This document shows positions 1 through 64,000 of a stretch of DNA of 64,000 bases, piece after piece; the first letter of the stretch is position 1, and every line of letters begins with the position of its first letter. Made by a program: the position numbers and the translations under genes. Where the stretch lies: NCBI RefSeq assembly GCF_003261175.1, contig NZ_QLNP01000098.1, positions 1 to 64,000 on the forward strand, given 5' to 3'. Below the pieces are notes generated by a model. That model saw nothing but the letters and a program-made list of their open reading frames with translations. It was not told where the DNA came from and did no database searches. The stretch comes from Arthrobacter globiformis (GTDB lineage: Bacteria; Actinomycetota; Actinomycetes; Actinomycetales; Micrococcaceae).

Positions 1-93
1 TGTTAGCGGCCATGAAAAACTGCCCGTAGGCGGCCACGGAAATGCCCACTGACGGCCAGTAGAACTGCCCGTTGGTGGCCATGAGATCTGCCC
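1..93 (+). repeat. IS21 left end, four terminal modules
   Basis: GGCCA motifs at 8, 32, 54 and 77 are each followed by TGCCC at 21, 43, 66 and 89. In IS21 elements such repeated modules are transposase-binding sites. The best-conserved inner module ends in AGATCTGCCCACTT and is matched by the inner module of the right end. Confidence 0.85.
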
Positions 94-197
94 ACTTCCT
101 TACTGAACCTGCCGCGTCTTAAGCGGTGGGGGCCTCTCCCCGGGATTTGATGACGGTGTCTAGTCGCACCAAATGTCGTCCCAGGAAGAGGCCCTGT

Positions 198-1724
198 ATG
201 AAGCATGACGGAGAAATCATGGAAATTCTTGCTGCCTACGATCTGACCGGATCGTTGCGCGCCACGGCCGAGCTCACGGGCTGTTCGCACCACACTGTAG
301 CCAGGCATGTAGCGGCACGGGACGCCGGCCGGCCGATCGCCGAACCCGCGCCCAGGCCCCGGGTCACGGACACTTACCTGCCCAAGATCGAGGAATGGGT
401 CGAGGCGTCCAAAGGACGGATCCGTGCCGATAAAGCCCACGCGAAGCTCCTCGCCATGGGTTACGCGGGGTCCGAGCGATCCACCCGCCGGGCGATCGCG
501 CAGGTCAAGGCCGCGTGGCGGCTGGGACACACCCGCGTTCACCGACCGTGGATCACCGAGCCCGGGATGTGGCTGCAGTACGACTTCGGCGACGGACCAC
601 GGATCGGCGGGGTGAAGACCATCCTGTTCGTGGCCTGGCTGGCGTTCTCGAGGTTCAGGATCGTGATCCCGTTGCGGGACCGGACCGCGCCGAGCGTGTT
701 CGCCGCTCTGGACCGCTGCTTCCGGATCCTGGGCGGGGCACCGACCTATGTCCTCACGGACAACGAGAAAACTGTGACCACGGCCCACGTGGCCGGGGTG
801 CCGGTGCGGAACCAGCAAACCCTGGACTTCGCCCGCCACTACGGGGTCACAGTGCTGACCTGCCAGCCGGCGGACCCCGCCACCAAGGGCGGGGTCGAAG
901 CGTCCGTGAAGCTAGCCAAGGCCGATATCGTCCCAAAAGAGACCAACCTGCGGGCGGACTACGGTTCCTTCACCGCTCTCGAGGCGGCCTGCGAGGCATT
1001 CATGGACGAGGTGAACAACCGGGAGCACCGCACCATCCGGCGCAAACCGGCAGCGGTGCTGGCAGAGGAACAGCTCCGGCTGCACCGGATCCCGGAGACC
1101 GCGCACACGGTCGCGTTCGGAGTGGCCCGCACCGTCCCGGAGAACACCCCGATGGTCACCTTCGAGAACGCCCAGTACTCCGTGCCCGCGCATCTGCTCG
1201 GCGCGAGGGTGTTCGTCCGCTCCCACGGCACCGGGCCCGATGAACAGGTCATCATCGTCCACCACGGCTCCGCCGGTCCGGTCGAGGTCGCCCGTCATCA
1301 CCGGGCCAGGCCCGGCAGCCCCGCGATCATCGAAGAGCACTTTCCCGGAACCAGGACCAGGATCCCGGGCGACTACGCAGTGAAGGCCCGCAACGCCGGT
1401 GAGGCCGAGTTCCTTGCCATCGGCGAGGGCGCGAGGACCTGGCTCGTGGAAGCCGCCGGGACCGGGACGGCCCGGATGAACGTGAAAATGGCTGAGGCCG
1501 TGACGCTGGCCAAAATCGCCGGCGCCGAGGCGGTGGACCGGGCCCTGGGTGACGCCGCGCTTCATGGCCGCTTCGCTCACGGCGATCTGGCCTCGATCCT
1601 GAACGCCAACATCCGACGCACCACTACCCACGCCGCGGACGAGACCCGGTCCCTGACCCAGGGCACCAGTGCATGGGCCGGCCTGGGCACTGAACCCGCC
1701 CCTGTGAAGGAGCAGAACCGATGA
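198..1724 (+). CDS. istA: IS21-family transposase IstA
   Basis: DDE recombinase that cuts and joins the IS ends, working with the IstB ATPase. From the ATG at 198 the protein is 508 residues. It has an N-terminal helix-turn-helix (about residues 8-45), then an integrase core in which D129 (in YDFGDG), D188 (in LTDNEKT) and E234 (in GGVEAS) fit the catalytic triad, then a C-terminal beta-rich domain. The start at 198 has an AGGAAGAG ribosome site about 8 bases upstream; in-frame starts at 126 and 150 are possible but lack one. The stop overlaps the istB start (ATGA), consistent with translational coupling. The frame is intact, so the element may be active. Confidence 0.93.
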   Translation: MKHDGEIMEILAAYDLTGSLRATAELTGCSHHTVARHVAARDAGRPIAEPAPRPRVTDTYLPKIEEWVEASKGRIRADKAHAKLLAMGYAGSERSTRRAIAQVKAAWRLGHTRVHRPWITEPGMWLQYDFGDGPRIGGVKTILFVAWLAFSRFRIVIPLRDRTAPSVFAALDRCFRILGGAPTYVLTDNEKTVTTAHVAGVPVRNQQTLDFARHYGVTVLTCQPADPATKGGVEASVKLAKADIVPKETNLRADYGSFTALEAACEAFMDEVNNREHRTIRRKPAAVLAEEQLRLHRIPETAHTVAFGVARTVPENTPMVTFENAQYSVPAHLLGARVFVRSHGTGPDEQVIIVHHGSAGPVEVARHHRARPGSPAIIEEHFPGTRTRIPGDYAVKARNAGEAEFLAIGEGARTWLVEAAGTGTARMNVKMAEAVTLAKIAGAEAVDRALGDAALHGRFAHGDLASILNANIRRTTTHAADETRSLTQGTSAWAGLGTEPAPVKEQNR

Positions 1725-2509
1725 GCCCTGTCAGCACCACGAACACGACCGCCCCGCCCCTGCCGGCCGAACTCGAAGCACTGATGCGGCAGCTCAAAAT
1801 GCCCCACGCCCGGGCTTTGGCCCCGGAGCTGATTGCGACCGCACGCGCCCAGCGCTGGGAACCGGCAGAGATCATCAAGGCACTGTTCACCGAGGAAACA
1901 GCCGGCCGGGCCCGGTCCATGCTCGCCACCCGGCGCAAGGCAGCAGGCTTCCCCACGGGGAAAACCTTCGACGCCTGGGACCCCGCCGTCTCCTCGATCC
2001 CCGCGCCGACCCAGCAGGCCCTGCGCACCCTGGAATGGATCGGCCGGCGGGAGAACCTGGTCGTCTGCGGACCGTCCGGCACGGGGAAAACATTCTTCCT
2101 CGAAGCCCTCGGCCAGCAAGCCGTCGAAGCCGGCATGCGCGTGGCCTGGTTCAGGCTCGAGGACCTCGGCGCCCTGATCCGGGCCCACCGCACCGACGAC
2201 AGCGTCACCCGGGCCGTCGCCAGAATCCTACGCGCCGAACTCGTCGTGATCGATGACATCGGGCTCCTGCCGGTGGCCACCGACGCCGCCGAAGGCCTCT
2301 ACCGGGTCGTGGACGCAGCCTACGAAAAGCGCTCCGTCGCGATCTCATCGAACCTTCACCCGGCAGGCTTTGACGAGCTCATGCCCAAAACCCTGGCCAC
2401 CGCCACCGTGGACCGGCTGCTGCACCACGCCCATGTCTGCCAGACCAGCGGCGATTCCATCCGCCTCACCCAGGCCCTCGCGGGAAAAGGAGTCACCCAA
2501 CTGAACTGA
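1721..2509 (+). CDS. istB: IS21-family ATPase IstB
   Basis: AAA+ ATPase of DnaC/IstB type, 262 residues, the helper subunit of IS21 transposition. In the family it selects and remodels target DNA for the transposase. A Walker A motif (GPSGTGKT) lies near residues 117-124 and a Walker B (VVIDDIGLL) near 175-183, followed by an ISSNLHP sensor-type motif. The N-terminal 60 residues form the IstB leader region. The start overlaps the istA stop by four bases. The right IS end begins about 40 bases after the stop. No disruption is visible. Confidence 0.93.
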   Translation: MSPVSTTNTTAPPLPAELEALMRQLKMPHARALAPELIATARAQRWEPAEIIKALFTEETAGRARSMLATRRKAAGFPTGKTFDAWDPAVSSIPAPTQQALRTLEWIGRRENLVVCGPSGTGKTFFLEALGQQAVEAGMRVAWFRLEDLGALIRAHRTDDSVTRAVARILRAELVVIDDIGLLPVATDAAEGLYRVVDAAYEKRSVAISSNLHPAGFDELMPKTLATATVDRLLHHAHVCQTSGDSIRLTQALAGKGVTQLN

Positions 2510-2548
2510 CACGACCCCACGATGGCCAACCCCGCCGAAACCTTCAGT

Positions 2549-2642
2549 GGGCAGATCTGTTGGCCATCACCGGGCAGTTTTACTGGCCACCAGCGGGCAC
2601 ATTAACTGGCCGCCCGTGGGCACAAACTACTGGCCATTGACA
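2549..2642 (-). repeat. IS21 right end, four terminal modules
   Basis: This is the inverted counterpart of the left end, with four GGGCA/TGGCC modules. The innermost (GGGCAGATCT) mirrors the innermost left module. The outer tip is the complement of TGTCAATGGCC and ends at 2642. Confidence 0.85.
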
Positions 2643-2643
2643 G

Positions 2644-3600
2644 CTGACAGACCAGGAGTTTCCAGCGACCGCCGGTGGATACCGGAGGAGCATCAAGTTC
2701 ATCCGCGCCAACGGCATCGCTCCTAGCATCAGAGTTGAATGCACGGGCAGCTATGGCGCAGTAATAGCCCGGCAGCTGGCGCGAGCAAGATTTGAGGTCG
2801 TCGAGGTCAATCAGCCCTACCGTGATCAACGCAGGCGGCGGGGGAAGACGGATCAGCTCGACGCTTCCAGCGCTGCGGAAGCAGTCATGAGCGGCCGAGC
2901 AAGCGCTGCACCGAAGGGCCGCAACGGGCTCGTCGAAGCCCTGCGAAGCCTGAGGACGGTTCGAGAATCTGCCTTGCGGGATCGCACGGCAACCATCAAC
3001 CAGATCAAAGCTATGCTCATCAGTTCCCCTGATAATGCACGCTCACCATCCAGGTCGTTGACAACACCGCGGCTCGTCGCGGCGCTGGCTGCCACCCGCA
3101 TCAGCGGCGGCCAGTCACCTCAGAAGAATGCACCCGCTACGCGCTGCGCCTGTTGGCCAGGCGCTACCAGGAACTCGATGAGCAGGCTCGGGATCTCTCA
3201 GCTCAAATCGACCGCCTCCTTAAGGCCTATGCACCTGGCATCATGAACGTCTTTGGTGCCGGCACCGATACCGGCGACCAACTGCTCATCACCGCTGGCG
3301 ACAACATTGCGCGACTGAGAAGCGAAAACCAGTTCGCGGCCCTGACCTGAACTTGTCCCCGGCCTGCTTCGTCGGGGAAGACAGATCGGAGCCGTCTGAA
3401 TCGGGGCGGCGACCGGAAGGCCAACTCCGCGCTTCACCACATCGTGTTAGTAAGAATGAGATACGACCAGCGCACCAAAGACTACGCCGCCAGACGAACG
3501 GCTGAAGGCCTCGATAAGCGAGAGATCATGCGCTGCCTCAAGCGCGATATCGCGCCCCAAGTCTTCGCTCTCTTGGTACAAACACTTAGCCTCAACGAAC
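2644..3600 (+). pseudogene. IS110-family transposase remnant, truncated and frameshifted
   Basis: Translation in pieces gives an IS110/IS116 transposase. One frame runs from the IS21 right tip (TDQEFPATAGGYRR) through VEVNQPYRDQRRR and GKTDQLDA. It shifts frame near 3115 to continue as CTRYALRLLARRYQ and GAGTDTGDQLLITAGDN. An in-frame TGA at 3348-3350 then interrupts it, and it resumes as SGKTDRSRLNRGGDRK and LKRDIAPQVFALL. The N-terminal catalytic part is missing because IS21 sits there. Three defects (truncation, frameshift, stop) make it nonfunctional. Confidence 0.85.
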
Positions 3601-4082
3601 GGCAGGTCAAAGTCCTGATCTCTGGCCGCTCGTCCCTTCCATGCTGCTTTTGGCTGTTCTGCTATACGTCCGCAGCTGACTCAGCCAGCTTGGGCTGTTA
3701 GAGGCGTACGCCTTGTACGAGCGCCTCCCCAAGGGTGTTGGCTTGTACAAACGATCTGGGCTGGATGCGAGCCGTCGCCCCACCTGGCCGCCGGCGCGTC
3801 GAGCAGCCCCAACTCAACTATGAAGAAGTCTTGCCCTATTAGACAGTGATCCAAACGGGCCGCCGAAACCGTTGGGGTTGAGGCGATACCCCGCGCGGGT
3901 GCTTCATCAGGTTCCCGAACCCTGGAAGCGAGCATATTTGAATAAAGTTGGACGATATCTCTCGTTTATTCCGGTGCAGTTATGAGGCCTCGAACAATGA
4001 ACTTGGACCCTCATTGGAATGTGCTTTCTGGTTGTTGCAAGTACAGCACGCCTATTCATTGTTTTGTCCTCGAAAACGAGGG
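3601..4082. other. Intergenic stretch without a supported gene
   Basis: About 480 bases between the IS110 remnant and the convergent BY-kinase gene. Short open frames exist on both strands, but none has a ribosome site or recognisable protein. It is probably decayed sequence around the insertion hot spot. Confidence 0.5.
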
Positions 4083-5528
4083 TTAGTGCCCGACCACATC
4101 ATTAGCTCGGTCAGCAGACCTAGGCACGAAAACCTCGCTTCGCCCATTCATCTTACGTGACTGTTTCCGCGTCGGCTCCATGTCGTGGCTGTAGTAGCCG
4201 TACCTGTAAGCGTCCGGTCCCTTGGACGGGAGCCTGTTCAGTACGATGCCGAGCACTTTAGCGCCGACCAGCTCGAGGGCGGTCAACGATTTTTCGAGAT
4301 CGTTCTGGCGAAGTTTTTGGGATCCTACGACGACAACCACTCCGCCAACATGTTGTGAAAGGACGGCTGCATCTGTCACCGGGAGAAGGGGTGGAGCATC
4401 CAGGATGACGATGTCGAACACACTTTCCAAACGAAGAATTAGTTGTCGCATCTCATCGGAGCCGAGCAACTCACTAGGGTTGGGGGGAATGCGACCGGAC
4501 GCCAGCACATAAAGGTTGTCATCCCCCCATGGCTGGATGATGTCATTCACGTCTGCTGTGCCCAAAAGTGCAGTCGTGAGTCCAACATTTCTTTCTAGTC
4601 CCAAGTAGTCATTCACCATGGGGCGCCGCAGATCGGCATCGACGAGGCAGACGCTCTGCCCGGCTTGGGCACAAGCTATAGCGAGGTTTGTAGCAGTTGT
4701 GCTCTTGCCCTCTCCCGGCAGGGAAGAAGTTATCAGCAGGGTGTTGGCACTGCCCGCGACGTTGGCAAACTGAAGGTTCGTCCTCAGTTGACGGAATGAC
4801 TCCGCCCTGGGGCTTTGGGGGGACGCTTGCGTAAGCAGGGGCCTCTTCGTTGCATCTTGGTCAAAGGAGATACCCCCCAGCAATGGGGCATCGGTTACTC
4901 GTCGGAGATCCGCTTCACTCCTGACCCTGTTGTCTAGGGTCGACCGTAGCACTGCAGACCCCAGCCCGATTCCCAAGCCAGCGAGCAGGCCAAAAAGCAA
5001 GTTCAGGCGTGTGTTCGGAGCTGAGGGCGACGTCGGCGCTATTGCTGGCTTGATTATTGATAGGCTAACCGGCGATTCACCACCGGCCTTGGGCTTTTCA
5101 AGTGTGTCGACTGCTTTGACGAGGCTGTCAGCGGTAGCTTGAGCTATTGCAGCTGCCTGAACCGGAGATGTGTCATTTACGGCAATGTTAATCAGTACGG
5201 TGTTAAGATCCGTGGTTGCAGTAACGCGGGTAGCGAGTTCGTCTGCCGTCAGAGGCAAGCCCAGTGCATCTACGACCGGTTGTAGCACAATCGGGGATTC
5301 AACTGTTTTAACGTAGGACTGAACACGAGCCTGGCTGAACGTATTACCCTGTTGGAGCTCTTGAACCGAACCTGAGCTTTGGATGGCCACGAAAAGCTGG
5401 GTCTCGGACGTATAGACCGGCTTCGCTAGTACCGAGGCTGCGCCGCCTATGAGTATTCCAACCAAGGCCGTCGCAGCAATCAAGATCCAATTGCGGCTGA
5501 GGATTCTCAAGTATTCGTGTAGATCCAA
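4083..5528 (-). CDS. Wzz/BY-kinase: polysaccharide co-polymerase fused to tyrosine autokinase
   Basis: Inner-membrane regulator of exopolysaccharide chain length and export. The N-terminal Wzz domain has a transmembrane helix near residues 14-35 (LHEYLRILSRNW then AATALVGILIGG) and a second before residue 200. The C-terminal cytoplasmic kinase has Walker A (SLPGEGKSTTATN, near 267), Walker A' (LVDADLRRP) and Walker B (IVILDAPPLLPVTDA). A short Tyr cluster (YRYGYYSHD) near the C-terminus is the likely autophosphorylation site. I chose the TTG at 5528, preceded by AGGGGGA, because homology begins there; the frame stays open to 5669. No glycosyltransferase, flippase or polymerase genes are nearby, so it is an orphan here. 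Confidence 0.85.
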   Translation of the reverse strand: MDLHEYLRILSRNWILIAATALVGILIGGAASVLAKPVYTSETQLFVAIQSSGSVQELQQGNTFSQARVQSYVKTVESPIVLQPVVDALGLPLTADELATRVTATTDLNTVLINIAVNDTSPVQAAAIAQATADSLVKAVDTLEKPKAGGESPVSLSIIKPAIAPTSPSAPNTRLNLLFGLLAGLGIGLGSAVLRSTLDNRVRSEADLRRVTDAPLLGGISFDQDATKRPLLTQASPQSPRAESFRQLRTNLQFANVAGSANTLLITSSLPGEGKSTTATNLAIACAQAGQSVCLVDADLRRPMVNDYLGLERNVGLTTALLGTADVNDIIQPWGDDNLYVLASGRIPPNPSELLGSDEMRQLILRLESVFDIVILDAPPLLPVTDAAVLSQHVGGVVVVVGSQKLRQNDLEKSLTALELVGAKVLGIVLNRLPSKGPDAYRYGYYSHDMEPTRKQSRKMNGRSEVFVPRSADRANDVVGH

Positions 5529-5816
5529 ACCGGGGTCCCCCTGAAGCACTGACTGGCACAGCCATAGAGGCAAGCCACGATAAAGGCATTTGCATGCGAG
5601 CACCTTGATTCTACCCACCCAATGACGGATTCCGATTACCAGCGTCCGTCGGGTGCGCGGAACCGGCACGGCGTTTGTGGGTCAGGCTCTTACCTGACCT
5701 GCGGTAGTAGTAGCCTGATGGCTAGGGAGCCTCTCAACTTATCTGAAGCGCCTAACGTCGCTGAATCCACGACAGCTTCGGCGCCTTTGCAGCCGCAATC
5801 CGTCTCCACAACGTAA

Positions 5817-6281
5817 TCACCGCGTATCTACGTCTTCAAACACCAAGAACGTCTGCGTATCCAGCACTCCCGGCATGGACTGCAGCAGATCAAAGATCAC
5901 CCGCCGTAGGTGCACGTTGTCTACTGCCCGCACCAGCAGGATGACGTCGAAGTCCCCGCCCACCAAAGCGATGTGGTGCACCTCGGGAATCACCCGAAGC
6001 TGCTCCCGCAGTTCCCGCCACGAATGCTGCTGCACTTTGAGAGTCACGTAGGCAGAGGACTTCAGGCCGGCCTTTATCGGATCAACCAGGGCCGTGAACT
6101 TCGTCAGCACACCCTGGCCCGTCAGCCGCGCAATCCGCGTATAGGCGTGGGCCCGGGAAATATGGACGTTCTCCGCAACGTGTGTAACGGACATCCGGCC
6201 GTCACGTGTCAGCTCGGCAATGATGTTGCGGTCCACGTCGTCAAGCGGCACAGCCGTCTGCTCGTCGTCCGTCTCGGCCAT
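5817..6281 (-). CDS. Lrp/AsnC-family transcriptional regulator
   Basis: 154 residues, the usual Lrp length. An N-terminal winged helix-turn-helix (about residues 13-62, LDDVDRNIIAELTRDGRMS and ISRAHAYTRIARL) is followed by the RAM ligand-binding domain (about 75-150, with VGGDFDVILLV). The gene is divergent from the 2-oxoacid dehydrogenase operon across 158 bases, the standard place for a BkdR-like regulator that senses branched-chain amino acids. Control of that operon and self-repression are inferred from position. Confidence 0.88.
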   Translation of the reverse strand: MAETDDEQTAVPLDDVDRNIIAELTRDGRMSVTHVAENVHISRAHAYTRIARLTGQGVLTKFTALVDPIKAGLKSSAYVTLKVQQHSWRELREQLRVIPEVHHIALVGGDFDVILLVRAVDNVHLRRVIFDLLQSMPGVLDTQTFLVFEDVDTR

Positions 6282-6439
6282 GTGTTTACAACTCTCCCGG
6301 TTACCTAGCTCACAAATGCGATTCGTCTTTCAGACTAGGCGAAGTGAACGTACTTCTCCATGATTCGCTGTGAGGCTGGATACGAAACAATCTCCCGTTC
6401 CATACTGAAAGCGAATAGTGGCTACAGAAGGACGGACCG
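6282..6439. promoter_or_regulatory. Divergent lrp / dehydrogenase promoter region
   Basis: This spacer must hold both promoters. An inverted pair ATTCGCT (6363-6369) and AGCGAAT (6410-6416) flanks the probable operon promoter, and a related GCGATTCG lies near 6318. These are candidate Lrp sites. The operon start has a GAAGGA ribosome site seven bases before ATG 6440. Confidence 0.45.
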
Positions 6440-7699
6440 ATGACGATCTCCGCAGACCGAAGTGCTCGTGGTGAAATGAGCGGGGACCAACCGGCACCGG
6501 AACAGGCCGAGGCCACATATCTGTCAGGGGCGGCTGTCGATGCCGTGCGCAAGTTTGGCATCACCGCAGAGGACTACATGCTGCCGGCCCGCCATCAGAT
6601 CCAGATGGTGGACCAGGAAGGCAACCTGAAGCACCACTCCGAGCAGGGCGCTGAACCGGGTCATGAGTACCCGTTGCCCGGGGACGAGGAACTGCTGGCC
6701 GCCTATGAACAGCTCGTTGTCGGAAGGCGGGTCAACGACCAGAACTCCGCGCTGGTCCGCCAGGGCCGCATGGCCGTCTACCCTTCCAGCCACGGCCAGG
6801 AGGCCTGCCAGATCGCGGCGGCCCTCTGCCTGGCAGAAGGTGACTGGATGTTCCCCACCTACCGAGACGCGGTTGCCGTCATGGCCCGCGGCGTGGACCC
6901 GATCGAGGCCATGACCATCTTCCGCGGAGACTGGCACGGCGGCTACGACCCGCTGAAGCACAAAGTCGGCATCCAGTGCACGCCGCTCACCACGCAGCTG
7001 CTCCACGCCGTCGGCGTCGCGCACGCGGCCAAGCTACGCGGCGAGGACACGGTAGTGCTGGCCATGTGCGGGGACGGCGCCACCAGCGAAGGCGACTTCC
7101 ACGAAGCCCTGAACTTCGCCGCCGTCTTCCACCTGCCGGTGATCTTCTTCGTGCAGAACAACCAGTACGCCATCTCCGTGCCCCTGGCCCACCAGTCCGT
7201 CGCACCGTCACTCGCCCATAAGGCCGTGGGCTACGGCATGGCGGGGGAACGCGTGGACGGCAACGATGTCGTCGCCCTTCTCGCCGTGCTGGACCGCGCC
7301 GTCAAGCTCGCCCGCGAAGGCTCCGGCCCGCTTCTCGTCGAAGCCCACACCTACCGCATGCAGGCCCACACCAACGCGGACGACGCCACCCGCTACCGCC
7401 AGGACACCGAGGTGGCCCAATGGGTTGCCAGAGATCCGCTCACACGGATGAAGAAATACCTCACAGACAAAGGAGTGCTGGACGACGGCGGTGACGCCCG
7501 GATTGCCGAAAAGGCAGAGGCAGTTGCCACGCAGCTCCGTACCGGCCTCGGCGAAGACGTCCGCGTCGACCCCCAGGACCTGTTCAAACATGTCTTTGCA
7601 ACGCCGACGCCGCAACTCGCTCAGCAGTCGGCTCTGCTCGCGGACGAGCTCGCCCGCGATGCTGCCGGTGCAATATCCGAAGAGGAAACCGATAAATGA
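6440..7699 (+). CDS. bkdA: Branched-chain 2-oxoacid dehydrogenase E1 alpha subunit
   Basis: Thiamine-diphosphate-dependent decarboxylase subunit (419 residues) of a 2-oxoacid dehydrogenase complex; it pairs with the next gene as an alpha2beta2 E1. The ThDP motif GDGATSEGDFHEALNF through VQNNQYAIS lies near residues 212-240. The phosphorylation-loop-like region YRMQAHTNADDATRYR follows near residue 305, and the N-terminal part contains RQGRMAVYPSSHGQEA. This resembles BCKDH E1 alpha more than pyruvate E1, and the divergent Lrp gene supports branched-chain substrates, but substrate is an inference. The stop overlaps the next start by four bases. Confidence 0.88.
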   Translation: MTISADRSARGEMSGDQPAPEQAEATYLSGAAVDAVRKFGITAEDYMLPARHQIQMVDQEGNLKHHSEQGAEPGHEYPLPGDEELLAAYEQLVVGRRVNDQNSALVRQGRMAVYPSSHGQEACQIAAALCLAEGDWMFPTYRDAVAVMARGVDPIEAMTIFRGDWHGGYDPLKHKVGIQCTPLTTQLLHAVGVAHAAKLRGEDTVVLAMCGDGATSEGDFHEALNFAAVFHLPVIFFVQNNQYAISVPLAHQSVAPSLAHKAVGYGMAGERVDGNDVVALLAVLDRAVKLAREGSGPLLVEAHTYRMQAHTNADDATRYRQDTEVAQWVARDPLTRMKKYLTDKGVLDDGGDARIAEKAEAVATQLRTGLGEDVRVDPQDLFKHVFATPTPQLAQQSALLADELARDAAGAISEEETDK

Positions 7700-8808
7700 G
7701 CCCCACAATCACCACTTCGTCCGAGGCCAACGGCAACGTCAGCTCGGCCACCGCTCGCGCTGCTGCCTCCGCTGCGGCAAACGCCGAGGAAGCCGGACCA
7801 CAGCCTGTCACCATGGCGAAGGCGCTGAACACTGCGATGGCGGATGCCATGCACGCGGACGATTCTGTCCTGGTCTTCGGCGAGGATGTCGGCATGCTGG
7901 GCGGTGTCTTCCGCATCACCGACGGACTCATGAAAACCTTCGGCGAACAGCGCTGCTTCGACACGCCCCTGGCTGAGTCGGGAATCGTCGGTATGGCCGT
8001 GGGTATGGCCATCAACGGCATGCGGCCGGTCATCGAAATGCAGTTCGACGCGTTCGCCTACCCGGCTTTCGAGCAGATCGTCAGCCACGTGGCCAAGATG
8101 CACAACCGCACCAAGGGCCGGGTCAAGCTGCCCATGGTCATCCGCGTTCCCTACGCCGGCGGCATCGGGGGAGTGGAGCACCACTGTGACTCCTCCGAGT
8201 CCTACTACGCCCACACCGCCGGTCTGAAGGTTTACACACCGGCCACGGTGGCCGACGCCTACCGCATGCTCCGGGAAGCCATCGACTCTGACGACCCCGT
8301 GATGTTCATGGAGCCAAAGAAGCTCTACTGGTCCAAGGACCTGGTGGACCTGGATGCGCTCCGGGCGGAGTACGGGCGGCAGGCCGACGGCCGCGAGGCC
8401 ACCGAGGGCCGCGCCGCTGTCGCCCGCTCGGGCACCGACGCGACGCTCATCGCATATGGTCCCTCTGTCCCGACGGCACTTGCCGCCGCCGCAGCAGCCG
8501 CCGAAGAAGGGCGATCGCTCGAGGTCATCGACATCCGGACCATCGTGCCGTTCGACGACGCCACGGTGGCCGCTTCCGTCCGGAAGACCGGCCGGGCTGT
8601 GGTGATCGCGGAGGCTCACGGCTTCGCCTCTGTCTCCTCCGAGATCGTGGCCCGTATCCAGGAACGCTGCTTCCATTACCTGGCCGCGCCCATCCGCCGA
8701 GTCACGGGCTTTGATGTTCCCTACCCGGCACCAAAGCTCGAGCACCACTACCTGCCCGGCGTGGACCGCATCCTCGACGCCGTAGACGACCTCCAGTGGG
8801 AAGACTGA
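7696..8808 (+). CDS. bkdB: Branched-chain 2-oxoacid dehydrogenase E1 beta subunit
   Basis: Transketolase-type beta subunit of the E1 decarboxylase, 370 residues. The conserved part starts near residue 36 (TMAKALNTAMADAM, then VFGEDVGMLGGVF), preceded by an unusual Ala/Ser-rich 35-residue extension that may be disordered or may indicate a later start. The core has FDTPLAESGIVGMAVGMA and QFDAFAYPAFEQI, and the C-terminal domain carries the VIDIRTIVPFD segment. It starts inside the end of the E1 alpha gene and ends four bases before the E2 gene, so the three are one operon. Confidence 0.88.
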   Translation: MSPTITTSSEANGNVSSATARAAASAAANAEEAGPQPVTMAKALNTAMADAMHADDSVLVFGEDVGMLGGVFRITDGLMKTFGEQRCFDTPLAESGIVGMAVGMAINGMRPVIEMQFDAFAYPAFEQIVSHVAKMHNRTKGRVKLPMVIRVPYAGGIGGVEHHCDSSESYYAHTAGLKVYTPATVADAYRMLREAIDSDDPVMFMEPKKLYWSKDLVDLDALRAEYGRQADGREATEGRAAVARSGTDATLIAYGPSVPTALAAAAAAAEEGRSLEVIDIRTIVPFDDATVAASVRKTGRAVVIAEAHGFASVSSEIVARIQERCFHYLAAPIRRVTGFDVPYPAPKLEHHYLPGVDRILDAVDDLQWED

Positions 8809-8812
8809 TCAA

Positions 8813-10339
8813 ATGACGGAAACGAAGGTATTCCTCCTGCCCGACCTCGGCGAAGGGCTGACAGAAGCCGAGCTCTTGAACTGGCTCGTGGCGGTCGGCG
8901 ACGAAATCCGAGTGGATCAGCCCATCGCCGAAGTGGAAACCGCAAAATCAGTGGTGGAGGTCCCTTCTCCGTACGCCGGCACCGTCGCCAAACTGCATGG
9001 TGAACCGGGTCAAACCCTGGACGTAGGCAAGCCCCTGATCTCCGTGACTCCATTGGCGCCGCTGGTTGAGCCGTTCGGAACCAGCACCCCACTGGCCGAA
9101 CCCGTCGAATTCCAAGCGGCCGCAAGCGAAACCCCCGTCATTGAGACTGTCGAAGCCTCGGAAACCGCGGCAGCCGAAACCTACCGGACTGAAGAAAGGG
9201 CGGGCTCAGGCAACGTCCTCATTGGCTACGGAACGCCTGGCGGCACGGCAACTGTCCGGCGAACCCGGCCACGCCGCGTAAATCGGCCGGCTGAGCCTGT
9301 CGAAACCAAGCGCCCGGACTCCGAGAATAAGCTCACCAGCCCAGCAGACGATGCTCTCCTCCTGCGCACCCGAGTCCCCGGGAAACTCGGTGCTGTCATC
9401 TCTCCGCTTGTCCGCCGAATGGCCAAGGAGCACGGCGTAGACCTCGGGCCCATGCACGGCTCCGGGGACAGCGGTCTGATCCTGCGACGTGATGTCGAGG
9501 CGGCAATCAATGCGCGGGTCATCGAGCCTGTCGAAGCCAAGCCAGCCGAGGCCCCATCAGTTGAGCCTGGCGAAACCAGGCCAGCTGAAGCAACGCACGC
9601 CATCGACACTCGCACTGGCCTGGGAATCACCAGTCGCACACCTGTACGAGGCGTCCGCAAAGCCGTAGCTGCCAACATGTCCCGAAGCCGCTCGGAAATA
9701 CCCGAAGCAACAGTTTGGGTCGACGTTGATGCCACGGCCCTTGTGAACCTACGTACGGAACTCAAGAAATCCGGCCCGAGTGGTACCCCAGGGCTGCTTG
9801 CCTTCATTGCCCGCTTTGTCACCGCAGGCTTGAAGAAGTATCCGGAGCTGAACACCCGCTTCGTCAGCAGGGAGGACACCTCTGGCGGGGAGTCCCAGGA
9901 GATCCTGGCGTTTGATGGGGTGAACCTAGGGTTCGCCGCTCAAACGGACCGGGGGTTGGTGGTGCCTTCTATCCGCAACGCTGAGAAACTGAGTGCAAGC
10001 AAACTCGACGAAGAAATTAAGCGGCTGACCGCCGTCGTGCGCGACGGCAAGGCGACCCCAACGGAACTGGGCAGCGGAACCTTCACGCTTAATAACTATG
10101 GCGTGTTTGGCGTGGATGGTTCGGCGGCAATCATCAATTATCCCGAGGTGGCTATCCTCGGAATTGGCAGGATTATCGACAAGCCGTGGGTCGTCGAAGG
10201 CGACCTTGCCGTCCGCAAAGTCACTGAGCTGACGCTGACCTTTGACCACCGCGTCTGCGATGGCGGTACGGCAGCCGGATTCCTTCGTTATGTTGCGGAT
10301 GCGATCGAGGGCCCGACTTCGCTTTTGGCCGATTTATAA
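8813..10339 (+). CDS. bkdC: Dihydrolipoamide acyltransferase (E2) of 2-oxoacid dehydrogenase
   Basis: Core E2 enzyme of 508 residues. A lipoyl domain occupies residues 1-85 with the lipoyl lysine in VETAKSVVEVPSPY. A long Glu/Pro/Thr-rich linker follows. The peripheral subunit-binding domain is near residues 195-235 (VISPLVRRMAKEHGVDL), and the acyltransferase domain from about 280 ends with the catalytic TFDHRVCDGG. The linker is unusual: it contains repeated EPVE(T/A)K-type segments encoded by copies of a GAGCCTGTCGAAACC-like DNA motif. No E3 gene is adjacent, so E3 must come from elsewhere. A perfect terminator follows. Confidence 0.9.
   Translation: MTETKVFLLPDLGEGLTEAELLNWLVAVGDEIRVDQPIAEVETAKSVVEVPSPYAGTVAKLHGEPGQTLDVGKPLISVTPLAPLVEPFGTSTPLAEPVEFQAAASETPVIETVEASETAAAETYRTEERAGSGNVLIGYGTPGGTATVRRTRPRRVNRPAEPVETKRPDSENKLTSPADDALLLRTRVPGKLGAVISPLVRRMAKEHGVDLGPMHGSGDSGLILRRDVEAAINARVIEPVEAKPAEAPSVEPGETRPAEATHAIDTRTGLGITSRTPVRGVRKAVAANMSRSRSEIPEATVWVDVDATALVNLRTELKKSGPSGTPGLLAFIARFVTAGLKKYPELNTRFVSREDTSGGESQEILAFDGVNLGFAAQTDRGLVVPSIRNAEKLSASKLDEEIKRLTAVVRDGKATPTELGSGTFTLNNYGVFGVDGSAAIINYPEVAILGIGRIIDKPWVVEGDLAVRKVTELTLTFDHRVCDGGTAAGFLRYVADAIEGPTSLLADL
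9061..9580 (+). repeat. Dispersed REP-like motif inside the E2 linker
   Basis: Related copies of TGAGCCTGTCGAAACC occur near 9063-9085, 9140-9156, 9291-9308, 9521-9538 and 9560-9578, all in the same strand and phase. The first is a full palindrome with GCTGGTT and AACCAGC arms. The motif resembles an interspersed element common between genes in Micrococcales genomes; here it is translated. Confidence 0.6.
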
Positions 10340-10367
10340 AACGAACGTATCGGCATTCAGGTGATCG

Positions 10368-10399
10368 GTCCTTCGCCGCCGCTTTCGGCGGCGAAGGAC
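10368..10399 (+). terminator. Terminator of the dehydrogenase operon
   Basis: A perfect 14-bp stem GTCCTTCGCCGCCG with a CTTT loop lies 28 bases after the E2 stop. There is no long T-run. It may serve both strands, since a small gene ends just beyond it on the other strand. Confidence 0.8.
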
Positions 10400-10407
10400 T
10401 GTAGGTC

Positions 10408-10542
10408 CTACAGCGTTGTGTCTGAGTGGTCGCTGCACCTTACGAGAGCCACGAGCCCTCTTCCGTCATCCTTGTATGACGTGACGTGGTTGGTGATCGT
10501 ATTGCAGGTCTCGCAGAAGTGCTTCTGTTGTTTAGTCCCCAT
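10408..10542 (-). CDS. Small Cys/His protein, zinc-ribbon-like, unknown function
   Basis: 44 residues: a CETC pair near residues 10-13, then CSDH near 36-39, with HFCETCNTITNHVTSY at the start. The CxxC plus CxxH spacing would fit a very small zinc site, but only three Cys are present. The best support is upstream: a perfect TATAAT (10549-10554 on this strand) stands six bases before the ATG with no ribosome site, the layout of a leaderless gene. The stop lies nine bases beyond the dehydrogenase terminator hairpin. Similarity to known families was not recognised. Confidence 0.55.
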   Translation of the reverse strand: MGTKQQKHFCETCNTITNHVTSYKDDGRGLVALVRCSDHSDTTL

Positions 10543-10548
10543 GGCCAG

Positions 10549-10554
10549 ATTATA
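10549..10554 (-). promoter_or_regulatory. Consensus -10 box for a leaderless small gene
   Basis: TATAAT on the minus strand, followed by CTGGCC and then ATG at 10542. Transcription would start at or next to the start codon. Confidence 0.6.
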
Positions 10555-10705
10555 CCTAGCGCGGTGTTTCGAATGAGTGAATTTGCGGCTACGCGCTGGG
10601 TTCCCGCCGGTCTGGCGCTATAGGCGCTTCCCTGATAATCCCAAGCTAGATGAGTACAATCGAGGCCAGAAGATCGCAGATGGTCCCCTGATGTATGGAG
10701 AAACA

Positions 10706-11521
10706 ATGTCACGATGGCTCGACGTCGGCGCGGACAACTATGTGCTGGTGACTGAAGGTTCAAAGCTCAACACCGGCCTGATCGTAGGAACCGAACGGGC
10801 CATGGTGATCGACACTGGATGTGGACCGAGGCAAGGCAAGGAAATCCTGGACGCCGTGCGGGAGAAGACCCGGCTGCCGCTTGTGGTGGTGAACACCCAC
10901 GCACACTATGACCACTTCTTTGGCAACGCGGTCTTCACCGAGGCCGGCGTCGAGGAGTTCTGGGCGCACGAGAACTGCGCCGAGGAGATCGGTGAGGACG
11001 GCGAAGCACAGCGCAGTGAGGTCACGGAGACCGAACCTGAAATGGCTGCTGGCGACGGCGAGCACGTGGAGATCGTCGTCCCCAACGCAATCGTCCGTGA
11101 CCAGCCCGTGCTCGTGGACCTCGGGGGGCAGACTGTCACGCTGTTCCACCTGGGCCGCGGGCATACAGACGGTGACCTCCTGGTGGGTACCACCACCACC
11201 CTGTTCGCTGGCGACCTCGTAGAACAGGGGTCGTACCCGTCTTTCGAAGATTCTTACCCGGAGGAGTGGGCCGACGCGCTCCGGCACCTCTCGGCTCTCC
11301 GGCACCGCTACGAGTTCCTAGTCCCGGGGCACGGCGAACCCTGTAGCGACCGGTTCGTGAAGACCATGGCCGACACCATGACTACGGCCGTCCGGCAGGC
11401 GCGGCAGTCAATCCGTGACACTCCTGCAGACGCCACCAAGGCCATTCCGGTTCTGCCGTACGGACCTGAGCAATCCCGCTGGTTCATCAAGCGGCTGCAA
11501 GAGACCCGCTCGCAGCACTGA
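10706..11521 (+). CDS. Metallo-beta-lactamase-fold hydrolase
   Basis: 271 residues from the ATG at 10706, chosen because GGAG stands five bases upstream; earlier in-frame ATGs at 10577 and 10691 lack this. The zinc motif HAHYDH is near residue 68, further ligands lie in LGRGHTDGDLLV and FAGDLVEQGSYP, and the final His is in VPGHGEP. This is the glyoxalase-II-like branch of the superfamily; the substrate cannot be told from sequence. It stands alone after the dehydrogenase operon, separated by the opposing small gene. Confidence 0.85.
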   Translation: MSRWLDVGADNYVLVTEGSKLNTGLIVGTERAMVIDTGCGPRQGKEILDAVREKTRLPLVVVNTHAHYDHFFGNAVFTEAGVEEFWAHENCAEEIGEDGEAQRSEVTETEPEMAAGDGEHVEIVVPNAIVRDQPVLVDLGGQTVTLFHLGRGHTDGDLLVGTTTTLFAGDLVEQGSYPSFEDSYPEEWADALRHLSALRHRYEFLVPGHGEPCSDRFVKTMADTMTTAVRQARQSIRDTPADATKAIPVLPYGPEQSRWFIKRLQETRSQH

Positions 11522-11614
11522 TCCGAGTACTCCCTGCTTTCGGGTACCTGACACACGGAAAGACAGGTAGTAACTACGCTGGGGGCACGCGACAAACCTC
11601 CCTAGGTTTGCTTC

Positions 11615-11869
11615 ATGAACACCGGAATCAGTGGAGCCTTTCGCCGCTTCGTCGAGCAATACGTCGTGGCTGATGACCCATTCCCAGAGCGCTCCTGGCT
11701 GGACCAGCAGGACATGCCCCGAGTGAAGCAGCGCTCAAGGGCGGCCGTAGCCGGACTGCCAGTGGAGCCGCTCCCGCCACTCCTCGACCGTTCAGCTCGG
11801 CACCCTCAGCCACTGCGGCGGAGAACCCGCAGCCACGATGCCACCATCGCTACCCGCGACGGCAGTTGA
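11615..11869 (+). CDS. Small hypothetical protein, probably leaderless
   Basis: 84 residues beginning MNTGISGAFRRFVEQYVVAD, then a Pro/Arg-rich tail. No family recognised. Support comes from a TAGGTT -10-like box (11603-11608) exactly six bases before the ATG, the same geometry as at 34272 and 38368. The tail composition is less convincing than the first 40 residues, so the 3' part may be degraded. Confidence 0.35.
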   Translation: MNTGISGAFRRFVEQYVVADDPFPERSWLDQQDMPRVKQRSRAAVAGLPVEPLPPLLDRSARHPQPLRRRTRSHDATIATRDGS

Positions 11870-11955
11870 CTACTCCTGGGTGCCAGTGCGCTCCTTGAGC
11901 CATTCTTGAGGATTGCCTGAGCTTTCCTTGAGCTTGGGTATCTACCATCTCTTGC

Positions 11956-12099
11956 GTGAGGACATATGGGGGTGCTCGGTACGGTAGGGGATCGCGGAGG
12001 GAGCTCCGCAGCCGCCGGCTTCGTGCGCTGTCCTACATTGGGCTCGCAGCCCTGGCGGCGACAACTGCTGTGGTGGTGGTGTTGGCCCTTCGGAGATAG
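11956..12099 (+). CDS. Very small putative membrane protein
   Basis: 47 residues from GTG: an Arg-rich start (YGRGSRRELRSRRLR) followed by one hydrophobic helix (ALSYIGLAALAATTAVVVVL) and a terminal RR. Such basic-then-hydrophobic miniproteins are common in actinobacteria. There is no ribosome site; TATCTA stands 11 bases upstream. It precedes two other small membrane proteins. Confidence 0.4.
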   Translation: MRTYGGARYGRGSRRELRSRRLRALSYIGLAALAATTAVVVVLALRR

Positions 12100-12306
12100 C
12101 GACACAGCCGGTCTGGTCCGGCTCGATAAGTGAATATTTGACTGACTTGGCGAGGCGGGCGTGTCCGATTGGACAGCGCCCTTAAATGCTAAGTAGGCTG
12201 GCGAACGATCCGAAAATGGGGGATCCACTTCCAGTCAGTTTGCCGCACCCAGAGCAGTGCTGCTCTGGAGGCGTCGAAAGTACTGCCGCGTACGGAGGTC
12301 TGCACC

Positions 12307-12462
12307 GTGGCTTTCACAGATTTTGTTCTTGCGCTGTCCGGCCTGCTCGGCAGCCTGCTCCTTCCCTTCGCCGGGCTGTACTGGATGCTGCGGGTAAGGC
12401 GCCGCGCCGTTACTCCCTCTGCGGTCAGGGTACCCGCCGTGGCCCCGGGGCCGGTGAAGTAG
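12307..12462 (+). CDS. Small membrane protein, unknown function
   Basis: 51 residues from GTG 12307, with a perfect GGAGG eight bases upstream. The N-terminal hydrophobic stretch (FVLALSGLLGSLLLPFAGLY) is one transmembrane helix, followed by a basic segment (RVRRRAV) and a Pro/Val-rich tail. The next small gene starts three bases after the stop, so the two are probably co-expressed. No family recognised. Confidence 0.6.
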   Translation: MAFTDFVLALSGLLGSLLLPFAGLYWMLRVRRRAVTPSAVRVPAVAPGPVK

Positions 12463-12464
12463 GC

Positions 12465-12584
12465 GTGCCTTACATCGACATCAACCCTCACCGCAGTCGA
12501 CCCAAGTGGTGGAGCTATGTCGCGTTGGGGATTCTCTTGGTGGTCACGGTGTCAGTGGTGGCCGCTGCTCTCATGCATGTCTGA
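12465..12584 (+). CDS. Small membrane protein, unknown function
   Basis: 39 residues from GTG 12465: a short polar start (PYIDINPHRSRPKWW), then one transmembrane helix (YVALGILLVVTVSVVAAALM). It lies directly after the preceding small membrane gene, which suggests a two-gene unit with a shared membrane role. A hairpin terminator follows 40 bases later. Confidence 0.5.
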   Translation: MPYIDINPHRSRPKWWSYVALGILLVVTVSVVAAALMHV

Positions 12585-12623
12585 AGAGGTGTTCTTCGGC
12601 GGCTGACTAATGGGGTTAGCAAG

Positions 12624-12654
12624 GGTGCTGGCCAGTTCGCGCTCCGCCAGCACC
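12624..12654 (+). terminator. Hairpin after the small membrane pair
   Basis: Perfect 9-bp inverted repeat GGTGCTGGC/GCCAGCACC with a 13-base loop. A TAGAAT box begins at 12655 and may be the -10 of the next gene. Confidence 0.6.
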
Positions 12655-12727
12655 TAGAATAGCTATTTGAACCAGACCGAATGACCACCGCAGCGGGACG
12701 CTGCTGCGAGTCCCGGGGGGACCGAAC

Positions 12728-13972
12728 ATGCCCAGACCAGTGGATGACCGATTAGCCGAGGCCGACACCGACGAGGAGCAGCCCGAGCTCCGCCGCCGCC
12801 GCTACCGCCGCCGCAATGATGACGGCTCCGACGCTTGGACAGGAACCTTTCCCGCCGTGACACCCGAACCCGCCGCACCGCCGTTGCCCGTCCGCAGTTC
12901 GTCTTGGGCGGAGGCGGCGGCCGTCGCGGACGCACTTAGCGACGCCCCTCCTGCGCCTGCTGCCCCGCCGACGCCGCTCCGCCGCCCGGCGGCTGCCCCG
13001 CCGTCGCGCGACCCGGAGAGCCGGGTACAACCCGAAGTTGCAGAAGCGGATGCCACCGCACTGCCGACGTCGTTCGTCCGCGAGCAGAAGCCGCGCCCGA
13101 AGAAGGGCTTCCGGGGCTTCCTGTACCGGGCCAGCGGCGGTTCCTGGAACCTCGGCCCCAGCGCCCATGAACGTGAGGAAGACGAGCTGGCACGCCGGAT
13201 CTCGCGCCAGCTGCAGGGCAGCTTCAACACCGCCGTGCTCAGCCTGAAGGGTGGTATCGGCAAGACGTCCACCACAGTGGGCGTGGGCCTCACCCTCGCG
13301 GAGTTCCGCGGCGACCCGCCCTGCGCCATCGACGCTAACCCGGACTCGGGTGACCTCGTGGAGCGCGCCCTCGGCGAGGGCATCTACCAGAAGGCCACCC
13401 CGCGGACCATCACGGACCTGCTTAAGAACATTGACTCGGTCAGCTCGCTTACCGAACTGTCCCGCTACATGCACCACTCCGGCCGGCTGCACCTGATCGC
13501 CGGGGAGCAGGACCCCGAGGTGTCCGATTCCCTTACCGCTGAGGAGTACCTGCGGATCCGCAAGCTCATCTCCAGCTACTACTCCGTGGCGCTGACGGAC
13601 TGCGGGACGGGTGTCACGCACAACGCGATGAGCGGCATCCTGCAGTCCGCGGACAACCTGATCATCGCGGCCGGCTATGCCGTGAGCGGCGCAAAGCGCG
13701 CCCGGAGCACCCTGCAGTGGCTCGCCGGCCACGGGTACGAGGAACTCGCCCGCAACGCGATCGTGGTGATCACGGACAAGGACGAGGTTTCCTCCCGGGT
13801 GGATAAGGACGCCATCGAGGAACACCTAGCCGGAATGTGCCGCGAGCTGATCGCGGTGCCGCATGACAGGGGAGTAGCCGACGGCGACCTGGTCACCCTG
13901 GACCACCTGAAGCCGGAGACACGCCGCGCGTACAAGGAGATTGCTGCTGCGATCGTGGACGGGTACCGGTAG
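12728..13972 (+). CDS. MinD/ParA-like P-loop ATPase with long disordered N-terminus
   Basis: 414 residues. The first 140 are charged then Pro/Ala-rich and likely disordered. A short GFRGFLYRASGGSWNLGPSA segment leads into the ATPase. A deviant Walker A (LKGGIGKTST, near 173-182) is followed by CAIDANPDSGDLVERALGE and a Walker B-like VALTDCGTG. This architecture matches the MinD-like ATPases found with actinobacterial type VII secretion and septum loci (EspI-like), but no ESX genes are present here, so the role is open. The start has GGGGGGA about eight bases upstream. Confidence 0.82.
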   Translation: MPRPVDDRLAEADTDEEQPELRRRRYRRRNDDGSDAWTGTFPAVTPEPAAPPLPVRSSSWAEAAAVADALSDAPPAPAAPPTPLRRPAAAPPSRDPESRVQPEVAEADATALPTSFVREQKPRPKKGFRGFLYRASGGSWNLGPSAHEREEDELARRISRQLQGSFNTAVLSLKGGIGKTSTTVGVGLTLAEFRGDPPCAIDANPDSGDLVERALGEGIYQKATPRTITDLLKNIDSVSSLTELSRYMHHSGRLHLIAGEQDPEVSDSLTAEEYLRIRKLISSYYSVALTDCGTGVTHNAMSGILQSADNLIIAAGYAVSGAKRARSTLQWLAGHGYEELARNAIVVITDKDEVSSRVDKDAIEEHLAGMCRELIAVPHDRGVADGDLVTLDHLKPETRRAYKEIAAAIVDGYR

Positions 13973-14073
13973 AGTCCGGTCACTGACGGCGCACTGTATG
14001 GCGTCCTGCGGGGTCGGCCTCGTCACCAAGCTCACCGCTGTAAGGGCACTTCACCGGTCTTATGGAGCCCTAT

Positions 14074-14229
14074 ATGCTTCCTGTCATGACCGACAGAGCT
14101 GGGCAGGTGTATGCCCGTGTAGGCGGGGTGCTGCTGGGTGCAGCGACCGGGATGTTCGCCGCCGGCTTGGCACCAGGCACCGCTAACTGGTGGGTCATAG
14201 GCGCGCTCTCGGTATCGATGGGCGCATAG
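14074..14229 (+). CDS. Very small hydrophobic protein
   Basis: 51 residues from ATG 14074, with GGAG six bases upstream. Two Gly/Ala-rich hydrophobic stretches (VGGVLLGAATGMFAAGLAP and WWVIGALSVSMGA) suggest a membrane hairpin. Alternative starts are ATG 14062 and 14086. No family recognised; a chance frame is possible. Confidence 0.35.
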   Translation: MLPVMTDRAGQVYARVGGVLLGAATGMFAAGLAPGTANWWVIGALSVSMGA

Positions 14230-14283
14230 GCGGGGCTTGGATCAATTTGCCACTGGCCTTTGCCTGGGCGCCGACCGAAGCGC

Positions 14284-14613
14284 ATGCTCATCGCAGCGGA
14301 TGCTCATGCGTTGTCCGGAGAGATGATGGCCTGGCTGCAGGAACGGACACATGACGATCCCACCACGGAACTGGACTGGGAAGACTGGGAGCGCTCTAAT
14401 AGCCGCCTGCACAGATTCAGCCAGGCGACGAGAGCGAAGTGGCAGCAGAAGTTTGCCGTCCGGGCCTCGGCGCTGTTCGATGAACTCGTAAAAAACGGGG
14501 CCGTGCCTGTGGAGTGGGGTAGAGAAACGTTCCAGGACGCTGTAAACCCTGTCGTCATGCAAGGTGTCGCAAGGCAGCTTGGCGAAATGGCGGCTTCTCT
14601 CACGCGACGGTAA
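14284..14613 (+). CDS. Hypothetical protein, possibly phage-derived
   Basis: 109 residues from the first ATG at 14284 (the frame is open from 14260). Mostly helical and charged: LSGEMMAWLQERTHDD, then a W/D-rich segment and KWQQKFAVRASALFDELV. No family recognised. It lies just before two SGNH hydrolase genes and phage-like debris, which suggests an accessory or prophage origin. Confidence 0.5.
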   Translation: MLIAADAHALSGEMMAWLQERTHDDPTTELDWEDWERSNSRLHRFSQATRAKWQQKFAVRASALFDELVKNGAVPVEWGRETFQDAVNPVVMQGVARQLGEMAASLTRR

Positions 14614-14674
14614 CGCTGACTTTCTTTCAGGGCCGTAGAATGTTGGCATTCCGTATCTGCTTTTTGGGGGACTT

Positions 14675-15400
14675 GTGCGCCGTTGGAAGTATCTGTTGCT
14701 TGCCGTGCTCGCGATTGCTGCGTTCGCCGTTGCCGGGGCCGCGTTGATGCGCCCGGCGCCCGTAGCGACTACGCAGCCTGTCCCGACTACGACTATCGCT
14801 CCGAAGAAGATGCCGCGGCTGCTGGTGATCGGTGACTCGTACTCGGGCGGCAGCAACGAGGGCGGGAACAAAGAGAAGGGCTGGCCAGTGCTGGCCCAGA
14901 CGCAAGTCACGTCTGACGGTTCCCGGCTTCATCTCGATCTTCAGGCCCGCGGCGGTTCCGGCTATGTGCTCGTCGGCCCCACCGGCCAGAACTTCCAGCA
15001 AGCCCTGGCCTCCGCAAAGGGCGCACCATATGACGTCGTGCTCGTGTTCGGCTCCATCAACGACCAGCCCGCGGACGTGACCAGCGTGGACAAGGCTGCC
15101 CGCGACCTCTACGCCGCCGCATTGAAGGCTTCACCCAAGGCGGAGCTAATCGTCGTCGGCCCCTCATGGATGAACGACGATCCCACACCTGAAGTCCTGG
15201 CCATTCGTGACGTGCTGCGGAACGCCGCGGCAGCAAGTAGGGCAACGTTCGTGGACCCGATCGCGGACAAGTGGTTTATGGGCGAAGCAACGCAGTATAT
15301 CGGCAAGGACGGCAAGCACCCGACGGACGCCGGTCACGTCTACATGGCAGACCGGCTGGCGCCCGTCATCAAGAAAGCCGTGACGAGCGCCAGCAAGTAG
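14675..15400 (+). CDS. Membrane-anchored or secreted SGNH/GDSL hydrolase
   Basis: 241 residues from GTG 14675. An uncleaved or cleavable signal anchor (residues 5-27) is followed by a Thr/Pro linker and an SGNH domain: block I LLVIGDSYSGG with the nucleophile Ser near residue 55, block III FGSINDQ, and block V KHPTDAGH with the Asp/His pair. Probably an extracellular esterase or acyl hydrolase of unknown substrate. A second SGNH gene on the opposite strand ends directly after its stop, so the two are convergent. Confidence 0.8.
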   Translation: MRRWKYLLLAVLAIAAFAVAGAALMRPAPVATTQPVPTTTIAPKKMPRLLVIGDSYSGGSNEGGNKEKGWPVLAQTQVTSDGSRLHLDLQARGGSGYVLVGPTGQNFQQALASAKGAPYDVVLVFGSINDQPADVTSVDKAARDLYAAALKASPKAELIVVGPSWMNDDPTPEVLAIRDVLRNAAAASRATFVDPIADKWFMGEATQYIGKDGKHPTDAGHVYMADRLAPVIKKAVTSASK

Positions 15401-16671
15401 CTAGCCGAGGTTGGTCGGAAGGCCGAGCTTGGTCAGGTTCCTCACGGTGGCCCGGTCCACGTTGTAGGTTCCTCCGCCGTTGCACAGCACTTGGAACAGC
15501 AGAGTCGTCGTCCCTGCCGGGATGGTCGCCGGTGGCGTGACCAGGATGCCCGAGCGGGACCAGGACGGGAAGTTGTCCGTCGAGGTCGGGGCGAAACACA
15601 TCGACTGAGCCAGGTCGGTGGTGGTGGAACCGTTGTACGCCTGGAGGCGCGTGGAGAAGCCCTGCGTCTTGGCGGCGGCTGCCGGGTCCGGGTTCGAGAT
15701 GTCGAACTCGATGGCACTGATCACCACATCTCCGACGCTGAGCGTTGTGCCGTTCACGGCGATGTTGTGCTGGATGGTTCCGTTGGACCCGTTGGACCCG
15801 TTGGACCCGTTGGACCCGTTGGACCCGTTGGCGACGGTGATGGACTGCCACCGACCATTCACGCCGTCCGTGCGGGCGATCCTGCTGAAAGCCCCAGCGG
15901 CGAGGTTCGGCGTTGACCAGAGTGTCGGAACCGTGCCCGCGCCGCCGTCCTTGGACCTTCCGGCCGTGACGAGGTTGGCGGAGTCGCCCTGCGCGTGGGA
16001 TACAACCCGGCGCGGCGGCACGAGCTGCTTGATGACGTTGGCCAGTAGCCTGCCGGACGCCGCTGCCCCGATGGGGTTGGTGTGGGTGTTGTCGCGGTTG
16101 TACCCGATTTCGTAGTTCCCGAGTTCTCCCGCGTGGACTTCGAAGTAGTCCACGAGAACGATGTTGGGGCGTTTCTGCGCCTGCTGCCTGATCCACTCGT
16201 TCAGGTCATCCAGCCAGACCCGCATCGACCCGGTGTAGATGCCATACGGGGGCAGCGTGCCGACGATGACGCGGATGCCGGCGCGTTCGTAGGTATCCCA
16301 CATGGCGAGCTTATCCACCTTGGCCTGGGCCACCAGCGCGTCACTGACAAGGTTGTTCGTCCCGGACAGCTCATGCACCCAGCCGGGCTTGAGTGCGAGC
16401 ACGTCGCCGATGGTGTCCCGGATTTGTCCCGTGGTCCAGCCGCCCTTGCCGGTGTTTCCCAGAAGCTGGAGACGGTGGCCGGAGAGGGCCTGCGCCCAGG
16501 TGGCGTATCCGATACCGAGGTAGGAGTTGTTGCGACGCCTGTCAGGAGTTTATTGTCACGGGCGTAGCCGCCGTCAGCGGTGTGGGAGTCGCCGTGGTAG
16601 ACGATGGTCTGGGGGCGCGGAAGGTGGATACGGGCGTTGGCTTTGCCCATGCCGAGGGTTACGGGGTCCAT
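15401..16671 (-). pseudogene. SGNH hydrolase with collagen-like Gly-Ser-Asn repeats, frameshifted
   Basis: The N-terminal part (MDPVTLGMGKANARIHL, then the catalytic HGDSHTADGGYARDNK) reads in one frame from 16671. From about 16530 the homologous continuation (NNSYLGIGYATWAQALSGH) is in another frame, running to 15401. In that frame a stop lies just upstream of the junction, so no single frame gives the whole protein. The later part has a NTHTNPIGA block V, five tandem 9-bp repeats encoding (GSN)n, and a beta-rich C-terminal domain. The start overlaps the preceding phage-like frame (TGATG). It is either a recent pseudogene or a one-base assembly error. Confidence 0.7.
15782..15826 (-). repeat. 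Five tandem 9-bp repeats in the SGNH gene
   Basis: GTTGGACCC is repeated five times in perfect copies, encoding a Gly-Ser-Asn run. Such a tract can change length by slippage without changing frame. Confidence 0.85.
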
Positions 16672-16958
16672 CAGGCGGCCTCAATTCCAGTCAGGTTGCC
16701 ATCGGTGTAGGTGTACGTCCGGGTGACGCCGAGGCAGGTGTCCGTGGCTACCGTGCCATCCGTGTTGTAGGTGTACGTCGTGGTGATCCCGCCCTCGGTC
16801 ACGAACGCCACCGTTCCGTCCGTGTTGTAGGTGATCGACTGGTCAGCGAAGGCGCTGGCATAAGTGGCATTTTGTTCACTCGAACGTGTCCCATTTGAAT
16901 CTCGGCGAGACCGAGCGATCGTTATCTTTTTGTGATAAATACTCTTGTCCTGATTAAA
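16671..16958 (-). pseudogene. C-terminal fragment of a phage-tail-like protein
   Basis: An open frame without a start codon, ending at the TGA that overlaps the SGNH start. It reads KKITIARSRRDSNGTRSSEQ, then two related beta-hairpin units (ITYNTDGTVAFVTEGGITT and YTYNTDGTVATDT) and a tail ending GNLTGIEAA. Such TYTYNTDGTV repeats occur in tail-associated proteins of Arthrobacter phages. The 5' part is missing at the boundary with the acyltransferase gene, so this marks one end of a prophage remnant. Confidence 0.55.
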
Positions 16959-16998
16959 CTAGACCTTTCGCCACCGTCTCACCGAGGGAGAACGAACT

Positions 16999-18096
16999 AT
17001 TTCACGCACCCGGCTGGATTCACTGACAGGTCTGCGGTTCATCGCGGCAATGCTCGTGGTTTCGTACCACGCGGCAGTGACGCTGGTGCCCGAGATGTAC
17101 CCGCTCGTGTCCATGGGTCAGACCGGCGTGACGTTTTTCTTCATGCTTTCCGGGTTCGTGCTCGCCTGGTCCATGAACCCACGCACAACCAAACGAGAGT
17201 TCTACTGGCGCCGGTTCGCCCGGATCTGGCCGCTGCACGCGCTCACGGCACTGGCCGCCGTCGTCCTTGTTTTCGCCACCCAAGGTGACCAGTCCGCTCC
17301 CCAGCTCCTTGCCTCCCTTCTCCTCATTCAGGGCTGGCTCGGCGACCAGCACTGGGTCTATGCCTACAACGGTGTGTCGTGGTCGCTCTCGTGTGAAGCG
17401 TTCTTCTATGCGGTGTTCCCGTTTCTGGCGGTGCGGCTTTCACGCCTCGAACCGGGGAAGCTTTTCCGCCTCGGCGCCACGGTCTTCGTTGCTGCCGTGT
17501 CCTTCCTTGCCGTCCTGCTCGCGCTCGTCCCCGGCTTCGACTGGGGCGCCCTGTTCTACACGTTCCCCGCCTTCAGGATTGCCGAGTTCCTTGTGGGCGT
17601 GTGCCTGGCCATCGCCATGCGGAAAGGCTGGAAGCCCAGGTTCGGCATCGGCGTCGGCGCTGCCGCAGCCATCGGTTCGTTCCTCATTCTCGAGATCGTC
17701 GACGGCATCGCGCCCTGGCATACGGCGGGGCCGCTGGCGGGCGCGCTCTGCATCCCGGGTTTCGCCCTCCTGATTGCTGCCCATGCGGACCGTGACCGCT
17801 GCGGCGGCCGCCCCACCTTCGCCATGTCGCCTGCCGTGGTGAAGCTGGGCGAATGGTCGTTCGCCCTCTACCTGATCCACGAGCTCGTTCTGCGGACTGC
17901 CCTGGAACTCGGCCCGGAGAGCCTTGCCGAACGTGTGGTTTTTGCCGTCGTCGGAGTCGCAGTGTCCATCCCGCTGGCCGGTGCCGCCTACGCATTCTTT
18001 GAGCGTCCCGTCGAGGCCCGGCTGCGGACTCGGAGATCGGGTGGCGGGCCTGTGGCGGATAAGCCCGTACCGGGGAAGGTCCTGGTAGACCACTAG
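16999..18096 (+). CDS. Acyltransferase 3 family integral membrane protein
   Basis: About 365 residues with roughly ten transmembrane helices. The family start RLDSLTGLRFIAAMLVVSYHA is present, with catalytic-site residues in SYHAAV and later FFFMLSGFVLAWS. It probably O-acylates a cell-surface polysaccharide or glycolipid. The first ATG (17050) falls inside the conserved first helix. Upstream in frame there is no ATG, GTG or TTG; the only position with a good ribosome site (GAGGGAG, eight bases) is ATT at 16999. The 3' end (from about 17878) is duplicated at 21213-21434. Confidence 0.82.
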   Translation: MSRTRLDSLTGLRFIAAMLVVSYHAAVTLVPEMYPLVSMGQTGVTFFFMLSGFVLAWSMNPRTTKREFYWRRFARIWPLHALTALAAVVLVFATQGDQSAPQLLASLLLIQGWLGDQHWVYAYNGVSWSLSCEAFFYAVFPFLAVRLSRLEPGKLFRLGATVFVAAVSFLAVLLALVPGFDWGALFYTFPAFRIAEFLVGVCLAIAMRKGWKPRFGIGVGAAAAIGSFLILEIVDGIAPWHTAGPLAGALCIPGFALLIAAHADRDRCGGRPTFAMSPAVVKLGEWSFALYLIHELVLRTALELGPESLAERVVFAVVGVAVSIPLAGAAYAFFERPVEARLRTRRSGGGPVADKPVPGKVLVDH

Positions 18097-18239
18097 AGGC
18101 AGTTCCGGCGCGGAATCACCTTTGGCCCAGGGCGTGTCTTCATCCAGCTCCTGTGTCCCCACTTCCGGTGACAATCACTGCTGTTAGCTCGGCGCGGTGA
18201 TGACCGGGTCGGTCCGGCTGGCTATCCTCTCGAAAGGTC

Positions 18240-18280
18240 CAAGGATGCCAACGGCGTTTATGGGGGGCCGTTGCTCCTTG
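18240..18280 (+). terminator. Bipartite hairpin after the acyltransferase
   Basis: Outer stem CAAGGA/TCCTTG and inner stem CAACGGC/GCCGTTG around a G-rich loop. It lies between two convergent genes, so it could serve both. Confidence 0.6.
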
Positions 18281-18320
18281 TGCCGGGACGGACCCGTGTC
18301 CAAATCCTGCGCCCGATGCC

Positions 18321-18536
18321 CTAGGCAGCAGCCAGGGTAACCAGCTCGTACCGGCGGAGGCCCAAAGAGGAGCTGATTGCCCCGACCAGAGACTCCCAGG
18401 CCATGTAGGCCTCCGGATCCAGACTCAGGGCCTTCGTATGGCTGGGCACGTAGCCGAGCGAGCGGCGGTCATCATCGTAAATTTCCGCCGTCAGTCCTGA
18501 CGCCTCGGCTTCCGGCGTCATTATCAGGATGGTCAT
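18321..18536 (-). pseudogene. Truncated AhpD/carboxymuconolactone-decarboxylase-like protein
   Basis: 71 residues with a good GAGGAG site five bases before the ATG. The sequence LGYVPSHTKALSLDPEAY, then AWESLVGAISSSLGLRRYE and LVTLAAA, matches the N-terminus of peroxidase-related alkylhydroperoxidase proteins, which normally run to about 180 residues with a CxxC motif. Here a stop follows LVTLAAA and no continuation is recognisable downstream. The catalytic half is therefore lost, although transcription and translation signals remain. Confidence 0.65.
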
Positions 18537-18794
18537 GAGCGCTCCTCGGGGATCGGCGGGAAACCGCTGCGGTTCCGACGCCGCGCACAGACACGGGCGG
18601 GGGCCGTGATCCGACTAATTGTGGCCTTCTGCCCTCTGTTTGTAAGCGACGCGCCGCCGCGCAGACCAAAGATGTAGGTTCAAACAAATTGAGCAATCCT
18701 TGATTCTTTACACCCTCAGTTCCTGAGATTCACCGCGCATTCTTGTTCCAGCAAGACAACTTCCAAGCCACCACAAAGTCTGAGGGGACACATC

Positions 18795-19349
18795 ATGAAG
18801 AACAGCACTCTGATCAAGGGAACCGCAGCTATCGCCGTTGGCGCAGCACTGCTGCTGGGCGGCGGCGGAACCCTGGCCGCATGGAACGCCGAAGCTACGG
18901 CGACTCCGGGCACCATCGTTTCCGGCGACCTGAACGTTACGGCAGCAGCCGGTGTCTGGACTGACCGCGCCGGAGCTACCATCGATATCAGCACCTACAA
19001 GGTTGTACCCGGCGACAAACTGACCTACACCCAGACGCTCACGGTTAAGCTCGTCGGCAACAAAATGGCAGCCGACATAACCCTGACCGGTGCAGACTCC
19101 GCCAACAACTTCACGGCGGACAACGTCATCGTCTCCGCTCTGCAGCTCAAGAACAGCGATGGCACCGCGGCATCGCGCTTGCTGCCCGTTGTCGGCAGCC
19201 CCACGCAGGCCGTGACCGCATCCACCAGCTTCGAATTCAAGAGCGCTACGGGCACACGCTCCGACATCAACACCAGCTACAACCTGGGGAACGTAAAGTA
19301 CACCGTGCAGCAGGTTGTTGCCGGAGCTGGCCTGGTCGCCGCCCCGTAG
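18795..19349 (+). CDS. Alternate-signal exported protein, SipW-type substrate 1
   Basis: 184 residues; GAGGGG stands seven bases before the ATG. The N-terminus has the alternate signal peptide of the TasA/camelysin type: a basic start, hydrophobic core (AAIAVGAALLLGGGGTL), then AAWNAEATATPGTI at the predicted cleavage region. The mature part is a beta-rich domain with DLNVTAAAGVW and KVVPGDKLTYTQT. In this family the proteins form surface fibres or coats after cleavage by a SipW-like peptidase, encoded two genes downstream. Its own function here is unknown. Confidence 0.82.
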   Translation: MKNSTLIKGTAAIAVGAALLLGGGGTLAAWNAEATATPGTIVSGDLNVTAAAGVWTDRAGATIDISTYKVVPGDKLTYTQTLTVKLVGNKMAADITLTGADSANNFTADNVIVSALQLKNSDGTAASRLLPVVGSPTQAVTASTSFEFKSATGTRSDINTSYNLGNVKYTVQQVVAGAGLVAAP

Positions 19350-19418
19350 TCTGATGGCGGCGGGTGGCTGAACGGTCACCCGCCAGCTGACGATCGGAAT
19401 TAGGACCAGGAGGAACGC

Positions 19419-20030
19419 ATGCGCATCAAGCGCTCTCTGCAGGCGGCGGCTCTTATCGCCGCAGCAGTGGTCCTGGGCCTCCTGACCGTGCAGGGGACTT
19501 ACGCCCTCTGGAACGCGACCGCGTCAACAGCCCCTGGAACTGTCTCGTCGGCATCATTCGATGTGAAGATGACCGCCACGCCGAACAGCCAGATCACCAC
19601 GAACATGACGCTGGCAAACGATAAGCCCGCCAACCTGACCATTACTCCCACCAGCACGCTGCTGCCGGGCGGATCGGCATATGGGGGAGTGGTGGTCACG
19701 AACAACACCAACGCCGGCGGATCCTTTGATACGGCCATCACGGCCACAAAGGGAATAGTGACCAGTACCGGAGACGGAAGCCTGGCACTGAATGTCAGCG
19801 TCAATGCCAAACTCGGCACTTCGGCGGCGGACTGCAGCATCGCCACCGGCTACACAGTCCTCGGAGCGTCCGGGCTGGTCTCTCCCCCCGTGATAAAAGG
19901 CGGATCCACGGTCCTCTGCTTCCAGATCACACTCAGTTCGAACGCCCCGCCATCTGTGAAAGGACAAGCAGTGAATATTCCCCTGACGCTCACCGCCAGT
20001 CAGCTCTGCGGGGTGCCCGGTGTCTGCTGA
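19419..20030 (+). CDS. Alternate-signal exported protein, SipW-type substrate 2
   Basis: 203 residues; AGGAGGAACGC precedes the ATG. The alternate signal peptide has a hydrophobic core (AALIAAAVVLGLLTVQGTY) ending in ALWNATASTAPGTVSSASF, which parallels substrate 1 and marks the peptidase site. The mature domain is Thr/Ser/Asn-rich and beta-structured, with four Cys near the C-terminus (CSIATG, LCFQI, LCGVPGVC) that could form disulfides. The last 11 bases overlap the peptidase gene, so the pair is translationally coupled. Confidence 0.8.
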   Translation: MRIKRSLQAAALIAAAVVLGLLTVQGTYALWNATASTAPGTVSSASFDVKMTATPNSQITTNMTLANDKPANLTITPTSTLLPGGSAYGGVVVTNNTNAGGSFDTAITATKGIVTSTGDGSLALNVSVNAKLGTSAADCSIATGYTVLGASGLVSPPVIKGGSTVLCFQITLSSNAPPSVKGQAVNIPLTLTASQLCGVPGVC

Positions 20031-20670
20031 CCTGACAGCACGGCCGGAACTTTCGGAACGCACTTCACGCAAGAAAACCCGCACGGCCGAACCGTCGCCG
20101 TCGAAGGCTACAGGCAGCGGGGGAAAGGACGGCGGGGCAGGGGCCGCCGTCGGACGCACTGCCAGCTTGTCCGCGATGCTGATCTCGTTGTTCGCGGCGG
20201 CGGTCCTGATCGTGATCCCGGTGGCAACCGGATCGCATACCTACACCATCCTCACCCAGTCCATGGTGCAGAAGTTCCCACCGGGGACGTTCATGGTGAT
20301 GAAACCCGCGCCGTTCGACGAGCTGAAGTACGGGGATGTCATCACCTTTCAGCTGTACTCCGGCCGTCCGGAGGTGGAAACCCACCGGGTTGTTGGCTTC
20401 GGGGCCACCCAGCAGGGTGAAAAGACCCTGATCACCAGGGGCGACAACAACGGCGCCAACGATCCCGAGCCAGTCCGTGCCATCCAGGTCAAGGGCAAGC
20501 TCTTCTACGCTGTCCCTTACGTTGGTTTCCTGGCCAACGCCCTGGGCAACTCCGACCGGGACACTTGGGCGGTCGTCGCCGCCCTGGCACTCATCGGATA
20601 CGGCGCCATCACAGTCTTCAAGGCCGTCCGCCGGCCGCGGAACCGCCAGACTCCTGCTGGGGTGGAATAG
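20020..20670 (+). CDS. sipW: SipW-type signal peptidase I
   Basis: 216 residues. After a 45-residue charged, disordered N-terminus, a transmembrane helix (LSAMLISLFAAAVLIVIPVA) precedes the catalytic TQSMVQKFPPGT with Ser81, and VETHRVVG carries His122. The Ser-His (not Ser-Lys) dyad is typical of the archaeal/ER-like SipW branch. A second helix near residue 180 anchors the C-terminus. It processes alternate-signal proteins, and three candidates flank it in the same operon. It starts inside the end of substrate 2 and its stop touches the next start. Confidence 0.88.
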   Translation: MSADLTARPELSERTSRKKTRTAEPSPSKATGSGGKDGGAGAAVGRTASLSAMLISLFAAAVLIVIPVATGSHTYTILTQSMVQKFPPGTFMVMKPAPFDELKYGDVITFQLYSGRPEVETHRVVGFGATQQGEKTLITRGDNNGANDPEPVRAIQVKGKLFYAVPYVGFLANALGNSDRDTWAVVAALALIGYGAITVFKAVRRPRNRQTPAGVE

Positions 20671-21168
20671 ATGCTCCGGTTCCGGAACCTGCCAGGGACC
20701 GCTGCGGCCGTCTGCGTCTTCGTACTCACCGTCATGATGGGGTTCGGAGGCGCGGCTGCCTCTGCCCTGTGGCAACAAAGCGCGACAGCCACCATGACAG
20801 TGACCGCGGCGGCGACGTGGCCGGCACCCGCCTTCACGGGGTTCAGCTGTGGCAATGACAACAACAAAACGCACGCGACGCTGACCGCCACCGGAACGAA
20901 GCCCCCCGTCTCCCTGACCTATTCTGCTCTCCAGACCAACGGAACCTACGGACCCTCTTATTCCGACTATGTGACCCTGGGCATCACGAGCACTGTGGCC
21001 CTAACCATGACCTCGCCGATGATCGTCGCCAACAGGTCCACTTCACAGCTCACCATCAGGGTAATTGCCACCTACTCCGACCACACTGAGACCACCGCCA
21101 CCGCAGTGGTGCAGCTCGAACAAGGCAACAACAGCAACAAAGTTACCTGCATCTCGTCCCTGGCCTAA
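20671..21168 (+). CDS. Alternate-signal exported protein, SipW-type substrate 3
   Basis: 165 residues, starting immediately after the peptidase stop. Hydrophobic core TAAAVCVFVLTVMMGFGG, then SALWQQSATATMTVTAA, the same W-plus-A/S-rich cleavage region as in the two upstream substrates. The mature part is a single beta-sandwich-like domain with two Cys (SCGNDNNK and TCISSLA) placed to form a disulfide linking both ends. Function unknown; its place directly after the peptidase argues that it is a cognate substrate. Confidence 0.78.
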   Translation: MLRFRNLPGTAAAVCVFVLTVMMGFGGAAASALWQQSATATMTVTAAATWPAPAFTGFSCGNDNNKTHATLTATGTKPPVSLTYSALQTNGTYGPSYSDYVTLGITSTVALTMTSPMIVANRSTSQLTIRVIATYSDHTETTATAVVQLEQGNNSNKVTCISSLA

Positions 21169-21209
21169 CCCTGCGCCGTACAAGCGGCAGCAATAGGAGC
21201 AGGCGCGGC

Positions 21210-21434
21210 ATGGTCCACGAACTGGTGCTGCGGACAGCCCTGGAACTCGGCCCGGTGAGCCTGGCCGAGCCTGTCATGTTCGCCGTCGTCGGAATAGCGG
21301 TGTCCATCCCGCTGGCCGGCGCTGCCTACTCCTTCTTTGAGCGTCCCCTAGAGGCCCGGCTCCGGAACAGGGGTTCGGGCGGCGGTCCGGTGGCGGATAC
21401 GTTGGAGCCCGAGAAGGTCCTGGTCGCTAAGTAG
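21210..21434 (+). pseudogene. Duplicated C-terminal tail of the acyltransferase
   Basis: 74 residues nearly identical to the last 72 of the acyltransferase at 16999-18096 (HELVLRTALELGP, VVGIAVSIPLAGAAYSF, FFERPLEARLR). The copy holds only the last transmembrane helix and tail, so it cannot be an enzyme. AGGAG precedes the ATG at ten bases. The two copies flank the SipW module, which suggests that the module entered by recombination or that a second full copy was overwritten. Confidence 0.85.
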
Positions 21435-21469
21435 CGCTTGCAGGACTTGTCTCGCTGCGCTTTGGGACC

Positions 21470-22810
21470 CTATCCGGCGATGTTCATCGGGAGCCATCCG
21501 GCGCCTATGTAATGGCGAGGGACCCATGCGCCCCTGCCGGTCCCGTAGTAGTAGAGACGACCGCTGGCGTCCCTGGCGATCAGTCCTTGAGTGCCAGCCC
21601 CGGCGTAGTCCCTGATGCTCTGCACGGAAAAGGAACCCCAGCCGCTGCCGATGGCCTGCCGGGCCTCAGACTTGAAACTGCCGTAGCCGTCCGTCCGGTA
21701 CAGGAGCAGCTTGCCGGCACTGTCCTTCGCAAGGATGTCGAGGCTGCCGTCCTTGTCCCAGTCCAGGAGGCTTACGCCAAGAGCGTTCCACCCACTCCCC
21801 TTGAGGGTCCGGCCGTTGATGCCCGTCCCGTACAGGTTGCTGTAGTTCCACAGGTAGCCATCGGAACCCTTGGCGATGATGGACGGGTACTTGTCAGTCT
21901 TCGTGAACTTGCCGACTGCCACATCGTAGGAACCCCAGCCCTGGCCAATGACCTTCGCTGCGGAGAGGGTGCCGTTATTTGAACCAAAACTGACCGACAG
22001 ATTGCCGGACTTCCACTGCGTGAGGATGTCGGCGACGCCATCAGCGTTCCAGTCAACGTTGAAGTGCTCCTTCACCGGTGCGTAACCGCTGGAGAAGATG
22101 GACTTGCGGCCGGTTGCTGACTTGTTCCCGTAGTCCCAGAGGACTCCGGTCCGGGTGTCGATGGCCAGCAGGTCGCCGGGCTTCACCAATGGCGGCCTCC
22201 CGGCAAAGTAGTCAGCCGGCGAGGTGTAGGTGCCCGCTGGACTGCTGTTGTACCTGAACAGGTTTGCGGTGCCGTAGGCGGCGTACCGTTTTGGGGTGGA
22301 GAAATTGCCGTCCGTGTAGGCAACACCGATGCCGACAGTGGTCATGTCCGGGCGGGACATGATGGCGTTGTGGGGTGCCGAGTTGATCCACTGGTCCACG
22401 AGGCCCTGGCCCGACCGGTCCCAGCGCGCTGCGATGATCTCGCTTGCGGCAACATACCCTTCCGGGGCGCCCGTAACGTAATCAGGGTTGTGGGAGAACG
22501 TGTCCGTGGCCGCCATAGTGTCCGACCACTTCTGGGAAATGGCGGAGATCGGCACGCTGAAGGTCAGCGGTTTGAGTCCCTTGGAGGCGCGGAACGCGTT
22601 GATCCCATTGAACGTGTCGATGATGGTCTGCTGGTTGCTGTCGTGGACGACGTTCTCCGCCGAGCTCGGCGTGAACCCAGCTGCGCCGGCAGCGGGAGCG
22701 GTGGTGGCTATGGTTGCTGCCGCCACGGCAATCCCGGCAACCACTCGGAGAGTTACGGTAGGTCGCCAGCCACGCTGCAGGCGCGCTGAAGGAGCAGAAT
22801 TGCTAAACAT
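21470..22810 (-). CDS. Secreted CAP-domain protein with C-terminal FG-GAP/VCBS-like repeats
   Basis: 446 residues from ATG 22810 (GGGGGA upstream; the longer frame to 22867 has no ribosome site). A signal peptide (VVAGIAVAAATIATTAPAAG) precedes a CAP/SCP domain (about 40-190): INAFRASKGLKPLTF, FSHNPDYVTGAPEGY, INSAPHNAIMSRPD and VGIGVAYTDG. Then come repeats of about 48 residues with DWNADGVADILTQ, DWDKDGSLDILAKD and WGSYDVAVG, resembling integrin-like FG-GAP units with Ca-binding D-x-D-x-D loops. A related repeat array ends the protease encoded divergently at 23041, so the two may be retained or targeted in the same way. Confidence 0.85.
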   Translation of the reverse strand: MFSNSAPSARLQRGWRPTVTLRVVAGIAVAAATIATTAPAAGAAGFTPSSAENVVHDSNQQTIIDTFNGINAFRASKGLKPLTFSVPISAISQKWSDTMAATDTFSHNPDYVTGAPEGYVAASEIIAARWDRSGQGLVDQWINSAPHNAIMSRPDMTTVGIGVAYTDGNFSTPKRYAAYGTANLFRYNSSPAGTYTSPADYFAGRPPLVKPGDLLAIDTRTGVLWDYGNKSATGRKSIFSSGYAPVKEHFNVDWNADGVADILTQWKSGNLSVSFGSNNGTLSAAKVIGQGWGSYDVAVGKFTKTDKYPSIIAKGSDGYLWNYSNLYGTGINGRTLKGSGWNALGVSLLDWDKDGSLDILAKDSAGKLLLYRTDGYGSFKSEARQAIGSGWGSFSVQSIRDYAGAGTQGLIARDASGRLYYYGTGRGAWVPRHYIGAGWLPMNIAG

Positions 22811-23040
22811 GATTCCCCCATGAAAAGTGATAGTTCGCAACGTGGCGATGAGACACGGTAACACCACCCTGGTTCGGCAACTACCTTTTGGGCCGGTCCG
22901 GCACGGCCCTAAGGTCCCCCGTGCCGGGGAGTAACCTGCGGTTGTCCGCGAGCCGCAAAGCGTAGACTCGTCCTGAACGCGGCGGGGGCCGCGTCCCAGG
23001 ATTGCGTTCCAGCGGCAGCGCCTGAAGGACGCCGGACAGG

Positions 23041-25281
23041 ATGGTCTCGATGTTTGTCATGCGCCGAACACGCTTCTCTGCCCTCATGACGTCCGCCGGC
23101 ATCGCCGCGCTTGTGGCCACGGCCGTCATCGCGCCCCCTGCAACGGCCGCCGATGACCCGGTAACCCCAACGCCGGCCCACTCGTTTGCGTCCGTTCCGC
23201 GCCGGCCCTCGGTGGCCACCCCGCCCACCGACCAGTTCATCGTCAAATTCAAGGACCATGCCCGGTCAGGCTCTGCACTCCGTGCCCAGTCCCTCAGCCG
23301 GGCCGCCGCCAAGCTCGGGGCCACCGCCAAGGAGGTCCGCGCCACGGCCAGCGGAGCCCGCGTGGTGCGCACCAGCAAGGAACTGGGCGACGGCGATGCG
23401 GACAAGCTGCTCGTCGCACTGCGGGCTGATCCGGCAGTTGCCTACGCCGAGCCGGACGTGAGGCTGCAGGCTAAAGCCGCCAACCCAAACGATCCCGCGT
23501 TCAACGACCAGTGGAATCTGTCCCTGAAGACGGGCGGCATCCGGGCCACCCGGGCCTGGGACGTTACCCAGGGCGCCGGGCAGGTGGTGGCCGTCGTCGA
23601 CACCGGCATAACCAGCCATGTTGATCTGGACGCGAACGTGCTGGACGGCTACGACATGATCACGGACCCGGCCATATCCGGCGACAACGATGGCCGCGAC
23701 TCCGACGCCACAGACCCGGGTGACTTCTCAGCTGATAACCAGTGCGGCGGGGGAGTCCCGGGATCGCCTTTCTCCTCCTGGCATGGCACCCACGTGGCCG
23801 GCATCATCGCCGCAGTCACCAACAACCGGGTGGGCATGGCAGGTGCAGCGCCCGGAGCCAAAATCCTCCCGGTGCGTGTGCTCGGGCCGTGCGGTGGCAC
23901 AGTGTCGGACATTGCCGACGCCATTCTCTGGGCCTCGGGGGCGCCGGTCGCCGACGCGCCACTAAACCTTCATCCTGCACGGGTGATCAACCTGAGCCTG
24001 GGCGGCCCCGGCGTGTGCCCGCAAACTTTCCAGGAGGCCATCGACACCGCCACGGCCAGGGGATCGGTAGTGGTGGCGGCAGCCGGCAACGAGATGGCCC
24101 AGGCCTCCGACGCCAACCCTGCGAACTGCCGGAACGTCGTCAGCGTCGCTGCCAGCGGCAGCACCGGAGCTCTGGCGCCCTACTCAAACTTCGGTCCCGG
24201 CGTCGACATCACCGCCCCCGGCGGCGACATGAGGCCGACGACGGCTAACGATCCCAATAGCGGCGATCCCAATGGCATTCTGTCCACGGAAAACGACGGC
24301 GAGACAACGGCAACGGACACGCCGGGAACTAATTACTACTGGTCAGAAGGCACCTCTTTCGCTACACCGCACGTGTCGGCTGCGGCCGCGTTGCTTATGG
24401 CGCAGATGGGCCCGACGGCGACACCGGCCGCCGTCGTCACCCGCCTCCAGCGCACCGCGCGGCCCATTACCGGCGGCTGCCCGCAGGGCTGCGGCGCCGG
24501 GCTCCTGGACGCCGCCAGTGCAGTGCTTCACTTCAGTACGGTGATTGCCGCCGGGGACTTCACCGGCGACGGCAAGGCGGACGTCCTGGCCCGTGAAAAT
24601 TCCGGGTTCCTGTGGCTCTACCCGGGCAACGGCCGCGGCGGCTGGCTGGCGCGCCAGCAGGTGGGCTCCGGCTGGAACGTCTTCAGCTCGGTCATTGCCC
24701 CTGGCGACTTCAACGGCGACCGGCGGACTGACATTCTGGCCCGGGACATGGCCGGCGAACTGTGGCTGTACCCGGGCAACGGCCGCGGCGGCTGGCTGCC
24801 CAGGACCAAGGTGGGGTCCGGCTGGCAGTCCTTCACCGCGATCGTCGGTCCGGGGGACCTTAACGGCGACGGGAAAGCCGACGTCCTGGCCCGCGACACG
24901 TCAGGCACCCTCTGGCTCTATCCCGGCAACGGCCGGGGCGGCTGGCTCACCAAGACGAAGGCAGGCTCCGGCTGGAACGTCATGACCGCCGTCGTGGGCC
25001 CCGGTGACTTCAATGGTGACCGGAAAGCGGACGTCCTGGCCCGCGACGGGTCGGGCACCCTCTGGCTCTATCCCGGCAACGGCCGCGGCGGCTGGTTCCC
25101 CCGGACCAAGCCGGGCGCAGGCTGGAACGCCATGACCGCCATCGCCGGCCGGGGCGACTACAGCGGCGACGCGAAGACCGATCTCCTGGCCGTGGACACC
25201 AACGGGACGCTATGGCTCTACCGGGGCAGCGGGACCGGCGGATTCCTGGGCCGGACCGCCGTGGGGGCCGGCTGGGGGTAG
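23041..25281 (+). CDS. Secreted subtilisin-like protease (S8) with FG-GAP/VCBS repeats
   Basis: 746 residues. A signal peptide (to about residue 37, ATAADD) leads to an I9-type propeptide (DQFIVKFKDHARSG, to about 140) and the S8 domain. Catalytic residues are Asp187 (VVDTGI), His248 (WHGTHVAGI) and Ser439 (GTSFATPH). About five repeats follow (residue 500 to end), each with GDFNGDxKxDxLARD and LWLYPGNGRGGW. The start could be ATG 23041, 23050 or 23065. It is divergent from the CAP protein, which has the same type of repeats. Probably an extracellular scavenging protease. Confidence 0.88.
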   Translation: MVSMFVMRRTRFSALMTSAGIAALVATAVIAPPATAADDPVTPTPAHSFASVPRRPSVATPPTDQFIVKFKDHARSGSALRAQSLSRAAAKLGATAKEVRATASGARVVRTSKELGDGDADKLLVALRADPAVAYAEPDVRLQAKAANPNDPAFNDQWNLSLKTGGIRATRAWDVTQGAGQVVAVVDTGITSHVDLDANVLDGYDMITDPAISGDNDGRDSDATDPGDFSADNQCGGGVPGSPFSSWHGTHVAGIIAAVTNNRVGMAGAAPGAKILPVRVLGPCGGTVSDIADAILWASGAPVADAPLNLHPARVINLSLGGPGVCPQTFQEAIDTATARGSVVVAAAGNEMAQASDANPANCRNVVSVAASGSTGALAPYSNFGPGVDITAPGGDMRPTTANDPNSGDPNGILSTENDGETTATDTPGTNYYWSEGTSFATPHVSAAAALLMAQMGPTATPAAVVTRLQRTARPITGGCPQGCGAGLLDAASAVLHFSTVIAAGDFTGDGKADVLARENSGFLWLYPGNGRGGWLARQQVGSGWNVFSSVIAPGDFNGDRRTDILARDMAGELWLYPGNGRGGWLPRTKVGSGWQSFTAIVGPGDLNGDGKADVLARDTSGTLWLYPGNGRGGWLTKTKAGSGWNVMTAVVGPGDFNGDRKADVLARDGSGTLWLYPGNGRGGWFPRTKPGAGWNAMTAIAGRGDYSGDAKTDLLAVDTNGTLWLYRGSGTGGFLGRTAVGAGWG

Positions 25282-25889
25282 TTCACAGCGCGAACGTACA
25301 GCTGGGCCGCAGGTCCTGGGGCTAGTTGTATTACCTACGATCCGTAATGCTTCGATGCATTTATCTGCCTCATTATGGGTACGTGACAGCATACCTGCTG
25401 GTCACCGCGCGCCCGAGGAACCAAGTAGTAAGCGATGCTGAAAAACGAGTACTCGTTGTGCGTGCGCTATAGTTGCGCCTCACCTAGGCTAGGTAGTCCG
25501 AAAGTCCTCTAGCCACAGGGGCACAATCGCGGCAAGGCCAGAGGGGGCCTCTGCGCGGAGAGACCAGAAATGGAATCCGCGCCCACTCTTCACAACACGC
25601 TGCACGGTGAGGTGCGGCCACAATCAAAGCAAAAGCAGGAATAGCTCCGAACTTGCGATGTCCGGAGGCTGCCTCGCTGAGGTTCCAGACCCGCGCGGAA
25701 TGCGCTGGCGAGGAATTCACGTGCGTGACACACGCAATGTGTATTCTCAAGAAGTTCTCATAAAAAGATTTTGTAGAAATAAACAGGAAACGTCTTTTCA
25801 GTTCGCGCATTCATCGGTTAGGGTGGTTCCCACGCCGCTTTCACCGAGAATAACTGAAAGGGCGGGGGTGCTGTTCAACCCCATTGGTT
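25282..25889. promoter_or_regulatory. Long non-coding upstream region of secreted paralogue A
   Basis: No supported gene in 600 bases. The stretch from about 25450 to 25590 is related to 31610-31745, upstream of paralogue C. Both have CGAGTACTC, then a run with TCGCGGCAAGGCCAG and CTxTGCGCGGA. It is therefore a conserved far-upstream promoter or regulatory region, not decayed coding DNA. Confidence 0.5.
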
Positions 25890-26187
25890 CCGGTCACAGT
25901 CACTGATCCACTGTTATTGAACAGGTATCCCACCAGGCACACGAATTGTGCCGCTTGCAACCATGGCTCTTCCAAATAACAGGCACAAAGTAGTCCGCTG
26001 CCTGACGTTTGATCGGCATGGGAAAAGTATCCAAGTGCAGCTGAAGCAGCATGACGGCACGCTCGGATCAATAACCGTTGACTGCGCCCAGGGGTGTACT
26101 GCGCCCAGGCGAAAGAGCGCCGCAATGATGCGGGCCTTTCTGCTCGGCGGTTCCTTTTGGATATTTACTCGCTAGGAAACCATTCCA
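25890..26187 (+). promoter_or_regulatory. Conserved structured leader A
   Basis: Shares ordered blocks with the regions before 27100 and 32102: CCACTG-TTGAACAGGTATCCC, then a hairpin GGCAC/GTGCC (25936-25940, 25948-25952), then GCAACCA, CCTGACGTT, CATGGGAAAAGTATCCAAG (26017 on) and AATAACCGT. The hairpin sequence differs between copies but stays paired. A frame of 75 codons (25948-26175) crosses it but is not kept in the other copies. Confidence 0.65.
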
Positions 26188-26505
26188 ATGAATACAGCAT
26201 CTCGCCTTATCAGCACCGCTGTGCTCGCCGCGGGCCTGACCCTCGGCAGCGCAGCACTCACTGCCGGAGCTGCTTCTGCGGACGCAGGGCCGACGACGAC
26301 CTATTCGTCCACGCAGCACAGCAGCTACGACAAAGACGGCTTTGATAAGGCCGGCTTCAACCGCCAGGGCAAGGACTGCAACGGCCACTGGAGGCACTGG
26401 GGCAAGGACAAAGGCAAGCATCATGACAAGGGCAAGTGCCACGGCAACCTACCCAAGTACCCGCATCCCAAGGATCCGGTCCACCCCATCTACCCGCAGC
26501 GCTAG
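26188..26505 (+). CDS. Small secreted Gly/Lys/His-rich protein (paralogue A)
   Basis: 105 residues. The signal peptide NTASRLISTAVLAAGLTLG ends at ASA-DAG near residue 32. The mature chain is short and polar: TTYSSTQHSSYDKDGFDKAG, then K/H/G-rich (HWGKDKGKHHDKGK) and a Pro-rich end. Its N-terminal 50 residues are nearly those of the proteins at 27100 and 32102, but it lacks their long repeats. Function unknown; the composition suggests a disordered wall-associated or metal-binding protein. Expression is probably set through the conserved leader. Confidence 0.75.
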   Translation: MNTASRLISTAVLAAGLTLGSAALTAGAASADAGPTTTYSSTQHSSYDKDGFDKAGFNRQGKDCNGHWRHWGKDKGKHHDKGKCHGNLPKYPHPKDPVHPIYPQR

Positions 26506-26556
26506 TTCCGCATAAGGCTGCGGCCCCCAGCAGCGTTAATTCCGCTGGGTCATCAT

Positions 26557-26580
26557 GGCTTTTTCGATTATGAAAAAGCC
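26557..26580 (+). terminator. Hairpin terminator after paralogue A
   Basis: Perfect 9-bp stem GGCTTTTTC/GAAAAAGCC with a six-base loop, about 50 bases after the stop. The A/T-rich arm gives U-runs on both strands. Confidence 0.65.
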
Positions 26581-26784
26581 GATCCCAAATAGAACTCGCT
26601 GATTGGTCATGCGCTTTTTCGGTCGATGAAACATAATGCGATGACGGACGCCGTGATTGTGCAAAGCCGGGTAGTAAGAAAATTTCGACCGAATTAGAGA
26701 TTGGGTCTTTTCAAAATCGGAATTCGTCGGTAGCGTAGTTATTAGCCCCAAGACACATCGGGGAAGCGGAAAGATTTGGGCTAC

Positions 26785-27099
26785 TGTTTCAGTCCATTGG
26801 TTTAGTCAACATTGACCGCTCCACTGCTTGAACAGGTATCCCGCCGAGCACGGTATCGTGCTCACTCGCAACCAGGGCTCTCCAGAACAATAGGCGCAAG
26901 AGTTATTCATCGCCTGACGTTCTACGGCCATGGGAAAACTATCCAAGTGCGGTGCTGATTCGCCGTAATTGATCGCTTGGACAAATAACCGTAGAAACCT
27001 GCAGGGTGAAGTGCGCCCAGATAACGCACATTCGCAATGTCGCGCACCCTACTGGTCTACGGCTCCTTATGAATAACAACTTGCAAGGAAACAACTCCA
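26785..27099 (+). promoter_or_regulatory. Conserved structured leader B
   Basis: Blocks in the same order as leader A: CATTGGTTTAGTCAAC, TTGAACAGGTATCCC, hairpin GAGCAC/GTGCTC (26846-26851, 26858-26863), CACTCGCAACCAGGGCTC, and CATGGGAAAACTATCCAAG (26929 on). Near the 3' end AGGGTG (27003) can pair with CACCCT (27045), or GTGCGC (27011) with GCGCAC (27042). These two pairings overlap and exclude each other. Confidence 0.65.
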
Positions 27100-27834
27100 A
27101 TGAACACAGCATCTCGCCTCATCACCACCACCGTTCTCGCCGCAGGCTTGACCTTCGGCGGCGCGGCCCTCACTGCCGGAGCTGCTTCTGCGGACATCGG
27201 GTCGAAGACGACCTATTCGTCCACGCAGCACAGCAAGTACGACAGCCACGGCTACGACAACAAGGGCTACGACAAGTGGGGCTACGACAAGTGGGGCTAC
27301 AACAAGAACGGCAAGGACTGCAAGGGCTACGACCGTAATTGGAACAAGCATTACAACAAGGGACGGGCCCACAATCGGCCCGGTCATCCGGGGTACGGTG
27401 ACTACAAGCCGGGCAAGCCGGGTTACGGCAATAACAAGCCGGGCAAGCCGGGTTACGGCAACAACAAGCCGGGCAAGCCGGGTTACGGCAACAACAAGCC
27501 GGGCAAGCCGGGTTACGGCAATAACAAGCCGGGCAAGCCGGGTTACGGCAATAACAAGCCGGGCAAGCCGGGTTACGGCAATAACAAGCCGGGCAAGCCG
27601 GGTTACGGCAATAACAAGCCGGGCAAGCCGGGTTACGGCAACAACAAGCCGGGCAAGCCGGGTTACGGCAATAACAAGCCGGGCAAGCCGGGTTACGGCA
27701 ATAACAAGCCGGGCAAGCCGGGTTACGGCAACAACAAGCCGGGCAAGCCGGGTTACGGCAACAACAAGCCGGGCAAGCCGGGCTACGGCAACAACAAGCC
27801 AGGCTACCCGAGCAAGCCGGCGCCCCGTCGCTAG
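27100..27834 (+). CDS. Secreted repeat protein with 13 KPGYGNNKPG units (paralogue B)
   Basis: 244 residues. The signal peptide NTASRLITTTVLAAGLTFG is cleaved near ASA-DIG. A YSSTQHSKYDSHGYDNKG region with three GYD-type repeats is followed, from about residue 100, by 13 perfect decapeptides (KPGYGNNKPG) and a short basic Pro-rich tail. Gly, Pro, Tyr, Asn and Lys dominate, giving an extended, basic, disordered polymer, like some adhesive or wall-cover proteins. Function is unknown. The repeat number is probably unstable. It shares leader, signal peptide and 3' hairpins with paralogue C. Confidence 0.78.
   Translation: MNTASRLITTTVLAAGLTFGGAALTAGAASADIGSKTTYSSTQHSKYDSHGYDNKGYDKWGYDKWGYNKNGKDCKGYDRNWNKHYNKGRAHNRPGHPGYGDYKPGKPGYGNNKPGKPGYGNNKPGKPGYGNNKPGKPGYGNNKPGKPGYGNNKPGKPGYGNNKPGKPGYGNNKPGKPGYGNNKPGKPGYGNNKPGKPGYGNNKPGKPGYGNNKPGKPGYGNNKPGKPGYGNNKPGYPSKPAPRR
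27411..27800 (+). repeat. Thirteen tandem 30-bp coding repeats
   Basis: The unit begins GGGCAAGCCGGGTTACGGCA and ends AACAAGCC. Copies differ only by a synonymous T/C in one Asn codon and one GGC/GGT change in the last unit, which shows very recent expansion or homogenisation. Confidence 0.95.
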
Positions 27835-27866
27835 CCCCGCGTAACCTACCCAGCACGCACAAAAGG

Positions 27867-27953
27867 TTTGACTCCGCGGGGCCGTTCTCACCAGCGTCCC
27901 CGCGGAATCAAAATAAAGGAAGCGGTCTCTTGCGCGCCTGCGGAGGCCGCTTC
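27867..27953 (+). terminator. Double hairpin after paralogue B
   Basis: First hairpin: TTTGA plus CCGCGGGG paired with CCCCGCGG plus TCAAA across a 2x2 mismatch. Second: GAAGCGG (27919) with CCGCTTC (27947). The same two hairpins, with altered but still paired bases, follow paralogue C at 32609-32698. Confidence 0.75.
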
Positions 27954-28083
27954 TGGCGTGCATGCCCATCGCGAGCTTCACAGCCTCATCACAGCACGGC
28001 GACAGAAGGGCCAAAGGCCTGGCGGACAGGATTAGGGAGAAAGCTCCGGGAAGCATCGGAGCGGTACCCCTGAGGAGCCCCAC

Positions 28084-29415
28084 ATGCACACGGAGTCCAG
28101 CCACAATCCTGTCGCTCACACCGACGAGCCGCACGGTACGGCCCCTCTGCCCATGGTTCCTCCTGCCACTGCCCCGTCGGCTTTTGGTCCCGTGCCCCCT
28201 GCGCCGCCTGTTCCACCGGTCCGGCTACGGGACAAGAAGAGGGTTGGCCCCGCAGTCTTCGTCACCTGCCTTGTGGCGGCCGGACTCCTGGGCGGCGGGG
28301 TGGCTTCCGGTGTTTCAGCACTGTGGCCCGACGCGCCAGCACAGGCAGCCACCACGGCGCAGGCGGCGATCGGCCCGGTCATCGTCAACAACACGGAGAG
28401 CGTCAACGCCGTCACCGCCGCCGCGCAGAAGGCCTCACCCAGCGTGGTGACCATCAGCGTCAGCTCCGGCAGTTCAGGTGGCACCGGATCGGGCATCATC
28501 CTGGACACGGAGGGCCACATCCTCACCAACACCCACGTGGTGACACTGGACGGGGCAGCGGCGGATGCCGCCGTCGAGGTCCGCACCAGCGACGGGCAGG
28601 TCTACAAGGCCACCATCGTAGGCATCGACCCGCTCTCCGACCTGGCCGTCATCAAGATCAATGCCGCCGGGCTGACCCCGGCAACCCTCGGTGACTCGTC
28701 TGCTGTCAACGTCGGTGACGCCGCCATAGCGATCGGCGCACCCCTGGGACTCAGCGGCACCGTCACGGACGGGATCGTCTCCGCCGTGAACCGCACCATC
28801 GAGACGGAGTCCTCCGCCACCACCGATGGATCCTCGTCCCAGGGCGGAAGCGCGTCGCAGAACCCGTTCGGTTCCCAGTCCGGCATCTCGGCCCCCGCGC
28901 AGGACTCCATCAGCATCAACGTCATCCAGACGGACGCAGCCATCAACCCCGGCAACTCCGGCGGCGCCCTGGTGAACGGGCAGGGCGAGATCATCGGCGT
29001 CAACGTGGCCATCGCATCGGCGGGCTCGTCGTCCTCGTCGAGCTCGAGCGGCAACATCGGCGTCGGCTTCTCCATCCCGATCAATCAGGCGAAGAGGGTG
29101 GCGGAGGAGATCATCTCCACGGGCAAGGCAACCCATGGCCAGCTGGGACTGTCCGTTCAGGACAAAACGTCAGGGTCGTCGTCGGACTTCACCGCCGGCG
29201 CCGAGGTGGCCTCGGTGACCTCCGGGTCCGCGGCGGATAAGGCCGGGCTGCAGGCCGGCGACGTGGTGACCGGGCTGGGCGGCCGGACCGTGACGGACGC
29301 CTCCGAGCTGACGGCAGCCGCCCGCGAGCAGGCCGCCGGATCCACCGTGAAGATCACCTTCCAGCGCAACGGCCAGGAGCAGACCGCGGACATCACGCTG
29401 GATGCGGCGTCCTGA
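28084..29415 (+). CDS. HtrA-like trypsin-family serine protease with PDZ domain
   Basis: 443 residues, membrane-anchored. A cytoplasmic Pro-rich N-terminus (to about 50), a transmembrane helix (VGPAVFVTCLVAAGLLGGGV), then an S1C protease domain with His151 (TNTHVV), Asp186 (DLAVIK) and Ser292 (GNSGGA). A Ser-rich loop (residues 240-262) and a second Ser run near 318-325 interrupt it. The PDZ domain (about 345-440) has AGLQAGDVVTGLGGRTV. Such proteins degrade or refold damaged exported proteins, which fits the surrounding secretome island. ATG 28084 follows AGGAG closely. Confidence 0.9.
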   Translation: MHTESSHNPVAHTDEPHGTAPLPMVPPATAPSAFGPVPPAPPVPPVRLRDKKRVGPAVFVTCLVAAGLLGGGVASGVSALWPDAPAQAATTAQAAIGPVIVNNTESVNAVTAAAQKASPSVVTISVSSGSSGGTGSGIILDTEGHILTNTHVVTLDGAAADAAVEVRTSDGQVYKATIVGIDPLSDLAVIKINAAGLTPATLGDSSAVNVGDAAIAIGAPLGLSGTVTDGIVSAVNRTIETESSATTDGSSSQGGSASQNPFGSQSGISAPAQDSISINVIQTDAAINPGNSGGALVNGQGEIIGVNVAIASAGSSSSSSSSGNIGVGFSIPINQAKRVAEEIISTGKATHGQLGLSVQDKTSGSSSDFTAGAEVASVTSGSAADKAGLQAGDVVTGLGGRTVTDASELTAAAREQAAGSTVKITFQRNGQEQTADITLDAAS

Positions 29416-29514
29416 ACCATCACCAGCGGCGCAGTTGTAATGCGTTCAGTGAATACGTCGATTTCCTAGTGGGTCCTGTGCCGGCGCTCCTTCACGCTCG
29501 CATGCTGGGCGCAC

Positions 29515-29811
29515 CTAGCCGCTGCAGTCCACCTTAAAAATGACGTCCGGTGAATCGGAAGAAAAGTGGAAACGGACGCTCTGATTTGGTGTAGCCCCCA
29601 TGCTGACCAGCGTTGTTTTCTCATCGTCGAGAGTCAATAGCCCCGTGGAGGCTCTGACCAGCAGAAGATTGAAGTGGACCACGTATTTACTGCCCTGCGC
29701 CCCCGTCCCCTTGCCGTGAATGATGAGGCTGGTCCTGAACGAGCCGTCGGCGTTTAGCTTGTCTATTGTGACCGCGTTGCCAGTGAAACTGACGAGTTCC
29801 CGGCCGTGGTC
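29515..29811 (-). pseudogene. C-terminal fragment of an unknown exported protein
   Basis: An open frame of 98 codons without a usable start: a TAA stands directly upstream of DHGRELVSFTGNAVTIDK. The translation is protein-like (FRTSLIIHGKGTGAQGSKY, LLVRASTGLLTLDDEKTT, ending FKVDCSG) and suggests the beta-rich C-terminal half of a secreted or lipoprotein domain. No family recognised. The 5' part seems lost at the junction with the next, also broken, gene. Confidence 0.4.
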
Positions 29812-29829
29812 TTAGATGTCTAGGCTTGA

Positions 29830-30126
29830 CAATCCGCTGGCACCACGGCCGGTGCGCTGCCTGCGACTTCACGTTCGCTGGACAGGCTCAATGAGCTGGT
29901 CCACTCGCCGGTCCGCTTTTCCATCATGGCAGCGCTGGCTCGTGCGGAATCCCTGGACTTCAAGGACCCCCGTGACGCCATCCAGGTCAGCGATTCCGTG
30001 CTCAGCAAACAGCTGTCCAACCGGGAACAGGCCGGCAATGTAAAGATCAAAAAGACGTTCGCGGGAATGCTGCCTCGAACGTCGGCGAGTTTGACCCCGA
30101 GCGGACGCGAGGCTTGGGCTGTTCCT
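29830..30126 (+). pseudogene. Winged-helix regulator remnant
   Basis: The frame RLNELVHSPVRFSIMAALA, then QVSDSVLSKQLSNREQAGN and KTFAGMLPRTSASLTPSGRE matches the one-domain winged-helix DNA-binding proteins related to MarR/ArsR. There is no ATG before residue 33 and a TGA stands at 29827-29829. The C-terminal helix after GREAWA does not continue as in the family. Both ends are damaged, so it is probably inactive. Confidence 0.65.
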
Positions 30127-30169
30127 GCGCCAGACTGCCGTAGGTGCTGGTTGGAGATAGGCGTCCCCG

Positions 30170-30421
30170 TCACTCGTCCGTGGCCTGGATCTCAACATTC
30201 TCAAGCGTCACGGCACCATGCTGGATCTTGTCCGCCAGGCCATTCTGGATGGCCAGCGCCAGGATGTGGCCGGCATTCACCGGGTCCTGCGCCACCTGGG
30301 CCGGGGCTGTCATGTCCGGCTCCTCGTCCGTGGTGTACAGGGGGGTAGCCAGGGCCGCGGCCTGAATCGCGCTGGCGTCAGCCTTGATGTCGATTACGAG
30401 CGAAATCCGAAGATGGGTCAT
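30170..30421 (-). CDS. Hypothetical protein, 83 residues
   Basis: A GAGGAG ribosome site stands eight bases before the ATG. The sequence begins MTHLRISLVIDIKADASA, contains a conserved-looking PLYTTDEEPDMTAP, then a helix (AGHILALAIQNGLADKI) and an acidic end (VTLENVEIQATDE). It is acidic overall, soluble and without a signal peptide. No family recognised. It stands alone between a regulator remnant and a secreted-protein gene. Confidence 0.65.
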   Translation of the reverse strand: MTHLRISLVIDIKADASAIQAAALATPLYTTDEEPDMTAPAQVAQDPVNAGHILALAIQNGLADKIQHGAVTLENVEIQATDE

Positions 30422-30862
30422 GGCGTGTTCTCCTCATCCGAAGGGTGCCCGGGGTTTGAACTGTACCGCCTGCTGCCGGGAAGGTGAATGGCAAAAGGGC
30501 GCCCGCGCCCGCGCCCGTCGAGCCGGCCTCGGCTGCAGGGCTGGCAGCTGCTTTCATCTTCCGGTGGGTGCTGCGTTGCTTTGTTTCGTCCGGAAACGGC
30601 TGAGCCCGACGGGTACCGACCTGGTCATCGTCGGGCAATCAAAGTTTGAGGAAATAGGTGCTCACAGCGAAAGTCGGGCGTATTATATTGAAGTACCGGA
30701 TCCAAGGAATGAGCCTTGAAAACGAATCCGGCCTCCAGGTCTCCCGTAGTTTAAGGGAGCCTTTTTTAATTTGGGGCAAACGGCTGACTCAGCCTGCCAG
30801 TGTAGGGATCGGCCAGCGCTGCCCGCCCACAAAACAAATTTGCAGAAATGCAGGAGAAAGAA
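30422..30862. other. Intergenic region with attenuator-like hairpin
   Basis: About 440 bases with no supported gene. It should contain the promoter of the minus-strand 83-residue gene and of the secreted protein at 30863. TATTATATTG near 30690 is a possible -10. A terminator-like hairpin follows before the gene. Confidence 0.4.
30741..30768 (+). terminator. Terminator-like hairpin upstream of a secreted-protein gene
   Basis: CTCCC and GGGAG with a nine-base loop, then CCTTTTTTAATTT. It is one of the few true T-run terminators in the window. It lies about 95 bases before ATG 30863, so it either ends upstream transcription or attenuates the gene. Confidence 0.65.
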
Positions 30863-31417
30863 ATGACTACAACTCCGACGACCCGTAGCCGCCGTTCCTT
30901 CGCCGCCCGGCTGGCGATGATTTCGACAGTTTCCTTGGGTCTGCTCGCTGGCCCCATCGCCATGGCCGCACCAGCTACAGCGTCGAACGATCATTCCAGA
31001 AAAGCCGAGTGCACCGTCAAGGCGCTCGACCCGTACAAAAAGGACAATGGGCGGAACGCCATGAGCCGCGACAACCGCAAGGACCGTGATGTACGGGTTG
31101 CGTTCGCGTTCAGGATCCACTGCGACAAGGACGCCGATGTTCGCTACAACCAGAAGATGTTCCAGGTGCACAACCGCTGGGACAACGAGAAAATCGGGGA
31201 CGCCTGGGATACCGTCTCGGTTTCGGGCCGCCACGACAAGATCATCAATGTGGAGAAGGTAACTGCTGACCGGGGCGACCACTTCGTCAAGGTCTACCAC
31301 ACTGTTCGGATCCGTGTGGAGGACAATGGCCATCGTGGCCACGGGAACGGGAACGGCTCGTCCGATTTCAGCCGCAGTGACACCGTTAAGATCTGGGTCA
31401 ACAACAACCATAAGTAG
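30863..31417 (+). CDS. Secreted basic protein of unknown function
   Basis: 184 residues from ATG 30863, chosen for AGGAG six bases upstream. The signal peptide (FAARLAMISTVSLGLLAGPI) ends near ATASND. The mature protein has two Cys (AECTVKAL and RIHCDKDA), many Lys/Arg/Asp, and a beta-rich pattern (DTVSVSGRHDKIINVEKVTA). A Gly/His/Asn-rich linker precedes the end. No family recognised. A 16-bp perfect terminator follows, so it forms its own transcription unit. Confidence 0.75.
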   Translation: MTTTPTTRSRRSFAARLAMISTVSLGLLAGPIAMAAPATASNDHSRKAECTVKALDPYKKDNGRNAMSRDNRKDRDVRVAFAFRIHCDKDADVRYNQKMFQVHNRWDNEKIGDAWDTVSVSGRHDKIINVEKVTADRGDHFVKVYHTVRIRVEDNGHRGHGNGNGSSDFSRSDTVKIWVNNNHK

Positions 31418-31454
31418 GAGTCCGCGGACTTTACGCTGACTGACTAGCGACTGG

Positions 31455-31493
31455 GAGGACGACGGCGGCACCGCAAGTGCCGCCGTCGTCCTC
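31455..31493 (+). terminator. Strong hairpin terminator
   Basis: Perfect 16-bp stem GAGGACGACGGCGGCA with a seven-base loop, 38 bases after the stop of the secreted protein. Confidence 0.8.
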
Positions 31494-31599
31494 TGTCCGC
31501 ACGACTTCCCCGAAGCGGTGCCCGGCTTTCTGCTGCGTGCGGCCGGCGGCCGGCGGCCGAATGGCTGGCCTCTGGCACCCGGGTAGGTAAGTAGTGGAT

Positions 31600-32101
31600 G
31601 GGACCTAAATTCGAGTACTCTTCCGGGGTGCGTTCATGTTGCATGTCCCATAGGGTAGATACAACCCAAAAGACCCCACATCACAGGGGCGGCATCGCGG
31701 CAAGGCCAGCTGGGCGCCTTTGCGCGGATAAAACCATAACGAAATCCGTGCATCCTTTTCTTTGTACGCCATCAACGCAGAACTTTGACGTGCCTAATCT
31801 CGGATTGACGAAGAAACCGCACGCTGACAAATAAATAACAGTGCAACAAAAGAACGCCGGGCACTCGAACATGCTCACTCGCAACGCCTGCTCATTGCAT
31901 CGCATGACGTTGGATCGGGAGCATGGGAAATACTATCCAGGTGCGGTGTTAATCGACGCCGTAATTCGAATCAAAGCCTGGGTAAACGGACGCAGGCAGC
32001 ACCTCCAAGGGTGAAGTGCGCACATGCGATGTGCGCTGCAATGTTGCGCACCCTGCAGCTCTGCGCCTCCTTATGAGCTACACCCGCTAGGACCACTTTC
32101 C
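31600..32101 (+). promoter_or_regulatory. Upstream region and conserved structured leader C
   Basis: The 5' part (31610-31745) matches the region upstream of leader A. The 3' part repeats the leader plan: imperfect hairpin GGGCAC/ATGCTC (31859, 31871), CACTCGCAAC, CATGGGAAATACTATCCAGG (31922 on), CGCCGTAATT. Then AGGGTG (32008) faces CACCCT (32049), GTGCGC (32016) faces GCGCAC (32046), and a perfect inner hairpin GCGCACAT/ATGTGCGC lies between. Confidence 0.65.
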
Positions 32102-32575
32102 ATGAACACAGCATCTCGCGTTATCAGCACTACTGTTCTCGCCGCAGGCTTGACTCTCGGTGGCGCCGCACTCACTGCCGGAGCCGCTTCTGCTGACACT
32201 GGATCGAAGACGACCCAGAGCTATTCGTCGCAGCACAGGTACGACAACGGAGGGTACGACCGCGACGGCTACGACCGCTCTGGCTACGACCGTCACGGGT
32301 ATGACCGTCACGGCTGTGACCGTCACGGGTATGACCGTCACGGTCATGACCGTCACGGGTATGACCGTCGCGGGTATGACCGCAACGGCTACGACCGTAA
32401 TGGGTATGACCGCCGCGGCTACGACCACCGCGGTTACGACCGCTCGGGTTACGACTGCCACGGCAAGGACCGCCACGGTCACGGCCGTGACTGGGATAAG
32501 GACAAGAGGGGAGACTACCGGGACGGCAAGCACAAGGGAGGGCACGACAACCAGCCCAAGCGCCCGCATCGGTAG
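32102..32575 (+). CDS. Secreted GYDRHGYDR-repeat protein (paralogue C)
   Basis: 157 residues from ATG 32102. The frame is open for 26 more codons upstream, but homology with the two paralogues starts here. The signal peptide NTASRVISTTVLAAGLTLG is cleaved near ASA-DTG. The mature chain is about 17 pentapeptide-like units of GYDRx with x = H, S, N or R, including CDRHGYDRHGHDRHG, then a basic end with CHGKDRHGHGRDW. It is rich in Asp, Arg, Tyr, Gly and His; metal binding or surface adhesion is possible but unproven. It shares leader and 3' hairpins with paralogue B. Confidence 0.76.
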   Translation: MNTASRVISTTVLAAGLTLGGAALTAGAASADTGSKTTQSYSSQHRYDNGGYDRDGYDRSGYDRHGYDRHGCDRHGYDRHGHDRHGYDRRGYDRNGYDRNGYDRRGYDHRGYDRSGYDCHGKDRHGHGRDWDKDKRGDYRDGKHKGGHDNQPKRPHR

Positions 32576-32608
32576 ACCCCGGTAGCCGCCTCGGCGCGGC
32601 ACGCGACG

Positions 32609-32698
32609 TTTGATTCCCGCAGGACCGTTCACACCGCCGCTCCCGCGGATTCAAATCAGAAAGAAGCGGTCTTCGCCTCGCACGGCGGAGACCGCTTC
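32609..32698 (+). terminator. Double hairpin after paralogue C
   Basis: First hairpin from TTTGA (32609) to TCAAA (32651) with GC-rich inner pairs. Second: GAAGCGGTCT (32663) with AGACCGCTTC (32689). Same arrangement as after paralogue B. Confidence 0.75.
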
Positions 32699-32760
32699 TG
32701 CGGTCCAACGGCACAGGTCCATCGCATCCGCGGGGTCGTCGTCGTCGGGTTCGAAACTGG

Positions 32761-33102
32761 TTACAGGTTCTCCGGGGCGTGGACACCGCGCAGGTGGCAT
32801 AGCAGTGCCAGCCCAGGGTTGTCTGGGTGCAATGCGGTGTTTCGCAGCAGTGACGCCCGGATATGGGGTTCGAGGTCCGTCTGGGCGAGGATTTCACCGA
32901 CAAGCCGTCTGAGCTGGAACTCCAGGCGACTTCCCCGCGCTGGTGGGGCGGACGGGGCAGCCGCTTCGGGGTGGTACGCCCGTGTTTGGGATAGTTCGGC
33001 CGGCGTGGGGGGACACGAAACGGTGAATCGTTCTAGCCCGCTCTCGTTCATCGGCGGCACCGGCGGGCGCGGGTCCACGACCGTCATCTCGCGCGTGGTC
33101 AC
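32761..33102 (-). CDS. Hypothetical protein, coupled to upstream gene
   Basis: 113 residues from GTG 33102, whose GTGA overlaps the stop of the gene at 33099-33839. A Pro-rich N-terminal half (VVDPRPPVPPMNESGLE and PPTPAELSQTRAY) is followed by a helical part (RLEFQLRRLVGEILAQTDL). No family recognised. The overlap predicts a shared function with its neighbour. Confidence 0.6.
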   Translation of the reverse strand: MTTREMTVVDPRPPVPPMNESGLERFTVSCPPTPAELSQTRAYHPEAAAPSAPPARGSRLEFQLRRLVGEILAQTDLEPHIRASLLRNTALHPDNPGLALLCHLRGVHAPENL

Positions 33103-33839
33103 GCGATCACCGGGACGATGCCCGTGACCAGTGTGCCGAGCCGCGCCGCGACGCCCACTTCCAGGCCGGTCTCTGTGAACACGAGGTTGTCGCCGCTTAT
33201 GACCAGTATGTGACCTGCCGTGGTTCCTTCGAGCCACAGGGCATCGCCAACGTCCGTTTGATCATGCTGCTGGGAATGCAGGAGTTCTCCGTCCACATGC
33301 AGCGCACCTGCTCGGCCGTCGCTCACCGAGCAGGTGCAGGTGTCCCGCGCGGGAACAGATCGCCGTACGATCTCGCCATAGCTGCCGGTCAATGACATCT
33401 GGAACCCATGGTTGAGCAGGGCTGAAACCAAGGCAGACGTCATCTCACCGCCGGGGGCTCCGAAGACCAAGCTCGGTGTCAGGGTGAAGGCAAGCACGGG
33501 AATGCTCCGTTCGCTGCCTGGGCCTCTGGCCAGGACGAGACGCGCACCGACTGAGGTCAGATCGCTGTCAAAGTCGGCCGACTGAATCAACCTCAGGGCA
33601 GGTTCCTGACACTGCAGGTGATAGACAGCTGGATCGAAGGTGAGGGACACCATGCCCTCCAAGTCGTGGCTTTCGGTGATGTCGACAGTCAGGGATACGG
33701 CAGCGCCGGGGCCGAGTGGAAGCCGGCAGGCAGCGCAGCGGCTGGCCATTCCCATGACTGTCTCGATGTACTGGGCAGTGTCCCTGCCCTTGAAGGATTC
33801 CAGTCGCGTGTCCCAAGCGACATTGCTGGTGATAGGCAT
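33099..33839 (-). CDS. Hypothetical protein with N-terminal CxxC
   Basis: 246 residues. The N-terminus has WDTRLESFKGRDTAQYIETV, then SRCAACRLPLGPGA, a possible half of a zinc site whose partner may be HLQCQE near residue 77. The rest is beta-rich with Cys near residue 170 (DTCTCSVSDGR) and ends VVAARLGTLVTG-like. There is no signal peptide or membrane helix. No family recognised. It forms a two-gene unit with the downstream gene, transcribed away from rox. The ribosome site before the ATG is weak (GCGGAA). Confidence 0.6.
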   Translation of the reverse strand: MPITSNVAWDTRLESFKGRDTAQYIETVMGMASRCAACRLPLGPGAAVSLTVDITESHDLEGMVSLTFDPAVYHLQCQEPALRLIQSADFDSDLTSVGARLVLARGPGSERSIPVLAFTLTPSLVFGAPGGEMTSALVSALLNHGFQMSLTGSYGEIVRRSVPARDTCTCSVSDGRAGALHVDGELLHSQQHDQTDVGDALWLEGTTAGHILVISGDNLVFTETGLEVGVAARLGTLVTGIVPVIA

Positions 33840-34259
33840 TTCCGCAGTCCAATCTGTGACGCGGCATCAGTTGCGCGGCCGCTGGGCGGCCTTTACGTTC
33901 TGAAGCGAGAGTTGGCCGCCGGGCTGCTCTGCCGAACCCGGCACACTGATTGGAACGAGTTACTTCTAACTCCCCAGCCAGATGCCGTTAGCTTGGCACC
34001 GTCACCCTAGGGAAACCCCTCGGGACCCTAGGGAGCTGACGGGGGTCCAACCAAACTGGTCCCCTCGCGGCCGTGGTCGGGATAGCTTAGGGTCCGATGC
34101 CAAACCACTGTCCCCTGAGACCTTCCAAACAACTCCCTGAACGGTTCCAAGGAACTCCATCCTAATTCCAAGGACGGTGCCAGAGACTTGAACCGGCCGG
34201 CAACGGACAGTACTGCCTAGCTCTCCGTTGCCGGCCGCCAAATGGACCTCGGAGTCATC
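33840..34259. other. Intergenic region with short direct repeats
   Basis: No supported gene in 420 bases. It contains two CCCTAGGG palindromes (34007 and 34025), a run of related CCAAAC/TTCCAAGGAACTCC words (34120-34180), and a long hairpin near its 3' end. The function of the short repeats is unknown. Confidence 0.45.
34194..34237 (+). terminator. Perfect hairpin upstream of the deaminase-reductase-like gene
   Basis: 14-bp stem CGGCCGGCAACGGA/TCCGTTGCCGGCCG around a 16-base loop, ending 22 bases before a TAGGAT box. It insulates the next gene from upstream transcription. Confidence 0.65.
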
Positions 34260-34271
34260 TAGGATTCGTGT

Positions 34272-34871
34272 ATGCGCCGGACTGTTGTGAACAACATCGT
34301 CTCCCTGGACGGATTCTATGCTGATCAAAGCGGGAACCCGACGGTGCTGAACATGGACGAGACTTTCGACGCCTACAACCTTGAACGGCTGCGGTCGGCG
34401 GGAACGGTGTTGCTGGGCCGGACATCCTTTGAAGGATTCGGTGCCTACTGGCCGGCCATCGGGGACTCTGACGAGGACCCCAGCAACCGCGCGTTGAGTC
34501 CGGACAACCGGGAACTCAGCCGCCTTTACAACCGCGTGGCCAAAGTGGTGGTGTCGGACTCCCTGACTGTCCCTGCGGACCACCCCTGGGTGGCCACCAC
34601 CGCTGTCATCCGACGGGACGAAGTGGCCACGTGGCTGGAACAGGAAAGGCTCAACGGGACCGGAGACATCCTGATCTTCGCCAGCCGCATCATGTGGAAC
34701 AGCCTCCTGGCCCAGGGACTCATCGACGAACTGCACCTGACCGTCAGTCCGGGCGCCCTCACGTCAGGCCAGCCCCTGTTCCTGCGGCCGGCAAACCTTT
34801 CCCTGTTGGAAGTGCGGGCGTTCCCGGGATCCGGCAACGTCCTGCTGCGGTACCGCCCGGCGTCGGCCTAA
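34272..34871 (+). CDS. RibD C-terminal-like / dihydrofolate reductase-family protein
   Basis: 199 residues with the fold of the deaminase-reductase C-terminal family: NNIVSLDGFYAD at the start, then VLLGRTSFEGFGAYWP (substrate/NADPH loop) and the FASRIMWNSLLAQGLIDEL motif near 140. Related single-domain proteins are often NADPH-binding reductases of unknown substrate. TAGGAT (34260-34265) stands six bases before ATG with no ribosome site, so the transcript is probably leaderless. A second family member is at 61633. Confidence 0.82.
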   Translation: MRRTVVNNIVSLDGFYADQSGNPTVLNMDETFDAYNLERLRSAGTVLLGRTSFEGFGAYWPAIGDSDEDPSNRALSPDNRELSRLYNRVAKVVVSDSLTVPADHPWVATTAVIRRDEVATWLEQERLNGTGDILIFASRIMWNSLLAQGLIDELHLTVSPGALTSGQPLFLRPANLSLLEVRAFPGSGNVLLRYRPASA

Positions 34872-34912
34872 AGCCGGCCGGCCGCCGCCGGACTTAAGCG
34901 CCGCCGTCGTAC

Positions 34913-36541
<1,629 letters not shown>

Positions 36542-36556
36542 TCAGAGCCTTAGGCC

Positions 36557-37054
36557 ATGTCTATCGTTAGTCGATTGGTCCTCCCGCTCAGGGTTCTGCT
36601 GGTAATGGTCTTCCTCGGGCTGCTGGTGGCCCAGGTCATGTCGTTCCCCGGCCAGTTTCTCTCCACCGCGGAGGAAGGGCCCGGGGCGGATCCTTGGCGG
36701 TGGCCGATGCTGCTCTTCTGGGAACTGGAAGCCGTCTGCCTGCAGGTTGTGATCGTCTGCATCTGGCGGTTGCTGACCCTGGTGCAGCGCGACCGGATCT
36801 TCACCGCGGCCTCGCTGCGGTGGGTGGACGTGATCATGTGGGCGTTCGTGGTGGCGTGGCTGGTGCTGGCGTCGATGGCCGGTTCCCTCGTCGCGTACAT
36901 CTACTTCACCCCCGAGCTGCGCGACCCCGGGCTGCCAATGGTGTTGATTGGCACCACGCTGATCGGTGCGGTGCTGGTTCTCCTGATCGTGGTCATGCGG
37001 GATCTGCTGCGCCAGGCGACGTCCTTGCGGACGGACATGGAAGGGGTGATCTGA
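36557..37054 (+). CDS. DUF2975-type four-helix membrane protein
   Basis: 165 residues with four transmembrane helices (near 8-28, 50-72, 92-115 and 125-150), including LFWELEAVCLQVVIVCIW and the basic loop TLVQRDRIFTAASLRW typical of DUF2975. It overlaps the next gene by one base (TGATG). A DUF2975 membrane protein with a small XRE regulator is a standard pair in which the membrane protein probably controls the regulator. Function unknown. Confidence 0.8.
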   Translation: MSIVSRLVLPLRVLLVMVFLGLLVAQVMSFPGQFLSTAEEGPGADPWRWPMLLFWELEAVCLQVVIVCIWRLLTLVQRDRIFTAASLRWVDVIMWAFVVAWLVLASMAGSLVAYIYFTPELRDPGLPMVLIGTTLIGAVLVLLIVVMRDLLRQATSLRTDMEGVI

Positions 37055-37290
37055 TGGCGATTGTGGTGCGCATCGACGTCGAGCTGGCCAAACGCAAGAT
37101 GAGCGTGGGGGAGTTCGCCGAGCGCGTGGGGATCACCCCGGCCAACGTGGCGGTGCTGAAGAACGGCCGGGCGAAGGCTGTCCGCTTCAGCACACTGGAC
37201 GCGATGTGCCGGGTCCTGGGCTGCCAGGCGGGCGACCTGCTCGAGTGGGTCGACGACGATGCTGCCGGCGACTCGGCCGAGAAACCGTAA
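37054..37290 (+). CDS. Small XRE/YozG-family transcriptional regulator
   Basis: 78 residues, almost entirely a Cro/CI-type helix-turn-helix: ELAKRKMSVGEFAERVGIT, then NVAVLKNGRAKAVRFSTLDA and the family CRVLGCQAGDLLEW signature. It starts within the stop codon of the DUF2975 membrane protein, so the two are made together. Likely autoregulates the pair. Confidence 0.85.
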   Translation: MAIVVRIDVELAKRKMSVGEFAERVGITPANVAVLKNGRAKAVRFSTLDAMCRVLGCQAGDLLEWVDDDAAGDSAEKP

Positions 37291-37357
37291 GGCGGCTGTT
37301 CTCGCTCAGCGGGGATGACCCCGACCGGAGCCGCCTTTGCATCGGTAGGCTATGCCC

Positions 37358-37840
37358 ATGGTGTTGGGGGACGCGGGGCAACCGCAGGCAGTTCGACCAC
37401 GCAGGGTGGTCCTAGATGCCTACGCCTTTATCAAGGGCTGGTTGATTGCCACGTCGCTCTGGGTAGGAATACTGCTGATCTTTGTTGCGGCAGGCTACGG
37501 CGTAGCCGCTGGGCGAGACGGCACCGACGGCGGGCACGTATGGGGCCTTTTGGGCCTGGTGATTTTTTATGGCTTCGGAGTTTCGCTGGTGTTCGCGGCG
37601 CCACTGGCCTGGGTGTTGTCCTACCTTCTGCGCCCAGTCCGGAATCAAAAGATCCACATCGGGGCCTTTTTCGCGGTTCCCACCCTCGCGTTCTGGTTGC
37701 TGGGAAGTGTTTTGGGCCTTGGCTGGCAGCCTTTGCTGCTGATCCCGTGGGCCACCGTTGGCGCGGCGGCAGCGATCGGCCGTTGGGCGATCCGTAGGGA
37801 CGTCCTTTCCGAGACTTCCGCCGGACCGCCCGCCGCATGA
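37358..37840 (+). CDS. Four-helix membrane protein, unknown function
   Basis: 160 residues from ATG 37358; ATG 37352 is also in frame. TAGGCT (37346-37351) is exactly six bases before ATG 37358, the leaderless layout seen at 38368. Four hydrophobic segments (LIATSLWVGILLIFVAAGY, VWGLLGLVIFYGFGVSLV, GAFFAVPTLAFWLLGSV, LLLIPWATVGAAAAIG). No family recognised. It follows the YozG gene at about 67 bases and may be unrelated to it. Confidence 0.65.
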   Translation: MVLGDAGQPQAVRPRRVVLDAYAFIKGWLIATSLWVGILLIFVAAGYGVAAGRDGTDGGHVWGLLGLVIFYGFGVSLVFAAPLAWVLSYLLRPVRNQKIHIGAFFAVPTLAFWLLGSVLGLGWQPLLLIPWATVGAAAAIGRWAIRRDVLSETSAGPPAA

Positions 37841-37844
37841 AGGG

Positions 37845-38264
37845 CTAGGCCCCGCGGGGCACCCTGTCCGGGTGCACCATGTCTCCGAAGCCGTGGACCA
37901 TCCACCGGCCGTGGTCCGGCCGCCACACGAGCGTGATCAACAGCGGGTCATCCAGGATTGTGGCCGGTGTAATGAACGTATGTTCCTTGGCTTCCCGGAT
38001 AACTCGCATGTAGCAGACCTCGAGGTCCCCGTGGGCGTAGACGGCTTCCTGGAGCATGCCGGGGTCCTCGATGGAGTCCAGCAGTGCGGCGGCGATTTCA
38101 AAGGCCCCCCACAACGGACGGGACTCCGGGGTGACGATCAGATGCAGGTCATCCAAATTCCTCGCCCTGTCATGGAGCGCCCTGAAGAACCAATACCCGA
38201 TCTGGCGCGGGTCATTGGCTATTTCCTGCGACTCCTCCGCATAGAGGTCAAAGTCCTCCGTCAT
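37845..38264 (-). CDS. Hypothetical soluble protein, 139 residues
   Basis: Begins MTEDFDLYAEESQEIANDP and contains IGYWFFRALHDRARNLDDLH, WGAFEIAAALLDSIEDPGML and a C-terminal RWMVHGFGDMVHPD. The helix-then-sheet pattern suggests an NTF2-like or SnoaL-like fold, but no family is firmly recognised. TACCTT stands six bases before the ATG, with no ribosome site, so the transcript is probably leaderless. Convergent with the membrane protein upstream; the stops are four bases apart. Confidence 0.65.
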   Translation of the reverse strand: MTEDFDLYAEESQEIANDPRQIGYWFFRALHDRARNLDDLHLIVTPESRPLWGAFEIAAALLDSIEDPGMLQEAVYAHGDLEVCYMRVIREAKEHTFITPATILDDPLLITLVWRPDHGRWMVHGFGDMVHPDRVPRGA

Positions 38265-38367
38265 GGCACAAAGGTACTCGTGGGGCCGGGGCGCTGACGA
38301 GACTTTCCCGGGGTGGAAATTGTGGCCGGAGCCGAGACGGCTGAAGCGCTTCGGCTAGGCTAAGTCC

Positions 38368-39297
38368 ATGACGTTGGGGGACGCGGTAGAGCCGCTTGTG
38401 CACATCAAAAACTTTCGCATGGATTTCGGGGAGACGACGGTCGTCAAAGACCTGTCCTTCGATGTCCGGGCCGGTGAAACCTTCGGGTTCCTGGGCAGCA
38501 ACGGGTCCGGGAAAACCACCACATTGCGAGCGCTGCTGGGCATCTACCAGCCCACCGCCGGCACCCTGCACATCGGCGGGAAGGTCTTCGAACCGCGGGA
38601 CGGGGCGCGCCTTGGATACCTGCCGGAGGAGCGGGGCCTGTACAAGAAGGAAGCCGTCCTGGACGTGATGGTCTACTTCGGCAGGCTCAAGGGCCTGAGC
38701 AAACACGGAGCCCGCGCCTGGTCGCAGACCTACCTGGAACGGGTCGGCCTCGCGGACAAGGCCGCCGTCCGGCTGGACAAGCTCTCCGGCGGCCAGCAGC
38801 AGAAGGTCCAGCTCGGCGTCACCATCATGAACGGCCCCGACCTGCTCATCCTCGACGAGCCCACGAAGGGGTTCGACCCCGTGAACCGCCGGCTGCTGAT
38901 GGACATCATCGAGGAGCAGAAACTCGCCGGCGCCACGGTCATCATGGTGACCCACCAGATGGAGGAAGTCGAGCGGCTGTGTGACCGGGTGATCCTCCTC
39001 AAGGACGGCACGGCCCGGGCCTACGGGACGGTCGCCGAAGTCCAGGACCAGTTCGGTGGGACCGTCTACCGGCTGGGCTACGAGGGCATCCTGCCCGCCT
39101 CGGACCTGTACGACGTGGTGCGCGACGGCGACGGGCACGCGGAGCTGGCCCCCGCCGTCGGGGCGGACGAAACGGCGGTGCTGCGGGAACTGATCGGCGC
39201 CGGCGTCGCGGTGCGCAGCTTCGCGACGGCACGGGCGTCACTGGAGGAGATCTTCATCCAGGTGTACGGGGAACAGCACGAAATGGCGGAGGTCTAG
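38368..39297 (+). CDS. ABC transporter ATP-binding protein, NatA-like
   Basis: 309 residues. Walker A GSNGSGKTTTLRALLG near residue 43, signature LSGGQQQKVQLG, Walker B LLILDEPTKGFDPVN and the switch His in VTHQMEEVE, then a C-terminal DUF4162-type domain. It forms an exporter with the permease gene four bases downstream; the substrate is unknown (Na+, lipid or peptide antibiotic exporters share this form). TAGGCT is six bases before ATG 38368, so it is probably leaderless. The first bases of the gene resemble those at 37358. Confidence 0.88.
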   Translation: MTLGDAVEPLVHIKNFRMDFGETTVVKDLSFDVRAGETFGFLGSNGSGKTTTLRALLGIYQPTAGTLHIGGKVFEPRDGARLGYLPEERGLYKKEAVLDVMVYFGRLKGLSKHGARAWSQTYLERVGLADKAAVRLDKLSGGQQQKVQLGVTIMNGPDLLILDEPTKGFDPVNRRLLMDIIEEQKLAGATVIMVTHQMEEVERLCDRVILLKDGTARAYGTVAEVQDQFGGTVYRLGYEGILPASDLYDVVRDGDGHAELAPAVGADETAVLRELIGAGVAVRSFATARASLEEIFIQVYGEQHEMAEV

Positions 39298-39301
39298 GAC
39301 G

Positions 39302-40549
39302 ATGGCACGCACAGCATTCAAACAGCACAACCTGGGCACCGTCGTCGGGTTCGAATTCATGCGGACCATCAAAAAGCGCGGGTTCGTGATCGCCACCCTG
39401 GCCATCCCGGTGGTGTTCGCGATCATCTTCGCCCTCGTCTATGCCAGCAACTCCAGCACCTCGGCAAACGCCGACGCGCAGAAGAACTCTGCGCTGACCT
39501 TCACCTACACCGACGCCTCCGGCCTCATCCCCACAGCGCTGGCCCAGGCCGCAGGCGGGAGCGTGGCGTCCGACCCCGGCGCTGCCCTCGAGTCGGTGAA
39601 GAAGGGGAGCAGCGAGGCCTACTTCGCCTACCCGGCAAACCCCGCCACCGAGCCGGTCAAGGTTTATGGCGCGGACAAGGGCATGTTTGAGAACGGCAAG
39701 TATGAGGCCGTGGCCAAACACCTGCTGGTCACCGCGGCCCAGTCCAAAGTGAATTCACCGGAAGTCACCGCCGCCCTGAGCGGGGAAGTGAAGTTCGACG
39801 CCGAAACGTACCGGGACGGCCGGGCCTCCGGAGGCATCGGCTCAGTGATACCGCCGCTGGTGTTCCTCGTCATTTTCTACGTCAGCATGATTCTGCTGTC
39901 CAACCAGATGCTCAACAGCACGCTGGAGGAGAAGGAAAACCGGGTCACGGAGATGATCCTGACCACGCTGAACCCCACCACCCTGGTGACCGGCAAGATC
40001 ATCTCCCTGTTCGCCGTCGGGCTTCTCCAGATAACGGTGTTCCTCGCCCCGATCGCCGCCGCCTACTTACTCTTCCGCGACTCGGTGGCCCTGCCCGATC
40101 TTGACCTGTCCTCCCTGGTGTTCGAGCCCGTGCCGATGATCACCGGGGCGCTGCTGCTGCTGGGCGGCTTCACCCTGTTCACCGGCGTGCTCGTGGCCAT
40201 CGGCGCGATCATGCCCACTGCCAAGGAAGCCGGCACCATCTTCGGCCCGCTGATGGCCCTGATCTTCGTGCCGTTCTACGCCGTCAGCCTCATCATCAGC
40301 GACCCGGAAGCCCTGATCGTGCAGGTCTTCACCTACTTCCCGCTCACCGCGCCCGTCACCGCGCTGCTCCGCAACGGCTTCGGAACCCTGGGCGCCGTCG
40401 AATCGGCCATCGTGATCGCCGAGGTCTTCATCGTGGGGATCCTCATCCTGCGCCTGGCCGTGCACCTGTTCCGCTACGGCTCCATCGAATACGGCCGCAA
40501 GCTGTCCATCGCCGGGACGTTCCGCCGGAAGGAACTGACGGCCAAGTAG
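39302..40549 (+). CDS. ABC transporter permease, NatB-like
   Basis: 415 residues. One N-terminal helix (IATLAIPVVFAIIFALVYA), an extracellular domain of about 150 residues, then five helices in the C-terminal half (VIPPLVFLVIFYVSMILLS, KIISLFAVGLLQITVFLAP, ALLLLGGFTLFTGVLVAIG and others). EEKENRVTEMILTTLNPTTL is the ABC-2 coupling segment. This is the ABC2_membrane_3 (NatB) type. It is co-transcribed with the ATPase four bases upstream. Confidence 0.87.
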   Translation: MARTAFKQHNLGTVVGFEFMRTIKKRGFVIATLAIPVVFAIIFALVYASNSSTSANADAQKNSALTFTYTDASGLIPTALAQAAGGSVASDPGAALESVKKGSSEAYFAYPANPATEPVKVYGADKGMFENGKYEAVAKHLLVTAAQSKVNSPEVTAALSGEVKFDAETYRDGRASGGIGSVIPPLVFLVIFYVSMILLSNQMLNSTLEEKENRVTEMILTTLNPTTLVTGKIISLFAVGLLQITVFLAPIAAAYLLFRDSVALPDLDLSSLVFEPVPMITGALLLLGGFTLFTGVLVAIGAIMPTAKEAGTIFGPLMALIFVPFYAVSLIISDPEALIVQVFTYFPLTAPVTALLRNGFGTLGAVESAIVIAEVFIVGILILRLAVHLFRYGSIEYGRKLSIAGTFRRKELTAK

Positions 40550-40583
40550 CGGGTTTGTTGCCGTCCCGGTGCGAGAATGCCGC

Positions 40584-41162
40584 ATGGCCATATTCCTGGA
40601 GACACAGCGGCTCGTGCTGCGTCAGTTCACTGCCCGCGACGCGGACCTGCTCGTGGAGCTCGACGGCGATCCGCGCGTGATGCGGTACATCACCGGCGGT
40701 GCCCCGACACCCCGGGAAGAGATTGAAAGCGACTACCTTCCGGCGTTCCTGGGCTACTACCAGAGGTTCCCGGGCTACGGCTTCTGGGCCGCGGTGGAGA
40801 AATCAACCGGGGATTTCCTTGGCTGGTTCCACTTCCGGCCCGCCCCCGGCGACCCGCCCGACCAGCCCGAACTCGGCTACCGGCTGCGCTGCGAGGCGTG
40901 GGGGAAGGGGTACGCCACCGAGGGTTCCCGGGCCCTGATCGCCAAGGGGTTTGCGGAGTTCGGCGTGCAGCGGGTGGTTGCCCAGACCATGGCAGTGAAC
41001 ACCGCCTCGCGGCGGGTGATGGAGAAATCCGGAATGCGCTTTGTCCGTTCCTTCGTCGCTGACTGGCCCGTGTCCATCCCGGGCGATGAGCACGGCGACG
41101 TCGAGTACGCGATCTCCCGGAGTGAGTGGGAGCTGAACCAGGCCGCCGTCGTTGAACGCTGA
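40584..41162 (+). CDS. GNAT-family N-acetyltransferase (RimJ/RimL type)
   Basis: 192 residues from ATG 40584. The N-terminal LETQRLVLRQFTARDADLL is typical of Acetyltransf_3 proteins. The acetyl-CoA loop is near residue 105 (RCEAWGKGYATEGSRALI), followed by VVAQTMAVNTASRRVMEKSG. Substrate unknown. A GAGAAT box lies five bases before ATG and there is no ribosome site, so it may also be leaderless. Confidence 0.85.
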   Translation: MAIFLETQRLVLRQFTARDADLLVELDGDPRVMRYITGGAPTPREEIESDYLPAFLGYYQRFPGYGFWAAVEKSTGDFLGWFHFRPAPGDPPDQPELGYRLRCEAWGKGYATEGSRALIAKGFAEFGVQRVVAQTMAVNTASRRVMEKSGMRFVRSFVADWPVSIPGDEHGDVEYAISRSEWELNQAAVVER

Positions 41163-41180
41163 CCTGACGGCGGTGGCCTA

Positions 41181-41423
41181 CTACCTCTGCACGATGTCGT
41201 CCGCCACACGGTGCAGGTCCTGAACCCAGCCTGTTGAACGGCTGGGTGCTCCCGAACTAGCCTCAAAGTTCGCTAGGGCTTCCGCTATACCTTCCAAAGC
41301 CTCCGAGATATTGGCCTTGACGGCCTCGTAGCCTTCCTCGGAGCGGGGATCAGACGAAGCCACGCGCAGCAGCTCCGCTCCGGCCCTGATGATCAGCGAC
41401 GCCTCGTACTCGTTCACACTCAT
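41181..41423 (-). CDS. Small helical protein, unknown function
   Basis: 80 residues from ATG 41423 (MSVNEYEASLIIRAGAELLR). The whole chain is helical with heptad-like spacing (AVKANISEALEGIAEALANF), then GWVQDLHRVADDIVQR. No family recognised. It is convergent with the GNAT gene and divergent from the two-component genes, about 230 bases from the latter. The start lacks a clear ribosome site. Confidence 0.5.
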   Translation of the reverse strand: MSVNEYEASLIIRAGAELLRVASSDPRSEEGYEAVKANISEALEGIAEALANFEASSGAPSRSTGWVQDLHRVADDIVQR

Positions 41424-41650
41424 ACCCCGGATTTCTCGGTATTGGACGCTGCGGAACCTGCTGCCAGCACAACTGTACATCCGCGTCCCCTCGACCCTGC
41501 TGCCTCCGCATCATCACCGAGATTCCTGCATCGCGTCATCTGCAAACCCATTCGCGACATCATCAGGAATGATCCGTTGACTGCATATAGGTTGATCTGA
41601 AAGCCGCTACTCGGCATGCCGATGGTGGTTCCTAGTTTGACCTTGGGGGA

Positions 41651-42313
41651 GTGGATGGATCGTCGTGTTGTCAGGGTCGGGTTGACGATCACGAAGCTGT
41701 CCGCATTGGGTTCGCGGCCGCAGCGTCGGTGGAGGCAAAAACTGCGGAGGTCCCGGTCGTTGCGGTGAGGCTCGCGGACACGGTTAGCTCACTGTTGGCT
41801 GGCTCCAACGGGATGTTCGATGTGGTGGCTTTGGACATGTCCCTGGCCGACGGATCCCGTCCAGGGGACAACGTGCGCAGGATTGTGCAGGCCGGGTATC
41901 CCGTTTTGGTCTTCAGCGTCGGTGACCGATCGGACGCTCTTAGGGAGGCGCTCGCGGCCGGCGCCTCCGGTGTATCAAGGAAGTCCGATGACATCCGAGA
42001 CACGCTGAACCTCGTGCGCCAGGTGGCGGACGGGGCGACCATCGACAACCAGGACTTGGCGGCAGCCATCGACGGAGATGCCGAATTCGTCGTGGCGTTG
42101 AGTGACAGGGAACGCGAGACGTTGGGGTTGTACGCCGCAGGTTTCACGCGGACGCAGATCGCGTCAAGAATGAACGTTTCTTCCAATACGGTAGGAACGA
42201 ATATCAAGCGTATCCGCGAGAAGTACGCCGCTGCTGAGAGGCCGGCCGCCACCAAGCTGGAGCTCTACCACCGGGCTGTGGAGGACGGCGTCCTTCCCCC
42301 GGAACGGTTGTGA
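41651..42313 (+). CDS. LuxR-type response regulator, probable frameshift at the N-terminus
   Basis: About 220 residues. The receiver domain has the acidic pair in VDDHEAVRIGF and the phospho-acceptor in VVALDMSLADGS; the C-terminal LuxR helix-turn-helix is LSDRERETLGLYAAGF, then IASRMNVSSNTVGTNIKRIR. The frame is continuous only from GTG 41651, which sits one base after GGGGGA. The better-placed ATG at 41655 reads MDRRVVRVG, the usual receiver start, but loses frame at a GGG run near 41680. A one-base deletion or sequencing error there is likely. It pairs with the two downstream genes. Confidence 0.75.
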   Translation: MDGSSCCQGRVDDHEAVRIGFAAAASVEAKTAEVPVVAVRLADTVSSLLAGSNGMFDVVALDMSLADGSRPGDNVRRIVQAGYPVLVFSVGDRSDALREALAAGASGVSRKSDDIRDTLNLVRQVADGATIDNQDLAAAIDGDAEFVVALSDRERETLGLYAAGFTRTQIASRMNVSSNTVGTNIKRIREKYAAAERPAATKLELYHRAVEDGVLPPERL

Positions 42314-42326
42314 GCATGGAGTCACG

Positions 42327-43556
42327 GTGCGGATAAACGCCCGAACGGGTGGTGGCGCAGGCCCCATTTCCCGGGCCAGCATCGATTTCGTCCTTGGCCG
42401 CTCCACCAGCATCTTCGCGCTGGTGCTCTACTGCCTGTCACTGCCCGCTGTCGTGGCCCAAATACCGTTGCACAACCTGTGGTGGGATCTGGTCTTCATG
42501 GCGGGGATCCCGGCCGCAATACTGTGGACGATGCTCGTCCGGAGATCGCTCGTGTGGCTTCGGATCGCTGCCGGAGTTGCCGCTACTTTGATGATCTCAA
42601 GCTATCTCTTGTGGTTCATGGGGCTTCTCGGCGACGGCAGCCAGATTGGGTCAAGGCCCTGGTCCTGGGGTGTAGCCGGTGTTGGCATCGCCTTGGCCGC
42701 CATTGCGTACAGCGTCGGGGCTGCAGTCGTCTATGGAACTGTGTTCTGCGTCCTGATTGTGTTGGTGCCGCTGGCGACGGCTGGTAACACTCAGGTGGGG
42801 ACCGATGCCGTTCAAGACGCGCTCCTGACCGCTGCTTTGGCCGTGGTCATCATCGCGCCGATCACGGCGCTGCGCAGGGCAGCCTCAGCTTCGGACCGGG
42901 CATCGGTTGCGGCCGTTGCCAGCTTCGCTGCCGCTGCCCGCGCTGAGGCCATCAGGGTTGAAAGATCCAGGCTGGACGCGCTGATCCACGATACGGTGAT
43001 GGCAACGCTCATTGTGGCGGGGCAAGCCCGTTCTCCCGAGGTGGTGGATGCCGCGCAGAAAGCCGCCGTGGACGCCCTGTCCGACCTGGCAACCCTGGCC
43101 GGGGAACCGAACGTGGACAGTGCATTCGTCGGTGAGGACGAACTCGTTAGTCGGCTCCGCGCAGCCACAGCCCGGTACGGGCCCAGCATCAGGTCACATC
43201 CAGATCTTGCGGAACCCGAAACCCAGTGGGCTATTCCGTTGGGCGCCGCGCGTGCACTCATCCAGGCAGCCACCGAAGCCGTAAGAAACAGTTTCCTCCA
43301 CGCGCCCGCTGCGCCGGCGGAAGTGAAGATCACATGCCGGCGGGGGCCGGCTGCCGCGGGCCCGGAAGTGGCAATTGACATCACTGACGGCGGACCAGGA
43401 TTCGACACAGGCGCGCTTCCACAGGAGCGGATGGGCGTCCGGGTGTCCATTATCCAAAGGATGCGCGAGGCAGGCGGCGAAGCCCGGATCGCGTCGAGCC
43501 CGGCCGGCGGAACCCATGTCCGCCTCACGTGGAGGATGCCCGCGGATCATGGATAA
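42327..43556 (+). CDS. Membrane sensor histidine kinase
   Basis: 409 residues from GTG 42327, with GGAG five bases upstream. Five or six transmembrane helices fill the first 190 residues. The dimerisation region VERSRLDALIHDTVMATLIV holds the probable phospho-His (H in LIHD). An HATPase domain follows, with N box ATEAVRNSFLHA and G boxes DITDGGPGFD and GGTHVRLTW. This is the NarL-partner class of kinase, consistent with the LuxR-type regulator 13 bases upstream. The stop overlaps the next gene by eight bases. Confidence 0.82.
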   Translation: MRINARTGGGAGPISRASIDFVLGRSTSIFALVLYCLSLPAVVAQIPLHNLWWDLVFMAGIPAAILWTMLVRRSLVWLRIAAGVAATLMISSYLLWFMGLLGDGSQIGSRPWSWGVAGVGIALAAIAYSVGAAVVYGTVFCVLIVLVPLATAGNTQVGTDAVQDALLTAALAVVIIAPITALRRAASASDRASVAAVASFAAAARAEAIRVERSRLDALIHDTVMATLIVAGQARSPEVVDAAQKAAVDALSDLATLAGEPNVDSAFVGEDELVSRLRAATARYGPSIRSHPDLAEPETQWAIPLGAARALIQAATEAVRNSFLHAPAAPAEVKITCRRGPAAAGPEVAIDITDGGPGFDTGALPQERMGVRVSIIQRMREAGGEARIASSPAGGTHVRLTWRMPADHG

Positions 43557-44532
43557 CGCCATTACCCGGCCGCTCATTCTGGCCCTCGGCCTGCCATTCC
43601 CCGCGGCCCACATTCTGCTCGGCCTGGCCAACCTGGGCACGGTGACCTCAATCTGGAATGCACTGGCCGCCATGGCAATCTGCCTCGTGCTAATGGCCGT
43701 CGTTACGTGGCCAGGCAAGGGCAGGACCCTGCCACGGTTTCATGCGGTAATGGCCGTTTTCGGCGTTGTTCTGATGGACCTGCTGGTCATGACCGCGCTC
43801 CCGTCAGATGTTCATCCCGGTTACGCTGCATGGCATTGCGGAGCCATCGAGATGCTGATGGTGACCGTCGCCATGAGGAACAGGGTGGCACTGGCCTGGC
43901 TGGGCATCAGCTTGTTCGCCATTTTGGACTTCAGTGGCTCGATGCTTCACCGGCTGAGCGTTGTGGACGCGCTCGCGTTGGTGGTCACCCCGCTGATGTG
44001 GATCGGCATTGCAACCGCGGTGAGCAAGGTACTGCGTCGCTGCGTTGACCAGGCCCGGACATACACCAGTCAGGAGACGGAGGCGGCCCTCCGTTTGGCC
44101 CGCGAAGAAGCGCAGCGGCTGGCGCAAACCCAGTGGACCCAAGAGCTTGACCGTCTCGCCCGTCCCTCACTGGAACTCATCGCAAGTGGTTCGCTGTCGG
44201 AGCAGGATCGCCAGGACTGCGCCCTCTTGGAAGCCCAGCTCCGCGACCAGATCAGGGGCCGCGCTCTGGCAACACCGGAAGTGCTTCGAGCTGCCCGGAA
44301 TGCACGGGCGCGTGGGGTCAAGGTGGACATTCTGGATGACCGGGAGACAGAACTTTCCGCCGCTGTACTGAGTGAAGCGTCTGCGCTGCTGTGCACCTCA
44401 CTGGAGAATGCCGGCGGGGGATTCGTACGGGGACGGGCACTCCCTTCCGGGTCGAAGACGGCCGTAACCATCCTCGCCTACGATGAGTCGGCGCATCAGG
44501 ATGAGGTCTACGTGGAGATCAGGGAACGGTAA
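43549..44532 (+). CDS. Membrane protein partner of the histidine kinase
   Basis: 327 residues from ATG 43549. Five transmembrane helices (LGLPFPAAHILLGLANLG to LALVVTPLMWIGIATAVS) precede a long coiled coil (QETEAALRLAREEAQRLAQ) and a C-terminal domain with LRDQIRGRALATPEVLRAA and an ATPase-like end (LLCTSLENAGGGFV). It looks like a degenerate histidine kinase: the phospho-His and the nucleotide-binding boxes are not recognisable. It may modulate the true kinase as a heterodimer. The eight-base overlap shows tight coupling. Confidence 0.68.
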   Translation: MDNAITRPLILALGLPFPAAHILLGLANLGTVTSIWNALAAMAICLVLMAVVTWPGKGRTLPRFHAVMAVFGVVLMDLLVMTALPSDVHPGYAAWHCGAIEMLMVTVAMRNRVALAWLGISLFAILDFSGSMLHRLSVVDALALVVTPLMWIGIATAVSKVLRRCVDQARTYTSQETEAALRLAREEAQRLAQTQWTQELDRLARPSLELIASGSLSEQDRQDCALLEAQLRDQIRGRALATPEVLRAARNARARGVKVDILDDRETELSAAVLSEASALLCTSLENAGGGFVRGRALPSGSKTAVTILAYDESAHQDEVYVEIRER

Positions 44533-44639
44533 CCCAAGGAGGGCGCCTGAATCCGCCGTCACCAGTTGTGGTGACAATTCACTGAAACGGGCGTCGCAGC
44601 GGCGCAACGCTACCCGGAATATCGATAGCGTTTGGGCAG

Positions 44640-44683
44640 GGCCTGCTGCGACGGCTTTTTGGGGGATCGTCGCAGCAGGCCTG
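44640..44683 (+). terminator. Shared terminator between convergent genes
   Basis: 14-bp perfect stem GGCCTGCTGCGACG/CGTCGCAGCAGGCC with a loop containing CTTTTTGGGGGA. It lies between the two-component genes and the convergent P450 gene. Confidence 0.8.
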
Positions 44684-44701
44684 AGCAGGAGGGGACACCT
44701 C

Positions 44702-47700
44702 CTACGTGAAGATGTCCGCCACGTACCGGCCGTGCGTGCGCTCCACCTCGTCCATCCAGGCATCAGCATCCGCTTCGGAAGCGCCGGTGGCCTCCTGGTA
44801 AATGTGCTCGCAGGTTTCGCGGACCTCCGGCGCCATGTTCTTCCCGTCGCCGCAGACGAACACCGTGGCTCCCTGCTGGACCAGTTCCTTGACGTCCGCC
44901 CGGTCCGCCCACAGCCGGTGCTGGACGTATCTTTGCCCGTCGGTCGGCTCCTTGGAAAACACCGGCCGCAGGTCCAGGTTGGCCTGCTCCGCCCAGGACT
45001 CCAGCTCCGTACGGTAGAGGAAGTCGGTGTCCGGTGCCCGGCAGCCGAAGAACAGCAGGGACTTCGCCGGCTGGATGTCTTCGGCCTGGGCCCGCAGAGC
45101 CCGGTCCTGCACGAAGCCGCGGAACGGCGCCAGGCCGGTCCCGGCGCACACCATGATGACCGGCATGGCCAGGGACTCCGGCGGGTGGAAGGCCGCGTTC
45201 GACGGCCGCACCGTCACAGCCACCCGTGATCCCGGCCGCGCCTGGGCCAGGTACGTGGAAGCCGCCCCCTCGAAGGTGCCGCGTCCGGACCACGCCGGGG
45301 CCTGGATGACGGCGAACGTCAGCGTCGCGTGGTCAGGGCTCCAGAGCGGCGACGACGAGATGGAGTACCGCCGCGGCGTCAGCTGGGTGAGCAGCTGCAG
45401 GAACGACGTGAGAGGCAGCTGGCACGACGGGTACATCTCCAGCAGGTCCAGCAGCGAGACGCGCTTGTCCACGATCTCCGCCGCATGCCGCTCCCGGTCC
45501 TGCGCGAGCGCCCGCAGCTCAGCACGCTGGGCCGGGTCAGCTGCCACCTCGGCCAGCTGCTCCAGTAGCGGCCGCGTGGCAGGAACCGCGAGTTCCACGT
45601 AGCTGCTCAGCAGCTCGCCCACGGCCACGGGCGTGCCGGTGGGCAGGAACGTGTCCCCGTGCTCCATGGCCAGCACCACGTGGGAATCGTAGTCCAGGCT
45701 GAATCGCGTGAGCGCCCGCTGCACGAGGTCGCTGGGGTTCAGCGGCAGTACTGCCAAGTAGTCGCCTGCCCGGTAGCTCATGCCCTCCGGCAGCGCGATC
45801 TCCACGTGCCGTTTGGACCGCGCATCCGGCTTGGTCAGGTCCACCAGTTCCCGGTTCGCGACGACGGTGCCCACGGCCAGATCGTTTTGCCGCAGGAACG
45901 TGTCCCGGACGTTGCCCACGAACTGGACCTCCAGTTGCGGCTTGCCGGTGGGCGCACTGGTCCGCTGGCCGAGGGCGCCGTCCACCGCCGGCCAGAACCC
46001 GGCGTACCACTCCTCGAAATCACCGAAGAAGTCGCCGCGGGCATTGGCCTCGCCGCGTTCGTAGATCCGCTCGGCGCCGGCCGCCTCGAGCCGCGCGTCG
46101 ATGGCCTTGGGCACCTCCTGGTACGTCCGGGCCCAGTCCCGGTTGCCGTTGCCGAACACCGTGTACCGCACACCGGTGAGGCTGCCCGGCTGCAGGCTCT
46201 CGGTCCAGGTCATGAATTTCTTGGCGTTGTCCGGCGGCATCCCCTCGTAGGAGGAGGCCACGACGGCGACCAGCCCCACCGTGGGAAGCCCGCCGGCCGC
46301 CGCGTCCAGCGGGGCGATGGTGGGGCTGTAGCCCCGCCGCCCGGCGTCGTTCGCTATCCGCTGCGCGAAGTCCTGGGACGTGCCCGCGTTGGACCCGTAC
46401 AGGACGCGCACCGGAACGCCGTTGGCGGTGGCAACTGCCAGCGCCTCCGCCGTCCTTTGCGGTCGGCCGCTTTCCTGTCCTCCGTCTGCCTGTCCGACGG
46501 CGGCACTTGCCGCTGCGTCGATCCGGACGTTCCGGCGTCGGACGTGGATGTACAGCCCTTCCGGCTTCATGGTGAGGGTGTGCTTGATGTGCAGCTCATA
46601 GTTCGGATCCGCGGCAGTGATGTCGAAGCGCTGCAGGGCCTTGGCCAGGAACAGCTGGGCCTCCTGCAGGGCAAACCCGCGGCCGATGCAGGAGCGCTGG
46701 CCATTGCCGAACGGCTTCCACGCGTTGGCCGGAATGGACTCGACGCGCTCGGGGGAGAACCGGTCCGGGTTGAAGAGCTCGGCGTCCTCGCCCCACGCCG
46801 ACTTGTCCCGGTGCAGCTGCGGGATCAGCACCATAAGGGTCTGGCCCTTGGAGATCTCGTACTGCCCCCCGATCACGGTGTCCTCGTAGGGCGCCACGTT
46901 GAACGCCGGGGCGGTGGGCCACAGCCGGAGCGTTTCCTTGAGGATCTGGTCCAGGTACCCCAGCTTGGGCAGGTGCTCAAACCGGGCTGCTTCGGTGCCC
47001 AGCACCTCGTCCACCACCGCGCGGGCCTTTCTCAGCACCTCCGGATGCCGCAGCAGCTCGTACATCATGAAGGTGATCAGGCCGCTGGTGGTCTCGTGTC
47101 CGGCCACCAGGAAGGTGACCATCTGGTTGCGGACATTGTCCTCGGGCAGGCGCTCGCCGGTCACCGGGTCCGCCGCATTCAGCATGGTGTCCAGGATGTC
47201 CTCGCTGCCCGGCGGGTTCGGGTTGCGCCGCCGGTCGCTGATGAGCTGCTCGGCCACCTCGAGCATCAGCGCGTTGTCCTCCTCGAGCTGGTGCCGCTTG
47301 CGGATCATGAGCTTGTTCTGCACTGGAAGCCGGGTGGACCTGTCCCGGGACTCGCTCAGGGCTCGGACCATGGCCCCGATGAAGGGGTGCATCTCATCCC
47401 GGTAGAGGCTGTTGAAGCGGTAGCTGAACGAGCACAGGGCAATGGTGTCCAGGGTCAGTCGGGTGGCATTGTCCGCAACGTCGATCCTTGCCGCGGGGCC
47501 CAACCGCTCCCACTTGAGCAAGAGCTGCTCGAGGATGTCGTCCATGCCGGCGAACATCTTGGTCAGGGCTTTCGGTCCGAAGGCGGGCATCAGGATGCGG
47601 TGCGCCTTTTGCCAGTTGGGTTCCTCGGTTTCGGCAGTGAACAGTCCGTCGCCGATGAATTCGCGGACCTGGCGCAGGGAGATGCCGAGCACCTTGCCGA

Positions 47701-47947
47701 AGCGGGTCTCATCGCAGATCTCGTTGACGAGCTCCTGGGAGGAAACGGCGATCATGCTGCGGTTGAAAACCTGGATGCGGACGATGGGGCCGTACTCCTC
47801 GGCGACTTCCATCAGGCCCATGACTCCCTGGCTGGCGTCGATATCGGGCAGGTTGCCTACCAGGGGCTTTGGCGGCGGCTGGGGGATCGGGGTGCGGTTG
47901 CTGTTGCTGCTTTGGGTGGGGTTGCTGGGGTTGCCGGGCGCAGGCAT
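44702..47947 (-). CDS. CYP102-type cytochrome P450/NADPH-P450 reductase fusion
   Basis: 1081 residues, self-sufficient fatty-acid-hydroxylase type (P450 BM3 family, about 1050). The P450 domain (1-475) has I-helix AGHETTS, ExxR in KETLRLWP and heme loop FGNGQRSCIGRG with Cys420. A linker of about 40 residues precedes a flavodoxin domain (VRVLYGSNAGTSQDFAQRI). The FAD/NADPH part has RRYSISSSP, GTGLAPFRGFVQDRAL and the C-terminal DVWxDxVER-like DAWMDEVERTHGRYV. GGAGGG stands before the ATG. No repressor gene is adjacent. It probably hydroxylates fatty acids near the omega end. Confidence 0.92.
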   Translation of the reverse strand: MPAPGNPSNPTQSSNSNRTPIPQPPPKPLVGNLPDIDASQGVMGLMEVAEEYGPIVRIQVFNRSMIAVSSQELVNEICDETRFGKVLGISLRQVREFIGDGLFTAETEEPNWQKAHRILMPAFGPKALTKMFAGMDDILEQLLLKWERLGPAARIDVADNATRLTLDTIALCSFSYRFNSLYRDEMHPFIGAMVRALSESRDRSTRLPVQNKLMIRKRHQLEEDNALMLEVAEQLISDRRRNPNPPGSEDILDTMLNAADPVTGERLPEDNVRNQMVTFLVAGHETTSGLITFMMYELLRHPEVLRKARAVVDEVLGTEAARFEHLPKLGYLDQILKETLRLWPTAPAFNVAPYEDTVIGGQYEISKGQTLMVLIPQLHRDKSAWGEDAELFNPDRFSPERVESIPANAWKPFGNGQRSCIGRGFALQEAQLFLAKALQRFDITAADPNYELHIKHTLTMKPEGLYIHVRRRNVRIDAAASAAVGQADGGQESGRPQRTAEALAVATANGVPVRVLYGSNAGTSQDFAQRIANDAGRRGYSPTIAPLDAAAGGLPTVGLVAVVASSYEGMPPDNAKKFMTWTESLQPGSLTGVRYTVFGNGNRDWARTYQEVPKAIDARLEAAGAERIYERGEANARGDFFGDFEEWYAGFWPAVDGALGQRTSAPTGKPQLEVQFVGNVRDTFLRQNDLAVGTVVANRELVDLTKPDARSKRHVEIALPEGMSYRAGDYLAVLPLNPSDLVQRALTRFSLDYDSHVVLAMEHGDTFLPTGTPVAVGELLSSYVELAVPATRPLLEQLAEVAADPAQRAELRALAQDRERHAAEIVDKRVSLLDLLEMYPSCQLPLTSFLQLLTQLTPRRYSISSSPLWSPDHATLTFAVIQAPAWSGRGTFEGAASTYLAQARPGSRVAVTVRPSNAAFHPPESLAMPVIMVCAGTGLAPFRGFVQDRALRAQAEDIQPAKSLLFFGCRAPDTDFLYRTELESWAEQANLDLRPVFSKEPTDGQRYVQHRLWADRADVKELVQQGATVFVCGDGKNMAPEVRETCEHIYQEATGASEADADAWMDEVERTHGRYVADIFT

Positions 47948-48275
47948 GGTGCCCTCCTAGGCGGTCTGCATTGACACTTGTGCACTAGTTTGTTGGTTTC
48001 TGTTTGCCGGGAGGGGCGCCGGTGCTTGCTGGCTCTTGGCGGGGGCTTTTTGCCGGAGCTTTGGCGGGGCTGGCCGGGCGTCACGGGCCGGGCTCGACCT
48101 AGGATACTCCCGTTGGATGCCGGGGACTACGGGTATTTTCTAGGGCCGGTTTCGTTGCTGGAGGCAGCCGGGATTCTCAACCTCAGCTGAAGATTTGCGC
48201 AGTTAAGGAAAGGCCCGGTCAAGATCTTCTGAGCTTATCCACATGTGCGGGCGAATCGGTTTCGTTGGCCTGCCC
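47948..48275. other. Divergent intergenic region, P450 / M23 peptidase
   Basis: About 330 bases holding the promoters of the P450 gene and of the peptidase leader. Direct TTTGCCGG-type words occur near 48004 and 48049. No gene is supported and I did not recognise an operator. Confidence 0.4.
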
Positions 48276-48330
48276 GGCATGCTCCCATGGTAGGAGCATG
48301 CCGCCATCCTCCAGCATCCGGCGGCCTTTT
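48276..48330 (+). promoter_or_regulatory. Attenuator-like overlapping hairpins before the M23 peptidase
   Basis: Hairpin 1 is GGCATGCTCC (48276) with GGAGCATGCC (48293). Hairpin 2 is GCCGCC (48300) with GGCGGC (48320), followed by CTTTT. The last bases of hairpin 1 are the first of hairpin 2, so both cannot fully form together. The M23 start codon lies 14 bases after the T-run. Confidence 0.6.
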
Positions 48331-48343
48331 ATGGGGAGATCTA

Positions 48344-49990
48344 ATGTCAAAGCATCTGGCACCTGCCGCTGTCCGGCGCACGCCTCAGGACCTACGTCAT
48401 GCCGTTCTGGGCCGTCCCGTTCTGAGCCGTGCCGTCCGGATAGGCGCAGGCGCGGCATTCCTGGCGGTCTACGCTTTTGGATTCCAGGGCGCTGGCCCAG
48501 TTCTTTCGTCCGGTGTGTCCTCCGGGCAGGTGGCGGCAGGCGTGCACGGTGACGCCTCAGTCGGCGTGCCCCTCGGTTCGGTCACGCTGGCCTCGGCTGC
48601 AGTTGCTTCGGCTGGGGAGGGCTCCGTTTCAGGCGCCTTCGTCTCAACCGCCGGTGCCGTGTCGGCCTCGGCGGATGCGTATGTGTCCTACAGCCGTACG
48701 GTGGTCTTCACCGCGGCAAAGCCGGTGAGCCAGAAACTCCATGCTGCATCAAGCAAGGTGAAACGCCCCGCGGCAGGAACTCTGATGGCACCGTTGGAGG
48801 TCCTTACCCCCACCTCGCACTTCGGTCTGCGGACGAGTCCCATCACCGGTTCCGTAGGTGAGTTTCACTGGGGCCAGGACTTCTCCGCCGCCTGCGGAAC
48901 GCGCGTGTATGCTGCGGATTCCGGCGTGGTGCGGACCGTGGGGTGGCATCCGTGGGGCGGCGGCAACAGGGTGGAAATCGACCACGGCAACGGCCTGATC
49001 ACCACCTACAACCACCTTGAGGGCATCGGTGTGAAGAAGGGCCAATCGGTCCAGGTGGGGCAACTTATCGCCAAGGTCGGAACCACGGGGTCATCAACCG
49101 GATGCCACCTGCACTTCGAAACGATTCTGAACGGCAAACACACCGACCCCGACAACTGGACTCTGCTGCGGCTGCGTCATTCGGGGCCCGTTGCCAACGT
49201 CAAGATGACCGACTACGGGAAGGCCGGCACCGCTGCGGAGACTGCCTCCTGGGCTGTTCCGGTGGAGGCCAGCGCCCGCCGCGCAGCGCCAGTCGAAGGG
49301 CATGAATCGCCTGCCGTTGCCGTTTCAGCGGCTAGGTCTTCCTCTGCTGCCGCCGCGTCTGTTTCCGCAGCGCAGCCTTCATACTCGTGGGCCGCGGGTC
49401 CGGCGCAGTGGGTGGCCTCGCCTAAGCCGGTAACGCCGGTTCCCGCACCGAAGGTGGCCGCGCCCAAGCCCAAGCCCAAGCCAGCAAGGCCGGTTCCGGC
49501 ACCGAAGGTGGTCGCGCCTAAGCCCAAGCCGGCAAAGCCGGTTCCCGCACCGACGGTCGTCGCGCCCAAGCCCAAGCCCGCCAAGCCGGTCCCGGCACCT
49601 GTTGTCGCGCCCAAGCCGGTTCCGGCACCGGTTGTCGCGCCCAAGCCGGCAACGCCAGCTCCTGTGGTTACTCCGGCTCCGGCCCCAGTTGTTGTGCCGG
49701 CTCCTGTGGTTGCTCCTGCTCCTGCTCCCGTCGTCGTGCCGGCGCCTGCTCCAGTTGTTGTGCCAGCTCCGGCGCCGGTCGTCGTGCCAGCTCCTGCGGT
49801 TGATCCCGCTCCGGTTGTCGCGCCGGTTCCCGTGGCCGTTCCGGCTCCTGCGCCGGTCGTCGTGTCGGTTCCTGTGGTTGTGCCGGCTCCAGTGGTTGTG
49901 CCGGCTCCTGTCGTTGAGCCGGCTCCGGTGGTTGAGCCCGCTCCGGCACCCGCTGATGCTCCGGCTCCTGTGGCGGCTCCGGCACCTTAA
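48344..49990 (+). CDS. Secreted M23 peptidase with long Pro/Ala/Val repeat tail
   Basis: 548 residues from ATG 48344, with GGGGAG five bases upstream. A signal anchor (RIGAGAAFLAVYAFGFQG) and a Ser/Ala-rich region lead to the LytM/M23 domain: SHFGLRTSPITG, then HWGQDFSAACGT with zinc His and Asp near 175-179, and CHLHFE near 253-258. The active site is complete. The last 190 residues are tandem (PAPVVAPKP)-like repeats, probably a stalk across the wall. It cleaves peptidoglycan cross-bridges or acts as a cell-separation factor. Confidence 0.88.
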   Translation: MSKHLAPAAVRRTPQDLRHAVLGRPVLSRAVRIGAGAAFLAVYAFGFQGAGPVLSSGVSSGQVAAGVHGDASVGVPLGSVTLASAAVASAGEGSVSGAFVSTAGAVSASADAYVSYSRTVVFTAAKPVSQKLHAASSKVKRPAAGTLMAPLEVLTPTSHFGLRTSPITGSVGEFHWGQDFSAACGTRVYAADSGVVRTVGWHPWGGGNRVEIDHGNGLITTYNHLEGIGVKKGQSVQVGQLIAKVGTTGSSTGCHLHFETILNGKHTDPDNWTLLRLRHSGPVANVKMTDYGKAGTAAETASWAVPVEASARRAAPVEGHESPAVAVSAARSSSAAAASVSAAQPSYSWAAGPAQWVASPKPVTPVPAPKVAAPKPKPKPARPVPAPKVVAPKPKPAKPVPAPTVVAPKPKPAKPVPAPVVAPKPVPAPVVAPKPATPAPVVTPAPAPVVVPAPVVAPAPAPVVVPAPAPVVVPAPAPVVVPAPAVDPAPVVAPVPVAVPAPAPVVVSVPVVVPAPVVVPAPVVEPAPVVEPAPAPADAPAPVAAPAP

Positions 49991-50105
49991 ACCAGTGCAG
50001 CTCCGAGCGGGTGGCAAGACCGCGCCAAGAAGGTTGACCTGATGAAGCCGAGCTATCGGTGGGTCGGACACTTGGCGCTGGTCTTGCACCTGCGAAAATG
50101 ACCGC

Positions 50106-50552
50106 ATGACCCACGAACAGCACCACACCGCTTTCGAAGCCGCCTACCAAGCCGCCCAAAAAAGCCTCCGCGAAGGCGGCATCCCCATCGGAGCAGCCCT
50201 CGCCCGCGACGGCGTGGTCATCGCGAGCGGACACAACGAACGGGTCCAGAACGGGGATCCGATCGCGCACGGCGAAATGTCAGCACTTCGCGCGGCCGGC
50301 CGGCAGACGAGCTACCGGGACACCACGCTCTACACCACCCTCGCCCCGTGCGCCATGTGCACCGGGACCATTATCCAGTTCAAGATTCCCCGCGTGGTGG
50401 TGGGTGAAGGGCGCACGTTCGACGGCGAATTCGAGCTTCTGCGATCACGTGGCGTTGAGGTGCTGGTCCTGGACGATCAGCGCTGCGTGGACATGATGCG
50501 CACCTTTCAGGACAACAACCCGGACCTGTGGGCAGAGGACATCGCCGAGTAG
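50106..50552 (+). CDS. Cytosine/nucleoside deaminase, yeast FCY1-like
   Basis: 148 residues of the cytidine/deoxycytidylate deaminase fold. Zinc and catalytic motifs are HGEMSALR (His55, Glu57) and PCAMCTG (Cys82, Cys85). The context TLYTTLAPCAMCTGTIIQFK and the C-terminal NNPDLWAEDIAE match yeast cytosine deaminase closely, more than tRNA adenosine deaminase (TadA), so the expected reaction is cytosine to uracil. GAAAAT stands six bases before ATG without a ribosome site. It is a lone gene, convergent with map. Confidence 0.82.
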   Translation: MTHEQHHTAFEAAYQAAQKSLREGGIPIGAALARDGVVIASGHNERVQNGDPIAHGEMSALRAAGRQTSYRDTTLYTTLAPCAMCTGTIIQFKIPRVVVGEGRTFDGEFELLRSRGVEVLVLDDQRCVDMMRTFQDNNPDLWAEDIAE

Positions 50553-50559
50553 GACCAGG

Positions 50560-51336
50560 CTAGTTGCCCCTCGGCAGGGTGAGGATTTCGGCCCCGTCGT
50601 TCGTGATGGCGATCGTGTGCTCGCTGTGAGCCGTCCGACAGCCCGTCGCACTTCGGAGCGTCCACCCGTCGGCATCAGTGACGAGCTGGGCCGTGTCCGC
50701 CATGACCCACGGCTCGAGCGCGAGCAACAGCCCTGGCCGCAGTTTGTATCCGCGGCCGGGTCGCCCGGTATTTGGAACGTGCGGGTCCTGGTGCATGGTT
50801 GATCCGATGCCATGACCGCCGAACTCGGTGTTGATGGGGTACCCCGCCTCGCCGAGGACCGAGCCGATTGCATAGGAAATGTCGCCGATGCGGGCCCCGG
50901 GTCCGGCGGCTGCTATCCCTGCGCTCAGCGCGCGTTCGGTCGCGTCGATCATCGCGACGCTTTCCGCGGGCTTTGATTCACCCACGATGAAGCTGATGGC
51001 GGCGTCTGCTGCGACTCCGTGTTTGGAGACGGCGAGGTCGAGCGTCAGCAAATCGCCGTCGGCAAGCGTGTAGTCGCGTGGCAGCCCGTGGAGCACGGCG
51101 TCGTTGACACCCGTGCAGATGTAGTGGCCAAACGGCCCGCGTCCGAAGGAAGGCGCGTAGTCGACGTAGCAGGACTCCGCTCCAGCCTCGCGGATCATGT
51201 CCTGGGTCCAGCGGTCGATCTCCAGGAGGTTCGTGCCCACCGCGCTGCGGCTCTTCAGCGTGTGCAGAATGTCAGCGACCAAGGCGCCGGACTCTTTTGC
51301 TCGGGCCAGTTCGGCGGGGTTGAGGATCTCGATCAT
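50560..51336 (-). CDS. map: Type I methionyl aminopeptidase
   Basis: 258 residues from ATG 51336 (a TTG at 51360 is also in frame). Removes N-terminal Met; the dimetal site is visible as LTLDLAVSKHGVAADAA (two Asp ligands), FGGHGIGSTMHQDPHV (His) and LLALEPWV plus HSEHTIAI (Glu ligands). It lacks the N-terminal SH3-like extension. Its partner is a divergent XRE regulator across a shared palindrome, an arrangement not used by the housekeeping copy, so this is probably a second, regulated paralogue. Confidence 0.87.
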   Translation of the reverse strand: MIEILNPAELARAKESGALVADILHTLKSRSAVGTNLLEIDRWTQDMIREAGAESCYVDYAPSFGRGPFGHYICTGVNDAVLHGLPRDYTLADGDLLTLDLAVSKHGVAADAAISFIVGESKPAESVAMIDATERALSAGIAAAGPGARIGDISYAIGSVLGEAGYPINTEFGGHGIGSTMHQDPHVPNTGRPGRGYKLRPGLLLALEPWVMADTAQLVTDADGWTLRSATGCRTAHSEHTIAITNDGAEILTLPRGN

Positions 51337-51356
51337 GCGGCGGCCCTTCTCGTCTA

Positions 51357-51398
51357 CCAATAACTATACCGGCCATATTATCCCGGTATTAGTATTGG
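51357..51398. promoter_or_regulatory. Operator-like palindrome between map and XRE gene
   Basis: Imperfect 16-bp arms: CCAATAACTATACCGG (51357) and CCGGTATTAGTATTGG (51383) around a ten-base A/T-rich centre. It spans nearly all the DNA between the two divergent start codons, so a bound regulator would block both genes. Confidence 0.65.
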
Positions 51399-51402
51399 AG
51401 CC

Positions 51403-51705
51403 ATGGTCAGGTTGCCGCTCACATCCGAAGAAGTCGAACGCGGACAGCGTCTCGGTGCCCTGTTGCGTCGTGCCAGGGGAGGGCGCTCGATGCTGGAGAC
51501 CGCGCTCGATGCCCGTGTCTCACCGGAGACCCTCCGCAAGATTGAGTCTGGCAGGGTAGCGACCCCTGCCTTCCAGACGATCGCTGCGATCGCGGACGTC
51601 CTGGGGCTTTCACTCGACGCCGTGTGGGCCGCGATGAACCAGCCCGAACCCGGTGTTGAACCAGCGGGCTCCGGGCGCAACGCAAGTGAGCGGTTGGCTT
51701 CGTAG
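51403..51705 (+). CDS. XRE-family transcriptional regulator
   Basis: 100 residues. The helix-turn-helix covers about 14-70: QRLGALLRRARGGRSM, ALDARVSPETLRKIESG, and TPAFQTIAAIADVLGLSL. The C-terminal 25 residues are disordered. It is divergent from map, and the intergenic palindrome is its likely operator, giving autoregulation and control of map. The ribosome site (GGAG) is only two bases from ATG, so the transcript may be leaderless or nearly so. Confidence 0.82.
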   Translation: MVRLPLTSEEVERGQRLGALLRRARGGRSMLETALDARVSPETLRKIESGRVATPAFQTIAAIADVLGLSLDAVWAAMNQPEPGVEPAGSGRNASERLAS

Positions 51706-51792
51706 GCCCGCAATCCCGCAACTCCACGGCAGCCCTCGACAAGGTGCTGCCTCCGCCTCGGTGGGGGGCGGGGCGCCCATGCGATGCGGCAG

Positions 51793-52647
51793 CTACGCGC
51801 TTCTGCGCTCCTTGGGCGCCGCGCCGCCCAGGCGTTGCGTGACCTGCCGGGCTGCTGCGGCGCAGGCCTCGCCGAGGCTTTGCAGGGTGTCCGGGGAGAC
51901 CCGGAACTTGGGGGCCGGAATGAGGACCGAAGCCACGATATCGCCGCGGTGGTCGTACACGGGGGCTGCGATCCCCACTTCCTCGATGGACGTCTCGCCA
52001 TAGTTGATGGCCCAGCCGCGCGTGCTGACTTCCTCGAGCCGCTGCACGTACGCGTCAAGGGACTGGTCGTCCAGCCCGGGCAGGGTGATGTTGCCGCTCC
52101 GGAGCAGGGCACTCACACGCTCGGGCTGTTCGGCGGCGAGGAAAATCTGGACCGAGGCGCTGAGCGCGGTGTTGTAGCGGGCACCGAGCGGGGCTGTGTG
52201 CTTGACCTGCTGCCGGCTGGCGATCTGTTCCACGCACATGGACTCGGTGCCGTTCCACACCATGAGCGCGCTGGTCTCACCGGTGCGTTCGGTCAGCTCC
52301 CGCAACACCGGATAGGCCACCCGGCGCTCCTCGAGCTCGGCCAGCAACGGCCCGGCCACCGCGATGAGGCCCAGGCCCAGCCGGAAGCGCCGCGTGTCCG
52401 GGTCCCGCTCCACCAGGTGTTCCTGCTCGAACGTGGCGAGGATCCGGGACACGGTGCTCTTGTGCAGGCCCACGCGGCTGGCGATCTCGGTGACGCCGAG
52501 CATGGGCTCGTCGGCGGTGAAGCTGCGCAGCACGGCGATGGCGTTGACGATCACCGAGGCACCGCGGGCATCTCCGTTGCCTGCGTCTTTGCCTTCGGGG
52601 CCGCCGCTTGCGGGGGCGGGGTTCGCGGGTGTTGCCGGGGGAGTCAT
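51793..52647 (-). CDS. IclR-family regulator, probably of creatine use
   Basis: 284 residues from ATG 52647. A disordered 25-residue start is followed by the winged helix (VIVNAIAVLRSFTADEPML, IASRVGLHKSTVSRILATF) and the IclR effector domain (about 110-275, VWNGTESMCVEQIASRQ and SIEEVGIAAPVYDHRGD). It lies downstream of the creatinase gene in the same direction, separated by a large hairpin, so it has its own promoter. Control of the transporter-creatinase operon is inferred from adjacency. Confidence 0.85.
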   Translation of the reverse strand: MTPPATPANPAPASGGPEGKDAGNGDARGASVIVNAIAVLRSFTADEPMLGVTEIASRVGLHKSTVSRILATFEQEHLVERDPDTRRFRLGLGLIAVAGPLLAELEERRVAYPVLRELTERTGETSALMVWNGTESMCVEQIASRQQVKHTAPLGARYNTALSASVQIFLAAEQPERVSALLRSGNITLPGLDDQSLDAYVQRLEEVSTRGWAINYGETSIEEVGIAAPVYDHRGDIVASVLIPAPKFRVSPDTLQSLGEACAAAARQVTQRLGGAAPKERRSA

Positions 52648-52709
52648 GGTGTTCACTATATTTCTTCGCTGTTGTGCTTCCGGTCCATTTGCCACGCGGA
52701 AGCGGGGGC

Positions 52710-52806
52710 GGGCATGCCCTCCCGGCCGCCCGCCGTCGTCGTACTTAACCCAAGGCTGCCAAAACGAAAGCCTTGCTGGCAACGGACGGCGGAGGAGGGC
52801 ATGCCC
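52710..52806. terminator. Large inverted repeat between creatinase and IclR genes
   Basis: Outer arms GGGCATGCCCTCC (52710) and GGAGGGCATGCCC (52794) are perfect. Inner sequences (CGCCGTC with GACGGCG, AAGGCT with AAGCCTT) extend the pairing. Each outer arm contains the self-palindrome GGGCATGCCC. It ends the creatinase transcript and may be a mobile or protein-binding repeat. Confidence 0.7.
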
Positions 52807-52820
52807 CAGTTGCCCGGGTG

Positions 52821-54077
52821 TCAGGCGCTGATGATGTTGTGCTCAGGGCCGAAGGGGAACTTGGTGATGTTTTCGGCGCCGTCCTCGCCCACCACCAGGA
52901 TGTCGTGCTCGCGGTAGCCGCCGGCGCCCGGCTGGCCATCGAGGACCGTGATCATCGGTTCCATGGAGACCACCATGCCCGGCTCGAGCACAGTGTCGAT
53001 GTCCTCGCGGAGCTCGAGTCCGGCTTCGCGGCCGTAGTAGTGGCTGAGGACGCCGAAGGAGTGGCCGTAGCCGAAGGTGCGGTTGGCGAGCAGGCCGTGG
53101 GACACGTAGATCTCGTTCAGCTCCGCGGCGATATCCTTGCAGACGGCGCCGGGCTTGATGAGTTCCAGGCCGCGGCGGTGGACCTCCACGTTGATGTTCC
53201 ACAGCTCGAGGGAGCGGGCATCCGGTTCGCCGTAGAACAGCGTCCGCTCCAGGGCCGTGTAGTAGCCGGAGGTCATCGGAAAGCAGTTCAGGGACAGGAT
53301 GTCGTGTTCCTGGATCTTGCGGGTAGTGGCCCAGTTGTGCGCGCCGTCGGTGTTGATGCCGGACTGGAACCAGACCCAGGTGTCGCGGATCTCGGAGTTG
53401 GGGAAGGTGCGGGCGATCTCGTGCACCATGGCCTCGGTGCCGATGAGGGCCACCTCGTACTCGGTGATGCCGGCCGTGATGGCGTTGCGGATGGCCTCGC
53501 CGCCCAGATCGCCGATCCGGGCACCGTGCTTGATGACCTCGATTTCCTCGGCGGACTTGATCATGCGCTGGCGCATGGCGGCCTGGGCCACGTCCACCAA
53601 GGTGGCGGAGGCGAAGGCGGCCTGGATCTTGTTGCGGCTGTCCAACGGCAGGGAGTCGTCCTCGACGCCGAGCCGGCGGACGTTGATGCCGCGGGTGCGC
53701 AGGATTTCCTGGATGGCGTGGATGTAGTTGTCCCGGCGCCAGTCCGTGTACACCAGGTTTTCGCCGTAGCTGCGGCGCCAGGGCATCCCGGCGTCGATGT
53801 TTGCGGTGACGGTGACTGTGTCCTCCTTGGTGACCACCATGGCGTAGGAGCGGCCGAAGTAGGTGAACAGGAAGTCGGAGTAGTACTTGATCGAGTGGTA
53901 GCTGGTCAGGACGACGGCGTCCAGGTCCTTCTCCACCATGATGCTGCGCAGGCCTGCGAGTCGGCGCTCGAACTCTTCATTTGAGAAAGTCAGGGCGACC
54001 TTCTCGCCGTTGTTGAGGACCTTGAGGCGCTCGAGCTTGGCGACGTCGTTGACAGCGTCGTTCTCGGTGATAGTCAT
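52821..54077 (-). CDS. Creatinase (creatine amidinohydrolase), M24 fold
   Basis: 418 residues. Hydrolyses creatine to sarcosine and urea. Nearly the whole chain agrees with Pseudomonas creatinase: VLTSYHSIKYYSDFLFTYFG, NLVYTDWRRDNY, FQSGINTDGAHNW (His247, equivalent to the catalytic His), LSLNCFPMTSGYYTALERT, FGYGHSFGVLSHYYGREAG and LEPGMVVSMEPM. It is a pita-bread-fold relative of aminopeptidase P but without the dimetal ligand set. It follows the MHS transporter by 34 bases, so the pair is an operon. Confidence 0.9.
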   Translation of the reverse strand: MTITENDAVNDVAKLERLKVLNNGEKVALTFSNEEFERRLAGLRSIMVEKDLDAVVLTSYHSIKYYSDFLFTYFGRSYAMVVTKEDTVTVTANIDAGMPWRRSYGENLVYTDWRRDNYIHAIQEILRTRGINVRRLGVEDDSLPLDSRNKIQAAFASATLVDVAQAAMRQRMIKSAEEIEVIKHGARIGDLGGEAIRNAITAGITEYEVALIGTEAMVHEIARTFPNSEIRDTWVWFQSGINTDGAHNWATTRKIQEHDILSLNCFPMTSGYYTALERTLFYGEPDARSLELWNINVEVHRRGLELIKPGAVCKDIAAELNEIYVSHGLLANRTFGYGHSFGVLSHYYGREAGLELREDIDTVLEPGMVVSMEPMITVLDGQPGAGGYREHDILVVGEDGAENITKFPFGPEHNIISA

Positions 54078-54111
54078 GCGGTTTTTCCTTTTCTTTCTTG
54101 GGTGGGTGTTG

Positions 54112-55473
54112 TCAGTGCTGCTGCAGGGGCTTCTTGGAAGTCTCCGCGGCGAACAGCACTGCGATGAGGGAAACCAGGGAGGCGGCCACGAGGTACCAGC
54201 CGGGGGCCAGCTTGTTGTGCGTGAGGCCGATGAGGAGGGTGGCCATGAACGGGGCCGTGCCGCCGAACAGGGCGTTGGAGAGGTTGAAGCTGACGGCGAA
54301 GCCGGTGTATCGGGTCTTCGTGGGGAAGAGTTCGGCCAGGAAGCTGGGGAGTGTGCCGTCGTTGAGGGTGAGCATGCCGCCCAGGAGGATCTGGACCAGG
54401 ACGATCACCAGGAAGTTGCCGGTGTCCAGGAGCATGAAAGCCGGCACGGTCAGCAGCATGAACAGCACGGAGGCGGTGATCAGCATCCGTTTGCGGCCGA
54501 ACCTGTCCGAGGCGATGCCGGTGAGGAAGATGAAGCCAATGTAGCTGGCCAGCGCGATGGTGGTGGCCAGGAAGGATTCGCTGGCGCCGAAGCCCAGTTC
54601 CTCGGAGAGGTAGGTGGGCATGTAGCTGAGGATGACGTAGAAGCCCACGGCGTTCAGCAGCACCGCGCCGGTGGCGATGATGAGCTGCTTCCGGTTGTTC
54701 CGGAACATGTCCCTGGCGGGTTTTTTGGTCCCGTGGTCCTCTTGGGCGAGGGCGCGGAAGGCGGGGGTGTCCTCGAGCTTGGTCCGGATGTACCGGCCGA
54801 TGAGGCCCATGGGCGCGGCGAGCAGGAACGGCAGGCGCCATCCCCAGTCGTGCAGCTGGGATTCGCTGAGGACTGACGTGAGCAGTGCGGCCAGCAGGCT
54901 GCCGAGGAGCAGGCCCGCCGCGGTGCTTGCGGGTACGACGGCGGCATAGAGTCCGCGGCGATGTGCCGGTGCATACTCCACCAGGAAGGCGGAGGCGCCT
55001 GCGTACTCGCCCGAGGCGGAGAACCCCTGGACGACGCGGACCAGCAGGAGCAGGACCGGCGCCAGCAGGCCGATGGTGCCGTAGCCGGGGATCAGGGCAA
55101 TGCAGAACGTGGCCACGGACATGATGACGATCGAAAGCGACAGTGCTTTCCGCCGTCCGAGCCGGTCGCCGATGTGGCCCCAGAAGAAGCCGCCCAGGGG
55201 CCGAACGAAGAAGGAGACGGCGAAGACGCCGAAGGTTGCCAGGAGCGCTGTCTGGCGGTCTGCTTCAGGGAAGAAGACAGCGGAGATGATGCCGGCCAGG
55301 TAGCCGTAGACGGCGTAGTCGAACCACTCGACAAAGTTGCCGATGAAGCTCGCGGTGATGACCCGGCGTCGGGTGTCCTTGCTGACGTCGTCGCCGGTGT
55401 GGGCTGTGCTGCTGTTGGGCTGGCTGGTCAGCGGCTCTGCTGCTCCGGCCGGTTGGGTTATCGGGTGTTCCAT
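54112..55473 (-). CDS. MFS transporter of the metabolite:H+ symporter (MHS) family
   Basis: 453 residues from ATG 55473, with 12 predicted helices. The MHS signature after helix 2 is FFWGHIGDRLGRRKALSLSI, and GIASDRFGRKRMLI after helix 8 is its repeat. Relatives include proline/betaine (ProP), shikimate and dicarboxylate symporters. Placement directly upstream of creatinase suggests uptake of creatine, but substrate is an inference. GGTGGA precedes the start. Confidence 0.85.
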   Translation of the reverse strand: MEHPITQPAGAAEPLTSQPNSSTAHTGDDVSKDTRRRVITASFIGNFVEWFDYAVYGYLAGIISAVFFPEADRQTALLATFGVFAVSFFVRPLGGFFWGHIGDRLGRRKALSLSIVIMSVATFCIALIPGYGTIGLLAPVLLLLVRVVQGFSASGEYAGASAFLVEYAPAHRRGLYAAVVPASTAAGLLLGSLLAALLTSVLSESQLHDWGWRLPFLLAAPMGLIGRYIRTKLEDTPAFRALAQEDHGTKKPARDMFRNNRKQLIIATGAVLLNAVGFYVILSYMPTYLSEELGFGASESFLATTIALASYIGFIFLTGIASDRFGRKRMLITASVLFMLLTVPAFMLLDTGNFLVIVLVQILLGGMLTLNDGTLPSFLAELFPTKTRYTGFAVSFNLSNALFGGTAPFMATLLIGLTHNKLAPGWYLVAASLVSLIAVLFAAETSKKPLQQH

Positions 55474-55879
55474 GTGTCCACCAATAAACTTGGGGTTGCT
55501 TCTGTTGCAACGCTGTTGCACCAGAGTAGGCGTGACACAGCTCGCCCGTCAATGGGTATTTTGTTGTACCTTTCGGGGTTCGGCCATTGACTGGTCCATC
55601 TGATTGCGTCCTCGAACTGGCCAGGCGGCGTTGCTGTGGGTGCAACACTGTTGTGATTTCAGCCGCAGTAGGCGAATCGAGATGAGCGCGTCCGCACCGT
55701 TCGTCGGATGCCAATTCTTCAGGATGAGGGCGGCCTCGAGCGTCTGCTCCGGGTGTAGGAGGAGAGGCGCGGCTTGTCGCGGTGGGGCCTGAAGTCGTCC
55801 GCAGGTGTTGGCCGGCGGTTCGCTGGGAGCTAGGGGAGGCTCCGCTGCTCAAAACCAGTTGTAGTTGACCGTATCGAGG
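55474..55879. other. Intergenic region upstream of the transporter operon
   Basis: About 400 bases with the promoter of the transporter-creatinase operon. CAACGCTGTTGCACC near 55509 and GCAACACTGTTGTG near 55642 share GTTGCA/GCAAC words, and TGCAACGCTGTTGCA is nearly palindromic. They are possible IclR sites. No gene supported. Confidence 0.45.
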
Positions 55880-56100
55880 CCCTGGGTTCCGCTCTCACAG
55901 GCCGGTGCGCCGACAAGGCGGCGCACCGGTCCGGACGCTGAACCGCCTGGAGACGCAGCTGCTGGGATACGTCCCCGCGCTCACCGGAGAAATCCCTACC
56001 CTGAACGAGGAACTGCCCGAACTGGATGGGATGCTCAGCGAGAAAGTCACCGAACACCAGCACACTCAGGCTGCTGAGCATGTCCGGCATCGGTCCCCTC
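55880..56100 (+). pseudogene. Degenerate IS110-like transposase fragment
   Basis: LNRLETQLLGYVPALTGEI, then NEELPELDGMLSEKVTEHQ in one frame and LLSMSGIGPLPAWS in the next resemble the middle of IS110 transposases (helical region followed by the GIGP helix-hairpin-helix). Short and frameshifted; a chance match is possible. Confidence 0.35.
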
Positions 56101-56113
56101 CCGGCGTGGTCCG

Positions 56114-58963
56114 TCAGCGCGTCACTTCCTCCAGTAGTTCCAGCACATGCCGATAGTCCTTGCCCGTTGCCCGAGTCATTCCCAGTTCGCACGTGCGGTT
56201 GCACGACGCGTGCGCCGACGCGCCCATCCCGGCAACCTCTTCGCCCTGTTTCCGGGTGGCGGATGCCGTGAGTTCGGGGTGGAGCATGCCGCGGTCCCCG
56301 GCGAAGGCGCAGCAGCCCCAAGTCACCGGAACATCCACCTTCTCCGCCACCGCATCGGCCACCGCATTAAGGGCATCGTTGATCCCCATCCGCGTCGACG
56401 AGCAAGTGGGGTGCAGGGCGAGCGAATCGAGCTTCTGGTGATCCCCCAGCCTGGGCACGATGTGCTCGGCGGCGAAATCCACGGCGTCAACAATCCGGAG
56501 CGGGCGCTGGCCCCGCGCTGGGGCATCAATTTCCATCGCTTGGCGGAGCCCCTCCGTGCAGGAGGACGCGTCGCAGATAATGTCGAGTTCGCCGTCACGG
56601 GTTGCTTCCCGCAATGCCGCCAGGGTCTTCTCCTGCATGGTCTCTTGGCCGGCCACCAGGCCCTTGGACGACCATGGGGTGCCGCAGCACAGGGAATCGA
56701 TGCCGTCCGGGACCAGCAACGTGATGCCTGCCCGCTCACACAGCTGTTCCAGGCTGTACTGAACGCCCCGGCCAGCCTGCTCGCTCTCTCCCGCATCGGA
56801 CCCGGAACCGCCTGACCCAGCCGGCCCGAACATCGTTCCCACGCACGCGGGGAAGTAGACCGCGTCCGGTGCCCGGTCCGGCGTCGGGCGCTTCCTGCGT
56901 GAACCGCCGGCAGGCAATTCAGGTGAGTACAGCGGAACGGTGTCTGTGCCGAGGACCGCGCGGGCTGCCTTGTTGGGTGGAACCACGGCCGCAGCGGGAA
57001 GCTTGTTCACCACAGTGAGCGCCAGCGATGCCCCGCGGGTGACTCCTTCCCAGTGCTTCGCCGCGGCGTTCCACACTCCGTTCTCCACGGGGCCGGACTC
57101 GGAACGCCGGATCCGTTTCACCAACAGGCCGGTGTTGATTTCGACAGGGCAAGCCGTCTGGCACATGCCGTCCACGGCGCAGGTTTGCACTGATTCGTAG
57201 TCGTAGTCCTTTTCGAGCTGCTTCACCAGTGCGGCGTCGCCTGCCAGCCGGGCTGCCTCGATGGCGCGCAGGGTGACGATACGCTGGCGGGGCGTCAGGG
57301 TGAGGTCCTTGCTGGGGCACACCGGTTCGCAGTACCCGCAGGACACGCAGCGGTCCACTTCTTCAGCCACCGGAGGCGCCGTCTTGATGTGGCGGAGGTG
57401 CGCCTGCGGATCATCATCCATCAGGACGCCGGGATTCAGCATCCCGGCGGGGTCGAACAGCTGCTTGATCCGGCGCATCACGCCGTACAGCTCGTCCCCG
57501 TACTGCCGCCGCACATACGGGGCCATGACGCGTCCGGTGCCGTGCTCGGCCTTGAGTGAGCCGCCTTCGCCCAGGACGAGGTCCACCATGTCCTCGGTGA
57601 ATGAGCTGTATCTGTCCAGCTCATCGGCAGTAGCGAAACCATCGGTAAGCATGAAGTGGACGTTCCCGTCCTTCGCGTGGCCGAAGATCACGCTGTTGCT
57701 GTAGCTGTATTTATCGAAGAGCCTGATCAGTTCCCTGCAGGTGCGGCCCAGGACGGGGACCGGAACCACAATGTCTTCCAGCAGGGCCGTAGTGCCCTGC
57801 GGGCGGGCGCCAGCCACGGAGGCGTAGAGGCCCTTCCGGAGGTGCCACAGTTGAGCCCGGGCGGACGCGTCACGGGTGAACTGCGCGGGAGCCGCAAGCT
57901 TCAACTCCGCCAGGGCATTCCCGCCGCCCTCCTGCAGGGCCTCCAGCTCGTCCGGCTGCCCGGCCGAGTATTCCACCAGCAGCGCCGCATGCTCGCGGAC
58001 CGCAAGGTCCTGCACGACGGCGGGAGTCCCCTTCAGCGTCTGGCCCACTTTGAGTGACAGCGCATCCATGAGCTCAACGGTCGCGGCGCCGGTTTCCACG
58101 ATCGCCGGCAGTGCGCCATTGGCGGCCTGCAGGTCGGGAAAGACCAGCAGTCCGGTGGCAGCATGCGTCCGGCGCGGGATGGTGCGGAACACCGCCTCCG
58201 CCACGAAACCCAGCGTGCCTTCGCTGCCGACCATTAGGTGGGCCAGCATGTCCACCGGTCCGGTGTAGTCCAGCAAAGAGTTCAGGCCGTAACCCATGGT
58301 GTTCTTCATGGAAAACTGCTGCCGGATCCGGCGCACGGAATCGCTGTTGCCGCGCACCCGGGCGGCCAGCTGGGCCAGGCCCTCATACAGTTCGGGTTCC
58401 AGCGTCCGCAGCCTGGTGTCCGCGTCCGGCGCTCCCGTATCGATCACCGTCCCCGAGGGCAGCACGACGGTCAGGGACTCCATGGTGCGGTACGCATTGT
58501 CCACCGTGCCGCAGTTCATGCCGGAGGAGTTGTTCGCCACCACCCCGCCGATGGTGCAGGCGGATTCGCTGGCCGGATCGGGGCCGAACTTCCGCCCGTA
58601 AGGAGCCAGCCGCGCATTCAATGCCCGTACCGTGACGCCGGGCTCCACGCGGACCCGGGCGCCGCCGTCGAGCACTTCAATGTCCTTGAAGTTACGGCGC
58701 ACGTCCACCAGCACGCCGTCCGTGACCGCTTGGCCGCTCAGGCTGGTTCCCCCGGAACGGAGGGTCAGCGGAACGCCCTGCGCGGCACTGGCACGGAGCA
58801 GGCCGCCCACTTCCGCCGCGTTTCCGGCCATGACCACTGCCTGCGGGATGAGCAGGAAGTGGGAGGCGTCGTGGGCATTGGCATGCAGGTCGATGGCCCG
58901 CGTTTTTACTTGGGCGGAATCAGCCACGGCCTGCCGGAACTCCGCCAGCTTGAGGCTTGTCAT
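56114..58963 (-). CDS. FAD/Fe-S D-lactate dehydrogenase-like oxidoreductase
   Basis: 949 residues from ATG 58963, whose first base is the last of the permease stop. Domains in order: FAD_binding_4 (about 35-215, TLRSGGTSLSGQAVTDGVLV and GGVVANNSSGMNCG), FAD-linked oxidase C-terminal domain (to 505), two 4Fe-4S clusters (CVSCGYCEPVCPSKD and CAVDGMCQTACPVE), then cysteine-rich CCG domains (LCCGTPWSSKG and CCAFAGDRGMLHPE). This is the one-chain D-lactate:quinone type (Dld-II/GlcDF-like). The adjoining lactate permease makes D-lactate the likely substrate over glycolate. Confidence 0.87.
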   Translation of the reverse strand: MTSLKLAEFRQAVADSAQVKTRAIDLHANAHDASHFLLIPQAVVMAGNAAEVGGLLRASAAQGVPLTLRSGGTSLSGQAVTDGVLVDVRRNFKDIEVLDGGARVRVEPGVTVRALNARLAPYGRKFGPDPASESACTIGGVVANNSSGMNCGTVDNAYRTMESLTVVLPSGTVIDTGAPDADTRLRTLEPELYEGLAQLAARVRGNSDSVRRIRQQFSMKNTMGYGLNSLLDYTGPVDMLAHLMVGSEGTLGFVAEAVFRTIPRRTHAATGLLVFPDLQAANGALPAIVETGAATVELMDALSLKVGQTLKGTPAVVQDLAVREHAALLVEYSAGQPDELEALQEGGGNALAELKLAAPAQFTRDASARAQLWHLRKGLYASVAGARPQGTTALLEDIVVPVPVLGRTCRELIRLFDKYSYSNSVIFGHAKDGNVHFMLTDGFATADELDRYSSFTEDMVDLVLGEGGSLKAEHGTGRVMAPYVRRQYGDELYGVMRRIKQLFDPAGMLNPGVLMDDDPQAHLRHIKTAPPVAEEVDRCVSCGYCEPVCPSKDLTLTPRQRIVTLRAIEAARLAGDAALVKQLEKDYDYESVQTCAVDGMCQTACPVEINTGLLVKRIRRSESGPVENGVWNAAAKHWEGVTRGASLALTVVNKLPAAAVVPPNKAARAVLGTDTVPLYSPELPAGGSRRKRPTPDRAPDAVYFPACVGTMFGPAGSGGSGSDAGESEQAGRGVQYSLEQLCERAGITLLVPDGIDSLCCGTPWSSKGLVAGQETMQEKTLAALREATRDGELDIICDASSCTEGLRQAMEIDAPARGQRPLRIVDAVDFAAEHIVPRLGDHQKLDSLALHPTCSSTRMGINDALNAVADAVAEKVDVPVTWGCCAFAGDRGMLHPELTASATRKQGEEVAGMGASAHASCNRTCELGMTRATGKDYRHVLELLEEVTR

Positions 58964-60675
58964 CAGGGGACCATCCAATCGAGCATCGGGGTGGACTGCA
59001 GGAAGATGAGGATGGTGATGAGGGCCAGCAAACCCAGGCTCCATCCGATCAGCTTGCGGAACAGCGTTCCTTCCGCACCCTCAAGGCCCACGGCTGCTGA
59101 GGCAACGGCGAGGTTCTGCAGCGACAGCATCTTGCCCATCACGCCCGCTGAGGAGTTGGAGGCTGCCATCAGGACCGGCGAGAGGCCGGTCTGTTCGGCC
59201 GCGGTGGCCTGCATCTGCCCGAACAGCGAGTTGGACGAGGTGTCGGAACCGGTCAGGGCAACTCCGATCCAGCCGATCAGCGGCGAGAGAAAGGCAAAGA
59301 AGCCACCGGCGGACGCCAGCGCGAAGCCCAGCGTGGTGGTCTGGCCGGAGAGGTTCATGACGAAGGACAAGGCCAGAACCGCGGTGACAGTGACGATAGT
59401 CCAGCGCAGCTGCGCCACGGTCTCGCGGTAGATACGCATTCCTTGTCGCGGCTTGATCCGGTAGAGGGCCATGGTGAGGATGCCGGAGAACAGGAGCAGC
59501 GTTCCGGTGGACTTTAAGTGGTCCAGCTTGAACTTGGTTGCCGCCACCGGGTTGCCGGCCGAGTCCTCGATGTGCAGGCCGGGCCATGCGAAGGTCACGC
59601 TGCCCACCTGTCCCAGCCAGGCCTTGATGAAGGGGATCTGGGCAACGGTGAAGACCGCGATGATGATCAGGTACGGTGCCACGGCGAACCAGACCTGGCG
59701 GGGTTCGGGGCGGGTGTTGTCGGTGGGGACACCGTCCACGCCCAGACCGCCGCTCAACTGCCCGGTTGCCGTCGTCTTCTTCTGCACAGTGGGGCCGCTG
59801 GTGCCGCTGGCCATCGCCGGCACGGACACCGGCTCCGCACTTCCGCCCACACCGACCGTTTCCTTGGGCTGCCACGTCTTCAGCATCAGCAGCACTGCTG
59901 CAACGGTGACCACTGCAGCGACGACGTCGGTCAGTTCCACGGCCAGGTAATTGGAGGTAACGAACTGCGCGGCAGCGAAGGCCGCGCCGGCCACCAGGGC
60001 CACCGGCCAGGTCTGCTTGAGGCCCCGTTTGCCGTCCACGATGAAGACGAGCAGGAGCGGCACGATCAGGGCGATGAATGGCGTCTGGCGGCCGGCCATT
60101 GAGGCGAGGTCGTGAAGGGGCAGGCCGGTGACGCCGTTCAGGGCGATGATGGGTGCGGCCATTGCGCCGAAGGCCACGGGGGCGGTATTTGCGAGGAGCG
60201 AGACTACGGCGGACTTCAGCGGTTTCATGCCGGCCGCCATCAGCATCGCGGCTGAAATCGCCACTGGCGCACCGAAACCGGCCAGGGATTCGAGGAGGGC
60301 GCCGAAGCAGAACGCGATCAGGATGGACAGGATGCGAAGGTCGTTGGTGATGGAACGGATGGTCCGGCCCAGGACTTCAAACCATGGCGTGGCCACCGTG
60401 AGCTTGTAGATCCACAGGGCGTTCACCAGGATCCACAGGATGGGAAAGAGCCCGTAAAAGATACCCGCCGCCGTCGCACCCAGCGCCTGGTCCAGTGGCA
60501 TGCGCCAGCCGGCAACGGCCAGAACCAGGGAAAGGGCGAGGCTGGCGATGGCGGCCTTGGCCGCCTTGACCCGGAAGACACCCAGGAGGACAAAGAGCAG
60601 GCCCAACGGAAGGGCGGCGCATAGGGCCGAAAGCAACAGGGACCCGCCAATGGGGTCGAGGATCTGCTGAAACAT
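58963..60675 (-). CDS. lldP: L-lactate permease family transporter
   Basis: 570 residues from ATG 60675 (FQQILDPIGGSLLLSALCA). About 13-14 transmembrane helices; family motifs include FGALLESLAGFGAPVAISAA, ITNDLRILSILIAFCFG and the C-terminal GWIGVALTGSDTSSNSLFG. Carries lactate (also glycolate) with protons. It is first in a two-gene operon with the D-lactate dehydrogenase; the TGATG overlap couples their translation. Confidence 0.9.
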   Translation of the reverse strand: MFQQILDPIGGSLLLSALCAALPLGLLFVLLGVFRVKAAKAAIASLALSLVLAVAGWRMPLDQALGATAAGIFYGLFPILWILVNALWIYKLTVATPWFEVLGRTIRSITNDLRILSILIAFCFGALLESLAGFGAPVAISAAMLMAAGMKPLKSAVVSLLANTAPVAFGAMAAPIIALNGVTGLPLHDLASMAGRQTPFIALIVPLLLVFIVDGKRGLKQTWPVALVAGAAFAAAQFVTSNYLAVELTDVVAAVVTVAAVLLMLKTWQPKETVGVGGSAEPVSVPAMASGTSGPTVQKKTTATGQLSGGLGVDGVPTDNTRPEPRQVWFAVAPYLIIIAVFTVAQIPFIKAWLGQVGSVTFAWPGLHIEDSAGNPVAATKFKLDHLKSTGTLLLFSGILTMALYRIKPRQGMRIYRETVAQLRWTIVTVTAVLALSFVMNLSGQTTTLGFALASAGGFFAFLSPLIGWIGVALTGSDTSSNSLFGQMQATAAEQTGLSPVLMAASNSSAGVMGKMLSLQNLAVASAAVGLEGAEGTLFRKLIGWSLGLLALITILIFLQSTPMLDWMVP

Positions 60676-60723
60676 GAAACTCCAGATCGTGATGGGCGCC
60701 ACATCGGCGTGACAGCAAACCAA

Positions 60724-60775
60724 TTGTCTAACAAGTACACATGTAGGTCAAACGTTGTGAGTACTTGTCTGGCAA
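60724..60775. promoter_or_regulatory. Two GntR-type operators upstream of lldP
   Basis: TTGTCTAACAA (60724-60734, a perfect TTGT-N3-ACAA palindrome) and TTGTCTGGCAA (60765-60775) are spaced 41 bases apart, close to four helical turns. They lie between lldP and the divergent GntR gene. FCD-type regulators such as LldR and FadR bind sites of this TNGTNNNACNA form. Confidence 0.72.
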
Positions 60776-60815
60776 AATGGAGAAAATGTGATCAGCCGCA
60801 GAAGAACGGAGATGC

Positions 60816-61508
60816 GTGGCCAGCCGGATATCAGCTGTCTCAATTGTCGAAGCGGTGGCTTCAGACCTGAGGGTCCGCATTTTTTCGGGCGAATTGGTCT
60901 CCTCCCAAGCGCTGACGGAGACCGACATTGCCTCCTCCTACGAGGTGGCCCGCCCTACAGCCAAGGCCGCCATCGAAAAGCTCGTTGCCGAGGGGTTGCT
61001 GGTTCGTGGCGTGCACAAGACCGCACGGGTGGCCGATCTGGGCCCGGAGTCGGTACGCGACATCTATCTTGCCCGGGCCTATCTGGAGAGCGAAGTGCTC
61101 CGCAGGCTTGCCGCCGGCCGGACGGTGCCGGCAGCGGCCGTGCAGGCCAACCGGGACATCGCCGCGCTGAAGACAGGTGCTCCGCTGGACGTGGTGGAGC
61201 CGGACATGCGGTTCCACACCAGCCTCATTGACGCCCTGGGCAACGAGCGGATCAGCAAGATGTACTCGTCCCTGGTGGCGGAAGTCCGCCTCTGCATGTC
61301 CCGGGTGCAGTCGCTCCATCTCCTGGACACCGCACTGATCCAAGCCGAGCACCAGAAGCTCCTGGAACTCATCGAAGCCGGCCAGGGTGAGGACGCGGCC
61401 CGGCTGCTCGACCAGCACCTCGGGCGCGCGCGCGAACGGTTGGTCGCCGCCATGGGCGGCGAGGCGGGACCCGAAGCCGAGCTGCCGTCCAGCCTGGTGG
61501 GGGAGTAG
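60816..61508 (+). CDS. GntR-family (FCD/FadR-type) regulator of lactate genes
   Basis: 230 residues from GTG 60816, GGAG four bases upstream. N-terminal winged helix (about 8-72, LRVRIFSGELVSSQALTET and YEVARPTAKAAIEKLVAEG), then the all-helical FCD effector domain (about 80-215) with metal-ligand residues in DMRFHTSLIDALGN and AEHQKLLELI. Divergent from the lactate permease; two operator-like sites lie between them. It is likely a lactate-responsive repressor. Confidence 0.87.
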   Translation: MASRISAVSIVEAVASDLRVRIFSGELVSSQALTETDIASSYEVARPTAKAAIEKLVAEGLLVRGVHKTARVADLGPESVRDIYLARAYLESEVLRRLAAGRTVPAAAVQANRDIAALKTGAPLDVVEPDMRFHTSLIDALGNERISKMYSSLVAEVRLCMSRVQSLHLLDTALIQAEHQKLLELIEAGQGEDAARLLDQHLGRARERLVAAMGGEAGPEAELPSSLVGE

Positions 61509-61632
61509 CCGGAGCTAGGCCACTGCCCGACGGAAAGCGGGGCGTAACCTGTAGTGCCACCAGCAGGCAACGCTCGACGGCATCAGGACCGCAAAGCTCC
61601 CAATGCACCCTGCTAACAGCCGAAGCGTTGAT

Positions 61633-62184
61633 TCAGTCGTTGCGCACGCTGTAGGTGCTGACGACGTTGCCCTTGCTGGTCCCGTACTGGTCCTTGAGTT
61701 CCAGCCTTGTCAGCGGATCGCCGTCCTCGAACAGCCGCCGCCCACTGCCGGCCACGACGGGGTGCGTCATCAGGGTTAACTCATCGAGGAGGCCGGCGAA
61801 CAGCAATTGCCGCGTGACTGAAATACTGCCGCATACGGCGATCTCACCGCCGTCGCGCTTTTTGAGATCTGATACGAACTCCTCCAGCGGCGCATCGACC
61901 AGGTGCGAGTTTTCCCATTCCAGCGGCTCCGAAAGGGTGCGCGATACGACGAACTTTTCCACCGGATTGATGAAGGCGGCGAAGTCCTCGTCCCGGGAGG
62001 CGTTCGGCCAGTAGCCCGCCCATTCCTGATAGCTGACCCGCCCGAGGACGACTGTGTCCACGGTGTTGATCATCTTGGTCAGTCCCTTGCCGAGGTCCTC
62101 ATCGAAGCTGTCGAACTGGAACTTGAACGGGTCCTGCACCACGCCGTCCACGGAGTGGAACAGTCCGGCCGTCACTTTGCGCAT
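61633..62184 (-). CDS. RibD C-terminal-like / dihydrofolate reductase-family protein
   Basis: 183 residues from ATG 62184, with GGAGGAAGCG directly upstream. VTAGLFHSVDGVVQDPFKF, TVVLGRVSYQEWAGYWP and VCGSISVTRQLLFAGLLDE show the same fold as the protein at 34272, with which it shares about a quarter of residues. Likely a reductase of unknown substrate. It is convergent with the GntR gene. Confidence 0.83.
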   Translation of the reverse strand: MRKVTAGLFHSVDGVVQDPFKFQFDSFDEDLGKGLTKMINTVDTVVLGRVSYQEWAGYWPNASRDEDFAAFINPVEKFVVSRTLSEPLEWENSHLVDAPLEEFVSDLKKRDGGEIAVCGSISVTRQLLFAGLLDELTLMTHPVVAGSGRRLFEDGDPLTRLELKDQYGTSKGNVVSTYSVRND

Positions 62185-62507
62185 CGCTTCCTCCAATATC
62201 GGGTCGTCAGGCATTACGGTATTCGGCCGCGGCGGGCGTTGGAAGGGTTTGAAGCAGCCGCCTCGCGGCGGTTTGACGTGCCGAAGCCGGGCGGGTGGAC
62301 TGTGTGGACGTGCAATGATGCAGCCCGTTGCCCGGCTTTACGTTAACGGTGCCGTGGGGAACCACGCCAGGAATCATGGGCGGGCTGCAATTATCAAAAA
62401 GACAACGGACGACAAGGTCCGGCTGAAGGCCGTGCAGGCCGGCGACGCGACCACCGGGCCTCTAAGCTGGCTTAGGAATTGGCGCCGAATTCTTGGGGGG
62501 GGCAGAA
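62185..62507. other. Intergenic stretch without a supported gene
   Basis: About 320 bases between divergent genes. Open frames cross it but have no ribosome site or recognisable translation. A TAAGCTGGCTTAGG palindrome (62464-62477) lies 30 bases before the lipoprotein start. Confidence 0.45.
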
Positions 62508-62966
62508 ATGGCACACCGCGCTGCCTTCGGTATTGTCGCGGCCGTAGCGCTGTTACTTTCGGCGTGTTCGGCGCCGCAGGCGGACCCGGCAGCGCCGTCG
62601 GCTGTGCCGTCGGGTCAGCAGGAAATGCCGACGGCGGTTGTGCAGAGTTCCGGAGGCAAGAAGGCCGTGGTGCACGCCGGGGTGTCGTCCGCCCCGGAGG
62701 AAAGCGGCCAGCTCGTCGGCACCCTTGCCGCGGCTGGGGCCGGATGCGTCGTGGTGCGGGCTAGCGACGGGGAAGAAACCACTCTGGTCTTTCCCCAGGG
62801 CACGGCGTTCAAGGGCGAAGCGCTCGCATTGCCGGACGGTTCATCCCTGTCCGAAGGCGACAACGTGGCCCTGGACGGTGCGCGTGTTCCGGCTGATGAG
62901 AAATTGAGCGTATGCCCTAACTACCGCAGGCTCTTTTCAGTAGTGAGAGCCACTGTCAACCCGTAG
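62508..62966 (+). CDS. Putative lipoprotein
   Basis: 152 residues from ATG 62508; a G-run ribosome site (GGGGGGGG) stands upstream. The signal peptide HRAAFGIVAAVALLLSACSA has a lipobox LSAC with Cys near residue 19. The mature part has a Ser/Pro linker, then a small beta-domain with GCVVVRASDGEETTLVFPQG and ALPDGSSLSEGDNVALDG, and a second Cys near the end (SVCPNY) that may bridge to GAGCVV. No family recognised. Confidence 0.75.
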   Translation: MAHRAAFGIVAAVALLLSACSAPQADPAAPSAVPSGQQEMPTAVVQSSGGKKAVVHAGVSSAPEESGQLVGTLAAAGAGCVVVRASDGEETTLVFPQGTAFKGEALALPDGSSLSEGDNVALDGARVPADEKLSVCPNYRRLFSVVRATVNP

Positions 62967-63001
62967 CGGCAGGACGTGACGACGCGTCGCGTGTGAAGGG
63001 G

Positions 63002-63433
63002 CTAGCCGCGGGCGACGAGCAGGTTGTCGTGGACCTTTTTCCAGCCCTCTGACTGCAGTTGGTTCGTGTCGTAGCCGTCAGTAACCAGCATTGTCGACCC
63101 GGCGCCGCGGACATCGACCTTGACGATTTCACCGTCGCTCACCGGGCTCGAGCAGCTCGATCCCCACATCGGGGGAGTGGCGGTCGGAACAACTATCAGG
63201 CATGCCGCGTGGGACTCTTTCTTAGTGACGGCGAAGTACTTGACGCCGTCGTCAACGACGAGCAGGCGGACATTTTCCGGATTGTCGACATCGCTGACTT
63301 GGACTCCGTCCGGGAGCCGATCATCCGCCGTCGCCGGGCGGTCGAGTGCCTTGAGTTCTGAGGGGGCCGAGCAGCCGGTGAGCAGCAACCCGACCAATAC
63401 GGCTGCAATTAGCGGAACTGAGTAACTATTCAT
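63002..63433 (-). CDS. Putative lipoprotein
   Basis: 143 residues. The signal peptide SVPLIAAVLVGLLLTGCSAP has lipobox LTGC with Cys near residue 21. The mature part contains DGVQVSDVDNPENVRLLVVD and VKYFAVTKKESHAACLIVVP, with three Cys (AACL, SSCSS) that could form a disulfide. No family recognised. It is convergent with the other lipoprotein gene, 35 bases apart. Confidence 0.75.
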   Translation of the reverse strand: MNSYSVPLIAAVLVGLLLTGCSAPSELKALDRPATADDRLPDGVQVSDVDNPENVRLLVVDDGVKYFAVTKKESHAACLIVVPTATPPMWGSSCSSPVSDGEIVKVDVRGAGSTMLVTDGYDTNQLQSEGWKKVHDNLLVARG

Positions 63434-63507
63434 AGCGCTGCCCCCTCAGGCTTGGTGTTGCCTTGACGCTACACGGCGGTTTTGTTTTTGAGAACTTTTC
63501 CCGCCCA

Positions 63508-63530
63508 CCTCCATCACGCTTCGGTGGAGG
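63508..63530. terminator. Short hairpin downstream region
   Basis: CCTCCA/TGGAGG stem with an eleven-base loop in the divergent region between the lipoprotein and the YCII gene. It could be a terminator or a promoter-linked structure. Confidence 0.4.
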
Positions 63531-63701
63531 CTGGCGAGCAGGAGTTGATCGACGCTCCCTCACCTTTCGCCGGCCTTTCCAACGCGTCCTCACCTGGGTC
63601 GTTTGTTTCTGGAGGTTGAGTTTCAAGGCGAGCACCGCCATCGGACTTCCGGATGGGGTATCTTGCGGGTATCCGACCGGAGCCAGCTAAGAGGAGTCAT
63701 C

Positions 63702-64000
63702 GTGGAATACATGCTTTTCATCTGTACCGATCCCACAGCGTCGAAGTATGTGGCCGCCGAGGACAACATTGAGGAATGGGGCGCCGAGATGGAAGCCCGC
63801 GGTGTTGCCCTGCACGGGGACAGGCTGCGTCCTGTTGAGGATGCGACCACTGTGACGGTTCGCGGGGGAGAAGTGGTGGTCTCAAACGGGCCGTTTGCGA
63901 AGACGGAGGGGTGGATCGCGGGCTACGACATCATCAAATGTACCGATCTCGACGAGGCGATCGAAGTGGCGTCGAAGCACCCCATGGCAAAATTCGGAAA
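63702..64000 (+). CDS. YCII/DGPF-family protein, cut by the window end
   Basis: The first 99 residues of a YCII-related protein, from GTG 63702 (GAGGAG five bases upstream; ATG 63711 also in frame). It begins EYMLFICTDPTASKYVAAED, then ALHGDRLRPVEDATTVTVRG and the family SNGPFAKTEGWIAGYDIIKC. These small alpha/beta dimers are often linked to ECF sigma factors and their C-terminal partners, but the following DNA is outside the window. Function unknown. Confidence 0.85.
   Translation, partial: MEYMLFICTDPTASKYVAAEDNIEEWGAEMEARGVALHGDRLRPVEDATTVTVRGGEVVVSNGPFAKTEGWIAGYDIIKCTDLDEAIEVASKHPMAKFG

Follow-up and report, generated by a model that had tools for sequence, protein, structure and literature searches.

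Long structured 5' untranslated regions that act near the ribosome site are known from the cold-shock (cspA-type) mRNAs. In actinobacteria, ydaO-type c-di-AMP riboswitches precede genes for secreted cell-wall hydrolases, and ANTAR-target RNAs, which consist of two hairpins in tandem whose loops carry conserved letters, are structured leaders in mRNAs. The Arthrobacter leaders described here resemble the cspA-type in having a long structured 5' untranslated region near the ribosome site, but they stand before other genes, are larger and have no Rfam match. They share with the ydaO-type RNAs a large size and a place before actinobacterial secreted-protein genes, although our Rfam searches gave no ydaO match, and they are like ANTAR targets in being structured leaders of actinobacterial mRNAs. 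Orphan riboswitch candidates obtained by intergenic comparative genomics include some that are genus-restricted and some that overlap or can mask the Shine-Dalgarno sequence (dauA, purS and pntA motifs; PMC11109978). The Arthrobacter leaders are like these candidates in being structured leaders before one gene group, and unlike them in comprising three diverged architectures for one gene family (PMC11109978); the name Arthrobacter occurs nowhere in the main texts of PMC11109978, PMC8632094 and PMC6429828.

We analysed a stretch of 64,000 nt from Arthrobacter globiformis (contig NZ_QLNP01000098.1, positions 1 to 64,000), referred to below as the window. We consider it probable that its three leaders belong to an orphan family of large structured cis-regulatory 5' leader RNAs, which in our searches was confined to Arthrobacter and whose members probably act on translation start. 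The features concerned, all on the forward (+) strand, are as follows.

25446..25582, +, 5' block common to A and C, A copy (similar to 31612-31751)
25794..25824, +, predicted promoter-like motif of leader A: CTTTTC, 19-nt spacer, TAGGGT
25832..26187, +, leader A, predicted 356 nt, start taken from the promoter-like motif
26188..26505, +, gene A, 105-aa protein with a signal-peptide-like start
26707..26736, +, predicted promoter-like motif of leader B: CTTTTC, 18-nt spacer, TAGCGT
26744..27099, +, leader B, predicted 356 nt, start taken from the promoter-like motif
27100..27834, +, gene B, 244-aa repeat protein with a signal-peptide-like start
28084..29415, +, neighbouring HtrA-like protease (Trypsin_2 and PDZ, by Pfam)
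31612..31751, +, 5' block common to A and C, C copy (similar to 25446-25582)
31845..32101, +, leader C, core part, from alignment
32102..32575, +, gene C, 157-aa repeat protein with a signal-peptide-like start

The sequence-only reading had proposed paralogous leaders before the genes at 26188, 27100 and 32102, and these are real: leaders A and B align over 343 columns at 70% identity (E about 2e-30) and B and C over 220 columns at 71% (E about 1e-14), both far above chance, and a leader-B query of its own genome matched only the A, B and C sites, plus 23 nt at E 0.11. The proposed length of 260-310 bases is too short for A and B, with predicted starts near 25832 and 26744. It should be noted that the promoter pattern was drawn from these same leaders, so that the motif calls are predictions; the leader-A motif was the only candidate within the 560 nt searched 5' of gene A and has a comparable position in the relatives G129 and G188, and the same pattern found none for leader C. 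The 5' block common to A and C (69% over 140 nt, E 4e-9; E 9e-8 in a second comparison) lies, in A, about 250 nt upstream of the predicted leader start; by eye, it is also present in G188 and G002.

Every shared sequence block named earlier was located in the window, and the early hairpins were found in all three leaders with different letters that can still pair; in the type-1 alignment that we used, however, only 59.5% of cells of the early hairpin pair. A further local helix pairs in 87.5% of cells over 7 sequences, with one pair changed on both sides.

25917-25931 (A) and 26828-26842 (B), +, block TTGAACAGGTATCCC
26863-26872 (B) and 31876-31885 (C), +, block CACTCGCAAC
26017-26033 (A), 26929-26945 (B) and 31922-31939 (C), +, block CATGGGAAA..TATCCA
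25936..25952, +, early hairpin GGCAC/GTGCC, leader A
26846..26863, +, early hairpin GAGCAC/GTGCTC, leader B
31859..31876, +, early hairpin GGGCA/TGCTC, leader C
26028-26035 with 26062-26069, +, local helix, leader A
26940..26983, +, local helix, leader B: TATCCAAG (26940-26947) with CTTGGACA (26976-26983)
31934-31941 with 31977-31984, +, local helix, leader C: TATCCAGG with CCTGGGTA

Related leaders were observed in 33 of 207 Arthrobacter genomes and fall into three architectures (types 1, 2 and 3, in 3, 12 and 18 genomes); all 39 leaders examined stand 5' of genes of one secreted-protein family. Proteins A, B and C belong to no Pfam or NCBIfam family above cut-off, and the predicted fold of the secreted protein is mostly of low confidence (mean pLDDT 59), its C-terminal part having three strands. 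In L131 and L133, a protease with the Trypsin_2 and PDZ make-up of the window neighbour is found upstream of the type-3 genes; an HtrA-like protease adjoins the secreted-protein genes in two leader types, where looked at.

The earlier statement that the leaders match no known riboswitch class was borne out, Rfam being without a relevant match: the whole window gave 0 matches at the gathering cut-off, and at relaxed E nothing, tRNAs apart, exceeded the gathering score in the type-1 region or in 7 type-2 and 10 type-3 loci. We also searched with covariance models R1, from the type-2 leaders, and R2, from 7 compact type-3 leaders. In 90 kb of the window and its relatives, R1 gave four matches, the top three being type-1 leaders of G129 and G188 (E 0.026-0.14, 16-20 bits, below the 22-37 bits of its false matches to coding DNA in whole genomes), and it missed all three window leaders. 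R2 recovered the 13 type-3 leaders not used to build it (24-71 bits) and failed to recognise types 1 or 2, so that what links the types is the protein family, together with the long-range helix and the start-site region. Because R2 noise reached 38 bits, the lower type-3 matches (G149, G059, G018, G044, G190) were accepted by their place before a family gene and not by score. The 20 type-3 leaders leave out C275 (the fourth G073 element) and the partial L142.

Several candidate matches were discarded. Seven R1 matches at 22-37 bits (G145, G143, G191, G206 and G056, with second ones in G183 and G126) proved by eye to be antisense in der/EngA-type coding DNA, and R2 matches in G131, G008, G186, G145 and G085, the 5 inspected of 13 extra genomes, lay in coding DNA; R2 matches at 18.5-20.4 bits (G141, G189, G184, G119, G113, G029, G006, G115), a 33-nt DNA match in G130 and most matches of 20-45 nt were left out uninspected. 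In a wider search, R1 found one true match, from Arthrobacter itself, and one false one in 295 genomes of the family; R2 in 100 family genomes and R1 in 69 genomes of the order gave no match, both sets being without any genome known to match the query. Plasmids gave no match to the type-1 leader with its gene, the type-2 leader or the type-3 leader, and phages none to the type-3 leader.

The feature that recurs in all three types is a predicted long-range helix, AACCGYAG with CUGCGG, the pairing being kept with altered letters between types. Its 3' arm lies at -44 to -50 nt from the AUG in 31 of the 38 leaders scored, and a helix ending about 40 nt before the start codon is possible, as predicted structure, for every type. 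Scored against a shuffled 3' region, the duplex reached p<0.05 in 28 of these 38 leaders (mean z -2.6), including L144, where it lies at another place. Within type 1, 92.7% of cells pair and 3 pairs are changed on both sides. Leader B scored z -3.4 (p 0.01) and leader C z -1.6 (p 0.06; dG -17.1); leader A, which has the weakest copy, was missed by the arm-finding pattern and is thus absent from the duplex scoring, and its orthologues A129 and A188 gave z -2.7 each.

26073..26152, +, long-range helix, leader A: AACCG (26073-26077) with CGGTT (26148-26152)
26987..27062, +, long-range helix, leader B: AACCGTAGA (26987-26995) with TCTACGG (27056-27062)
31988..32067, +, long-range helix, leader C: GGACGCAGGCAGC (31988-32000) with GCAGCTCTGCGCC (32055-32067)

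Among other explanations, a strict riboswitch for a metabolite or ion, with the upstream domains as aptamer and the pre-start helix plus anti-Shine-Dalgarno pairing as expression platform, survives best, and we regard it as somewhat unlikely. The leaders do appear to offer what such an RNA has, a conserved structured domain in the 5' untranslated region, as judged from predicted structure and a predicted transcript start, and their size, several domains and location before the Shine-Dalgarno sequence are in keeping with it, as are conserved unpaired stretches of type 2 such as CAACCG and ACAGG. However, the unpaired columns of type 2 are on average less conserved than the paired ones (0.71 versus 0.89), the leaders are tied to a single gene family in a single genus, and none of the targets is an enzyme or transporter that would point to a ligand.

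Rather less probable, in our estimation, is a protein-binding site, or an element that stabilises and protects the mRNAs of abundant secreted proteins, operating without a switch. Linkage to one secreted-protein family would agree with such an element, and so would the joint retention of promoter-like motif and leader in types 1 (A, B) and 2, but the long-range helix stands at an almost constant distance from the AUG, which suggests action on initiation.

The orthologous A leaders in G129 and G188 are 87-89% identical; leader B is 87% and 81% identical to its counterparts there, compared with 42% and 45% for the mature coding part. In 6 of 18 pairs the leaders are 72-87% and the mature coding parts 42-59% identical, and in another 6 of the 18 the difference runs in the other direction, the mature coding part being ahead by 5 points or more. 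Since the predicted fold is kept despite changed sequence or protein, the leader probably controls the amount of protein made.

Immediately before the genes, a UCCU-like stretch can pair with the Shine-Dalgarno sequence, which has a predicted unpaired probability of 0.12-0.34 in 7/7 type-1 leaders.

26152-26156 with 26174-26178, +, anti-Shine-Dalgarno, leader A: TCCTT with AGGAA
27064..27089, +, anti-Shine-Dalgarno, leader B: TCCTT (27064-27068) with AAGGA (27085-27089)
32068-32072 with 32089-32092, +, anti-Shine-Dalgarno, leader C: TCCTT with AGGA
27003..27050, +, proposed alternative pairings, leader B: 27003-27008 with 27045-27050; 27011-27016 with 27042-27047
32008-32013 with 32049-32054 and 32016-32021 with 32046-32051, +, proposed alternative pairings, leader C

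Four of the 5 anti-Shine-Dalgarno pairs are invariant in type 1, so that covariation speaks neither for nor against them; in window leader A most Shine-Dalgarno letters pair elsewhere than with TCCTT, and in type 2 the anti-Shine-Dalgarno letters share positions with the 3' arm of the long-range helix. An RNA thermosensor, in which a change of temperature would melt or refold the Shine-Dalgarno helix, as happens in the leaders of cold-shock mRNAs, would draw on this pairing, the UCCU-like stretch being the main Shine-Dalgarno partner in 6/7 type-1 and 6/11 type-2 leaders scored, and on the long leaders of cold-shock genes. We think it improbable, because occlusion was not consistent among the 13 type-3 leaders scored, the long conserved upstream domains exceed the needs of a thermometer, and no Rfam thermosensor matched.

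The sequence-only reading had placed a switch here, between AGGGTG/CACCCT and GTGCGC/GCGCAC. Both pairings are present in B and C and pair in 85.7% and 83.3% of cells, but neither shows a both-sided change, 3 of 7 type-1 leaders have lost some of the pairs, and sliding GTGCGC/GCGCAC by 2 columns gives equally good pairing. For want of compensatory change the switch is not supported, and we regard the AACCGYAG-CUGCGG helix together with the UCCU-AGGA pairing (types 1 and 2) as better supported near the ribosome site.

More improbable still is that there is no RNA function, the shared blocks being due to recent duplicates with slow upstream divergence, or to promoter or operator DNA. A and B are indeed tandem duplicates, and a tree-based covariation test, performed unguided on 20 type-3 leaders with our own R-scape-like implementation, gave no significant pair (best E 1.55). 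Taken alone, the type-1 covariation is weak, its 5 both-sided pairs (7 sequences) being matched by shuffles in 99/500. In the type-3 model alignment, which was fitted to the structure and in which 2 of 22 rows are false minus-strand matches, both partners have changed in 19 of 41 pairs, whereas shuffles give 9.5 (0/500 reach this). RNAalifold scores were well below those of column shuffles in type 1 (z -4.3, 0/100 as low), type 2 (z -8.0, 0/60) and type 3 (z -5.0, 0/60). Antisense folds beat shuffles too, but by less, the sense fold outscoring the antisense in types 1 and 2 and in the compact type-3 subgroup. The folds argue against this reading, as do the persistence of pairing with changed letters across types and the lower conservation, relative to the leader, of the region before the promoter (6/6 type-1 and 5/5 type-3 pairs; type 2 mixed).

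A leader-peptide attenuator, in which ribosome passage or stalling on a short upstream ORF sets the downstream fold, is retained as a minor rival because of the following 11-codon type-1 ORF, and is very unlikely.

27037..27072, +, 11-codon ORF, leader B (MSRTLLVYGSL), overlapping the 3' arm of the long-range helix

This ORF has identical aligned start and stop in 5/7 leaders (A129, A188, B0, B129, C0), a 12-codon type-1 ORF does so in 4/7 and a TTG-start ORF in 6/12 type-2 leaders, but no ORF was found common to all leaders of any type (7 type-1, 12 type-2, 20 type-3), the best type-3 start-stop pair occurs in 4/20, and an ATG about 27 nt 5' of the gene in 11/20 type-3 leaders opens a frame that mostly overruns the aligned end.

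In summary, the cis-regulatory part of the earlier proposal is supported by the existence of relatives, folds that beat shuffles, a pre-start helix that recurs with changed letters and the lack of a relevant Rfam match; its switch is not. We envisage that transcription would start about 350 nt upstream of the genes and that the RNA would form a number of hairpin domains, with the long-range helix closing the structure close to the ribosome site. Access to the Shine-Dalgarno sequence would be controlled by that helix and, for types 1 and 2, also by the UCCU-AGGA pairing, and some signal, possibly a small molecule, an ion, a protein or temperature, may set translation of the secreted protein.

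More tentatively, the leaders may constitute a new genus-restricted class of large RNA sensor, with three architectures sharing a start-proximal long-range helix, that is dedicated to fast-evolving secreted proteins and is in some lineages better conserved than the protein it would regulate. Long leaders with a conserved fold often sense something, and orphan leaders have opened the way to new ligands and pathways. In several lineages of the present set, the mature protein has diverged behind a leader that was retained. The question is directly testable in these soil bacteria, in which 39 copies have been examined, transcript starts are predicted and a specific helix is at hand, and the leader set is a first handle on small secreted proteins that lack annotation.

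The three leaders of the window, which the sequence-only reading took to be related to one another, are present as it described, and the positions and similarity of their shared blocks were confirmed. Leaders A and B are 70% identical over 343 columns (E ~2e-30) and B and C 71% over 220 columns (E ~1e-14); a search of the genome with leader B returned the three leader places only, plus 23 nt at E 0.11. The palindrome GAGTACTC, at window positions 25447-25454 and 31613-31620, lies where the 5' block common to A and C begins, and is possibly an operator. A strong inverted repeat at 31455-31493, located 3' of the gene ending at 31417 and present also in genome G188, is likely a terminator preceding leader C.

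We analysed 39 leaders from the genus, which fall into three architectures: type 1 (n=7, including A, B and C), type 2 (n=12) and type 3 (n=20). Among 207 genus genomes, type-1 leaders of the A/B kind were found in 3 (the A. globiformis genome itself, G129 and G188, a count that leaves out a 33-nt match in G130), type 2 in 12 and type 3 in 18, and none carried 2 types. A gene of the one secreted-protein family lies downstream of all 39, a linkage that is partly by construction because many leaders were located via the protein. A protein-profile search gave matches at E <=1e-4 in 40 of the 207 genomes, of which 33 have a leader, one (G002) has a remnant consisting of the far 5' block and a gene fragment, and 6 have lower-scoring proteins only; by pattern search, the core motif was absent upstream of the lower-scoring proteins in G151, G085, G009, G118, G086 and G081. 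A natural deletion was observed in G188 (locus L034, 7841-8163), where a C-like leader has kept its 5' part, now fused to the post-gene region, and has lost its remainder along with the gene.

In the 6 type-1 orthologue pairs the leaders are 81-89% identical, versus 58-81% in the 200 nt before the putative promoter. Leader B is 87% identical to its G129 orthologue and 81% to that of G188, whereas the mature coding parts are 42% and 45% identical, respectively. A comparable contrast of leader over protein was seen in 4 more pairs of loci (L066/L073, L070/L071, L067/L074 and L138/L140), and the opposite trend, with the coding part better conserved by at least 5 points, in 6 of 18 pairs.

Consensus folding energies were lower than those of column shuffles for every type: z was -4.3 for type 1 (0/100 shuffles as low), -8.0 for type 2 (0/60) and -5.0 for all 20 type-3 leaders (0/60), the two main type-3 subgroups giving -7.7 and -6.7 (0/60 each). 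When the analysis was repeated with reverse complements, the sense and antisense values were -3.5 vs -2.5 for type 1, -8.0 vs -5.6 for type 2 and -8.6 vs -4.0 for the compact type-3 subgroup (n=7). The antisense strands are also more stable than their own shuffles, though less so than the sense strands. Type 1 alone has five pairs with both-sided changes, which shuffles equalled in 99 of 500 trials. When every pair of type-3 columns was tested for covariation without a guiding structure and with the tree taken into account, none was significant (best E 1.55). Nor did we find support for the switch that the sequence-only reading proposed between the alternative helices AGGGTG/CACCCT and GTGCGC/GCGCAC, whose pairs show no compensatory change.

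A different pairing is common to all three types: an AACCGYAG arm can pair with a CUGCGG-like arm shortly 5' of the start codon. This long-range duplex was scored in 38 of the 39 leaders, window leader A, which retains AACCG/CGGTT, having been missed by the search pattern. Compared with single-base shuffles of the 3' region, it reached p<0.05 in 28 of 38 leaders, with a mean z of -2.6, the 28 including one locus (L144) whose best duplex is located elsewhere. In 31 of 38 leaders the 3' arm begins 44-50 nt before the AUG, and the position of the 5' arm varies from about -81 to -190, except in L148, where the pattern chose another upstream arm. The outer pairs vary in step in type 1 (CCGTAGA/TCTACGG in B, CGCAG/CTGCG in C), in type 2 (CCGCAGACAGG/CCTG..CTGCGG) and in type 3 (CCGCAGGC/GCCTGCGG and CCGCAGAC/GTCTGCGG). 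Immediately 5' of the AACCGYAG arm, every type has an additional helix of unrelated letters: TATCCAAG/CTTGGATA, CTCAAGC/GCTTGAG and GGTTCCC/GGGGCC.

We built two covariance models, R1 from 11 type-2 leaders and R2 from seven compact type-3 leaders. In a search of 54 kb, R2 recovered the remaining 13 type-3 leaders with scores of 24-71 bits and E values from 4.6e-18 to 2.3e-5, and types 1 and 2 were not recognised by it. In the alignment of its matches, which was fitted to the structure and in which 2 of 22 rows are false minus-strand matches, 87% of cells pair, and both-sided changes occur in 19 of 41 pairs, versus a shuffled mean of 9.5 (0/500 as high); sliding the partners by 1-3 columns lowered pairing to 27-48%. 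Run on 90 kb of the window and relatives, R1 gave four matches, of which the best 3, at 16-20 bits with E values of 0.026, 0.1 and 0.14, correspond to type-1 leaders from G129 and G188, and the fourth falls in the protease gene. Because it missed all three leaders of the window, and because coding DNA in whole genomes scores 22-37 bits, we regard this cross-match to type 1 as supporting evidence only. Within the type-2 core, a stretch of ~23 nt (GAGTCGACRACGA..GGACCGCG) resembles by eye the antisense of der/EngA-type coding DNA at loci L110 and L111 and in five further genomes, with such DNA ~2-3 kb away from the leader in G183 (L110) and G126 (L111); chance or trans pairing is a possible explanation.

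The genus search with R1, which did not use the protein, revealed no additional leader preceding a different gene. In 295 family genomes from 32 genera, its single true match was inside the genus, with nothing outside Arthrobacter. There was no match to R2 in 100 family genomes or to R1 in 69 order genomes, two samples without a known positive, which therefore bound the spread weakly. In the R2 genus search G073 had four type-3 elements, with one more partial leader (C292, C111, C275, C271 and C108), and every other genome had at most one.

Each of the 6 type-1 A/B and 12 type-2 leaders has a promoter-like motif (CTTNNN-like, 17-19 nt, TANNNT) at a single site, with predicted starts at -342 to -364. 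The motif is also present in 6 of 20 type-3 leaders, with predicted starts at -364 to -391, and was not found for leader C. Its strict form, derived from these same leaders, is present in 17 of 39 leaders versus 4 of 228 background windows. A UCCU-like stretch is the main predicted partner of the Shine-Dalgarno sequence in 6 of 7 type-1 and 6 of 11 type-2 leaders tested, and no consistent partner emerged across the 13 type-3 leaders scored. An 11-codon ORF in leader B (window 27037-27072) shares bases with the 3' arm of the long-range helix, and could be read as a leader peptide through which the RNA acts as an attenuator. Start and stop are identical in 5 of 7 type-1 leaders (peptides such as MSRTLLVYGSL and MMRALLLCGSF), but the best shared start-stop pair reaches 6 of 12 leaders in type 2 and only 4 of 20 in type 3, and we consider such attenuation very improbable.

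The encoded proteins have signal-peptide-like starts and are rich in Asp, His, Arg, Tyr and Gly; for the 7 examined, no Pfam or NCBIfam family scored above cut-off, and the predicted structure of a type-2 protein (mean pLDDT 59) is of low confidence except in its three-stranded C-terminal part. In gene B a decapeptide (KPGYGNNKPG) is repeated with little variation over a long stretch (window 27390-27800); this part of its G129 and G188 orthologues has different Gly/His/Asn-rich repeats. In G149 (L134 from 1501), a type-3 leader precedes a gene whose first two codons are ATG TAG, which may thus be dead or start elsewhere. An HtrA-like protease gene (Trypsin_2 and PDZ) lies downstream of gene B and upstream of the type-3 genes in L131 and L133. 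All 7 type-2 leaders scanned have a tRNA gene nearby; in L066 it is tRNA-Pro, accompanied by Fpg-like glycosylase and EngA-like genes. Upstream of another small secreted-protein family (MNKAIR.../MNKTIH.../MKNALR...), perfect palindromes GGGACTAAAGTCCC or GGGACTTTAGTCCC, which we take to resemble the box of the dormancy regulator DosR, occur in 4 of 14 loci searched:

L152, 545-558: palindrome GGGACTAAAGTCCC or GGGACTTTAGTCCC
L151, 740-753: palindrome GGGACTAAAGTCCC or GGGACTTTAGTCCC
L154, 416-429: palindrome GGGACTAAAGTCCC or GGGACTTTAGTCCC
L161, 456-469: palindrome GGGACTAAAGTCCC or GGGACTTTAGTCCC

Among the matches listed, judged by titles and abstract openings, neither the literature on Arthrobacter riboswitches, noncoding RNA, leaders and transcription starts nor the structured-RNA surveys included any on these leaders, and "Arthrobacter" has 0 occurrences in the main texts (without supplements) of PMC11109978, PMC8632094 and PMC6429828.

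In the aggregate, our computations show that the leaders are related, that they fold beyond shuffles and that they share a predicted long-range helix proximal to the start site. Transcription would begin at the predicted upstream site, the leader would fold inside the cell, and translation would be controlled via access to the Shine-Dalgarno sequence. We think it probable that these leaders represent an orphan Arthrobacter family of large structured 5' leader RNAs that control translation of a secreted protein.
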